A DNA stretch of 64,000 nt from Thozetella sp. PMI_491 (lineage: Eukaryota > Ascomycota > Sordariomycetes > Chaetosphaeriales > Chaetosphaeriaceae), in the NCBI GenBank assembly GCA_021432635.1, contig MU270046.1:533913-597912 (forward strand), read 5' to 3'. Position 1 is the first letter of the stretch. Every line of letters starts with the position of its first letter. Positions 1-64,000 of this stretch are shown here, piece by piece. Made by a program: the position numbers and the translations under genes. The notes beneath the pieces were generated by a model. It had not been told where the DNA came from. It was given only the letters and a program-made list of their open reading frames with translations, and searched no databases.

Positions 1-190
1 GACAGGTTTGACGCGCAAGTCTGTCCTCGGAGAGACTCACTGAGTGAGGCAATGCGGGATTGCGTACAGTTTTATGGTGTGGCATACCTAGGTATTCACG
101 TACCTGCTCTGACTGTAAATGTGCGGTATAAATCCGCCATCAGGTAATAGTACACTAGATAGTATATATAAGCAAGTTCCACCCATTGTT

Positions 191-1519
191 TTAATCTTCG
201 ACTAGCGCGGCAGTTATAGCATCTTTATCGACAGTGTCCAGCATCTTCTGGGCTATGAGTCTCCTTCCGACCTTTGCCTCCGTCACGGGGCGGAGGAACG
301 CCGTTTCTTCCGCACTTGTATACCTCGGACGCTCTCTACAGGAACGCACATATTTGTGGTAATCCTGGCAGTTGTCGCTCAGTACTGCCCTAGGAAGGCG
401 CTCTCCGCCCTCGAAATCTTTCCACAGCTGCCCTTCAGCAAGCTGTACCACTTCCGAGAATACATCCGTCAAGTACTGCTGGTCCTCTATCCGGACGAGA
501 TACTGATTCGTACTGTCGCCTTCTTTTAATTTTCGTCCTTTAATGAATGGGGTGGCTAGAGTCGTGCCGTCGTTCACACGCGTGCGGGCGATTCCATGCC
601 ATCTCTTGATACCGGCGTCGGAATTCTGGGGGCAGGAGAATATTATGTATATGTCTGAGTCGGATGGTATACAACTTTTGCACTTTAGGGCATGCTGTAA
701 GGCTTGGTAAAACATGGACTCGTGCTTAGAGCCCCATAAGCGCTCCACCTTAGGGCTACAGGGGAGTGCAGCCGGGAGCCCGTCGAATGTAGTATGTGCA
801 TCAATAATAAACGTCTTGAGCGAGAGCATGGAGATCGGCTGAAGATTGCTGAAATTTACTGGGCCCCTGAAGGCCAAAGGGAATACATTCCCAAAAAAGA
901 CTGACGGGCAGACGGCCCGCAGCCGGATGCGCGCGTGACGTGTCCGTCGCAGGACATGAGCCAAAGACACACAAAGATGTCCATCGTCCCAAACCCCCCT
1001 GACTTCATAGGACTCGAGGCCTCTCGTGTCGATTTCGAGGTCTATGCAGGTAGGAGGAAGCGCACGGAGGAGCTCGACGAGGCACCTCTTGGTAACGGAA
1101 ACGATGGGCCGCCTAATCGATCTTCCTTCCTCGTCCACATATAAGGAGAAGGTGGTGAGGTTACTCAAGCGAGGGAGTATGTGCGTCAGTTCCTGAAGCT
1201 TGCGGCTCGTCTTAACTGCATTTGCCAGGCTATCCTCCCAAGTTATGTCGCTCAACGAGAGGTTACACCACATAGAGATGTCTACACGGATGGTTAAGGA
1301 GCGAATGAACGTATAGTATCTCGCACTATGGGTTGCAGTAAATATGGAGACATTATCGTTCCCCAGTACGACTGTGCTGTAGAAGATAGGAACGACAATC
1401 TGATACCAGGCCCGGTTGACAAGTAGGCATTTGTGGAGAGATGCCCGAGAGCGAAACTTGACATGGACCAACACCTGCTCAAGATTCTCGACCGGGAGGA
1501 GATAGATGGGTCCTGGCAT
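191..1519 (-). CDS. F-box-like protein with degenerate leucine-rich region
   Basis: This intronless gene encodes 442 residues. The N-terminus (about residues 8-45) has the F-box pattern: a leucine-rich helix, then a KCLLVNRAWYQIVVPIFY stretch, which is how fungal F-box domains read into their first helix. F-box proteins are the substrate adaptors of SCF ubiquitin ligases, binding Skp1 through this segment. The middle (residues 65-250) has irregular leucine-spaced segments such as LPRLSNLTTFSLYV, which suggests degenerate LRRs as the substrate-binding part, but no canonical repeat is seen. No signal peptide or membrane segment is present, so it should be cytoplasmic or nuclear. The start ATG is followed directly by the F-box. 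The substrate cannot be predicted. The F-box assignment rests on pattern recognition by eye. Confidence 0.75.
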   Translation of the reverse strand: MPGPIYLLPVENLEQVLVHVKFRSRASLHKCLLVNRAWYQIVVPIFYSTVVLGNDNVSIFTATHSARYYTFIRSLTIRVDISMWCNLSLSDITWEDSLANAVKTSRKLQELTHILPRLSNLTTFSLYVDEEGRSIRRPIVSVTKRCLVELLRALPPTCIDLEIDTRGLESYEVRGVWDDGHLCVSLAHVLRRTRHARIRLRAVCPSVFFGNVFPLAFRGPVNFSNLQPISMLSLKTFIIDAHTTFDGLPAALPCSPKVERLWGSKHESMFYQALQHALKCKSCIPSDSDIYIIFSCPQNSDAGIKRWHGIARTRVNDGTTLATPFIKGRKLKEGDSTNQYLVRIEDQQYLTDVFSEVVQLAEGQLWKDFEGGERLPRAVLSDNCQDYHKYVRSCRERPRYTSAEETAFLRPVTEAKVGRRLIAQKMLDTVDKDAITAALVED

Positions 1520-2219
1520 CGTGGCGTGGCGGCCGTCCTAGGGGTCTAAAATATAGAAGCAAGGAGAGCTTGCTCTAGATACTTAAGCAACTGTTGGAAC
1601 TTTGTGTTCCGTTGAAAAGTTCCTTGCCACTAAAACTCATGAGCGGGAGAGCTATATAATGCAGTGGGAGCCCATATGTCACGTGCTTTCTGACCACCCC
1701 TTCCCAAGGCGCATGCTCCGCCCTCTATTATCCGGGCCGATTGCTTTATAGCTACTTGATCTGCGTAGTATCGATTCTCTATCCACCAGAGCGGCTTTCT
1801 ATAGTTCTGGTGTTTCTACAACGGTCGCATTTCCACATTTCAGTCGGTTCACAGTCTATAGTAGGGAGGTGAGTATAGTATAGTATAGTCACGCTGTACC
1901 TGGATATACTTGGTTACTAGCCACAGAATCTGCCCCCTCTCTTAAATTTGCTACTCTTGTCAGGAGCCTATTCTAGGAACAGCCGTGTACATCAGGCTGT
2001 ACAAAGAGATTTGTACCTAGCTACTCCAAGGTAAGTGCTTGATATCCGTGCTGTCCTGACGTGTATTCCACCTCTAAGAGGCACTGAAGGGAAGGTCTCC
2101 CTAAGTACAATCCAAGGTAAGCTCCCAACCAAACAACCAAACAACCAAACAATATGAATCAGGCAACTATTCTAGAGTCATCTAGAAACAAACCCCCTCC
2201 AATCCACGCTAGGCCTCTC
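1520..2219. other. Intergenic region with two microsatellites
   Basis: No gene is seen here. The stretch holds a 5-bp repeat (TATAG-type, about 1873-1889) and an 8-bp AACCAAAC repeat, three copies, at 2127-2152. It is the upstream region of the F-box gene and lies beyond the 3' end of the secreted protein gene. Confidence 0.6.
2127..2152. repeat. 8-bp microsatellite (AACCAAAC)x3
   Basis: Three perfect consecutive copies of AACCAAAC followed by AA, lying 70 bp beyond the stop codon of the secreted protein gene. No function is implied. Confidence 0.9.
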
Positions 2220-2870
2220 CTAAGAGCTGCCTCTCTTCTCCTGGGGCAGAGCTGCCTGGGCAGGGGCGTCACGGGTGCTAAGGCCTCGATGTACATGCTT
2301 CCACCTTTCCGCAAAGTCGGTAGCGTTCAGTGTCACCACATCTCGCACAATGTCGTTCCGATTTTCGTCGGTGATGTCGTATTCATGCCCATCAACCGTT
2401 GCTGTATCGAGTTTAGCGTGGCCCCGGCAAACAAGTGGAGACCCTTCCGTGGCAGTGGTATTGCCCTCAGCATCGGACATGTTCCCATTTATTGCGAGGG
2501 GTTCTTGTCGCTTTATATTGCCTCCGCAATTGGCAAGGGGCAGGCCAACCACGTAGGCTGTATGGAAAGGGTAGATGTTTCGGTAGCAACCCCAGGAGTT
2601 CGTTGACTGGCAAACGCCACAGTGTGATCCCATGTTATCTGTTTCGGTAAACACAACAAAGCCGGCGGGACCGTAAGATCCAACTTCCACAAAGGCATAG
2701 AAATCCACCATGTCGTTCAAGGGGCAGCACCTCCATGCAGGAATATTAGAACAGCTGACTTTAGGCCCTCGGCATCCTGTGGGACCTTCGTAGTAATCGA
2801 CCCAGAACTGGGCCACTGTTATCCTAACCCCCATGGCAAAAAGAAGCCCAGTACAAAGATAAATACTCAT
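2220..2870 (-). CDS. Secreted cysteine-rich protein of unknown function
   Basis: The predicted protein has 216 residues and begins with a clear signal peptide (MSIYLCTGLLFAMGVRITVA, cleavage near AQ|FW). About ten cysteines follow, including a CC pair in WRCCPL and CGVC, in a mature part that starts with an aromatic-rich FWVDYYEGP. The C-terminal half is hydrophilic, contains N-glycosylation sequons, and ends in QEKRGSS. An in-frame non-ATG extension to 3002 exists, but the ATG at 2870 is preferred because the signal peptide starts there and a TATA box lies 100 bp upstream. I do not recognise the family. Size, secretion and cysteine content make it a candidate effector or cell-surface protein. 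It is divergent from another secreted protein gene at 4344, with a satellite array between them. Confidence 0.75.
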   Translation of the reverse strand: MSIYLCTGLLFAMGVRITVAQFWVDYYEGPTGCRGPKVSCSNIPAWRCCPLNDMVDFYAFVEVGSYGPAGFVVFTETDNMGSHCGVCQSTNSWGCYRNIYPFHTAYVVGLPLANCGGNIKRQEPLAINGNMSDAEGNTTATEGSPLVCRGHAKLDTATVDGHEYDITDENRNDIVRDVVTLNATDFAERWKHVHRGLSTRDAPAQAALPQEKRGSS

Positions 2871-2969
2871 ATCGACTGAATTGGATAATGTGCTAGTCGT
2901 GAAAGTTGGTATAGAGGAAACGATCGTTGGAGGTTGGAGTCGGGATCTTGTTGTTGGATATGTCGGGAT

Positions 2970-2975
2970 TTTATA
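2970..2975 (-). promoter_or_regulatory. TATA box of secreted protein gene
   Basis: TATAAA on the minus strand, 100 bp upstream of the ATG at 2870. It supports that ATG over the longer in-frame reading. Confidence 0.5.
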
Positions 2976-3092
2976 TTTATTTTTCATGTAGATTTCTAAC
3001 AATATGAAGTCTCCCTTACTTCTAATTTGGTGGTATAGATCTTAGTTGTAATAAATAAACATAGCTAACATACTATGGCGTAATAGTTTAAG

Positions 3093-4170
3093 GTTCTCAC
3101 CCCGCGGGGCCTTTTCGGTAACATAAGGGAACTTTTCACCAACATGAGGGAACTTTTGCTAGCGTAGGAATACTGTTCAATATAATAGGAATACCGTATC
3201 GTATGAGCACTGCCCCCTGGCTTAGCAAGACTGGTTACTAGCGCAAGGCAAGAGTAGTAGTCAATAACACAAGGAAACTTTATGCTACTGTATGAGGACG
3301 TTCACTATGACAAGAAGACTGCGTAGGAAGATTGTGCCACCAACATAAGATAGGACTACTGGTCACCAAATAAGGTTCTCACGGGGGTAAGAACTTTTGC
3401 CAGCATAAGGGGCCGTTTCACCACCATAGGCAACTGTTTAACATCGTAGGAATACTGTTTATGGGTGTGAGAAGATCGGTCATCAGAGCAAGGTAGGAAT
3501 ACTGGCCACCAACACAAGGGAACTTTTCCTAACGTAGCAAAGCCTGTCACTAACATAAAGAAACTTTATACTAGCCTAGGAGGACGGTTTACCATCCTAA
3601 AAAGATTAATTTTAAGCGTAGGAAGATTGTACCACCAGCATAAGATAGGAATACTGGCCACCAAATAAAGTTCTCACGGGGGTGAGAACTTTTTACCAAC
3701 ATAAGGGGCTGTTTCATCAACATAGGCAGCTGTTTAATATCGTAGGAATAATGTTCACCGGTGTAGGAAGACCGGTCATCAGAGTAAGGGAGGAATACTG
3801 GTCACCAACACAAGGGAACTTTTACTAGCGTAGGAAGATCTGTCACCAGCATAGGAAGACTGGTCACTAACATGAGGGAACTTATACTAGCATACGAGGA
3901 CGGTCCGACCTGAAGGTACCTATTGATCTGCTTTCTCCGGTGTTAGTATTGTCCGAGCGTCACACGAGGGCCTCCGAAGCCCCTAGGCTTTTAGGAGAAC
4001 GGATCACCATCGCATGAAGACTGCTCACCAACATGCGGGAACTTTTACTAGCGTAGGAAGATGTGTAACTATCGTAAGAGGGCTGATACCGAGGGGAAGA
4101 AGGCTGTGTCACCAGCATAGGAAGACTACCTAGTTACGAATATGACAGAACTTTTTACCTAACATGAGGA
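3093..4170. repeat. Tandem satellite, about 290-bp unit, with shorter internal sub-repeats
   Basis: Three consecutive copies begin with GTTCTCAC at 3093, 3375 and 3670 (periods 282 and 295). In each, the same landmarks follow in the same order: ACATAAGGG, a CGTAGGAATA block, a CACAAGGGAACTTTT-like block, a GAGGACGGTT-type block and a GTAGGAAGATTGT-CCACCA block. The third copy runs to about 3915. Further degenerate sub-units occur at 4020-4170 after a non-repetitive gap. Within each unit, shorter motifs of roughly 20-40 bp (CACCAACATAAGGGAACTTTT, GCGTAGGAAGACTGGTCAC) recur, so the unit is a higher-order repeat built from shorter ones. Copies differ by many substitutions, so this is not a recent duplication. 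No reading frame runs through it. Confidence 0.85.
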
Positions 4171-4343
4171 AATCCTTTGCTAAGGATTTGTCTTCCTAGC
4201 TAATGCTCTTGTATTTAAAATACAAATACCTGGCTTCTCAGCATTCTACCTCCAGATTTCAACATCAGGTTACGATATTAACAACTCTTGACCATACCCT
4301 TAAATTATCCTTTATCTAAAATCCCCTTGTACTACAAGTTAAA

Positions 4344-4955
4344 ATGAGGTATTTGTTTAGGCTCTTTGCCATGATCCTAGGGGCCTCTACCTTAACTGTA
4401 ACGGCCCTACCTGATGCCGGTTCTCTCGCGCCTCGTCGTGTCGCCATGTCTACGTTGAAGGGGTGGCCAGGGTATAAGGACAGTAATGGCACGCTCCTAG
4501 AAGGCGTCTACAGCGTCTCGCACAACGAGGAAGGCATCGCTCACGCAGTCCAATACCACCAGTTCGAAGAAGGCAGAGTGCGCAAAACTGCAAGGGCAGC
4601 CGCAGATCAGCGTACTGGAACAATCGCTGGCCGGGGTAACTCGCTTGGATGTGATGATATCTCGATATCTAAGGACGATACGGATAAAGCTACAGCTGCA
4701 CTCGAGAACAAGTGCACCACTCCCCAACATTATACAACCTTTGCTGTTTCAGGCAGCGTCGTTGCCTTTTACTGCGAATGGGACAAGGCTGCACAATGTA
4801 CGACCGCTTCTGCCGTTTGGGCCTGGGGCGCAATCACTGGCTATTGCAATTACTATCGGGCCGGCAGTGTTTCAGACAAGACCAGCGGACGGACATGGAG
4901 CTATGGATATACCGACTGGACCGTACACGACTTTTGCAATATGGACAGAGAGTGA
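4344..4955 (+). CDS. Secreted protein of unknown function
   Basis: This single-exon gene encodes 203 residues. A signal peptide is evident (MRYLFRLFAMILGASTLTVTA, cleavage after TALP or nearby). The mature protein has seven cysteines, mostly in the C-terminal half, and an aromatic-rich end (WAWGAITGYCNYY, WSYGYTDWTVHDFC) typical of compact disulphide-bonded extracellular domains. An RR motif and R/K-rich stretch near residues 78-90 could be a propeptide processing site. The family is not recognised. It lies next to the satellite array, divergent from the secreted cysteine-rich gene at 2220-2870. A candidate effector or secreted antimicrobial-type protein is an inference from size and location only. 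Confidence 0.75.
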   Translation: MRYLFRLFAMILGASTLTVTALPDAGSLAPRRVAMSTLKGWPGYKDSNGTLLEGVYSVSHNEEGIAHAVQYHQFEEGRVRKTARAAADQRTGTIAGRGNSLGCDDISISKDDTDKATAALENKCTTPQHYTTFAVSGSVVAFYCEWDKAAQCTTASAVWAWGAITGYCNYYRAGSVSDKTSGRTWSYGYTDWTVHDFCNMDRE

Positions 4956-5893
4956 TAGTAGAGGACTACACTATGGGGTACCTGTATTACTCTATCAAAG
5001 GTTAAGTTTTAGGGGTAGGACCAGGAGGCCTGGGGAATACGCCGCGGTGCAGTGTAGGACTGCTGCACAAGGTCAGAGAGAATCTAAGTTTCAGTTTGGA
5101 ATCGTGGTGCTGTAGTAGCTGCTATACTGTCCTTATTTCTTTCAAATATAAGTCCGGATCTCATATTTCCCCTACCGCTAAGCTAAAGGTGCCGGTATCG
5201 CTATAAGCTCTTGGAGGAAGCGAGTCTGAAAGACAGGGTGTCTGTTCTTCATTATACTACCTAACTACTGGTCTAGAGATCTGCGCTGTGCGCTGTATAT
5301 AATAACCCCGACCCCCAGCAGTATCTAAACGCTAGCTTTCCGCCGAAGTCTTAAAGTTTACTGAAGTTTGTCTGAAATATGAAGATTCCGCCGTAGCTAA
5401 CTTATTTGCAAATTTTGGTTTCAAAGCCTGGGTATTGTCTATTTGGATAAATTCAAAGTCTTTGTAGATTCACCTTATATGATAAAATACTTGATAGAGT
5501 TAAAATTTCGTTACTTTAAAAGGTAATACCTAAGGCATTTGGATTGGTTTACTCGCGTTGGCCAACACGGGCGGTTGGCGGTGGCTGAAAAAGCTGACAC
5601 GCGCTAGTCATCCTTTGTTTGGAATATATAATGTGGCTGCGTAATGTTGAACGAGCTGGCCACTGAGATGAGCAACATGATTATGGCGGAGTGCAATGGT
5701 ATTGGCTGATTGGCTAGATTAGTCCATCGCCACAATTCCATCAATTCCTACTGTAGTTTTGGTAAGCATCTACGGGGAAGGCATGCGAATGACATCTGCC
5801 GCACGCAAACGCTCAATATGAGTACCAGAGGTGCGCGCGGGGCAAAGCCAGCACAGCGTGTACCTCTCTATTCTCAAAGAGTATACGGAAAGA
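4956..5893. other. Intergenic region, no gene seen
   Basis: This AT-richer spacer lies between the secreted protein gene and the convergent lectin gene. Short open frames exist but show no domain, signal peptide or splice-consistent structure. Confidence 0.5.
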
Positions 5894-7159
5894 CTAATTG
5901 TCGTCACTGCCGCCGCCGCCGCCACTGCCGCTGCCACTAGTGAAAGAACTATTGCGTCCCTCGCTGATGACGCAGCGTTGGCAGGACCCATCCGTACCTT
6001 GGCCAAAGGCGTCCGTTCTGGTGCCATTGTCCCATGCAATGACTCCTGGCTTCGAATCGATTTTACCACCCATCGGCTCCCACTCCTTGGACCAAGTGTC
6101 AGTGCGGTTGTCCCACTGTTTCTTGTACATGCCGCCATCTTTCTGGTTGACATAAACCTCCATCTTGCCAGAGTCTTCGTTAGCCACGACTTCCGGCTCA
6201 TGCTTCAAGTCGCCACCCAAGTTCTGCCACTGACTCCAACCACCTCCGCGCCAGCTCTTATACCAGCATGCACCATCCGTCCCCTTGACAAACACTGCCT
6301 CGTAACCGTACCACGCATAAGCAGATGGCGTCCCAACCACTGATCCACCCAGGTTCACCCAGCTATCCCACGTCCACCCATTCCACCTCTTCCACCACGC
6401 TTGCCCGTCGTTTCCCTTGCAGTAGACACTCATTTGGTCCTTGCCCCAGGAGACGACCTTCGGAGAGCTGTCCAAATAGCCCCCAATGGCTTCCCACTTC
6501 GCCCAACCGGCCGAGTAGCTCCACGACTTGTGCCAGCACTGGCCATCGGGAGCCGCCACGAAAGTGTCCATGCTTTCATGGCTGCGCGACACCATGCCGA
6601 CGTCATGAGTGATATTTCCACCCAGCGGCTCCCAGGCGGCCCAACCACCGCTGTCGTTATAAGGTCGATGCCACGCCTGCCCGTCCGTGCCTTTGACGCC
6701 GATGCTCATGTAGCCGCTGCTGCGGCTGCATGTCGCAGCCCCGCCGTCGAGTTTTCCACCCAGGTTCTGCCAGGCACTCCACTGGTAGCTGTAGCTGCTG
6801 TAGCTCCGGTGCTGGCACCACCGGTCGGAAGTCATGTGGAAGATGTCCAGGCGCGCTCCGCCCCATGACACGGCGCTTGGGTAGGATGCTACGCTGCCGC
6901 CAAGGTTCTCCCAGCGGCCCTTCCTAGACGACTCGGCGTCGCGGGAGGTGACCGCAGGAGGATCGCCGGCGTTGAACGCGTCAACCGAGTGCATTTCGGG
7001 GCGCTTGTCGAGGAATCCGGTGTCCAAGCGCGGGGCATTCCAATCAAGCTTGCTCTCGCGAGCTTCCTTGATAAAGGCCGAGGAAGCTTCCCGGGGCCGA
7101 GCTAGAGCTAGGGCCAGGGTGGCGCTGTGGCCGAGTGTGAGAAGGGAGTTGAACTTCAT
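5894..7159 (-). CDS. Secreted seven-bladed PLL-type beta-propeller lectin
   Basis: This intronless gene encodes 421 residues. It has a signal peptide (MKFNSLLTLGHSATLALALA), a linker of about 60 residues, then seven repeats of about 46 residues, each opening with W-x-x-(L/I/M)GG: WENLGG, WQNLGG, WEPLGG, WEAIGG, WVNLGG, WQNLGG and WEPMGG. The repeats carry inner motifs such as SWGxxxxDxF and GTDGxxWxK. This is the pattern of the PLL/DUF346 family, bacterial lectins (for example from Photorhabdus) that bind fucosylated or O-methylated glycans through pockets between blades. The protein ends in a short Gly/Ser tail. Secretion and fold suggest a role in binding surface glycans of a host, prey or partner. 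The sugar specificity is not readable here. Bacterial-type lectins in a fungus raise the possibility of ancient transfer. Confidence 0.85.
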   Translation of the reverse strand: MKFNSLLTLGHSATLALALARPREASSAFIKEARESKLDWNAPRLDTGFLDKRPEMHSVDAFNAGDPPAVTSRDAESSRKGRWENLGGSVASYPSAVSWGGARLDIFHMTSDRWCQHRSYSSYSYQWSAWQNLGGKLDGGAATCSRSSGYMSIGVKGTDGQAWHRPYNDSGGWAAWEPLGGNITHDVGMVSRSHESMDTFVAAPDGQCWHKSWSYSAGWAKWEAIGGYLDSSPKVVSWGKDQMSVYCKGNDGQAWWKRWNGWTWDSWVNLGGSVVGTPSAYAWYGYEAVFVKGTDGACWYKSWRGGGWSQWQNLGGDLKHEPEVVANEDSGKMEVYVNQKDGGMYKKQWDNRTDTWSKEWEPMGGKIDSKPGVIAWDNGTRTDAFGQGTDGSCQRCVISEGRNSSFTSGSGSGGGGGSDDN

Positions 7160-7255
7160 GATACTAATACAATGAAAGTTGGAGCTTCTTGGTTGCGAGA
7201 TAGAAGCTTCCCGGAAGGGCGAGATAGACTATAGAAGAGCTCATGACGTCCGAGC

Positions 7256-7261
7256 TTTATA
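7256..7261 (-). promoter_or_regulatory. TATA box of lectin gene
   Basis: TATAAA on the minus strand, about 97 bp upstream of the lectin ATG at 7159. Confidence 0.5.
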
Positions 7262-8362
7262 CCTCCAGCAACATTGCCGCGGAGCTCTTGTGAAGAAGCA
7301 AAGCTATTACTGCCGGCGGCACTGCCTCAATCGCAATCTCGATATCTTGCATAAGCTGAGCTGTATCGAAACTAGGTCTAAATTTACCTTCGTCTATTTT
7401 ACATCTGCATAGGTAGAGTACGGTTGAGCTTCTACAGGGTCTAAGCGCAACCGCCCGGTCTAAAGTGAGGCTGACCCCGTTATAGCCTAAACCTCGACTC
7501 GCCGAAGTACAACAGTTTAGCTAATTTTAACTATATATAGAGCGCTTGTTGCTCGACTGCGGGGAGACGAGCGGGCATTGGCGAGGAGAACCCAGCGTGA
7601 TTGGCACTAATGAAGTCACCCCTACCCAAGCTCCGCAGTCAGGTTGGCCACGACGAGAACACAGTTGGCTTCTTGGAACCTCAGTCATAGCGTACGGTTT
7701 GGTGACAAGACTCGGCGGTCGTGGTATAGTGAGCATCAGGGAATCACCAAAGGAGACCCTGGAGCATTTGACCGGACTCCGCCAAGGGTGAGGAGTAAGC
7801 TCCGAAGTAGATTAGGCCATTCCACACCATTTAGAAATGGAGCGGTGAACGTATGTATTGCGAGGCCACTTGGGCCAGCCAACGGCTAAATAACTTGAGT
7901 GACTCGCGATTGTAACTCGCGATGGTGACCCCGCGCTTGGCCAAAGCTAGTGTGAACAAAAGACCCCTATTTTCATAGCGTACATAAGCGACTGCCCCAG
8001 CTCATGGGTGACCAATACAAACCCTTTCCCCCACATCAGCAATTAAGGTAGCTCATTTTAGCTACCGGATATATATTAAATACTCCACCGATGTCCTACA
8101 CACAGCTCTAGGCCGTTGGAGTACGATCAAATGAAGCCGGACGTTTTGCCGGCAGCACTTAGGCAACTCATTATACTGGCTAGCTATTTCCGGCCCCATC
8201 TCTAGGTTTTCTATGTACACGTTCCAGCCTTGAGAACTGCTGGCCAGGTTTCTGTGGTGTCAGGTGCCCATTGCTAGACAGGAGGAAGTAAGATACACTG
8301 CGTGAAAATCATGCTTGAGGGATGGATCAAGCCTGAATATACGGTCCTAGTGTCGGCATAGT
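7262..8362. other. Intergenic region, no gene seen
   Basis: This spacer lies between the lectin promoter and the 3' end of the NLR-like gene. Open frames of about 80 codons at 7546-7889 have no recognisable features and mutually overlap, so they are not called. Confidence 0.5.
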
Positions 8363-10412
8363 TTAACTCAAGAGTTTGACGTCGATTGGTTTCATCCACG
8401 TCGTGTCGTCGTTGGAGCCTGAGCTTGGCATATATCTACTAATGTGAAGAACCTGCTCCTCGGTGAAAAGGTCTTCTACAAAGTCGCACCGCGTCGGGCT
8501 GGTGAACAGGAATTTGAGGGTTGCACGCGGCTTCGTCTTGAATATCGCCACCAGGCGAGAGATGACCTCCCTAGTTTGTTCTTGTCGCTCTGCCGGACGG
8601 GCGAAGAACCCTAAGCCATCGATTATAATGACCACAAAAATATTTCTCCGTAGCTGTGTTATGAGATCATGCAGTGACGAGCAGATAGAGACGGTGTCGT
8701 TCGGAATCGTTTTGGCGCGGAACCGCTGGAGTGCTTCGGGTGAGAAATGACTTGTCCCACGATCCAAGAGTTGCAAAGCAAGGCTCATGGCAAGCTCGGC
8801 AGCGTTGGCGTTGGGATCTCGCTGCCAATCGCGGTGCTGCCCGCAGAAAAAGAGAAGTGGTATCAAGTAGGGGTATGCAGGTTTTGAATCTTGGGATTGA
8901 TGGATGTCGAGCAGGCACCTCGCCAGTTTGGCTGTGACAAACGAAACTTCCGATTGAGGTCGCGGGAGCGACCGCCCATGAAGCAGGAGCATGGAAGACT
9001 GGTCAAGGGCGAGCCAGGCTCGGAGCCGCCAATGAGATTGCATCCAAAGCACTCGATCTCCGTCCAGCTCGTCATCGTTGCTCCTCCAGCTCGGCCGGCT
9101 TGACAGTTTTGTAATTTGGTCGCAGTCACTCGCAGCCATCTCGTCGTCATAGCAGAACTCGGCAAGGATATCCGCTGCAGCCGCGACGACAGAAGTCTGC
9201 TGAGACCGTTCCCCGCGTTGAGAACGAGGCTCAGCTAGTCGCCTTCGTGACTTCTTGGGCTTTTGTGCTGGGGAAATGTCCACAGAATCTTGATGAAGTC
9301 GCGAATCGAGCCTCTCCAACATGTCGAACGTTGCTACTTTAATTTGTACAGTCTCTGCTTCTATGTGCTCTGTTCGGGACTGGATAGCTTGTAGCTCGAG
9401 ATTGTTAGCATGTTGTAGGCGTATTGAATGTGCCTGTAGGAGCATCGAGAGCTTTAAAGCTTGATTCTGAAATAACTGGGCTTTGAGCTTGACCGAATTG
9501 ATATGCTCATTCAGTCTCTCAGCAAATCCAGTCGGATCCACTAGTAGTTTCATCGTCGTCACTATGGCGGTGGATTAATACGGTTCCGTGACGTTTTCTT
9601 TGACCATTTTGCCGGCTTACCGAGAGAGCTCTTTAAAAACCAGAGCAGAATATGCTTCAGAGCCTTGAAGACAGCAGTGTACAGAGAGGCACGCCGCTGG
9701 TGCAAGTCCTCGTCATCCTTGAAGATGATCGTACTAGAGAGTTCGGCAGAGTCCTTGAGGATATATGGCAGTTCTTCTAGTGCTTTGACAACTTCTTCAC
9801 GATAGAGTGTGGCTTGGCGCATGGCTGAGAATATGACCTTGAATCCCGCGCACAGGGAGGACGAGAAGCCGAAGGCATCGGCGGGAATGAGGGATATGGC
9901 TGTCTCGCCAATACCTGCGTGGCGACACAATGCTCTGAAGGCTCGCCTAAGACGCCCCGGAGCCCCTTGTGTGAGCTTGCTCTGGGTCACCTGTTTCTCC
10001 ATGTCGCGACATGCGGACTGGACAGCCTCGTCGACCTCGGTCCAGCTGTGTTGTGCGTCCGGGTCTAGCCGCGACTCTCCAAGCTTGACCCGGAGTTTGT
10101 TCGATGTTTCTATTAGCTCATCCCGTGCCCGGACACAGCTCTTATATATCTCATCGTAGTCCCTGGAAATTTGATTAGGGGTCAGCCAGTTTTAACTAGT
10201 GGCAATGTCACGTACATGCGCCGACTTGCTTCGCTCAGCTCGACGATGCCCGTCTGTGGTCTAGGTTTGCGAAGTTCCTCCTCCGCCATCGATCGCCTGT
10301 CAAGGGATAAATCAAGTTCGCTGTATACTCCTCTAGATGAAATCAAGGCTTCAGCAGGTGAGGAGGTGCTGGGCGAGGTCATCGGTAAGACTGCCTCAGC
10401 GATTGTTCGCAT
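8363..10412 (-). CDS. NLR/STAND-like protein lacking a canonical P-loop and repeat sensor
   Basis: Three exons (10412-10216, 10162-9621, 9561-8363) join in frame to 645 residues; introns are 10215-10163 and 9620-9562. The second intron has a GTAAGC donor, ATTAAT branch and CATAG acceptor. The N-terminal 300 residues form an all-helical segment with FGFSSSLCAGFKVIFSAMRQ and LPYILKDSAELSS, resembling the DUF7708-type domain at the head of many fungal STAND receptors, followed by a coiled-coil-prone stretch (QAIQSRTEHIEAETVQIK). The second half resembles the NACHT-like part of that family: RLRAWLALDQSSMLLLHGRSL where the P-loop normally lies, FFCGQHRDW, and a Walker-B-like VVIIIDGLGFF. The GxxxxGK[ST] motif is absent and no ankyrin, WD or TPR repeats follow. 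It may therefore be a non-ATPase or helper member. It is divergent from the AAA+ ATPase gene. The family call is by motif memory. Confidence 0.7.
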
Positions 10413-10988
10413 GGCGAATGCGATCTGTTTCTGTCTCCTTCCTTTGATAAGTGGTTAAAGATGGTTTATCGCGTTGTTATCCTAGGTTCTGAGGACCCTT
10501 TCTCTTAGAGAGATCGACGTCTCCGAAACACGCAGCTGCACATTATGCCGCTTAGGACGTCGGATAATATGTATGCGGCCTCCGTTGTTGGGGGCCATCT
10601 CCCTCCGGGCTCTGAGCTACTGCAGGGTGCACTGCCCCACCTGACTTTCAGCACGCAGGCCGGTGCGATTGGTTGGTGGACGGGGCTGTGAGCCTCTTAA
10701 GCATGCACAATTGGCACAGCCTACAAGCTGTGCCTCTGTCGGGCCATACTGCCAGCACATAATCCAACATGCCTGGCGCCTTAGCAGTACCACCTAGCAG
10801 GACACAAGGTTATGGGCTGATGCCTTAAGATTCTCACCCATCCCCTACGCTTCGAAACCTGCGACAGCTAAATCAACTAACTACCTAGGGAACCCGCGCC
10901 CGATCGTGCTGCGTTGAACGCGGTTGCTGCATTTTTGTTACCCCAAAACTGTCACACCAGTACGAGATTGAAGTGATTGCCTTTGACA
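10413..10988. promoter_or_regulatory. Shared divergent promoter region of NLR-like and AAA ATPase genes
   Basis: This 576-bp spacer separates two outward-facing start codons. No clear TATA box is seen. Co-regulation is possible but inferred from position only. Confidence 0.4.
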
Positions 10989-13900
10989 ATGGCTTCAGAA
11001 GGAACGGATGCTTCGGACGAGTCAAACTCCGTAGTCGACCTCGCTAAGAGCATCTCGGCACTTTTCGAGAAGCTCGGGCCATGGAAAGCAACCATGCCCG
11101 ACGAGCTGAGGGCAGAACTAGAGAAGGTTGAGTTAGAGGCAGGACGCCATGTCGACAACAATTTCAACGAATGCATTGAGGAGTTAGTAGCTCCCCTCGG
11201 GGCCCCAATCCGCCGCAGAAGTCCGGCGGCAACAAGCATTGTACTCACCTGTTGCATCTAGCATTCCCCAGTGGACTTGTGAAGTTGAAATCCACACCAT
11301 GGACGATTGGAAGAGGGGCATTCGAGGTCCCAGAGAAGACGAGCCTACGCCGGTGATACAGGCCTATTATCAGAAATTAAATTTGACAAGGTCCGACAGA
11401 CGGGTTTCTCAAGATGCATTAAACCACGTCGGGGACCAAAAAAACCTGCAGAGAATCCAAATCAACTCGGACATTCTACATACGGAGCTTGAAAACCTCA
11501 CGTCTACTTCCACTGTCTTTCCGATCATGTAAGCTACGACCTCCCTCGCCCTCGCCCTTGCGTCTAGTTTTCTAGGGCTAACAGAAGTCCTTTTTGGTAC
11601 TTAGAATTACTTCACCTTACAAAGTATGTTCACTGCTGGGCGAATTGGCACGCTGCGGAAAAAGCCATAGAGGCCTCGCGATTATTAACAAGAGCTTGCA
11701 CTAGATTTTGTTGGAGTTTCTCCCGCGGTTTGAGAGCAGGCTCGCGGAGCTACGACTTGAGTCTGAAAGAACCTCTCTGGCGTCTGGCGAAGCGACGCCG
11801 CGATCTACTGAGCCCACAGCAGCCACTGACGGCGAGATTCCCCCAACGCAAGAGCAAATCACCACGCCTACGAAAGTCAACCCCCCACAGCTTGAAGACC
11901 TTGTTTCTATGGAGCCAAGTCCAGAGCCCTCCTTAGAAGCTGACGAAACTGATTCAATTCCACGGTCGGCTACCCCGAACCTACTGGAAAGAATAGCCCA
12001 CTTGCAATGCCTCGTCAACTTCATACACGATAACCTCAAAGGGCTCATCGAGATGAGAGCTCAGATAACGAATGGTACGCTCAAAAGCATTGCCTTCGAC
12101 GATCTATGGCATCTGTTTCGGCCAGGAGATCTCGTGGTAACCAGCGAGCATGGGCGAGAACGACTTAACAGGGTGTTTTTTGTTACCGGCGGTCTCATTC
12201 AAAGAAAAAGAAAACGAATGAATGATGAGAGAAGACCGCAGTATCACGGCCTAGGCACGTGGACTTCATTTCGCATCTACACGTATCAAATGGAGTTTGA
12301 CGGTAACGAGGTAGGCATGACGGTCGATATAATTGGGATTGAGCACTACCTGGGGAAGAAGCCAATCTTCGATCTCAAAGTATATCCAGTACAGCTTCAT
12401 GCGAAAGAGGACAATATCGTTCAGCGCATGGAGGATCGTGGGCGGCGATTCATGGCTTCCATGGGTCATCAATATTACGAGGGCTTAACGTTGCCACATC
12501 TCAACCTAGATATCGACGACGACAGGAAGGAAAAGTACATCAAGCTCTTCGAGCGGCGCGAAGATCTCGCCAGCGAAGTTTTTGTCGACTTCGAGGCCTA
12601 CTACCAAGTCTTCCACCCATTCAAGCCAGGTTTTACATCACTACCGGCGGTTCCTCAGGACCCCTTCGAGGGACTTGAAGAAACCAGTACTCCGAACGAG
12701 GTCCTCCGGCACTCGGGACAAGAGGTTGATCTGAAGATAGCTGAAGATTACATGGCGCAAAACCGGGACTTGTTGCGATCCTACTACCCTGGTCAATCAG
12801 AGGCAAATTCTGAACACTATCGGCTCCTGAGCCATGGAGTGCCTGGATATTCGTTTCGACACCGGAAGTGGTGTAAGTATTCTTGCCCCGCCCGCAGGCT
12901 CGCGGTTTCTGATGGTGGTAGACCTGCTTGATGTCGATAACCTCCGACCCATTGACCACAACAGCCACCCTGGATTTGAATACCTGGTGATCCCCCAGGA
13001 ATACAAGGACTTGCTACTCGCTCTTGTTGACAATCACACCTCCGGGATTCAGAGGCGCCGGGAGAAGGTAAACAGCCAAGCGAGAGCGCTGGACAATGGA
13101 AAAGTCGACATTGTGCCGGGCAAAGGCCAGGGTCTCATTGTGCTCCTGCACGGGCCACCAGGGTCTGGAAAGACAAGCACCGCCGAGACCATAGCAGCGT
13201 ACACACGCCGCCCATTGTACTCGATTACCTGCGGCGATATCGGACTAGACCCCGAGAGCGTCGAGACGCAGCTCAGAGCGCATACCAGGAGGGCAGACAA
13301 ATGGGGCTGCGTGCTGCTTCTGGATGAAGCAGACGTATTCCTCGTCTCCCGTACGCACAGAGAGCTGAAACGGAATGCGTTGGTATCTGGTCAGTCTAGA
13401 TTTCTCCAGTTTCTTCTTGATGCAAACTATTTACCGACTTGCAACAGTGTTTCTCAGGCAGCTGGAGTACTATTCTGGCATCCTTTTCCTGACAACGAAC
13501 CGCCCCGGCACTCTCGACGAGGCCTTCAAATCTCGTATCCATGTGTCACTGCGGTACCCAGGAATGGATCTCGAATCGACCAAGCTATTATGGAACAACA
13601 TGATGAAGTTGCTGACCGCTGACAATGCATTTGCGGATGTCAAAGTGGAATTCGACAGGGCGAGGCTCATAGCGTTTGCCGAGAAGCACTATAAGCGATG
13701 CCAGCAAGAAGGAAGGGCCTGGAACGGTCGGCAAATTCGCAACGCCTTCCAGACCGCCCTCGCCCTCGCCCATGCAGAGCGGGTGGCTAAGATTCGCGAT
13801 GATGGCGACACGCTAGGGGAAACTGCCGCCAGCAGCAAGAAGAAGCCAGCGACGGTGAGGCTGGCTGCGAAGCACTTCCGCACCATTGCCAAGACCACGG

Positions 13901-14196
13901 AGGCATTCGAAGACTATATTGTCTGGCTACGTGGCAAGGACAGCGACGTGGCGCGCGAGGCCGAGGTGCGCGACGACGACTACGACCCGGACCTCCCGCA
14001 AGCCCGGAAGAGCTACGGGATCCGGATGGGCGGAAAGCGGTCCTCGACCTTCGAACTCTCAGCTCAGCACCATGGCGAGCAAAGCTTATCGGGATATGCA
14101 CAGAAGCGGAGGACGCGACACCCTAAGCTGGACAGTGAGGACGATGAGAGCGAGGAAGAGGAACAGGGTGAGTCGGATTCTGACGGCAGCATATAA
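10989..14196 (+). CDS. AAA+ ATPase with N-terminal DUF7025-type domain
   Basis: Six exons (10989-11186, 11272-11528, 11605-11623, 11705-12872, 12898-13389, 13448-14196) close to 960 residues. The first intron is tentative, and the fourth, only 25 nt, is doubtful. The middle domain (LWHLFRPGDLVV, GYSFRHRKW) matches DUF7025. The ATPase core has Walker A (HGPPGSGKTSTAE), Walker B (CVLLLDEADVF), sensor 1 (ILFLTTNR) and an arginine-finger-like SRIHVSLRY. This combination is common in Pezizomycotina and is usually annotated as an AAA-type ATPase of unknown role, related to the core of BCS1/CDC48-like unfoldases. The C-terminus is acidic (SEDDESEEEEQGESDSDGS). The tiny 19-nt third exon is supported by phase and by the restored PYKILLEFL motif. 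No targeting signal is seen. Confidence 0.8.
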
Positions 14197-14308
14197 TAGA
14201 CTTGGATGCCGGTGGGTTTCACCGATAATAATAAAACTCAAAATGAGTGAGGTATTTTATCTAAAATGTCCGAATATCGCCTAATTGATATCCCCACATA
14301 AGCCATCT

Positions 14309-15103
14309 TTACTGCTTGATAAATTCTTTCATAATTTCGTCGAATGCAGTGGCCACATCCTGTGGCCGCGATAGTTGCGGGAGGTGACCTAACCCTTCTA
14401 GTGTCCGTATTATCCACTCCCCCTCTCCTCCGGCGGAGGCAACCATGCCGTCTTGTTTGCCAATCGTGATAATCTTATCATCTGTACAGCGAATATAAAC
14501 AAAGCCTCCGGCATACTTGGGATCCTGCCAAGCCTGTGGCGGGACGATGCCCAAGTTCGTGGCGGAGCTTTGTGGGCGAAGCTGAGGAAGGGCCCAGGCA
14601 GTCTGCTCCTCGTTCATATCTCCGTCCTTAGGATAAAAGAACCCGGCGGCGTCCTTGGGAAAGAAAAAGCCCGGAGACGGCGTATCCCAGTCGACATAGG
14701 GCAGCCCTCCCATGGCTTCAATAACGGCGCCTTGATCCATCCCCCCTGGAACAATGTACCCGCACAAGACAACTAGGCCGACTACGCCACCAACTTCTCC
14801 GTTACTCACTCGCTCCCCCTAGGAGAGCCCTCGAACTGCCGCACCGGCAATTTGCCCCCCGTACGAATGTCCCACTACCACGACTCGTTTGCCCGCTGCT
14901 AGAAGTGGTTCGATATCGGCCCGGATGGACGCTTCATCGTCGAACTGCTTTGTTCCGACTTTCCCTGATGTGCAGGCCATGTCAACAGTCTCGATAGTGC
15001 TGTATCCTCGCGCTTTGAGCGCAGGAATCTGATCCTTCCAGCACCATGAGCCGTGCCAGGCGCCGTGAACGAGAAGCATGGCGATATCTGATATAGCAGA
15101 CAT
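14309..15103 (-). pseudogene. Alpha/beta hydrolase interrupted by one in-frame stop
   Basis: A single reading frame of 264 codons encodes an Abhydrolase_6-type enzyme. It has the oxyanion strand (MLLVHGAWHGSWCW), the nucleophile elbow (VVVVGHSYGGQIAG), a likely acid residue in the TDDKI region and the catalytic histidine in LEGLGHLPQLSRP. After AAVRGLS a TAG (14819-14821) interrupts the frame. Codons on both sides continue the expected family sequence (GERVSNGEVGGVVGLV), so only one codon is wrong. No intron can remove the stop without losing conserved residues. Family members usually have a Lys/Arg-type residue there, so a single substitution would explain it. It may be a recent pseudogene, a sequencing error or a read-through case. 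An upstream in-frame TTG at 15127 is not needed as a start. Confidence 0.8.
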
Positions 15104-15127
15104 ATTCAGCGAAAGAAGAAGACTCAA

Positions 15128-15933
15128 GAATGTCGATTCTTGGGGGTAGCTAGCATAGATGAAATCTAGGATGCTCTACGGTAAGGCAGGAAGTACTTTA
15201 TGTGTGGAGTCGGGAGTCGGGAGGGGTTGCCAAGGTAGGTACCTGGCGTATTGCGACTCAGTTCTTTAGGCGAGGCGTGGAACCGTTTTGAGCAACTTGG
15301 CGTACTTTGTCAGATAAGCTGAAAGTAACGCAAGCTGCTTGTATAGATAACTAACTAACTTCCCAATCAATGAACCGAATTTTTGCTCCAAATAACGTCA
15401 GTGGCTTATCTAACAGTATCCTACTTACTACCGAAGGCATTCCGATAGTATTTTCTTCCCATGCTGCTACCTTATGCACCAACGCCGGCGGCATTGGGCC
15501 AAAGCCTTACCGACGGCCCTATGCCCAAGCCTCGCAGGCTAGGTAAGTTGGTCTGTTGGTGGCACAAGCGGATCATTTTCATTAGGCCCATCGTTTATGC
15601 TGTGCCAGCTTACAGCTGCAACTAGGCCCAAATCGGAATACAACCTAGGTTACTGTATATTGTGTCGCATTCCGCCGGCATAGGAAAGCCAGCAGTACGC
15701 TATGCCCTGCTAGCCTGTTGGCCGGGTCCGCCGATATGTCCGCGTAGCGACGTCCCGTCGCTCGCTGAAACAAACAACGGACTTAGTCGGCGGGGAAAAG
15801 GTGAAGCGCAGGCCAACCCCGACGGCGAGTGGCCGCAATAGTTTGCTTATAAAAATCATGTTAGGATGCAGAGAGTATGCTATTCTTTTCAGCATTCACT
15901 AAGAGATCCACAGATTATCTAGAACCAGTCATA
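15128..15933. other. Intergenic region, no gene seen
   Basis: Spacer between divergent genes (hydrolase remnant and aldehyde dehydrogenase). No coding or RNA feature is recognised. Confidence 0.5.
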
Positions 15934-17713
15934 ATGTCCACCTTTCAAGTGCCCGAGATTGACCTCTCTCGCTTCCCTATCCCTGTCCAGCCCTTCATCG
16001 GCGGCAGCTTTGTGGACAGCACGGACAGTGAGAGGCACACGCTTCGATCTAGTGTAAACGATGCCATCGTCACTGAAGGTACGGGTAACAGCTGTATTGT
16101 TGTTCGCAGAGCTGACTTCCCTGCTCATCAGAACTCCAGTGGTCTAATGCGAAGGATGTCGACACCGCTGTTGCGGCAGCTGAGGAAGGGCTGAAGGCTT
16201 GGCAGGCTTTGGACGAAGTAGGTCGATGCCCAATTCGGACAACACTCTTGTTTTGCCCTTTACTGACGTAGGCGTGACAGAACAAGCGCCGCGATGCCCT
16301 CCTGAGCTACGCGGAGGTGATTAACAAGAATAGCGAACCACTTGCTTGGCTTGAGTCGGTTCTCATCGGAAAAGAGTCCCTCTTTTGCGGGTTTGAGTGC
16401 CACTGGATATCCAGCCTGTTCACTTGTACGCAACTCTCGAGTGACCATGTACCCGGCCCCACTACTAAATTGAGCGCTAGACTATGCTGGTATGATCGAT
16501 AAGTTCGAGACTGAGGTAGTTGCTCCTACCAAGGATGGCATGTGGGTAAGTTCATCCAACATCTCCACGTTCCTTCCTCCACAAGCCTTGCTCCTTCTAG
16601 ACACTTCAAGGCTAATGCCATGACAGTACACTCTCCGTCAACCTTGGGGCGTTTGTGCTGCCATCAGCCCATTCAATTCTCCACTTGCCTCTTTTGCCAT
16701 GAAGGTCGCGCCTGCCCTTGCTGCTGGTAACTCGATCATAATCAAGGCCAGCGAGCACAATCCCCTTTCCACCCTCTACTTGACCTCGTTGGCTATTGAA
16801 GCAGGTATTCCCGCTGGGGTCATTAACTGCATCGTGGGTGGTGCGGAGACGGGCAATGCGTTAGCCTCCCACATGAAGATTCGCAAGATTGCCTTTACCG
16901 GGAGCATTGCAGTGGGCAAGCTGGTGCAGGTCGCAGCGGCTCAGTCGAACCTGAAGAGCGTGACGCTGGAACTGGGCGGGAAGTCGCCTATTATCATCTT
17001 CCCGGACGCCGATCTGGAGAAGGCCCTCCCGGCGCTCGCGGGTTTCCTGGCCATCAACGGCCAGGGATGTTCTCTCAGCACGCGTGCCTATTTGCACGAG
17101 TCGATTGCGGATGACCTCATTGCCAAGGTCAAGGGCATTGTGGAACAGCACGCGCAGACGCTCGGAGGCGACCCGCTGTCGCCGACGACCCGCTCTTCGC
17201 CCCTCTACTTCCATCAGCACCGAGACAGGGTGGTCTCATACATGGAGTCCGGCAAGAAGCAAGCTACGCTTCTCACCGGCGGTGAGGCGATTGGCGACCG
17301 TGGCTGCTATGTCAAGCCCACCGTGTTCATCGATCCGCAGCCCGACGCCAAGGTGTTGAAGGAAGAAGTCTTCGGGCCTGTTCTCGTTATTTCTAGGTTC
17401 AAAACTGAGGAGGAGGTGCTAAAAATGGCCAACGACAGTGAGTACGCGCTGGCTGCATCGGTTTGGACCAAGGATATTGGCAGAGCTCTGCGCTTCGGTC
17501 GGGGCATCGAGGCAGGCTGCATCCGAATCAACGCTGCATTTGGAGGGACCCCGGCGGTTCCTCTCGGCGGCTGGAAGCGTAAGTGTCGCAAATTTTCCGT
17601 TTCTGCGCTTCATATTGACTAAATTATTCTCAGAGAGCGGTCAGGGACATGAAGATGGCAAGGAGGGCATGCTGGATTGGTCGCAGCTGAAATCCATCTG
17701 CTTGGAGGGCTAG
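15934..17713 (+). CDS. NAD(P)-dependent aldehyde dehydrogenase
   Basis: Six exons (15934-16078, 16132-16217, 16281-16425, 16481-16545, 16627-17578, 17634-17713) join to 490 residues, the standard length of the ALDH superfamily. Recognisable parts in order are the N-terminal FIGGSFVDS strand, the KAWQALDE / NKRRDALLSYAEVI helices, YYAGMIDKFETEVV, PWGVCAAISPFNSPL, the cofactor-binding KASEHNPLS and GSIAVGK, the catalytic glutamate in LELGGKSP, the catalytic cysteine in NGQGCSLSTR, and the EEVFGPVL and LGGWKQSGQGHE closing motifs. The last motif is restored across the final intron. It oxidises an aldehyde to the acid; the substrate is not readable. There is no signal peptide, so it is probably cytosolic. 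Introns of 53-81 nt have consensus donors and CTAAC-like branches. Confidence 0.93.
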
Positions 17714-18062
17714 GCGAACCTCGCCTGCTAAGGATTGCGTTGGCATTCAGTATCCTCTCGATAAAATAAGCAATCGTTGGAAATAATCCGTACGGCTAGC
17801 TTCTCTACGCAGAATCTGCTCTTCAGATACGGGAGGATGAGAATACATCACCAGGCCTACTATTTTGGACAACATCTCAACTTCACCTCGCTTTCAAGTA
17901 GAATGGCACATGTCGATGAAACTGCATTTGCGATAATTTGCCAGCCTTGAAAGCCGGAAGGAAGAATAATGCAAATATACGGTTTAAGTATGGCTAGCTA
18001 GTCTCGACTTTTTTAATGTCATGTTGCACCGAGTTTGACCTACGGCCGTTGCACTTAGACAC
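17714..18062. other. Convergent 3' spacer, no gene seen
   Basis: Spacer between the aldehyde dehydrogenase and the oppositely oriented DUF302-like gene; it presumably holds both polyadenylation regions. Confidence 0.5.
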
Positions 18063-18674
18063 TTAACCCTCCCATTCCTTATCTCGTGACCAACCACAGG
18101 CCGTGACTAGAGTTGTACGCAGTTCAGACTCCAAGAACTGGGCCACAGCGAGGACATCTGGGTTCCTACCCGCAAGGTTCCCAAAGGTACTCGTTGGCGT
18201 GTCGAAGCTAAAGCCGCAGGGGTAAGGGTCGTTCTCCAACTCGCTCAAGACAACCCGTACCGGGGCATATAGGACAACCGGCAAGTAGTATTGCGACATA
18301 TTGGTCGCAGTCAGCGGGTTTCCGATTTCATACTGCACAGCTAGCTTCCCAGTGATATTCTTGACCTGGAGCAAGCTTCCAAAGTCACGAGGCGGAATGA
18401 TGAAGCTGTTGAGCGGGGGGAGAGCTTCCAAGGCTGCCAGCGCACCGGCGACGTCTCCAGCCTGTATCAGAGTCGAATAAGTCGTATTTATGGGCGGGAG
18501 AGAGGTTTCAAGCGACGTCCGAGCTGCATCGAAGGTGCGGTTGCAAGGAATCGTGGCGTGCTCCACCACATACTTGGTCGAATATCTCGAGTTGACATTA
18601 TGGGAACCAGCAAGTGCCACAGAAGCAAATTGCATGAAAGCAGAAAAGAGCAGAACAAGCCGCATGGTCGCCAT
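18063..18674 (-). CDS. Secreted DUF302-like protein
   Basis: This single-exon gene encodes 203 residues (or 200 from a second ATG three codons in). A signal peptide (MRLVLLFSAFMQFASVALA) is followed by a domain with features of the DUF302 / TT1751-like fold: FDAARTSLETSL near the start, YEIGNPLTATNMSQYYLPVVLYAPVRVVL in the middle, then FSFDTPTSTFGN and a final amphipathic helix (VLAVAQFLESELRTTL). N-glycosylation sequons (NRTF, NTTY, NITG, NMSQ) agree with secretion. DUF302 proteins have no established biochemical function; secreted fungal versions are common. A 20-bp tandem repeat occupies its upstream region. Confidence 0.75.
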   Translation of the reverse strand: MATMRLVLLFSAFMQFASVALAGSHNVNSRYSTKYVVEHATIPCNRTFDAARTSLETSLPPINTTYSTLIQAGDVAGALAALEALPPLNSFIIPPRDFGSLLQVKNITGKLAVQYEIGNPLTATNMSQYYLPVVLYAPVRVVLSELENDPYPCGFSFDTPTSTFGNLAGRNPDVLAVAQFLESELRTTLVTACGWSRDKEWEG

Positions 18675-18790
18675 TCTTGGTTATACGCTCTTTCTGCGAA
18701 AGGCGGGGAAAGACAAGTTCTCATGGCGCCCAGAGGGGCTGGCTTGGCTTTTCAGCGTCAGCAGCGACTTCAGCGTAAGCAAAGACGATT

Positions 18791-18858
18791 CACTAATCAA
18801 CATCCTCGGCTACTAATCGGCCCCCTCAGCTACTAATCAACCCCATGAGCTACTAATC
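18791..18858. repeat. 20-bp tandem repeat with conserved TACTAATC core
   Basis: The core (C/T)ACTAATC recurs at 18791, 18811, 18831 and 18851, exactly 20 bp apart, with variable sequence between. It lies 117-185 bp upstream of the ATG at 18674 of the DUF302-like gene. Conserved cores in drifting spacers at fixed two-helical-turn spacing suggest binding sites for a protein, though a decaying minisatellite is equally possible. Confidence 0.75.
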
Positions 18859-19401
18859 GTACGTCTGGTCACGTCAGCGCAAGGGCACGTGATGGGGCCG
18901 ACAAGCGGGCAGCTGGGATATCCAGATGGGGTTGAAGATGGAAACACTGGGATGCTTGAGTATTCCGTCCTGTCTCTGGCGTGCTTCCGTGTGAGTGCAT
19001 TTCTGTTGCTTCATTTGGGCGGGGTAGGAGATTGGTACGTCGTTACATCCAGAAATGCATGAAGTACCGAGATGTAAGGAGAATAGATGAGGTACTTTCA
19101 TTTAGACCGTCGGTATCTGGTTAAATCGGATTTTATTTAGGCCTATGCTAGCGTACTAGGAGCTTAGATCGTAATACAGAACGGAACAGAGTAGTTATAG
19201 GTGCGGCTTAAATGCAACATGAGGGACCCCCTCTGCAACTTGGCACTGCTCGTGATTTGATTGGTGGCGTAACGTTGTAGCTACGTGGCTATCTTGGGAT
19301 TCCGTAAGTCACGCAGCCTTTCTACTGTTGCAACAACTTTGGAGTATATCCCTGGGAATTTCTAACTGACAAACCCTTCTTTCATTATCTAACAAGAAGT
19401 C
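18859..19401. other. Intergenic promoter region, no gene seen
   Basis: Remainder of the divergent spacer between the DUF302-like gene and the HET-domain gene. Confidence 0.5.
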
Positions 19402-21096
19402 ATGTCGCCATCAACAATGGGGGCATATGAGTACCATCCGCTTGAATCCCGCCGGCATATCCGCATTCTCCATTTGCTTCCGGGTAGCGTCGAAGATCCG
19501 ATAAGATGCAACCTCATACATCGTAGCCTGGATGATACGACCCAACCACCATTTGAGACACTCTCGTACACTTGGGGCGTCGATAATGTTGACATAACAA
19601 TCTTTGTCGACGGTGCGGACTTCCAGGTTAGAGATAACCTATTCGCGGCCCTCCAAAAGTTCCGGAACCCAAGTGTTCCTCGCCTACTCTGGGCCGACGC
19701 GATATGCATCAACCAGCAAGACATCGACGAGCGGAGCCAGCAAGTTGCCATTATGAGAGACATATACGCACAGGCTAGTGTAACGAAGGTATGGCTCGGT
19801 AAGAGTCAACCGGAGGACTACGACGCCGTCAGAGTGATACAGGCTCTGGTGGATGTCGAGGATGACAAGGAGCTCAACGATGATGAAAAGTCATCCAAGG
19901 TCGCCCAGATACTTTCCAACGAAGATGCTGCTGCCCTATGGAAGTTTCTGAGTCACCCGTGGTTCCGGCGCGTGTGGGTTCTCCAGGAAGTCGCCGTCGC
20001 TAAGGAGGCCACAATGCATTGCGGCGACATCAACTTCGACTGGCGTGCGATTTCCACACTGAACGAGTGTCTTTGGCATAGATGCCCCCTAGAGCAAAAG
20101 TTTTATTTCAACATTGCCAATAACCTCGATGCGTTTGTTTCTCTCCGCAGCGAGAGAGACAATCCATGGATGAGCCTTGATGCCTTGCTCGTCACGTACC
20201 CCGCGATCTTTGAGTCGAGCGAGCCGAGAGACAAGGTTTATGCTCTGTTTGGACTGCCGTTCCGGCGGGATAACCGAGAGCTTCCTGTAGTGGATTACCG
20301 CCTTCCAGTCAAAGACGTATACAAGCAGGCTACTCGGTTCTGCATCGGATCCGAGAACCCCTTTGGCATTTTGCAAACTGCTAAAGTACCCGGATCTTCG
20401 TGGATCTCAGACTTTTCCGCGGTGAACTTGGATTCTGGGGATTACGTCCCGATTTTCTCGGCCGGCGGGTCGAGTATGCTCCCAATCCGCTTTGGAGGCG
20501 AAAGTGAGGATATTCTCATCTTGAAAGGCCATATCATTGATACCATTGAGTCGGAATTTCAGTGGGAAGGGAAAACATACGAAGATGTGTTCTCCAATAT
20601 CAGCCCCGACTCGGAGGACCTGGACAAGTTTTACGCCTGGGCTCAGGAATATGTCTCGGAGCCTAGGAGGGAAACGCTAGAGGAACGCCTGTGGAGCTTC
20701 CTTATTTCTGACCTTTTAAGGATCGATGGCACGCCCACCAGGGCGAAAAAGGGCTTTGGGAACTACTATCTGGACCCCCGGGCAACAAGGGCACCTACAG
20801 AAGAAGACGAGCCCGCTTTGAAGCAAATGCAGAAGCGTTACCTCGAGCGTCTGCGTGCCGCTTATGAGGAGGGACGAATTGCTGTGACTTCGAGAGGATA
20901 TGTCCTGTGGATGCCAGATGACTCCAGAATTGGTGACCCTGTGTGCATTTTTGCTGGCTACGGCAGTCCTCATGTCCTCAGAGGACAGCCAGGTGGCTCT
21001 TACGAGTTGCTTGGTCCCACATATATTCACGGTATAATGGATGGCGAGTCCCTCGCAACAGAAAGCCACGAATGGGTAGATATACATATTAAGTAG
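19402..21096 (+). CDS. Heterokaryon incompatibility (HET) domain protein
   Basis: This intronless gene encodes 564 residues. The HET domain occupies about residues 50-200, with its typical blocks FETLSYTWG, RLLWADAICINQQDIDER and QQVAIMRDIYAQASVTKVWLG. The second half (DPREKVYALFGL-like EPRDKVYALFGLPFRRD, VDYRLPVKDVYKQATRF) is the usual C-terminal extension of this family, ending with SRGYVLWMPDDSRIGDPVCIFAGYGSPHVLR. HET proteins trigger cell death when genetically different hyphae fuse; most paralogues in a genome are of unknown specificity. No WD40 or ankyrin tail is present, so it is the compact 'HET only' form. A four-TM protein is encoded on the other strand immediately downstream. Confidence 0.93.
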   Translation: MSPSTMGAYEYHPLESRRHIRILHLLPGSVEDPIRCNLIHRSLDDTTQPPFETLSYTWGVDNVDITIFVDGADFQVRDNLFAALQKFRNPSVPRLLWADAICINQQDIDERSQQVAIMRDIYAQASVTKVWLGKSQPEDYDAVRVIQALVDVEDDKELNDDEKSSKVAQILSNEDAAALWKFLSHPWFRRVWVLQEVAVAKEATMHCGDINFDWRAISTLNECLWHRCPLEQKFYFNIANNLDAFVSLRSERDNPWMSLDALLVTYPAIFESSEPRDKVYALFGLPFRRDNRELPVVDYRLPVKDVYKQATRFCIGSENPFGILQTAKVPGSSWISDFSAVNLDSGDYVPIFSAGGSSMLPIRFGGESEDILILKGHIIDTIESEFQWEGKTYEDVFSNISPDSEDLDKFYAWAQEYVSEPRRETLEERLWSFLISDLLRIDGTPTRAKKGFGNYYLDPRATRAPTEEDEPALKQMQKRYLERLRAAYEEGRIAVTSRGYVLWMPDDSRIGDPVCIFAGYGSPHVLRGQPGGSYELLGPTYIHGIMDGESLATESHEWVDIHIK

Positions 21097-21426
21097 CTAA
21101 ACTACTTTAATATCTACTGCATCCGTCGGACCTGCCCACCTGCCCATAGAACTACAGGACCATCAATCTGGCCCATTGGGGCAAATAATCCGCTACATAC
21201 TATATGCTATAGCCTGAAATGCTTGGATATCGATGGATATGGTATATGCAAATGATCACCCAGTAAAACGCTGCGTGGATGGGCGTAGCACCTCCGAGTC
21301 AAGAGCAGTACAAGGCCAGCAGCGGCTAGCAGCGTCCACATTTCGCCTCTGCAGCTCATTTGGACACAAGTATTCCCGACTGAAAATGAGAACTCATCTA
21401 TATATAGCGCATGCATTTGAGGACTA
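21097..21426. other. Convergent 3' spacer, no gene seen
   Basis: Spacer of 330 bp between the HET gene and the oppositely oriented membrane protein gene. Confidence 0.5.
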
Positions 21427-21942
21427 TTACCCAAACCACAGGCGAAACCACAGAATGGCAAGAAAGATCATGAAGAGCGAGATGCCGCCGACACCGATCC
21501 ATCCTACCACTGGCACGTAAGGTGTGACTGATAGCGCTAGGAAGAGAAAGGCTGAGACCGGCACCTCTTCGAGAAGTATGGTGGTGGCCGCCATGAGACT
21601 GTGCATGGTTGTTTCTCCAAAGGCATGGCGGAACCAGCGCCTAGTTGACGGTTCAGAGCCGAGCATTTTGGCCACGAGCGCCATCGCAAGGGTAAACGTG
21701 AACAAGAGCCAGCTGATGGCGAGAAAGGTGCGGATCGTCTGCTTCTGAAATACTGGCTGCCAGTTCGGGTCGGAGCTTTGGACAACCTCGCTGGGGTCGG
21801 CAAAATCGGAGATGACAATGCTGAAGGTGATTTGGCCGCCGAAGATGGAGATGCCAATCATAGCCGTCAAGTAGCTGTTGTACCACCCCCAGAACTCATC
21901 TTCTGATCGAACGGAAGCCGTGGCTGTATCAAAAGTATCCAT
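21427..21942 (-). CDS. Four-TM membrane protein of unknown function
   Basis: The 171-residue product has four predicted membrane segments at about residues 24-46 (YLTAMIGISIFGGQITFSIV), 73-94 (FLAISWLLFTFTLAMALVAK), 118-140 and 148-170, with short loops and a 23-residue N-terminal tail. No signal peptide or catalytic motif is present. Similar small fungal proteins are often found near HET genes, but I do not recognise the family with certainty. Convergent orientation and 330-bp separation from the HET gene make a functional pairing possible, not shown. Confidence 0.65.
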   Translation of the reverse strand: MDTFDTATASVRSEDEFWGWYNSYLTAMIGISIFGGQITFSIVISDFADPSEVVQSSDPNWQPVFQKQTIRTFLAISWLLFTFTLAMALVAKMLGSEPSTRRWFRHAFGETTMHSLMAATTILLEEVPVSAFLFLALSVTPYVPVVGWIGVGGISLFMIFLAILWFRLWFG

Positions 21943-23119
21943 AACGCCACTTCATGGAGCGTGTAATGCGACTTCACCATCAAAGTTGCGAGCATTGAAA
22001 ACACGCCGTGAAGCTTTCGCCGTGAAGCTTTCAGCTGGTCCAGAGACGAACACCACCATCCGGTAGTCACGTGATTTCATTGATGCAAGGCTGGTATGGG
22101 GGCTTATCGACCTACTGAGTTTCGTTTTACGCCAGCATCCACGGCGCTCACTCGTCTAAGCCTCTTCAATTCGCTGATTCAGAGGCAATTAGCGGATCCC
22201 CTACTGTTGAGGTCGGAGGCCATGAGCAGAGGCCCCTGCCAAGTTTTTCGGTAGTGGATCAACCGCTGAGTTTACAGGGTTCAGCTGCTCAGACTATGAA
22301 TCGATGCGATACAGCTCCTCCTAGACGTGGGCATCTGCCCGTTGCTACAAATACGGGCGATCCCGACCGAACTTACAACTGGCTAGGCGGCGAGGTCATG
22401 GCGAAACAGATTGTTGGTGCGGAATGCTGGAGCGAGGCCGGACACACCAAGATGTGAGTCCGTCGTGCATGGCCAGGTGAAGCAGGTTGGGAAGTCCAGC
22501 TTCGCTCGAATTTACGAGACCGGCCACAAAGTGCTATTTTACTAACCGATCATGTCCCTGGAGCTTCTAGAGCGAATTCTCGCTGGCGAAGACCTTGCGG
22601 CCGGGAGTTTAACCGCGGTTACCGAATATCGTACAAGCGGCACGGCGATAAGCACGTATCGCGAGAGTAACTTAACGGCTGTGTTTACCTCTTCCAAGGT
22701 AAAAAGGCGCGGTCTAGAGTAACCCGCTGGAACCTCGAACTCGGGTCGACAACCGTTGACCTGTAAATGCAAGCTTATCAATGCTCTGTTTCTGGGAGCA
22801 GCACCTCTTGTATGCTACAAATATAAATATCTCTAGCTGTTCAACCCGCCAGCAGAGGACGGTGTACTACGCCACAATTTATACAATGATGCTTTCAACG
22901 AACAGCATGCTAAGTTTGGTCAAGATGGTGAAATTATTGCAATCTTTGTTTGTAGCTAGCTGATACCATGAAATTGTGACAAAGAAGCGAACTGAAAGAA
23001 GAACGTGCCACGCTCGAATAGTGATACTCAGCGCGTTGCAGATGGGCAAACGGGGAATGTAGGCTACCTGGATCCGAGCCTCCAACCCTGATTTGCCGCT
23101 GCAGAGCCGCGTTGACCAT
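21943..23119. other. Intergenic region, no convincing gene
   Basis: A 1.2-kb spacer between two minus-strand genes. Short open frames (for example 22254-22457) have no features worth a call. A repeated CGTGAAGCTTTC occurs at 22007 and 22019. Confidence 0.45.
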
Positions 23120-25617
23120 TCAATCAGCAAGTTCTTCTGAGGAGCTTGAAGACGAAGTGGAGGATCCAGAGAACTCAGAGAAGGAGTCAAAGAAGTCAGC
23201 AATGCCGATGTTTCTAGCCCACTCACACTGCACATCCCTAGCATTGGTAAGGCGGGCTAGCATCTCGGCAAGAGTCTCCTCGTTGTCGCCGATCAACTCC
23301 TCAAAGTCGACCACGGTCAGCTCTTTCTCCTCGTCTGACGACATGTCATACTTCCTCTTCGCACCTCCGGCCATCCAGGATAGCACTGAGCTGGATTTAC
23401 CCTTCATTATAGGCTTGCTCTTGCCCACTACAATCGGTCGCATCCCAGGCGGCCGCATTCCGGGATGCATGCCGGGACGGAACGCTCCGGTCGGCGGCGG
23501 GGGCCCGCCCGAATGCACTCCCGGCGGCCTAGCACCAGGCGGAGGTACCATGCCGGGACGTGGAGGCTGGAAGCCAGGTGGCTGGGGCCGCGGCAGGTTG
23601 GGCTTGTTCATCGGCCACATGTGCATCGAAATGTTCGTGCCAGGACGGATGGTTGCCGACCATTCCGACGCTGGGATAATCTGACCATTTTCTCCCAGCA
23701 GGTCGTAGTGGCCGTCCCGTACGTGGGGGCCGATCACATCCACATGCAAAAATACATCGGTAATGCGATCTTTCATGGCCTGCGTTGTACATCGTCAGCC
23801 CTCTCCGAAACGCAGACCGCTCGATAATCAAGGCTACTTACCTGCCACTCTTTGCAGACTTGGTAGGCAAACTCATACTTTCGACCAACAGCATCTTTGA
23901 AGTAAATTGGTGCAGCAGGTTCGCCGAGCGAAAAGAACACGACGTAGCTCGCTGGTTGCCCTGGCTTCTTGCATTCCTCTATCGCGAGGAAGGTCCGCTC
24001 GCGAGCGCTCTGTGTGTTTGCGAATTTGGTCACCTTGTCGATCACGGCACGCTGGTGCGAACTAGCGGTCAAGTAGCTTGGCCAGGAGTCGCCCTTCTTG
24101 CTTCCCAGCACGCGGTTCAGGCCGTATTTGAGCCGTTGGTGGCCGAAGGGGACCTTGGACGGCTTGTCCAGCCCGTCGTAGTCCGCCACGTATGCCTCTA
24201 GATCAGTACTGCTGATATCGGCCAGGAACCCGTTGTCTTTTCCAAATACGCTATGGGCCCAGCCCCGTATGAAACTCGGAAATCGCGAGCGGAAAGGGGA
24301 AAGCTTGGTCAGTTCGCTCCCCTGTCCCGGCGCTGCAGTCGACTTTTCCTCAGAAACCTTCTTCTCGGGGTCTTTCTTATCATCACTAGCACCCAGAGGC
24401 GGAGACACCGCCGTCTTCGAATCAGCGACATGTGGGCCTACCGACTTGGATGAAGGCATTCCTGGCTGTCCTATATGGTTCCCTGTTAGCTTTATGGGCC
24501 CTCGCCAAAGTTATACGTTCGCGCGAAGCTCATACCTAGCATATTCCCATTAGCAGGAGGCGTGTAAGGCGGGACATTCGCGCCGCTCTCCTGCAAAATT
24601 TCGGCCACAGTCGGGACAGTAGGCTTTTCCGGGTTAGAGGTGGCCGGTCCTGTGGCTTTGAGAGTCCCGTTCCCGGCGTTCACCGATGCGAATGGCGGGG
24701 GAGCAGTGGATTGCAAACCTGCCGGCGGTGAAACTTGGGGTGGTGGAGGTATTGCGGTACCACCCATAGGCAAGGTAGGACCACCTGCATTTACCGGAAT
24801 GGGTGGTCGCTGTGGCACGGTTCGAGGTGCCATGGGCGCCCAACCAGGAATGGGCCGGCCCGAGTTTATTTGTGCCCTTTCTCGACGCAACTTCCTATCT
24901 GTCCCAATTTGCTTCGTGACCTTCTTCGCCAGACTTCTCTGACGCTGTCTCAGCCCCTCGGACATGAGCCGCGCAGTTACCTCGCGGTCAAAGACGTCAC
25001 GCGTTGGCGCAACCGTGCTACCCCGTCGAGTTAGCCAAATTGTTTAACCTAGGTTTATCAGGTAGGGATGTGGCTTACTTGATCTGCAAGGATGCAACCT
25101 GTGTCAGCTGAAGACAGCAGAGCAACCCGAGTTTAAGCCATCGAAGCTGGTACTGGCAGTGCTGCATCCGCGGTTCCAACCATTTCCACCGTTCGCCGGC
25201 AGAAAACTGAAGGGACAGCAGGAGCTCGGGCTCCTCCAATAGACCGACCTGCTCTTTCTTCTCACGAGCCTTGGTAGGGCGGAAGTCAAGACCTTTGGAG
25301 TTGTGAATGAGAGTAGCGATCAGTTTGTAGACTTTCTCGCACATGACAGCTGCAGTCTGCATTTCGCTGTGCCACTCGCCCTTGAGGACCTTTTCCGCGT
25401 TGTATCCACCAAGCCTCTTCCTATCCTCAGCGACAATTCCCATGATCTGCCTGAGGGCAGACACCGTGGCGTTTATCTCATGCACGACATTCTGAAGGGT
25501 TTTCTTGCCGTCTCGGTCGAGCTCGAGATGTGTGTGAATGGCTGATGCCAGTTGCGTACCGGCGCCCACGACATCGGGGATCTGCACCAAAGGCTGGGGA
25601 GTGTCCGCCATGTTCAC
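23120..25617 (-). CDS. Fungal ubiquitin-like-domain protein with NLR-type helical N-terminus
   Basis: Four exons (25617-25079, 25017-24536, 24461-23842, 23779-23120) close to 766 residues. Residues 1-180 resemble the fungal N-terminal helical domain found on STAND and related proteins (TQLASAIHTHLELDRDGKKT, LRQIMGIVAEDRKRLGG). A Pro-rich low-complexity linker follows. The diagnostic part spans the last splice junction at about residues 525-605: PIYFKDAVGRKYEF, VCKEWQAMKDRITDVF, HVDVIGPHVRDGHYDLLG, and GTNISMHMWP. This is the fungal ubiquitin-like (ULD) domain pattern. The tail is Pro/Gly-rich, then acidic and Ser-rich (DFFDSFSEFSGSSTSSSSSS). Such proteins are widespread in Pezizomycotina without known function. 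The domain layout suggests a signalling scaffold. Introns are 61, 74 and 62 nt with good consensus. Confidence 0.85.
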
Positions 25618-26149
25618 TGGAGTATGGTCTGTATCCTGAGATACACAAGAGAAGAGGAAAGAGATGTAAGGGGTAAGAAATTGGCGGGCACTTGGTAGGA
25701 AAGAGAAAGCAAGGGGGGCCGGAACGACGGATTACAACCCAGCGCTACCTTTGCGAATAGAGGCTGAAAAACGATGCCATGATTGGCTTCGTTCATGAAG
25801 CACTCCAGTTATAACAGCACTTTGATAGGGTGTGCACATGCAGTAGCTTAGTATGCAGAGTACGTGGTGTGTCTTCTATCGCTGTCACGTCAATCAAGTG
25901 GTGACACTACACTTCGCAGCCTCGTTCCAGAAATTGCTTCTCGGGACCATGCTTGACTCGACAAAAGGGCCGGGCGGGGTTGGAAGGGTAGCAATTCCTC
26001 GGTCTGACAACTGCCGTCGCTGCATCGTCCATTTCTAACACTTTGGTTGGTCTTCTTCAGACCGATGTGCTCCGCATTCCGGCGCAAAGTTAGGTGGCTT
26101 ACTTTCCACAGCCTATGCGGATGCTACCCAAGAGAATACGGCCCATCGC
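25618..26149. other. Intergenic region, no gene seen
   Basis: Upstream region of the ubiquitin-like-domain gene and 3' flank of the MFS gene. Confidence 0.5.
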
Positions 26150-27950
26150 TTAGAGCTCGACCGCAAACCGGAGCCGTATCCTCTCCCCGTATTTTATGAA
26201 GATTATAGGAACCGGAATCATCGCTGCAGCGATAAATGCGAGTAGAGAGTTTTCCCAAGCCACTCCAAGGGAGTTGAACATGGAGTTGCCGGCCAAAGGA
26301 AGCAGTGACCCTGAAAGCGACCTGAGGACTGCGCTAGCAGCCATCGCCGAAGCAGCATACGCGGTGAATGCGTCGACCATGTAGACCGAGATGGCCGTCT
26401 GTGCACTTAAAGCTTTAGCCATCGATGTTCTGGAGATATGGAGTGGGGCGAACGCCATATAACGACGGCAAAGCACGTTAGAGAACAAGCCGACTTACCA
26501 TCGTGATCTGGATACCAGCGCCGACAACTCCTGTGCCAATAATGGGGACTATCCAATGTGCCTTGGCCTTCGCCGACCACCCATACCAGAAAAGGCCTGC
26601 AGGTACCAAAACAGAAGCGATCAGAAGTGTAGGGAGACGATGCTCGGGCTTGGAGGTGCCGCCGTTCCGTGCTGCGAGTCTCCGGATCAGCCAGTCTGAG
26701 AACGGCCCGCACCATGCCGTACCAATTGCGCAACCAAGTCCCATGCCGATGTAAACGAGTCCGGATATACCTAAGGAAAAACCGTAATCGCCCTGAAATA
26801 CACGATCAAAGGTGGTGAAGCTGAGGTAGAAATATCCGTAGACAGTCGCCATGTAAAGGGAGAGGAGGAACACGATGGGTGACAAGAACAGCATCTTGAG
26901 TGGCCGCGCGATCGCAGACCGGAAGAGAAAGCCAGGAGTTTTCCCCTGGTCGAGTGCTGATCGCAGATGTGGGTGTCCCGTTTGTTTTCTCAGGAAATTT
27001 GTCTTCCGCTGTAGCAGCGTGGACGGGTTCGTCTCTCGTAGACCCAAACCAGCAACCAATGCCGCACCTGTCTATTGCATTATATTAGCATAACCGCGGA
27101 CTTATGTATCACTAGAAAACAGTGAACACACCAGGATGGCCATGAGCCAAAAATTCCATCGCCATCCCTTTGCTTCAGTGAGGAATGCACAGACTATAAC
27201 AGCAATCAACCAGATGTATCAACAAGACTCTTGGCCGGGGCTTCCTTACTGAGAGGGCCCAGAGTTGGGCCGAAGATGGGCCCGATCATCCATAGCGCCA
27301 TGGCACTTCCCCGGCGTTCTTTGCTAACCATGTCAGATATGGATCCAGCTCCAATAGTTAGTGGGCAGGAAGCCGCTGCACCAGCTAGAAGGCGGTACAC
27401 GATCAGGCTACCCAGGCTGTTGGCAACGGCGCAGGCGATGTTGAAGATGAGGAACAAGACGCCACAGCCTTGGTACAACGGCACACGGCCGTACATCTCC
27501 GACAGCGGCGCGATGACAAGCGGGCCCAAGGCATAGCCGAGAATAAAGACGGAAGTTACGAAGGCCGCGAGCTGTTCGTTATCTGAGTTGAAGGACTCCA
27601 TAATGACGTTGGCGCTCGAGGAGGTCATGGTTGAAGCTAACGGTCTGCGACGGTCAGAATTCATGCTCGCTAGCTTTGTTTGGGTGCGGAGGAGGCAGCA
27701 GTGCGCACGAGAGGAAGGTGAAAAATATAATGATTCCGAAGTTTATGCCCTTCTTCCATGTAGGCCAATTCAACGGCATCGCTGGATCTTCTGAGCTCTC
27801 CCAATCCACCACAGATGAATCTGGGGACTGTTTTTCGCTGGATGAAACCTGCGCCTCTTCATCAGAAGATGCGGCTCGAGGAGCCTCTGCCATTCTTGTT
27901 GAAGGCTGATCAGCGGATTCGGATGACCCGGCACTGTCCGAGGGCGACAT
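26150..27950 (-). CDS. MFS drug:H+ antiporter (DHA1-type)
   Basis: Five exons (27950-27709, 27644-27250, 27193-27132, 27071-26499, 26398-26150) close to 506 residues, the usual size of 12-TM DHA1 transporters. A hydrophilic acidic/Ser-rich N-terminal tail ends in DPAMPLNWPTWKKG, the classic lead-in to TM1. The signature loop PLSEMYGRVPLYQG after TM2, RLLAGAAASCPLTIGAGSISDM (TM4-5), the WRWNFWLMAIL segment of exon 3, LRETNPSTLLQRK (central loop), and the C-terminal MVDAFTAYAASAMAASAVLRS are all family features. It should export small toxic compounds, polyamines or metabolites across the plasma membrane. It is divergent from a Zn2Cys6 regulator, which may control it. The 62-nt third exon is required to complete TM6. 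Confidence 0.92.
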
Positions 27951-28546
27951 TTAAGCGGTTACAAGAGCAGATAACTCTTAGTTTGGTTAGGATCGAGAGA
28001 TATGGCTTGAATGATTGCGAATACCATCTAGACATGATGAAAGTCTACGTTCTGGGAGTAAATGAACGCTGCCCCTTTTAACCTCCTTTGCCATAAAATG
28101 GGCCCTAGACCTTCATATTTGCAGTTCCCACACACAGCCGCGGATGCTCCGATGCGTTTGGAACGAGCGAGGTCCAAATTTCGGTATACCCTGGGCCAAT
28201 AGAGACTATGATCTTCGTCAAAACACTCCCTGTTTTCACTTTCCCTTTCTCTGACTAATAGCCGTGGCCGATTCCGTGGCCAATCTAGCTGCTCGGAGGA
28301 TTTTTTTGTCCGATCGGTCCGATGGCCGGGGCTAGTGGTACGCATCGCGACGGAGCATCCGCGGGGCATCCGGAGCATCCACACGGAGAGCCTGTACAGC
28401 AGTGGCAATCTCACCCGGAGCAGAATTCTTCGACCTTGTATGCGTAACCTTTTGTGGTACAACCGCCAGAAGTTTACTTTGTATTGTTTTGTACTGTTTT
28501 CGTGCTAACGGGGTCGCTACTCAAGGGTCGGGCCTGTGCTGCGAGG
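27951..28546. promoter_or_regulatory. Shared divergent promoter region of MFS transporter and Zn2Cys6 regulator
   Basis: This 596-bp spacer lies between divergent start codons. Around 28353-28394 a GCATCC(G) motif recurs within an imperfect repeat (GGAGCATCCGCGGGGCATCC). Fungal zinc-cluster factors bind CGG triplets, and several occur here, but no site can be assigned. Confidence 0.45.
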
Positions 28547-30596
28547 ATGCCCTCCGAGGGACGCCGAAGGCGCGGCAGCCGCACCAAAGCATCCACGGCG
28601 TCCTCTGAGATGGTACAGCCGCCGGAGGAATTTCGGCGACAGGCGCCGGTATCCTGCCGCTTCTGTCGCTCTCGTAAATTGAGGTGTTCTCGGGGCCAGC
28701 CATGCACCAACTGCAGGTCTCGGGGCATCGCCTGCGAACCATGTGGACCGTCCGAATTGCCTTCGACCGAGATCACTGCGCCCTCCGTTTCTAGCACCGC
28801 CGTTCCCTCTGTGTCGCTACCGGATATATCGGAGCGTCTGAGGCTTCTTGAGGAAACCGTTGCTACGCACGAGCAACGATGGGATCGACTTGCGGATGGC
28901 ACGTCGGCCCCGAGGATCGACGCTCCCGCGCTCTTACAGGCAGGGTCCTTCGATGCGACGCCTTCCTTGACCACGTTGAAAAGGGTATCTATGGTATTTA
29001 TACTGCCACTCATGATCCATACTAGCGGATTCAATTGATAAAATATTACGTAGGATAAAGCATCGTTCGACCTAGCGTTTGGCGTTGCTCCTCTTTCCAA
29101 GCTCGCCGACCTGCCGCCATGGGCCATGTGGCACCCACGACCGGCACGGTGCATATGGCTTCCTCCAAAGCCTGAAGCAAGGGCTCTGCTTTCTAAATAC
29201 GTGGACGACGTGAACTGTCTGCACCATGTATTTTATACTCCTTCCTTTCCCACAATGCTGGATGAAGTCTATGCAGGTCTAGAGGGCGGCTCAGCCCCAG
29301 ACCCGGCCCGCATCAGCCTTCTGCTAGCCGTGTTTGTGAGCGCAGAATTCCTGTGGACCGAGGATGACAGTGTGCGCGGTCTGCACTTTACCTCTGATGA
29401 GAATCGCGACAGGATAGCTTATTGGGTGGCGGCCGTGCGGGAAATTGTTGACTGTCGCTTCCTCGAGCTAGCGTCTCTCGAAGTCGTACAGGCACTTCTG
29501 CTTATCTCTTCCATCGCCCGTGGCTCCGAGGCCATTGGGCCCGCCCATCGCTACCTCCAGAGCGCCATATGCATGGCCCGTGAACTGGGCCTGCATCGCT
29601 GCGACGACCCAGGCCGCCCATGTCTCTCGATAATACAGCGTCAGGTCGAACGTCGGACATGGTGGTTCCTTACCTCTTTTGACTGGTACGTTTACGTATA
29701 TTTGCGATGTCTTTAGGGCATTTCATCCGACCCCTGGACCTGCTAGGAGAACAAGGCTAACTCCCTTTTCCACAGGCTGGCCCCTTCGCTGGCAACTGGG
29801 CCCGAACGAGATTTTTACCAGTTACAGCCTCGGCAGATGCGAGTCGAGCCGCCTGCACACGTCAACGATGCCGATCTTACTGGCGTAGGGGAGTTACAAG
29901 AGAGACCTCTCACCGAGCCGACCGAGATGTCGTACCCTCTCCTGCGCTTCCGACTCGCCAGCATCTCGCGCCTTCTCGGTGACTTCGGCCCCCACATGCA
30001 GCCTGCCGAGGGACTACAGATCCACGAACAACTGCGGGCGTTTGAGCGTGACATCCCGCCTTTCTTTAGCATGACTTGGCATACCCTTTCTAGCACATAC
30101 GGGCTCGACCGAAAGGCTGCCTGTGGAATAGTCACCCAGGGCCATGCCTTACGGGCGTTCGTCAACGCACTTTACCGCCGGGTGCTTGCGCCTTATCATA
30201 CATGGCCCACTCCACCCGAGCCGATCGAGCGATCCATTGCCGAAACAGAACCACGAATACAGCGGTACGTAGCCCTAACTAGGCAATAAGGGGAGAGATC
30301 TGGTCAAGTCGGTGACTAACCGATGCAGTATTGTTTTGCACATCAACATCTGTCTCTATAATGGTATTATGGCCGGCGTGAGAGCATCCCGGGAGAGCAG
30401 GGCATGCGAGCTAGGCCAGAGCCTGGCAGGTCCAGTCGACTCATCACATTCAATAGAAGGCGAGGGAGACTTAGTTAAGCCTTTGGACTGGGGAACTCTC
30501 AGCTTGTCTATCAGTGCGCAGAAGCCGGGCGACGACGTTTGGGGCGCCTCCGGGGATGGGGAGTGGGATGGCCTACCATACGTCCGGTTTCTTTAA
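28547..30596 (+). CDS. Zn2Cys6 transcription factor
   Basis: Four exons (28547-28984, 29054-29685, 29776-30264, 30329-30596) close to 608 residues. The DNA-binding zinc cluster lies at residues 37-63 with perfect C-x2-C-x6-C-x5-C-x2-C-x6-C spacing (CRFCRSRKLRC ... CTNCRSRGIAC). It is followed by a short coiled coil (SERLRLLEETVATHEQRW). The second and third exons encode the fungal-specific middle homology region (LLSKYVDDVNCLHHVFYTPSFP, ICMARELGLHR, ERRTWWFLTSFDW). The ATG at 28547 is the first in frame. The final exon after IVLHINICLYNGIM looks less like the family, so the C-terminus is the least certain part; another splice choice further downstream is possible. By location it may regulate the divergent MFS transporter. 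Confidence 0.85.
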
Positions 30597-31027
30597 CTTC
30601 ATCCCGGGAGCCTTGTCCTCCCGGAAATACATTGAAGCTGCAGTCTACCTACAATAGATACCTGTTGTGTTCCATGTAGGGGCATACACAAAGCAGCACC
30701 TACCGGTTTGGTAGTGACCCGGGACGTGCGGCTCTGCCAGGCATTGGTTAGCTTACGTGATGACCTGAAATGCTCCCGGGGGCTGAGTCTTAGCGCGCTC
30801 CAGCAGGTGAGTCACGAGTCGCTACGCTAACTAGGTAGCTAAGGTACCCTTGCGGACTCGAAAAAGACTCGGCTAAGGCGCCCCGAAACGAAGGCGACTG
30901 CGGATTCGCGAAAATGATTCGGATCCTGGCTGCCTCAAGTATCGCATAAAATCTTTCTTGTCCGCCTGCCAACTGCTGCATGGCTTCGGAAAGCCGCCCA
31001 AGCCTCCGATTAATTGCATGACAAGCC
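30597..31027. other. Intergenic region, possible further C-terminal coding sequence of the regulator
   Basis: The stretch at about 30680-30800 has an open frame of regulator-like composition, so an alternative last exon cannot be excluded. Otherwise nothing is seen. Confidence 0.3.
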
Positions 31028-31896
31028 ATGACAACCTCTCGGCTGACAACTCTTCTTTCCGTCCCAATAGGGCTCGGCGTCGCATTCTTCGTCTACCAGC
31101 ACGTGACGCCGTACCGCGAGATACAATGCAACTATCTTCGCGCGACACCCGGCCACGAAGATGGATTCCCCATGAGCATCGCGAATCCGCGCAAGACGCC
31201 AACCAATCAAGATAGCTACAGCCTACGCATTCCAGCCTGGCGGCTCCGGCCGGGACTCAGTGACGAGGAAATTCTCGCGCGCTTTACAAAGGGCTTCTTC
31301 GGAAGATGGATCTTCACCCCGGAGCGCTGGCTGTTCCTCTCAACCAAGCTATCCATCACCCGCCAGCTCACAAGTAAGCTTGATTGATATGCTATTGCCA
31401 ATTGCGTTGCATGCGAGTACACTCTAACACGTTGATAGTGCCCCAAGAGGAGACAAGTAGCTCTACCAGGGGACGCACCACCGTAATCTCCGCGTCAACT
31501 CCGGAAATCTGGCATCTCTCTTCCCTCTCAGCATCAGTCGTTCCCCCTCTCGGCTCCCTCCTCTTTGGAAACTTCATTCTCCTCGACTCCAGCGCCGCTA
31601 GTGTAGAAGAGCGCGATGCTATGTTTCCCTGCTCCAACCCGGGATCTAGGCCGGATTGCGTTTTTGCAGAGTTCACAGCTGGATCGGCAAGTATAGAATT
31701 TATCTCGTCCCATCGCTTCGAGATAACCCGCGAGAAAACGGCGGAAGAAGGGGAGATGGTCAAGATTACCTTCTCCCATGTCAACTGCAACCCTACAGGA
31801 AACGCCAGCCGGATTCGGAGCTGGATGAAGTCATTGCATGTGCTCTATTCTAAACTCCTGTTCAGTGACGGCGTCAGGGAAGTTCTGGCGAACTAA
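31028..31896 (+). CDS. Membrane-anchored protein of unknown function
   Basis: Two exons (31028-31373, 31439-31896) with a 65-nt intron (GTAAGC donor, GATAG acceptor) give 267 residues. A single hydrophobic segment at residues 8-25 (TLLSVPIGLGVAFFVYQHV) precedes a soluble domain rich in conserved-looking motifs (YREIQCNYLRATPGHEDGFP, GFFGRWIFTPERWLF, FGNFILLDSS, AEFTAGSASIEFISSHRFEI). The final part with LHVLYSKLLFSDGVREVL is amphipathic. The layout suggests an N-terminally anchored protein facing one side of an internal or plasma membrane. Coding quality and the clean splice join support a real gene; I do not recognise the family or a catalytic motif. Confidence 0.75.
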
Positions 31897-33149
31897 CCGA
31901 TCTTATGGCAAAATCGAGGTTTGTCAACCCATGGCGTGAGTAGATTCGGATACCCCATCAAGTTAACGCGACGGACAATTTCGACAGCTCTTAGCAGAGA
32001 AACAACTTCACTCTTGTATATTAGCTAATAAATGATACCCACCTTCACTTCTCGGAAGAAATTAACTGAATTAAGTGACCACTCATCAGCAGTATAATAT
32101 CAAACGTATAAGAAGTGGTTGAGGATCAGACAAAGTGGACCTGGCGTTCCATATACTGGGAGGCAAGCTTAGCAAGCAATCGATAGTATGGTCCCGAGAA
32201 GCTAGAGACTTGGCTGACGACATACCCCTAAGTTAAATCCTGTCTGTCCCCAGAGAAGTACAGCGACCATCAAGAGTGCCGACATACCCTCGCTAGCAAG
32301 AACTCACCGGTTCCTGCAGAGAAAGTTTGTGGTATCGGGCCTCCAACTCGGATACAAACTTAAGCAAGGAATGCGATCACGGCCGTAGAGGTTCCTTCCT
32401 CGCCCGGCCGATCAGAGATGAAGCTTCAGCGCAGGAGGCATTGGTCAAGTGACCGTCGTCCATGATCCTTCCCGACCAATAAGCACGTGCTTACGGACGA
32501 TGCGGTGTAATAGTCGACCAGGAAAAGCTCCGGCCGGGTCTTCGGGTTCAATCACGGGTCAGACCGCGTGACCGGCCCGAATCCGGAGCCTCCTCCGGGG
32601 CTCAGCTCAGGAGTGACTCTGCACTTAGTGGGGTACACCAACGCAAGCAGACATGATGATGTGTGTATTTAATCGCGCATCTAGACTATTACCTAAATGT
32701 TCACTGCCTCATACCATCTTTTCCTCGGAGAGTTTGCTTGGGCCTGCATGCGCGGAAGCCGTATGGCCACGGCTGCAATTGAGTTCGGAAGTCGCAGGCA
32801 TCTAGAGCAGTGTAGAATGCCGTAGGTCGTGCCTAACGTAACTTTATTCCCTGAAGAATGGCGAGCCATAGTGCCATACCACAACCCAAACGCAAATTTT
32901 CAGGGACAGGGTCTGCGACATATGTGTTATGAAGACAATTTGTGGCTTCAATCGAAACCATCGTGACAAATAGCGCCATGATCGTCGACTAGACTAACGA
33001 CATCGGTGCCTAGGCAATGCAATATAGTCCACGTCACGTGGACAAGCCCTTGATGCGGAAAGCCTCAGTATGGTGCACATTAGCCACGGTATGAGGGGAT
33101 AGCAAACCTTGTCAGTAGTGACACTTGAGAGGCTGAGGGACCAGAGTTG
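31897..33149. other. Intergenic region, no gene seen
   Basis: A 1.25-kb spacer. The short open frame at 32693-32884 has no features. The stretch 32530-32610 is rich in CCGG but forms no recognisable RNA gene. Confidence 0.45.
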
Positions 33150-33156
33150 TATATAA
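33150..33156 (+). promoter_or_regulatory. TATA box of small Q/N-rich gene
   Basis: TATATAA, 115 bp upstream of the ATG at 33271. Confidence 0.55.
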
Positions 33157-33270
33157 TGCCCAGGTCTGCTATCGGATTGATCAGCAGCACAGACACCAAT
33201 TCCTCTTGCCAAACCAATATTAATCCTACTTTCACATATACTTCTCGACTCTCGAGATCTCCAGTCCACC

Positions 33271-33583
33271 ATGCCGTCCAAGCCCGAGAACCAGCAGCCG
33301 CAGCAGGGAGCCGTGAGCAGCTATGCCCCATTCCCTCTACATATAACGAGACGCTAATAATGCTCTACAGGGTGCCAACCAGCAGAACCGAGGAAACAAG
33401 CCAGAGAACACCCAGCAAGGCCAGAACCTTGTAAGTTCTTGGACATATTTAGCCGCTCCATGACTTTTAGGATATCGGATCTGACCGCAAGAAAAGGGCA
33501 ACTCCGACGCTCAAACCACCGAGGACGTCCTCTACGGTCAGGGTAACAACAAGAATGCGCAGAGGAACAACAACAAAAAATAA
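33271..33583 (+). CDS. Small Q/N-rich hydrophilic protein (62 aa)
   Basis: Three very short exons (33271-33312, 33371-33430, 33499-33583) join to 62 residues: it begins MPSKPENQQPQQGAGANQQN, then RGNKPENTQQGQNLGNSD, then AQTTEDVLYGQGNNKNAQRN, and ends NNKK. It has no hydrophobic residues to speak of, no cysteine, and about 40% Gln/Asn. Introns of 58 and 68 nt have GTGAGC and GTAAGT donors. For the second intron the acceptor AAAAG|GG with a CTGAC branch gives the coherent ending; an earlier TTTTAG acceptor would give a different, basic tail of similar length. Small, disordered, highly hydrophilic proteins of this sort are usually stress or conidiation-associated in fungi. That role is an inference. 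The TATA box supports transcription. Confidence 0.6.
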
Positions 33584-33981
33584 GTGACATCTCAGAGAAA
33601 CAGTGGAAAAATTTGTGTGGCGGTAGATTTACAGTCTTTACACTACGATCCTTACTATCTCCTCTCTCTATAAAATGAAAAGAAATTGCAGTTGAAATGG
33701 TCCCTGGGATGCTATGGGCAAGGCCAGTTCTCATAGAAATACTCCAGTGTCCGGATCTCAAGAGCTACAAAAAAACCTACACGACGCCCTTCAAGACCAA
33801 AGACTAAAGAAATTTGACAAATTCAGTAACCAAGACCTAAGAACACAGGGTTGCTCCGAGGTGACCCTGATTCCCCCACCACGGCACAAACTCGCCCCGA
33901 CCAAGCCCGTAACCTCAGTTTGGGTCAAACTGATTGCATCCGAAAAGAACAACTATTAGGCCGTACTTGACAACTGCAAAC
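33584..33981. other. Convergent 3' spacer, no gene seen
   Basis: Spacer between the small Q/N-rich gene and the esterase gene; no coding feature is supported. Confidence 0.5.
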
Positions 33982-35209
33982 TTAGTCTTTACCAAACGCC
34001 CCCCAGGCTGCGTTCATGAAAGCCAAAGCAAGACCGTTCGCCTTCTCGTCACCCACGGGAATCAGCTGATTCGCGAAGAGCATCCCCAACCCCTTCTCCC
34101 GGTTCATAGCCCAGAGCAAGTTTGGCATGCTGTCCCAGGTCACAGTTCCTTTCGGCATCCTTCCCAGTGGCATGTCTTCCTCGAGGACAAGCCCCGCCGC
34201 ACTCCAGTTCACGAGGGGCGCGCGCAGCTTGGCCGACGTGCCCGTGCAGAAACCGTGATTCTCGTTGAGATCCCGCAGATCATTGATCGCCGTACTCCCT
34301 TCCTCAAGCTGGCCCGTGAAAAGAAGGTCGATGTGCTCCTGCTGTGCAAGAAGCTTTGGTTGTGGCGATAGCAAATCGCTCAGCACCACCCCCACGTCCG
34401 ATATGCTGCACATCTGGCCTTGGCTCGCGTCATCGGCGGCAATTAGGCCGTCCCCCACTCTTTCCACCATTCTCATGCGCTTTTCCCACACCTCGGGCTT
34501 GTTGTTCGGCTGGTACGTCGATAGCGTCATGCCGAGAGGGTCGAACATGTTGGTCTGCATATGGGTCACGAAGCTGCCGGTGATCCGCTGGACTAGAAGC
34601 TGGGTCCAGCCGATGCTGCCGCCGTACGAATAGCCCTCGCCTGGCTCAAAGATCAGCGGCATCGAGAAGTGCTTCACAATGGGATGGGCGTCTTCCTCGA
34701 CAGCTATCTCTGCCAGCTCCGGACTGGAGGCTAGGCGCTCTTGCACGAGATCCTGGCTGGATACACCGCTTGTGTGCAACAACAGATTGCGAAGGGTAAT
34801 CTTCTTTGCCGCAGGGCGCAGGGAGACAGCTCCTGTGTCCCCTTCGCGCGATATGACCGGCAAGGAGTCCAGCTCCGGTAAATGTTTGGACAGTGGTTCG
34901 TCCAGCGTCACGAGGCCGCGCTCTACCAGCTGCAGTGCCGCGATATGCGTCATGAACTTTCCAGCAGATGCCATGGCGACGGTGCTGTCCGGGTCGATGG
35001 GCGGGGAGTCGCTATCCAAAGACTGGCGGCCCGCAGCATAGCGATACAGCGTGTTTCCTGTCAGTAATTGTCAGCAAGGGTGTACTTTGTAGCCATTTTT
35101 GCATTCTGTAATACAAACCATTGCCATCGACCACCAACCCAATTCCTGCGAGGAGATCTTGGGTTTCGGCCGCAGTGGCCTGCGTCAGGATGCGTTCAAA
35201 GCCTTCCAT
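33982..35209 (-). CDS. Beta-lactamase-fold serine esterase/transesterase
   Basis: Two exons (35209-35119, 35057-33982; intron 61 nt) give 388 residues. The class C beta-lactamase / EstB / LovD fold is indicated by the SxxK catalytic pair in MASAGKFMTHIAALQLVERG, followed by LDEPLSKHLPEL, the NLLLHTSGV block, and the Tyr motif in FEPGEGYSYGGSIGWTQLL; MFDPLGMTLS and a Gly-rich C-terminal strand complete it. Members hydrolyse esters or transfer acyl groups (LovD in lovastatin synthesis), and most are not lactamases. No signal peptide is visible, so it is probably cytosolic. The first in-frame ATG (35209) is used; the frame stays open upstream to 35254 without an ATG. It may belong with the nearby monooxygenase in a metabolic group, but no synthase is present. 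Confidence 0.88.
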
Positions 35210-36768
35210 TCTAGCGGAAGTCTTCTCATTTAGGTGCACGACATCGTCGTTCAAGTCGCGCGGGCACGGATGCGAAAGATGAGATATCCGAGAGTTAAAT
35301 GGCGCACAAGACGGCTACCTTTATGTCCTTGTCCATGGGCCGAGAGATAAGTAGGTCGCCGTGAGCATGAAGGCTGCCTGTGAGGTGAAACGGGGAATGC
35401 TCGGTAAGGCGGAAGTATAATGGGTGCCTGCCTCGAATCTTAGGCATGCAATCTACTGGCAGTACCTTCGAGGAAAGGCAAGCTGGCATCCGTTACGAGG
35501 GTTGGGGCAGCACGCACGACTTGGTCCTATAAAAACTGTCGGCTCGGTTCTTCAGAATAAGGGAGCCTAATACCTGATACCGAAGGACCTCCTTGCCGTC
35601 TGTAAAGGGTTGGTTTTATGTCATACGGCCATGCTGGCTCCCTAGGCCCAACTTCTACCTCTAACAGTGGAACCCCCCTTCATATTTTCTGAGCTTGAGC
35701 TTGATATCAGAGGATACCCTCGAGGTCGGGATAACTTGCCAGCTCCATGCAGCGAATCAAGCATGACCCGATGCTCGTATGTGTTTATATTTGGGATTAT
35801 ACTGTTCCAGGGCAAAATTTAAATGGGGCATAATATCCTAGCACTTTAGCTTCTCACGCGATTAATAATGTTAATTTTTTCTGAGCTTTGAGCCTACCTT
35901 AGTGCTGTGTGAAAGGATGCCTGGTGTCGCACGGGCCATCCGATGTGGATCGCATTGCTGGATGCCTTGTCGACCGCACCAAAAGCACCCAACAGAACTT
36001 TGACGGACTTTGCTGGCCAGCCGAAACGACTTTCCATGCTCTACCGGCAGATCGGGTTGCTCGCGGTCAATGCGATAGTTTGCTGCGACAGTCCGGTGTG
36101 ATGAGGAGAGAGACTAGGAGGGACACCCACCCGCCAGCGATCGTTCCCCTCTCAGCGTAACTCTTTAGAAAGGAGACCGCTAGCTGTCCAGACCGTGCCA
36201 GATCAGCAGGCTTTAGCGCGCGTCTGGTGGCCAAGCGCGCATATCTCTCGGCGATGCACGACTCAAAAAGGGAGATGAATAGTGTGGCTATTCTACGAGC
36301 CAAGCTCAGAAACTAAAGGGGGCAATCAGGGCGCACATCCTACCTCGTAGGGCGATGATTCCACACTTGCCAAGAGCTAGTTGTCCAGGAGGAAGGTATC
36401 CGCAAATTAGTGCTTATGTCGCGGCGCAGAACTCTGTTGATTGGTGTGTGTGTAATTTGGTACATCCCCTGGCCCTGTAATCGTGCGGCTAAGCAGCGCC
36501 AGCAAACCATGCTGACGGGACTTGGTGCTGATCCCAGGGAACAAAAAGTCTCCGCAGCTAGGGCCACGAATGAGATAAAGTCTCCGACGTTGGGTATTCC
36601 TGCTTTCATGGCCACGCCATGCTGGTTTCAGCGACTGGGATGGAAGAAGACATATATACCTAGGTCGCCGTCGGCGTCCAGCAGACAGTTAAATCATGCT
36701 GAATCATCAAGGTTCCATCCATCTCCTCCTGCATCCGTGACCGCGAACCAAACGCCAACGCCGCAACG
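35210..36768. other. Intergenic region with TATA box for the monooxygenase
   Basis: This 1.56-kb divergent spacer lies between the esterase and the flavin monooxygenase. An ATATATA element at about 36651-36657 is 112 bp upstream of the monooxygenase ATG. Open frames such as 36410-36916 have no features beyond overlapping the gene. Confidence 0.45.
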
Positions 36769-37555
36769 ATGCCTGGGAATCGCGTCTGTGTGCTGGGAGC
36801 TGGGCCGGTCGGGCTCGTCGCGACAAAGAACTTGGCAGAACAAGGCCTGGAGGTCACCACCTATGAAAAGCAAGACTGCATCGGCGGGATCTGGCACCCA
36901 AACAAGACCCAGCTAGGCGTGCTGCCGGTCACGACCAAAAATACATCAAAGCACTGCGTATGCACAGCTACCCGCCTAGCTGGCTATATTCGCTAACCGG
37001 ACCAATGGCAGTCGTCGTTTACAGATTTCCCGTATCCCAAAGGCAAGCAAGCGCCTTTTGGTGGCCAGGAGAAGAGACACAGCTAACAAGGATGTTTTCT
37101 TCGCGCTCTAGAAGCCGCAACACACCCGAAAGCGAAAGAAGTCGAGGACTATCTGAACGCCTACGCCAAACAATTTGGCATCTTGAAAAACATCCAGGTG
37201 TCGACCGAGATTGTCAAGGTGGAGCGTGATGAGCAGAAGGGGGAATGGATCGTCAGCACAAGGAGCACCAAGGCGGGCGGCGACGGCCCCGTCGAGTCAA
37301 AGGCCTTTGATCGCGTCGTCGTGGCATCTGGGATGCTCAACCTTCCCAGGATGCCCAACATCAAGGGCTCCGAAAAGTTCACTGGAGATCTGATGCACTC
37401 GCGTGACTTCAAAGACCCCAGCAAGTATGAGGGAAAGAGAGTGATCGTGGTTGGCGTCGGGGCTACGGGAATAGACACCCAGTCGTTCCTGATGAAGGCC
37501 AACACCAAGAAGATCTATCTAAGCCACCGAAAGCAGATGCTCCTGGTACGCTACC

Positions 37556-37590
<35 letters not shown>

Positions 37591-38649
37591 GAACTCTATT
37601 TAGTCCTCTAATACTGACCTCGACTCGTTGAACAGCTGCCTCGGATGGTCAACGGCAAGGCCTTTGACCACGGCATGTCGAGGCGCGCGGGCATGATTCT
37701 GCGGACACTTTTGGGCCTCTTCCCGAACTTTATGTTGAAAATGATGCTCACGCCCTTGGTTGGTGCGCGCAAGAAGGCCTTCCCATCACTCAACAACCAC
37801 CCTTCCTTCTCGGCCCCGCGCGAAGCCGACGGCATCCCTTTTCGCATCCCCATGTTCTCGGACGAGTTGATCCACAACCTCGAGTCCGGCATTGTCGAGA
37901 CCGTCCAGGGTATTGCCGAGATCACGGGCCCGCGCTCCGTCACGCTCACCGACGGGACGGTTCTCGAGGACATCGACGCCATAATAGTCTGCTCCGGGTA
38001 CGGCTATGACTACGTAGTGACTGGCGCAGGCAACCCCTGCGATCCCGCACACGCTCCGGATGGCTATGCTGCATACAAGGCGACCCGCTTTTACGACGAG
38101 AGGGTGCCGTTCCCGCGGCTCTACAAGGGATTTCTCTCAGAGCAATACCCCGACTCGCTCGCCTTCCTCGGCCCCCTTCTGATCACGAAGCCGCCGTTTG
38201 TCATGTATGATCTCGTGACGATGGCGCTGGGGAGCATATGGAGCGGGGCCTACCCCGTGCCGTCGGCCCCCGAGATGCGCAAAGACATCGACGAGCAGTA
38301 CGACTTCGTCGTGCGCATGCTGAACCAGGGAGCGATGGTGTACCCAGGATTCCGGGCGCAGAAGGCGGGCGAGACGTACACGTGGCTCAACAAGGTTGCC
38401 GGGACCGGAGTCATTGAGCGCGTGGGAAATTGGGGCCGGGAGGCCTGGAAGTTCTGGTGGGCGGACCGAAAGTTCTACGGGCTTGTCCTCGATGGGCCTG
38501 ATACGCCCCACATCTACCGGTTGTTTGATACGGGGTTTGGGCGCAAGCCGTGGGCTGGTGCAAGGGAGCAGATTATAGCGACCAACGAAGACGTCCGGCA
38601 GCTGGGGGAGAAGTGGAAGCAGGAGAACTGCGGGAAGAGAAAGGCGTAA
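36769..38649 (+). CDS. Flavin-containing monooxygenase
   Basis: Four exons (36769-36957, 37012-37042, 37112-37545, 37636-38649) close to 555 residues. Motifs in order are the FAD-binding VCVLGAGPVGL (residues 6-16) with YEKQDCIGGIW, the LPVTTKNTSKHC / FTDFPYPKE segment split over two introns, the FMO fingerprint FTGDLMHSRDF, the NADPH-binding VVGVGATGIDTQS, and a late IIVCSGYGYDY. It should use NADPH and O2 to oxygenate a heteroatom or ketone substrate. The second intron (37043-37111) uses a GC donor (AAAG|GCAAGC) with a CTAAC branch; no GT donor restores the frame. The third intron contains a 32-base run of C. There is no transmembrane anchor. It could serve secondary metabolism, but no backbone gene is in the window. 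Confidence 0.92.
37557..37588. repeat. 32-nt homopolymer C tract inside an intron
   Basis: Thirty-two consecutive C residues lie 11 nt after the donor of the third monooxygenase intron. The strand-complement is G32. Its true length is likely to vary between reads and strains. Confidence 0.9.
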
Positions 38650-40016
38650 TATTACTGTAGCTTAATTAGAAAACTTGAAGAGCGTCTACTTATCAATCCC
38701 CCGCTGAACCTTCGGGGGAATAGAGCAAATCGTTCCTTTGTCGGTTACTCTGTCAAACGTCGTCGAAGCGGGGTGGGGGGATACGAAATGGCATACCAGA
38801 AGCCTGTAAACAGTTGGATTAGAGCCAAACTAAGCTGTATCCTGCTAATTCGAGTACTACAGCGGATTCCTCCAGTCTCTTCTTCGAAACCATGTACTTA
38901 GACATTTCATAATTAGTCGCGCGATGTAGAGATATAGATTCTTCTGGTCCAACCAAATGGGATAACTAACGTTATTGAGTTTGTTGCTGCATTTGTGAGT
39001 AAAACATAGATGCTCAAGACTCAAGGGTTATATTACTTGTCCATCTTGACGAGCACTTCACGAAGCAGGTATGGGAGGCGGCTCGGCCGACGCCTAGTTG
39101 CAATATCTATTTTCTATCACTTAGGTACTGGTCTCACTGGGCTCGTTTCTTGTTCGTTCCTGTGCTTTGACCTATCGGAATCACAGCATCTACGGTATAG
39201 ATCGACGAGGTTTGGGTGTGCGCGTGCGCTAGGCTTGAGGTTTGCAAAGATATCCGATTATGGTAAGATATATCGCATACACTTGGCTCTACTTCTTTCC
39301 GCGCTTGTGGTGCCTCATTTGAGGTCCTTCTTTGGAGTTCACCATTTCCATTGTTCAGTACGTGAGTTACTGTTGATTTTCCCCGCACATCTTGGCGAAA
39401 GTCTGTTTGATCCGGTAGGCCCGGAGTACTCGTTTAAGACGCGCAGCAGAGCGAAAATGTGCTCAAATGCGCTCGAGCCGCTACTTCTTGGCGATAGAGG
39501 ACCCGGGTGTCACGTGTGGCATACACTCTATAGGCTTATGCCAGAAAGAGGAAATGCCTCCTGGACATTTCCCGACTACAAACGCGTCAACTGGTTAGCC
39601 ACATTAGAAATGTAGCCGGAACTTAACGTGGACGGAGAGATTGGCTTCGATTGAAGGGGTTGGTCTTGAACATATCAGCATTTATATCGTCTCAAGATGG
39701 CTCCAACTGCCATGTATCTTCGGCTCCAGGACAAAGGGACAGCCTTGCAGGGGACGGGTTGGGGGGCGGTTACCACGCAAAATACCAATTTGTTGTTTAC
39801 CCGGCATATTAAAACTTACAGAATCGAGCTCATAATCACGCCCGTTATGCATTCGCTCGTCCCGCCTCCTCATTGAGGGCCTTCTTGTAGTCTACCGTTA
39901 TCATATAAATGGACGGGCGACTACCGTGAACTTGAGTCGAACATCATAGCTTCCTATCCAGCTTTCCTGCAGGATTCTTCGAGGGTAGACAAGTAGAAAT
40001 ACCGCGGAAAGGCTTT
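38650..40016. other. Intergenic region; an open frame at 39010-39615 not accepted as a gene
   Basis: A 1.37-kb spacer. A 201-codon ATG-initiated frame lies within it, but its translation has no domain, no consistent hydrophobicity pattern and Arg/Ser/Leu-rich random composition. Confidence 0.4.
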
Positions 40017-40023
40017 TATATAA
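40017..40023 (+). promoter_or_regulatory. TATA box of DJ-1/PfpI gene
   Basis: TATATAA only 7 bp before the ATG at 40030 but 55 bp before the ATG at 40078. It argues that the downstream ATG is the real start. Confidence 0.5.
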
Positions 40024-40077
40024 TTCAGAATGCGCACCGTAACTTCGCAGCTTAACTTGTCGAGGCTGTGTCTTCAT

Positions 40078-41068
40078 ATGATGCAGCTTCTTTCGAGTCT
40101 ACCGTTCTGCATAGCGGCGCAGAATCTAACTGAGGAACAACAGTTCAACATTCGTCGGACCCTATCCGTTGGCTACGTTCGTGTATTCCAGCATATATCC
40201 CTTCAACCCTTCACTAACCGAGTACAACAGATCATCTTCCCTGGGTTCACAGCGCTCGATGTATTCGGGCCTCTGGAGATTTTTTACCAGGTATGCGCGT
40301 CCAAGTATCCAGCTGGCTACAGCCAAGAGTTTAATCAAAGCTGACGGGTTTCGGAAAGCTCTCCTTCAACTACAGCTTAACTCTTTCCACCATTTCGTAC
40401 CATAAGGGCCCAGTATCTTCCCACCCACCACCACACCGCATGGGAGATGCAGCTTCGACCGTAATGGAATTTGGATCTATGATTGGGACATCTGTGACTG
40501 CCACACATACCTTTGAGGATGCTCCCGCTCTTGATGTCATCATCGTTCCTGGCGGCCTGGGCGACTTCACGATCGAGCAGGGGAACGACACGAGAATGGA
40601 AGACTTCCTAGTCCGTCGTTTCGACGCAGCTGACTACATACTGAGCGTGTGCGTCGGATCGGCTACCCTGGCGCGTGCAGGACTTCTGGAGGGCCGCAGA
40701 GCAACGACCAACAAGGCCCTCTGGTCGTGGGCCGTTAGCCATGGAAAGAACGTCACCTGGGTGCCGTCGGCACGTTGGGTGCAAGACGGCAAGATATGGA
40801 CGAGCTCCGGCGTGGCCGCGGGCATCGATATGACCTATGCCTTTCTCAAGCACGCCTACGGAGCCGAGATTATCGACGGTGTGATGAACGGCATAGAGTA
40901 TGCGCCGCACGCGGATCCGAGCTGGGACCCATTCTCCGTTGTACACAACGTACGTCCCTTCTTCACTCGATCGGTCGCACAAGGAGCTAATATGACTCAC
41001 AGGTCCCTGGTGCCGACAAAAATCGACCTTTAACGGACTGCATCGCGCCTGCGGGGTATTCCGCATGA
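40078..41068 (+). CDS. Secreted DJ-1/PfpI family protein
   Basis: Four exons (ending 40176, then 40231-40290, 40359-40949, 41003-41068) give 271 residues from the ATG at 40078. That start gives a compact signal peptide (MMQLLSSLPFCIAAQ); an upstream in-frame ATG at 40030 lies almost on the TATA box. DJ-1/PfpI features are the first strand SVGYIIFPGFTALDVFGPLE (restored by removing a 54-nt in-frame intron, 40177-40230), ALDVIIVPGG, and the nucleophile-elbow cysteine in ILSVCVGSATLARAGLLEGR, followed by TTNKALW and SSGVAAGIDM. The ending VVHNVPGADKNRPLTDCIAP appears only after the last intron is removed. Members include isonitrile hydratases, glyoxalases and proteases; the substrate is unknown here. 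A secreted location is inferred. Confidence 0.85.
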
Positions 41069-41953
41069 GGTCCTATGCAGCGAGCAGGCATGCACTGCTG
41101 CGCCGGTTTACTCCCTTGGCTAATAGAAAGATATGGCTCTGTACATGGAATGAAGATGCTCCGTGTAATGCGAGATATGCTCCATTATTCCCTCCCAGTA
41201 ATCCATGTAGAGGTTAATGGAGTGACCAGTTTGTTCGGTGAACAGCAACGCCATCGTCTCTTATCAATTCATACCAAGACAATTACAGCGCTAAGTTTAC
41301 CTGGGAGCAGTAGCGATCCGCAATCATAGCTGCAGTGGAAGCACTAGTCACGCAATGATTGCTAGAATGTTTATTGAAGAGTGTCTTCATCTGACCGAAG
41401 GGCATTATTACGGTGCTTATAAACGCTAAGATATAGCAAAATCGCTTGAAACTTATAGTAAAATCACTCTCTTTATAGATTTGCCCTTAGGTTTCGATCT
41501 GGCTATAATGGAACTCCTACATGAAGAGTAACCTGGATAGGGCCACAGCATATATACATGCAGATGAGCGAGTGTTGATTCACACGAGGTAGATAGTTTC
41601 TACTGGTCGTCCTGTCTTTCGAATAATGGAAAAGAACAATACAAGAAACAATACAATATGTGGCTAAACAACGAGGATGAATGGCTTGGGGGTTTCGGCT
41701 ATTTAACGGTTTGATGACGATGTGTCGTCGCCGACTGAGAATGTATTCCGGAAAATGCCTTAGGTGCCTTACTTATCGAGGCCCACTTTTCCTCTGTAAG
41801 ACCATACCCATATATTAGCGAACCTCGCCTCTCGGGTGCTGCAGTTGCACTGACTACTTATGCAGTGTGACTACATATGACACATGTCGTTTCGCTCCCC
41901 TAAGCAGACACAGGACCGCTGCATTCATCATCTTTACCCTTTCCCAGTCGGCC
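41069..41953. other. Intergenic region, no gene seen
   Basis: AT-rich spacer; no coding or RNA gene recognised. Confidence 0.45.
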
Positions 41954-42935
41954 ATGGTAGAGCCACTATCACCAGATACGCAAGATGGAACACGGTACGG
42001 CCATCTCGCCTTCGACGTGTTTGCCGTAGTGAGTGTCGCCTGGCACCAAAGAAAAGTTCATTTTACTAACCGTCTCCCCTCCAACAGGAAAACTGGGATT
42101 ATTCTGCCTCCTTAGCCGATGACCGAGCTCAATGGGAACGACTTGTTCACAAGTATTACGCGCTGACACCGGTGGAGCGCCTGGTAAGCGTCTTTCTTTG
42201 TCCTCCTCCAGCATTCGGACCGGACGAGAATAGATATGCTACTGCAGTCTCTCTAGAAGTGCGCCGCACTAAACCATTCTATCAGCCTTACCACGAGAAA
42301 AGCGAGCTTTTCAAATACGGAAACGCGCAAGGGCCAAGCTACAACCAGATTGCAAAGGTTCTAGAGCCGCATCAGACCATTCGAGAGCGTTTACTCAGCG
42401 CAGACCACATCTATAAACCTCTATGGCTTCGGACCTGCTATAAGCCGGAGCTATAAGCTAATTATCTAGAATTGGCTGATGGTATAGACACGGATGACGT
42501 CGTGATCACTTCTAGGGGCCACCTGAACGACGAGTTATTATACAACTTTGGCGATAACTGGGCTCGAATTCTTCTTCGGATCCCAGCTCTTTGCGATTCG
42601 GAAGAAGACGGAAGAGACCCGTCACCCTTCTCAGACCTAGCAGCTGAGCCTTTGTCTGAGATGGACCGTGCAGACCGTGCTCTACGGGTAAGGCTGTATG
42701 TCGCAGACGAAGAAACGATCAGTGAGCTCCAAGTCAAGGTTATGTGGCTAGATTATTACGGAAAATGCGTCTAGTGGAACAAGATTAAGCCAGCGTATTT
42801 ACCGGAGCTCACAGGATATATGGCGGATGGATATTCGCTCAACGAGCTGTTATATTCGAGTGACACGCAGGAGAATGGCTCTGAAATTGTAATGGTCTAG
42901 GAGCCAGAGATTGTCCAGGCTAAATATCCGTAACA
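41954..42935 (+). pseudogene. Decayed gene of unknown family with three in-frame stops
   Basis: A first exon from ATG 41954 (MVEPLSPDTQDGTRYGHLAF ...) joins across a 59-62-nt intron (acceptor CCAACAG at 42087) to a long frame with coding character (ENWDYSASLADDRAQWERLV, HKYYALTPVERL, SLEVRRTKPFYQPYHEKSEL). The same frame runs to about 42935 but is cut by a TAA near 42454 and TAGs near 42772 and 42898. Each could come from a Gln codon by one C-to-T change, and coding character resumes after each (ELADGIDTDDVVITSRGHLN; WNKIKPAYLPELTGYMADGY). No frameshift is needed. I do not recognise the protein. It looks like a host gene inactivated by point mutation, perhaps of the RIP type. Confidence 0.55.
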
Positions 42936-42974
42936 ATCATCCCACTCGTTTATATGGTCACTCGTTTATATGGT

Positions 42975-43433
42975 TTATTTGATCGTCATGGCCACGTTGC
43001 TGCGGTGGTCAATGCCGAGATTGGTGTCGATGCATAGGTCTTCTTCCACGGCTTTGAGCATGGTGTCCACGAAGAGGTTGTCCTCGCCGCCGGTAGCCGG
43101 CGGTCTGGCCGTCGAGGGAGATGAAAATCGTGCTTCCGTTGGCTAGCGGCGGAAGGCTATAATGGGGCGCAGTCCCGAGACCACCCGACGCGATCTGCGA
43201 GGCACTACCGCCAGGGACGTGAAGGTAAAGATGACTCTGCATTTCCGAGTGTTGTCATAATTCTCGAGCAGGCGTACCATGAAATCTCGTGTCTTGGTGC
43301 CGACTACCACCGTGCTGTTGCCGCCGCTCTTGATGGTAGGTACCTTGCAAAGCCTGACGGCGCGGCTATGGAGACATAGCTCGCAGCAGCGGCAAGAAGA
43401 AAATGTTAGAAACCTTGTTTCATCTTTGGGCAC
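42975..43433 (-). pseudogene. Probable broken or spliced gene of unknown family
   Basis: The minus strand shows coding-like pieces: GGNSTVVVGTKTRDFM, then SHLYLHVPGGSASQIASGGL and LPPLANGSTIFISLDGQTAG, then GGEDNLFVDTMLKAVEEDLC ending NVAMTIK and a stop at 42975. The first two join neatly if a 41-nt stretch (GTACGC donor after DFM, TGCAG acceptor) is an intron. The second and third are displaced by one base with no splice site between them, indicating a frameshift or a sequence error. The family is unknown. It lies 200 bp beyond the 3' end of the protease-VWA gene on the same strand. Confidence 0.45.
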
Positions 43434-43635
43434 AGCTCAAAGGGTAGGACTGGAGAAGGTCGGGCTTGGATTTATGTCAGTCTCGTGTGGACTGAGAAGA
43501 TCTCTTTACCCCCCAGCTTCACGCCCCAAGACCCTTGCTACAGTCAAGCAATGTCTGTGACGAGTCCGGAAAGCAAATCTGTACTTCGAACCACAGATAC
43601 CTGACGTTGATAGCAGTCGAAGGATACCCTCTATA

Positions 43636-46600
43636 CTACACTGGGACACGAATAGACACTGGTGACCGGCCGGGCTGCGTCATCACGAGCCCCGGCGGCG
43701 CCGAAGAGTTCCAGCTGATAGGCACGCTGTAAAGTCCATTGTTATTGTCCACAACCGCTCCTGTAACCACTGCCGAGCCCACACCCTCCCAGGTGACGTC
43801 GGCACTTCGCCCAGGCCCTAGATAGTTGCCGTAGCGGTCCTTCGGCGTCACGACCGCCACCCCAATGCTCTGGCCTCCCGATCCCGATCCTCTATTCGCA
43901 AGTGTCACGTCGGTGAATGCGGCATCGATACCAATGCCGACGTGGACACTCCAGAGCACCTCCCGCGTGTAGACGCAGTCATCATCTCCTAGGCTCGACG
44001 CGACGGCGTGGAAGAAGAAATCGCCCTCTACAACGAGGGAATTGTTCAGCATCCGTCCGTAAACACCTGTTGGTTCCAGGTAACCGCCTGAGCCTTCGGC
44101 TCCATTATCAAGGGGGAAGGATTGCTCTAATAAACCCACAGCGATCCCAAGGTCCTTCAAGGTCTGCTGCGCTGCCGGGATGGTGTCTCCCGAAACATTC
44201 GTGTCGGGTGCGTGCAGACCCGTACTTGCCAAGATGGTCCCGACGCTGACATTAGGAGTTCCCATCGTCAGCTGAACGTTAGCCTCGTCGATCCAGGTGC
44301 CGTCGGCGAAGCCAAAGTAAACCAGTGGGTTGATCCGATCGCCGGTATAGTAGAAAGTCCTGTTGGTTTCGGGGTCGGGCGCGACTCGTAGTGTCGGGCC
44401 ACCGGTCGGAATCACATTGACGAAGTATGTCAGCGCAGGAGGAACGTCCCGCAAAACCAACCGCTTGAAAGCCCGGAGCAACGCCCTGAAGCGAGAAACT
44501 GGTGGCAAAGGAATTCTGTACACCGTATAGTTCCACCGCCCTTCCTGCTCGTCGTTGTAGGGCAGGGGTCCGCGCAAGAACGCCCACGCCCGTCCACCCT
44601 GTTCCTCCACGTTTGGCGACAACCCGCCGATTACGTGTCCCGACGGGGTTGTAACATTCACACGGAGGTCGCCACCGCGACTTATGTCGAGATCCCAGCC
44701 TACGGCCAAGGTCACTGCGTCCTCCTTGCACACGCGGAATTCCACCGGCTGCGCGAGAGGGGCGCCGGCAGGGAGGACCTGGTCGGGGTCCTGCAAGATT
44801 CCAGTCTCAAAGATGTTGCCGAATGCCAGAGAAAAGAATTTCATCAGCGCAACGCCCGTCTCTGCTGCGCTGTACAGTCCCCCATGACGTGTCGCGAGCT
44901 GGCTCAGCTTAACGCCGTCGAGGTTGGTCGCCGCGCCAAAACCAACGGCGTGCACAGCTATGTTGTTGTCCGACAGTCCCTGCTCGGCGTCGCTGATGAG
45001 TGGGAACGTGTTTTCCATCCCGTCAGTCATGAGAAGGATGGCTCGCGGGTTAACCGATCCCCCGGTTGCGAATTGCCCAATAGCCTTCTCGAGGCCATCC
45101 CCAATGCTGGTCGAACCGCTCGGTTTGAGCCCTCCAACGATTCCCGAGGAGTACGGAGCCGTCCCAATCAGCTTCGCTTTGTTCGTATCCGTAGCATCTG
45201 CCAGAGCAAAGTCCACTGGTGAGCTCGCGAATGTGTTAAATGACACAAAGCCTATCTTGTTCCCACCGGCACCCGCGCGGACCAGCTGCACGAAGAGAGA
45301 CACGGCATCTCGCGCCACCTCGATCTTGCTGCGCCCAGTAGCGTCCATCTCGATCATGCTACCTGATCGGTCGAACACTACCATGACGTCTCGCGACACT
45401 GGCTGTGGTGGCTGCGGTGTCATGTCTTTGATAATCGTCGCCGCCGGATAGTAGTTGAGGTAATAGCTGCCGCCGTAACAAGGAGCGCCGTTCGACAGCA
45501 CGCCCAGCAGCCGCCCGGCGGTGTCGAAAAGACCGGAGCCGGAGCTGCCGCCCGATACATGCACGTCGCGTGTGACCGAGATTCTTGCATCTGTAGAAGA
45601 AACGACATGTGCGAAGCCATATTCGTCCGGAATGGACAGCTTCATGACAGCTCCGTTGGGGTGGTGAAGGCCAAAAACTTGCTCGCCATTGCCGCCCGTG
45701 GTAGCGTCCCCGACCGGCAGGTCTGATCGAAGTTGGATAGGTGGTATACCGGGAGGAGAGGTTTCGAGGCGCAGGATAGCCCAGTCGTAGGGGTAATTGA
45801 CACCATCTGTCACGTACTTGATGGATACAGCTTCCTTGACCTTGAAGAACTTTGGAGCGTACGTCGATGGGCGGTTAAAGTTGCAGTCGGTTTCGTAACC
45901 AAAGATAACGGAGCTGCCTATAGCTTCCTGGTCGCTCAAGCAGTGCCCTGCTAATATCACGAGGTCTGTATCGATGAGCGTCACCGAGCACGTGCTGATT
46001 ATCTTTGTGTTGTAGAACGGGTTGGTCGGATCCTGATACTGCGAAGGAATTTCGTTCTCTGGGACAATTATCATGCCCACGCTACGCGAGACGCGCGCTC
46101 TCACGCCGTTCGGGTCCTTGACGCAGGCCGCATTGGTCCAGTTGGCTGGTGGTGTACAGAACCATGTTGGATCGAAGATTGGATCAACGTATGGAGTCGT
46201 CACGAGAAACGGATCACAGTTAGACATGCTACTAGGGTATTGACTGCCATTGTGTGGTTCTCCAACTCCTAGATTGTCGATCAAAGCACCACCGGTCGTA
46301 GCACCGTTCGTAGTGTATGTGACCGCCACGCTCTTGCCAGGCAAGGCCCTGAAGTTGATCGGGCGAGTCCACAGGGGAAATGTGTCAGCTGAGGTAAAAA
46401 CGTCGATGTCCCCATTTCCTAGGTCGATGGAGATGGTATTCTCACCCGGGAGGGTAGCGGCGCTGAAATGCAGCAGCAAAAACGTGGCACTGCTTGAGAA
46501 GGCTGACGCCGGGATCTGAACTGTCCATACGTTGGCTGGATTAGGAGCCACGCCTGTGTCAGGCCCTACGGCATAGCTAGTAGCTTGCCAGATTCCAACG

Positions 46601-46752
46601 ACATGACTCGGGGTCCGGGTCGTGTTCACAGTCTCACATGCCGGCTGAGCAAAGTTGAGCTGATCCACTCCAGAGGGTATATAGCCCTGGCTAAATGAAG
46701 TAGCCACGACAGAAGCCACGTGACTATGACAGATGAGAGCTTTCAGATTCAT
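43636..46752 (-). CDS. Large secreted protein: trypsin-like protease fused to a VWA domain
   Basis: This intronless gene encodes 1038 residues. The ATG at 46752 is preferred over the open frame to 46932 because a hydrophobic leader (MNLKALICHSHVASVVATSF) starts there and a TATA box lies 85-92 bp upstream. Order of parts: a beta-rich region with GALIDNLGVGEP, like secreted jelly-roll domains; then a chymotrypsin-fold protease with His in LAGHCL (about residue 270), Asp in YPYDWAILRL (about 322) and Ser in SGGSSGSGLFD (about 402); a Pro-rich linker; then a VWA domain with a full metal-ion site, MVVFDRSGSM, STSIGDGL and LLMTDGMEN (about 460-600). The rest is beta-rich, ending in Ig-like repeats. 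All catalytic and metal-binding residues look intact. Protease-VWA fusions are more usual in bacteria. A role in processing or binding extracellular proteins is inferred. Confidence 0.85.
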   Translation of the reverse strand: MNLKALICHSHVASVVATSFSQGYIPSGVDQLNFAQPACETVNTTRTPSHVVGIWQATSYAVGPDTGVAPNPANVWTVQIPASAFSSSATFLLLHFSAATLPGENTISIDLGNGDIDVFTSADTFPLWTRPINFRALPGKSVAVTYTTNGATTGGALIDNLGVGEPHNGSQYPSSMSNCDPFLVTTPYVDPIFDPTWFCTPPANWTNAACVKDPNGVRARVSRSVGMIIVPENEIPSQYQDPTNPFYNTKIISTCSVTLIDTDLVILAGHCLSDQEAIGSSVIFGYETDCNFNRPSTYAPKFFKVKEAVSIKYVTDGVNYPYDWAILRLETSPPGIPPIQLRSDLPVGDATTGGNGEQVFGLHHPNGAVMKLSIPDEYGFAHVVSSTDARISVTRDVHVSGGSSGSGLFDTAGRLLGVLSNGAPCYGGSYYLNYYPAATIIKDMTPQPPQPVSRDVMVVFDRSGSMIEMDATGRSKIEVARDAVSLFVQLVRAGAGGNKIGFVSFNTFASSPVDFALADATDTNKAKLIGTAPYSSGIVGGLKPSGSTSIGDGLEKAIGQFATGGSVNPRAILLMTDGMENTFPLISDAEQGLSDNNIAVHAVGFGAATNLDGVKLSQLATRHGGLYSAAETGVALMKFFSLAFGNIFETGILQDPDQVLPAGAPLAQPVEFRVCKEDAVTLAVGWDLDISRGGDLRVNVTTPSGHVIGGLSPNVEEQGGRAWAFLRGPLPYNDEQEGRWNYTVYRIPLPPVSRFRALLRAFKRLVLRDVPPALTYFVNVIPTGGPTLRVAPDPETNRTFYYTGDRINPLVYFGFADGTWIDEANVQLTMGTPNVSVGTILASTGLHAPDTNVSGDTIPAAQQTLKDLGIAVGLLEQSFPLDNGAEGSGGYLEPTGVYGRMLNNSLVVEGDFFFHAVASSLGDDDCVYTREVLWSVHVGIGIDAAFTDVTLANRGSGSGGQSIGVAVVTPKDRYGNYLGPGRSADVTWEGVGSAVVTGAVVDNNNGLYSVPISWNSSAPPGLVMTQPGRSPVSIRVPV

Positions 46753-46836
46753 TTCTAGTTTATGGGTTTTCACCGGGAAGTGGGAAACAAGGATGTGGAA
46801 AATGCATGGATAGTCAATGTCTGGTAGAAGAGGTCC

Positions 46837-46844
46837 TATATATA
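46837..46844 (-). promoter_or_regulatory. TATA box of protease-VWA gene
   Basis: TATATATA 85-92 bp upstream of the ATG at 46752. It lies inside the open frame that extends to 46932, so the longer start is unlikely. Confidence 0.5.
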
Positions 46845-49800
46845 AGTACCTGTTAACCCGGAGGATTCTACCACCGTCCATTATGAAGCATGATAACACC
46901 ATGACAAGACTAGCCCAGTCATAAGAACACATGGACTCTTAAGACAACTCATATTCGCGGGCCGATTTACTGCTCGGTATTTGGCTATTGGCTATTGAAA
47001 CTCATCGGCTGAGACGCCACATCTCCGAGGCCCAGCCGCAGAAGGACGCACGGCCACCCCCGAAAATATGCAGCTTTCATCTCCTTGGGCTACGCGCAAT
47101 AGTTGAGCCCCTGTACCACAATACGCAAGGTAGCATGAATAGGTAGTTTGGGCTTTCAGAGCGAGGGATGCCAAGCACCGGCCAGTGTGCCTGATCCTCT
47201 TCGGGAATATGAGTTTCTCGGCTCCAGAAGCGGCTGCCGAGTGTGGGTTTACATCCAGCCTTCCGGCGTGGCCCGTTTGAGTCTCGCATCTTATCAATGG
47301 TCCGAAGTCGCACGATCTGTATTCTGATGTGCATATACGAGACGAGGTTGGCTCATGATATCGAAACTGGCGGGTCACTTGGCAAGCACGTTCACAGTTT
47401 ACTCGGCCTTTCCAAAATGGTAGACTTGCCTCAGGTGCCGTAGCAGCAGCTCGATACACACGTTTTGCGCTCGCCTCATACCTAGGTAGCTACTAGCGTT
47501 AAAGGCATGTTTTATAGGGGTGTGTAAACCTGCCTTTCGGCGTCGCCCTACCTTGGACCTAAATTCTTCGTGACGGTAACCATTAAATGTGCACTGGACT
47601 TTTCGGATCCACTTTTCCCTCGTCCATTCTTACTATCGGTGCAATCTTGGCTACAAACCACCGAGTGATGAGATAGCCCATTCTTTTTTGATAGTTATTT
47701 GGTCCGAATCTAGACTCCCGTCTCACGAGGAACATCTGACGAAATGGTGCTGCACCTAACTAGTCGAAACAACATCGGGATTATCTTGGCTGACCAAGAT
47801 CTAGGCCTTGATGTGGGGCCGGAGCATAAGCGAGGGAGGCACTAGTATTTGGGCAGCGCTAACATCTTGTCTAGGCAGATGCCGATTAGGTGCCTGAAGT
47901 GGTGCATCCTGACAAGTAATTGTTCGTTCTCGGCAACAAAGCCTTCAGAAACCCTCAGAATGGATATAGACGTCTTTCTCGCTAAGGCTTAGGCAGTACT
48001 AAGTCAAGGTATTCTGGAACGCGGCAGTATACCTAGCTAGCCTATGCAGACGTGCTCTTAGGAAACAGGAAAGACTAGGAGCTCTATTGCGTAATGGAGC
48101 TAAGCAGAAGAATACACGATATTTTGAGGCAGCAGTTGATATAAGTTGATGCCCTTCTATGATAAATTTTGAATTTGTGGTCTCACCGATAAACACAATG
48201 ATGAGAGGTTTGCATATTGGGATCTATGAGAGGTTCCTTCTCCCGGGTCGTATGATAAGGACCTATTACCTGTTTTTATCTCTAGCTGTCTTGGCCGGTT
48301 CGCCTTAGTAAGGAAAATCTTGAGTCATTTCCTCTCCGATTTACACCGAGCCAAGACCATAACCCATTTACCAAGCTTCCCGTCCATCTCAACACCTCTA
48401 TTTATATAGCCTGGACACTTTACGATACGAACCAACACCAACAGTCACCAAATTTAAGATTGACATGAAGGCCGTTCATAATAGATATGGGTTTCCAGGG
48501 ACAGGTTTCTGTAGCAATATACTAGTGATCATCGTCCAGAAAAACATAGCCCAAGAGCGAGTGCAGAGGGTTTTACGAAGAGCGCCTCTATTCTAACATG
48601 CTTCTACGGCCTTCCAACAGAAATATTACGTGATACATCGGAAATATATACCGGAATGGCCGGAGGTTAGCGGGGCGGTGGAAGAAAGGTGCCGGAAGTT
48701 CTGCAAAACGTACGACGGCATTGGCATAAGCGCAGATATCGTATTGAAGGTGCAGAATTCGTAAATAGAGTTCAATGAATCCAGCCCCCTCCATGGGTAT
48801 GATTGGTAGCGCATGTCAAAGAACCCTGAATAGAAGTGCTTTAGCTGTCCACATTTGTTCTAAGCCCGAAAATGCAATGCATACCGCTTCCACTAATGAT
48901 GCACAGAGCATATACGTACCTTAGTTGGGCGATGAAAGGCGGCCGCCTGTGACGAAGGAATGGATGCCTTGCCCCACCTTCCTCCGTGCTCATTTACGGA
49001 TCGAATTTACTTTACCTATTCGGATCACCACCCTGCTTCCTCGAAAGACCAAGGCTCTCATATCTATCATAGGATACACTTGGGAAGTAGGTTCCCGTGA
49101 TATGCCTGACGAGAAGGAAACGTATGATTTAGATCTGGACAACTACATGTCTCAAAGCTCAGCCGACTAATAGCAGCTGACCTCTCCAGTTGCAACCCAT
49201 ATTTAGGAGGGTGAGGCAACCGCCCCACCGAACTTGGCTGTGCCTCTTAATTGCTATCCCCTTCTGGTAATGCTGTGACACCTACAAAGAGACAAGGTCC
49301 AGATTGCCCTCTAGGTAGGTCCCTAGGTAGGGCTGAGAATCCTGTGGGGGCGAATGGTCACCTACCCACTACTAAGACAAAGAGGACCCCTTCCCCGTCG
49401 CTAGCGGCGTTGGAATTAGTCAACAGCGTTAGGGACTTTTAGAGGCTCCATGTCACCCCGAATCTGCCAATCAGACCAATCATGCTTCTAGTCCTCGGTT
49501 GGGTGGGAAGGAGGTTCGACAACCGGGCGAGTACTGCATACAACCGTCCCATCGGCCATGCAAGTCATAGCAACTTGGGAACTAAGCATGGTAGGTGGTC
49601 ACCCATTTATTTAGCAAGTGCCACGAAGCAGCTTTAAGGGTTACTCACCATATCGAGGAAGTGCCGCAGCTGGTTGCGGTAGTAACTAATGCTGCTTACC
49701 TGGCTATACATAATTCACTAACGACGCCTATTGCCCCGCATTTAGCCATACGACGTCGATAGGCGAGGAAGGTAGGCAGCCAGCACCCCCAGCTAGGCAT

Positions 49801-50674
49801 CCTATACCCTATACTCGATGATGATTCTAGTCGGGCCACGGCACTCTCAGCACTAACTGGTTGCTCGAATACAGTTAAAGACAAGCGACGATTAACTTAG
49901 TGATAGCGTGATGGAATCAAGATTGTCCCTCGCATACAAAAACTGGGGACTATTTGTGTATTGGCAATAGTGCTACTCTGACGAGAGATCTTAGGGTCTT
50001 GGCACCGTGAGTAGGCGGCACATGGGTACCCTTCAGCAACGTTTACTCCACCACGAGCCTTTTTTTTTTGTGAGACGTCAAGTACAACTGTCGAAGGCTA
50101 ACGTGGACGAATGTTTGCTCCTTACGGACGGGCGGCAAGTACCTCTGCGGCTACATGGTATTTGAGGGTGTGAGAGTAATTGGCACTATGTTCCATCGCC
50201 CGGTCAATTGGCCCGATCCTTCCAGCCCAATGCGGTAGGTCCCCAGTAATTAGACAATATGAAGGATGACAAGCCTCTTCGTCCACTCCTAAATCGGTAC
50301 CCAAAAGCGACCCCATGGACGCGGAATAGTCTTGATTCGAGCCTCCCGAATGCATTACTACACCGGGGTCAGGTTTATTTGCCTCCCGGGGACTTGTAGC
50401 GACCAGGATGCAACTACTACCTCAGCCCATGACAGAGCCAGGTAAGCTACATAGTATTTGACATAGCCTCAGTATTTCGGCCAATCGAATCTTGTTTTAC
50501 AACACGCCATACCTGCAGCGCCAGAGACGGGTGGGTAGGAGTATTGTGTCTGTCTAAACTACGAGCGTCCGACCGAGGCGGACAGCATGGACCGTTATCC
50601 TGGTCGGGGACTTTACGTCTGGGGTCCACGCGGTTACCTAGGCTTCCGAGCATCGGGGCGCTGCAATGGCAACA
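46845..50674. other. Gene-poor region of about 3.8 kb
   Basis: Only short, mutually inconsistent open frames occur. A promoter-like start near 48465 (TTTATATAGCC upstream, ATGAAGGCC) leads to a short frame that closes quickly. A frame at 49251-49442 has gene-like composition but no start context. No terminal repeats, reverse transcriptase or transposase motifs are recognised, so the region is left unassigned. Confidence 0.45.
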
Positions 50675-50679
50675 TATAA
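50675..50679 (+). promoter_or_regulatory. TATA box of serine protease gene
   Basis: ATATAAG context, about 93 bp upstream of the ATG at 50770. Confidence 0.5.
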
Positions 50680-50769
50680 GAGCGGCCCTCGATCGCGAAT
50701 TCAGGACGACGACCACCGCAAGCAGCTCTCACCACCGAAGTCCCCCAGCAGCGAGACACAACAGACACA

Positions 50770-51845
50770 ATGGTTAGCTTCACTCAGCTCGCGGCTACGG
50801 CCGTCCTCGCCTTCTGCGCCACGGCATCGGCTCTCCCCAACAACGTGCACGTGCGCGATGATGCCGAGCTGGAGCAGTCGTACCCCATCGGCATGCTCCC
50901 GGCCAGCAAGCTGAAGTCTCTCGCCTCGTCTCCTGTCACTACCGCCCAGCACGTTCATGTCGACCTCTCCAACCTCGGCAACGCTACCGTGGCTGAGCCG
51001 TCGGAGCAGGTCGTTGCGGCTGCGAAGCGTGCTTTGGCTGGTCGCGCTGTGGCCGACACTCGTGTGCTCTACGACAACACCAACTACCCGTACCGGGCTA
51101 TGGGCCGCCTGATCTGGTCCAACGGCATCTACTGCTCTGCTTCGCTTGTTGGCGCCCGTATCGTCGCTGCCGCCCGCCACTGCGTTCCTTGTACGTACTC
51201 TCTGGCAACCCTGGTACCCATCTGTCTCTATCTAACCGGATGTGATTCTAGTGGACGGACAGCAGGTGACTCTTACCTTCCAGCCGGATTTCTACAACAG
51301 TGACCGCTTTGCTAGCTCCACGGTCAACACCTTCATTTATGTTCCTAAGGGCCAGACTGGCGACTGTGATGTTGGCTATGACTGGGCCTTCTTCATTCTT
51401 AACGATGCCCGTATGTTACCCCTCGCTGCTCCCTCGCCTAAGCTCTTTCGAGCAGCTATTGATTCTAATTCGCTCTATAGTTGGCAACAACCAGGGCTAC
51501 CTCGGAGCCAAGATCATTGACCAGAACAACGAGATCAACAAGGCTGTCTTTGCCACATTTGGCTACCCAGGTGACCTTGCCGGTGGCGCTCGCCCCTACC
51601 GCACCACCGGAATTACCGTTTCGAACGCCAACGGATGCGAAACCGGTACTCCTCTGAAGGCCAATGCCTACGTCGCCGGCGGCCAGTCGGGATCTCCCAT
51701 CTTCCGTCTCGACGACAACGGATACTACACCTACGGTACCCTGAGCGTGCAGGTCTCTGACGGCAGCGGTGTTGTCGGTGGCTGGTGGGCTGCCGGTCAA
51801 ACCTTCATTAACACCCTCATTAGTGCCCGGAATGACTTCCCGTAA
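50770..51845 (+). CDS. Secreted trypsin-like (glutamyl endopeptidase-type) serine protease
   Basis: Three exons (50770-51190, 51252-51410, 51481-51845) close to 314 residues. A signal peptide (MVSFTQLAATAVLAFCATAS) and a propeptide of about 75-80 residues ending near AKRALAGRAVADTR precede the protease domain. The catalytic His is in AAARHCVP, the Asp in VGYDWAFFIL and the Ser in AGGQSGSPIF, the S1B/V8-like arrangement also found in fungal glutamyl endopeptidases and metallo-independent exoproteases. Introns of 61 and 70 nt split the gene just after the His and Asp codons. It is very GC-biased at third positions compared with its flanks, as expected of a highly expressed secreted enzyme. It is the only intact gene in the 47-54 kb stretch. 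Confidence 0.92.
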
Positions 51846-52882
51846 AAGTGCTGGGGGAATTACAAGCATACCTTTTCTTTCTAGTATTGTATATATATGC
51901 ATAACGACTCGAATATATATTCTATCGTTTTACTATGCCAAAGCACATCAGTACACACTTCGCCAGAAACCTCAGTCAAAATTCGCGCCGTGCAAGTATA
52001 TTGGCTAATCTCGGCGTGGAAGACGTCTAAAGGAAAGGATGTGGTTGATGCTTTTTGTCCCTGACCTTGATGAGATCATCAATCTACTGCTACTTCTCGT
52101 TTCTATAAGAGGATGAAAACTGCCATATTACCGCCTCTGTCAGCTAAGGTTGTGGTGAAAGAGGGGGTCCGCTCTGACTACCATATGCCTCTCCACCACG
52201 TGGCCCGGCTCGATATAACGTTGGAATTTCCCATGTATGAAAGGGGGATGTTTAGCCAAGACTCCACTTGAGAGTCTCTGCAGGTAATCGCCACCCTTGC
52301 CCTCCACTTGGCCAATAGATTGGAGGTTCTAAAACATTCAGAAGTAGAGCAACTTCCAAAGTACCAACTTTACTAACTTCCAATATAAGATATTTCCACA
52401 AGAAGCAACTCCTCTAACAAGGTGTTCCTTCAGAAGTAGAAATGCCTCCTCTTAAAAGGATTCTTCCCATAGGATCAGTTCCTTCCATGAGTACATGCCA
52501 ATATAAGGTGCTTAAAGCTTGTGGCGGCTGGAAAACTGACACCCTCAATGGTCCAAGTAATCCGACGTTTCTTACTAGATTCAGAACATCTCTCAGCTTA
52601 TCCGCCTTGCCTAGTTTATCCAATAGGATAGGGGCTGATGTTAGATTAGTGGTCATGGTAGCTATAATCTACATAAGCTCACGGAATGGCCTAGAGAATG
52701 CCTTATATGATATACGAAGGCTCTGTTGGGTGGCGAAGTTTGGAACTATTTAATTACACATATTTTAAGGAATGAGTGTTCTCTATAAATACTGACCGTC
52801 CACTCAACCATCATATGCTCTAGATCAGCCACGTACACCCACAATCTTTTCTGTAAAAATCATCTTCACTCAACAAGCCATA
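51846..52882. other. Intergenic region with an unassigned open frame
   Basis: A minus-strand frame (52414-52656) of 80 codons has plausible composition but no recognisable motif or context. Nothing else is seen. Confidence 0.4.
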
Positions 52883-53297
52883 ATGAAGGCTTAATTTCTC
52901 CTCGCTTTTACCGCTGTTACCCGTCTAACAGGTAGTGCATTCGCTACGATTGCAATTAGCAGTCTCGAACGTTGTAATGCGGACAGGTGTATCTCCTATA
53001 CGGGTACGAGAAGAACTTTCCATCAGGTCCTAAAATGACGTTCTAGCTAGCCAAAGGTAATATACAGCGGCCTAGATTAACATTAGCATTGATCAAGTAC
53101 GCTACTCGAGCGGATTCCTAGCAACTATGGCACTTGTCAAGCAAAATCTTGACAATATACCATTTACTTTGTCTAATAAGCTCACAGAAAACCTACGAGG
53201 ATGTGGTGATTCTCTCTTGATCAACAACGGCGAAAAGACTTTCAACTCCAACTGCCAGAGTGCGAGTGATGACTTCAGCGGCGGATGCAACATCTAG
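52883..53297 (+). pseudogene. Decayed small secreted cysteine-containing protein gene
   Basis: A start codon after a CAAGCCATA leader opens a signal-peptide-like sequence (MKA, stop, then FLLAFTAVTRLTGSAFA), so the frame is broken at codon 4. Further downstream (about 53100-53297) a second coding-like piece reads SSGFLATMALVKQNLDNIPF, then LSNKLTENLRGCGDSLLINN, GEKTFNSNCQSASDDF and SGGCNI before a stop, in a form typical of the last exon of small secreted fungal proteins. The middle has several stops. An intron may separate the two pieces. The ending vaguely resembles a cyanovirin-N-type domain, but I am not confident. Confidence 0.45.
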
Positions 53298-53983
53298 CGG
53301 CACGACACCTGTTCCTAGCCTGTAACAGCCTCAATCATCATGGGTCTGCAACCTTCCTTATCCTCTGAGCATTTGACTATCTTGTACGCTTTACCGCTAC
53401 TTGTCAAAGGTGCAACTAGTGCCTGTGACGAGGCGATTTTTATGAAACCGAGGACCAGGATGCAGGAGCAGCCCATGGAGAGGCCGGCGAACGGGAAATC
53501 ACGAGATAGATTGGCACCATAAGGTAGTTGGACCTATCAACTTACCAATACCATGAATCACATATTTATCAACCTTAATAAACTAAAGGACGCCTTCATG
53601 TTATTTTAGGAATAAACTGCTACGAACAGTACGAACTGTATTTATGCACTTGAAGTACCCGTATCGACATAATGGCTTGACAGGACTGCATCGAGATGTT
53701 GGCATTCCTGGCCAAGAAGGGATTGATACCAATTGTTGCACTAGCAACTTCCCATCCACGCAATCTGAACTAGAGTAAGAAGCCATAAGAGTAATGAAAA
53801 GATCACGATTATAACGAGCTACTTGCCGTATCGATCGAGCGCGTGGATCTTATATAGTGGTGGTTGGTATCAAGGGGGTGAGGGAGAGACGCGTCGGCGC
53901 GTTGGTATGTAAGGGTGGGCGAAAGAGGGGGGGGGAGGCGAATGGCATGTAGGTCGACTTAATGCTTCCCTAAAAGTCGTATC
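53298..53983. other. Intergenic region, no gene seen
   Basis: Spacer downstream of the Clr5-ankyrin gene; only short open frames. It contains a G9 run near 53930. Confidence 0.45.

Positions 53984-64000: not shown

Follow-up and report, generated by a model that had tools for sequence, protein, structure and literature searches.

The stretch of DNA analysed here, a 64,000-nucleotide window from the ascomycete Thozetella sp. PMI_491, carries on its minus strand a gene whose product joins a trypsin-like protease to a von Willebrand factor A (VWA) domain, which raises the question of where a fungus obtained such a protein and what it might do there. The case is of interest in that a large multi-domain protease of bacterial type has survived intact in a scattered set of ascomycetes and has apparently been refitted for secretion. 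It belongs to a family that is well represented in databases, and the enzyme and metal-site residues are complete in each of the best 120 of 716 matches.

The trypsin-VWA gene is a single open frame

The coding sequence occupies positions 43,636..46,752 of the minus strand as a single exon encoding 1038 aa, with the stop codon at 43,636-43,638. It lies within an ORF of 1098 aa (46,932..43,636, minus strand) in which the ATG at 46,752 is codon 61; we take this ATG to be the likelier start because it is the very position with which the first residue of the Podospora didyma homologue P0011 aligns. No intron is needed, as the frame is open throughout and can be aligned with its relatives up to its end, in agreement with the preliminary description, which had called the gene intronless. 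That description had also read a protease and a VWA domain in the one frame, and rightly so: both score above their curated Pfam cut-offs (Trypsin_2, E 2.6e-9; VWA, E 8.4e-11), and they are therefore not chance matches. In the 1098-aa form Pfam places the protease at residues 313-498 and the VWA domain at 515-684; all residue numbers below refer to the 1038-aa form.

The catalytic triad and metal site are intact in the 120 nearest matches

We compared the protein with 5.8 billion others, obtained 716 matches at E values up to 0.001 and examined the best 120; these are the rows nearest the query and not a random sample, and the counts that follow refer to them. The trypsin-like (S1 type) protease domain spans residues 218-445 (45,418..46,101, minus strand; PF13365/PF00089), and its catalytic His270 (AGHC; 45,943..45,945), Asp323 (YDWAIL; 45,784..45,786) and Ser404 (GGSSGSG; 45,541..45,543) are each present in 120/120 rows. 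It is followed by the VWA domain at residues 452-655 (44,788..45,399, minus strand), where the MIDAS residues D461, S463 and S465 of the DxSxS motif (DRSGSM; 45,358..45,372), Thr548 (TSIGDG; 45,109..45,111) and Asp577 (TDGMEN; 45,022..45,024) are likewise found in every one of the 120. The motifs first noticed by eye (AGHC, YDWAIL, GSSGSG, DRSGSM, TSIGDG and TDGMEN) are thus all there, and triad and MIDAS are complete. Five cysteines (255, 271, 425, 675 and 926) are also invariant in 120/120 rows, and a cysteine pair of the chymotrypsin Cys42-Cys58 type is kept even in leaderless members.

Among solved structures, the nearest sequences to the protease domain are the bacterial S1 enzymes lysyl endopeptidase/Achromobacter protease I and glutamyl endopeptidase, matched over the protease region only at E values of 2e-6 to 2e-3, a likeness from which specificity cannot be read, though a preference for lysine as in lysyl endopeptidase was considered as a candidate. 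The segments HHPxGxxKxxS and GGSxGSG are common to this protease domain and 9omd, and the Foldseek matches of the domain include elastase and a Fusarium trypsin. Zymogens of the chymotrypsin type use an Asp194 switch, in which the Asp ahead of the catalytic Ser pairs with the new N-terminus. In the best 120 of 716 relatives the residue in this position is Ser in 116 (as in the window protein), Thr in three and a gap in one, so that Asp194 is absent in 119/119 rows with a residue there, and activation in the chymotrypsin manner is therefore unlikely judging by the alignment. Just before the protease stands an (R/K)-S-V-G-M joint, in which position 223 is R or K in 107/120 rows (basic in 15/16 fungal-type and 92/104 other rows, Pro in 11 and Ala in one) and Ser224 is kept in 116/120; this joint could be a putative processing site.

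Beta-rich domains surround the protease and VWA domains

The AlphaFold2 model of the whole protein is confident (pLDDT 89.3, pTM 0.86), and the further beta-rich domains that had been suspected do appear in it, residues 656-1038 being predicted with confidence as mainly strands. Directly after the VWA domain the predicted structure contains a beta-rich domain at residues 656-785 (44,398..44,787, minus strand), which has a weak, sub-threshold likeness to the proprotein convertase P-domain (E 0.25), and this is followed by C-terminal beta domains at residues 786-1038 (43,639..44,397, minus strand); a PDB sequence search with the C-terminal region gave only chance-level matches (best E 0.057). 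An additional N-terminal beta-sandwich, which the preliminary description did not mention, lies at residues 50-165 (46,258..46,605, minus strand) and may be CUB-like, to judge by a fold comparison. Its model had no Foldseek match at E up to 0.001, and a PDB sequence search with the N-terminal region had none. The top Foldseek rows were binding components of binary toxins, and lower down came carbohydrate-binding modules and CUB proteins; every E value lay above 1e-3, and we do not take these matches as a sign of kinship.

The family is mainly bacterial and the fungal members form one group

The trypsin-VWA family is defined by a single chain in which VWA follows Trypsin_2, by alignment across the whole core and by a complete His-Asp-Ser triad and MIDAS, and the window protein has all of these features. 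Bacterial proteins annotated as trypsin-like peptidase/vWA, such as those of [Empedobacter] haloabium (P0100), Paraburkholderia sp. BR10937 (P0112) and Janthinobacterium sp. CG3 (P0123), agree with the window protein in domains and domain order over about 930 residues, with all catalytic and MIDAS residues. The protease-first order had been taken as unusual for a fungus, but it proves to be the regular layout of a family found mainly outside fungi: of the best 120 of 716 matches, 104 fall outside the fungal group, at 44-49% identity over 90-95% of the length. Organism names are attached to 13 of the best 120, and none of the 104 bears a fungal one. Four are ascomycetes (Geoglossum umbratile, Trichoglossum hirsutum, Podospora didyma and Fusarium nematophilum; 46-52% identity over 95-100% of the query) and nine are bacterial records (Thermoleophilaceae, Thermoleophilia, Anaerolineales, Deltaproteobacteria, Alphaproteobacteria, Paraburkholderia, [Empedobacter] haloabium, Nitrosomonas nitrosa and one 'Bacillus cereus', a label that is doubtful). 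Scanning bacterial and archaeal genomes brought in two further loci from Janthinobacterium and one from a Kangiella MAG. Few genomes carry the gene: with an E-value limit of 1e-60 it occurs in 2/195 genomes of the family to which the genome G001 belongs and in 1/398 of its phylum, the one being G001 itself.

In a tree built from 1026 columns (unrooted, no outgroup, short search, no bootstrap), the 16 fungal-type rows are separated from all others by a branch with SH-aLRT 100. Fourteen rows form the smallest set that contains all named fungi and the window protein (SH-aLRT 100), and P0010 and P0120, both of unplaced origin, join next. The end branch of the window protein is the longest among the fungal-type rows (0.54 vs 0.51 and 0.50). 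In the gene model of Trichoglossum (P0009), a short and altered stretch stands ahead of SGSG, and the Pfam matches listed for this protein include no trypsin domain.

Most fungal-type members have apparent additions at one or both ends

The non-fungal rows of the best 120 of 716 begin with M/V-S-H in 98/104 cases and have no leader visible by hydropathy. Ten of the 16 fungal-type rows are extended ahead of this M/V-S-H point, five begin inside the core and P0010 begins near it. The window protein has a leader-like N-terminus at residues 1-20 (46,693..46,752, minus strand), recognized by hydropathy and by alignment with the N-termini of homologues, and this stretch ranks lowest in hydrophobicity among the ten rows that bear an extension (best 11-residue mean 1.56 vs 1.74-2.99 in the other nine). 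At the other end, the 104 non-fungal rows finish in a hydrophobic helix (34), in a domain that we call DDCC (57 by script and 5 by eye) or in another small domain (6 by script and 1 by eye), and one is cut; the window protein, in contrast, ends after its last beta domain. A third small C-terminal domain, with the pattern GKV..I.YD.FGDFEGF.L.TE...F..REH..E.LV..AW, takes the place of the DDCC domain or the helix in P0024, P0039, P0048, P0050, P0069, P0072 and P0116.

A Cys-rich, EGF-like tail is present in 11/16 fungal-type rows, including the four named fungal homologues, which share the tree group of the window protein but differ from it in this respect; the window protein and four others are without it. 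EGF_3 matched weakly, below its cut-off, in three of four tail-bearing proteins that were scanned, and a search of the window for a remnant of the tail gave nothing above noise among the matches listed. With a leader-like stretch placed ahead of the bacterial start and an EGF-like tail in most relatives, the fungal protein is likely to be secreted.

The gene was likely acquired from bacteria

We consider it likely, from sequence comparison and a tree without an outgroup, that an ascomycete ancestor acquired the trypsin-VWA gene from bacteria. The transfer itself had been suspected earlier, from the lack of introns and the size of the gene; the suspicion stands as probable, but the intron argument is weak. 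In four unnamed members of the fungal group (P0002, P0003, P0005 and P0007) the ORF starts no earlier than about residues 79-109 of the window protein, a pattern suggestive of an upstream intron in these genes (contig ends or ORF calling could have the same effect), and the absence of introns is therefore poor evidence of transfer.

A 933-aa piece of RPB2 from the same assembly shares 84-86% identity with its counterparts in Podospora, Sordaria and related genera (85-86% in Podospora appendiculata, Thermothielavioides terrestris and Sordaria brevicollis), which makes a sordariomycete the most likely host. A six-frame search of the genome (72.3 Mb, 157 contigs) found no match to the protein other than the gene itself, which lies on a contig of 721,236 bases. 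Ten of the longer ORFs of the window were scanned with Pfam and six have a domain (DUF7025, HET, beta-lactamase, FMO-like, ankyrin repeats and aldehyde dehydrogenase). HET-domain and DUF7025 ORFs flank the trypsin-VWA gene on one side, the former encoding a heterokaryon incompatibility protein (19,402-21,096, plus strand; E 1.1e-31), and an ankyrin-repeat ORF of 1340 aa (53,984-58,006, minus strand) lies on the other. Elsewhere in the window, a DJ-1/PfpI family ORF is found at 40,335-41,030 (plus strand; E 3.9e-15), and an AAA ATPase ORF (12,834-13,622, plus strand) overlaps the end of the DUF7025 ORF (11,708-12,931). Downstream of the trypsin-VWA gene, positions 42,975-43,400 (minus strand) resemble, on visual reading, a broken coding sequence, one instance being TMLKAVEEDLCIDTNLGIDHRSNVAMTIK followed by a stop.

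Two other explanations of the bacterial likeness have to be weighed against acquisition. That the gene is a bacterial contaminant of the fungal assembly might be supposed from the fact that its nearest named non-fungal relatives are bacteria, but it sits on a 721 kb contig between the HET-domain and ankyrin-repeat ORFs, it is nearer to fungal than to bacterial homologues, and its GC3 of 0.64 falls inside the 0.48-0.80 range of eight other ORFs of the window, all of which makes contamination hardly credible. The family could instead have arisen in fungi and moved to bacteria: the tree is unrooted, with fungal-type and other rows as the two sides of one branch, and an article on the CLCA family contains an argument for eukaryote-to-bacteria transfer there (PMC3650047). 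The direction from bacteria to fungi is nevertheless favoured, since the named bacteria span several phyla (classes of Pseudomonadota, Thermoleophilia and Anaerolineales) with at least three C-terminal types among the bacterial and non-fungal rows, since just four named fungi occur in the best 120 of 716, and since the fungal proteins resemble their bacterial counterpart plus additions, the leader and EGF-like tail being set onto a core that starts at the bacterial start; we therefore regard a fungal origin as very unlikely.

A plasmid collection searched with P0100 returned 23 records, none reaching 35% identity or covering more than 27% of the query, and matches so short and divergent reflect likeness at the level of domains only; a phage collection gave no match. 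Six loci on viral contigs (26-28% identity over part of the query) were considered and set aside as not belonging to the family.

Resemblance to complement C2/factor B and CLCA is confined to parts

The preliminary description had compared the protein with complement C2/factor B and CLCA, a comparison that holds for the parts but not for the family. Complement C2 and factor B combine an S1 protease and a MIDAS-bearing VWA domain in one secreted chain, with the VWA domain ahead of the protease and with CCP modules; in the window protein the protease comes first, and there is no CCP/Sushi match in Pfam at E up to 1. CLCA proteins have a protease, then a VWA domain, then beta domains, and the VWA domain of CLCA1 (6pyo) is among the sequence matches of the window protein. 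The CLCA protease, however, is a zinc metalloprotease (PF08434), and PF08434 does not match the window protein even at E values up to 1. The CLCA_N family had no match in 369 bacterial genomes nor in 14 control genomes, and since even the controls gave none, this search supplies no CLCA profile with which the domains after VWA could be compared.

Trypsin-VWA proteins are already known in databases under their domain names, and what is new is a fungal branch apparently refitted for secretion. A literature search of titles and abstract openings, with subscription journals mostly outside its scope, found no study of the fusion among the papers listed. A 2017 survey of fungal serine proteases reports, besides six further groups, the S1 subfamilies A, B, C and E; the words VWA and von Willebrand do not occur in its main text (PMC5567314).

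A probably secreted protease that may be held to its target

On balance, and as far as sequence can tell, the window protein is probably a secreted single-chain serine endopeptidase of the mainly bacterial trypsin-VWA family, acquired from bacteria and held to its target by the VWA domain. Through a divalent metal, the VWA domain would bind an acidic group on its macromolecular ligand. Further contacts would come from the CUB-like and C-terminal beta domains, and the protease would cut on or near the bound target, which might be a cell surface, the matrix or the proteins of a competitor. The protease would probably be competent once folded, and because the Asp194 of chymotrypsin-type zymogens is missing, its control would be expected to lie in targeting and not in the release of a propeptide. 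The adhesion or ligand-driven activation surmised in the preliminary description is conjectural.

One alternative is that the protease is gated, being switched on in the manner of a convertase or zymogen by ligand binding at the MIDAS or CUB-like domain or by cleavage at the (R/K)-S-V-G-M joint. VWA gating occurs in other systems, a beta domain stands before the protease, and the joint is widely kept, with its basic residue and Ser224 common in fungal-type and other rows alike; yet the chymotrypsinogen switch is missing from all 119 informative rows and position 223 is Pro or Ala in 12, and we think such gating unlikely. A different concern is that the Thozetella copy is decaying, having lost its tail and a good leader, so that the protein is neither secreted nor used in this species. 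A decaying or differently used copy is a live rival because the window protein combines a missing tail, the weakest leader and the longest end branch of the fungal-type rows. Even so, 1038 codons have stayed open, the triad, MIDAS and family-invariant cysteines are intact, the fold is predicted with confidence and the tail is missing in four other fungal-type rows too, which together make decay distinctly unlikely. The targeted, secreted endopeptidase is the reading that we prefer to both.

In bacteria the gene can stand beside an integrin-beta-like VWA partner

At three bacterial loci, a gene for a leaderless integrin-beta-like VWA protein lies just upstream of the trypsin-VWA gene: two in Janthinobacterium (L001:6873-8588 and L002:3907-5487) and one in the genome G183 (L008/L016; L016:1501-3228). 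The intergenic gap is 61 bases in L001 and 11 in G183 (counted to the MSH start), and in L002 the partner and trypsin-VWA matches are both incomplete. The same DDCC domain (GREP...MDDCCRL...ELLLG) ends both proteins, the copy in the partner P0122 being 55-57% identical to those in the trypsin-VWA proteins. The three loci stem from related bacteria, and the pairing therefore amounts to little more than one lineage. The trypsin-VWA protein P0115 and the partner P0330 are on equally sized contigs (1,070,327), which hints at a possible further pair. The C-terminal domain of the partner is matched by 394 proteins about as long as the partner itself, and a hydrophobic N-terminus was found in 0/108 long partners among the matches listed. 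P0122 had no match in the fungal genome, a result of little weight because the search had no positive control.

These observations allow a bolder and rather doubtful proposal, in which the bacterial ancestors formed an undescribed, leaderless two-gene system and fungi made half of it into a secreted, complement-like recognition protease outside animals. The integrin-beta-like VWA and trypsin-VWA proteins, both with a DDCC domain, would act together, surface binding placing the protease on its target, and the fungal half would have been assembled from CUB-like, trypsin, VWA and EGF-like parts independently of animals. PADLOC assigned 0 families to five proteins, and no MoxR AAA+ gene, which in MoxR-vWA (VMAP-type) conflict systems stands next to the vWA gene, was found among the eight neighbouring ORFs scanned (five at L001 and three at L003, part of the neighbours). 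The Kangiella MAG member (L003:5822-8698) has no partner match within its 14 kb; it lacks a leader and ends in a C-terminal hydrophobic helix, and by sequence it is therefore predicted to be tail-anchored.
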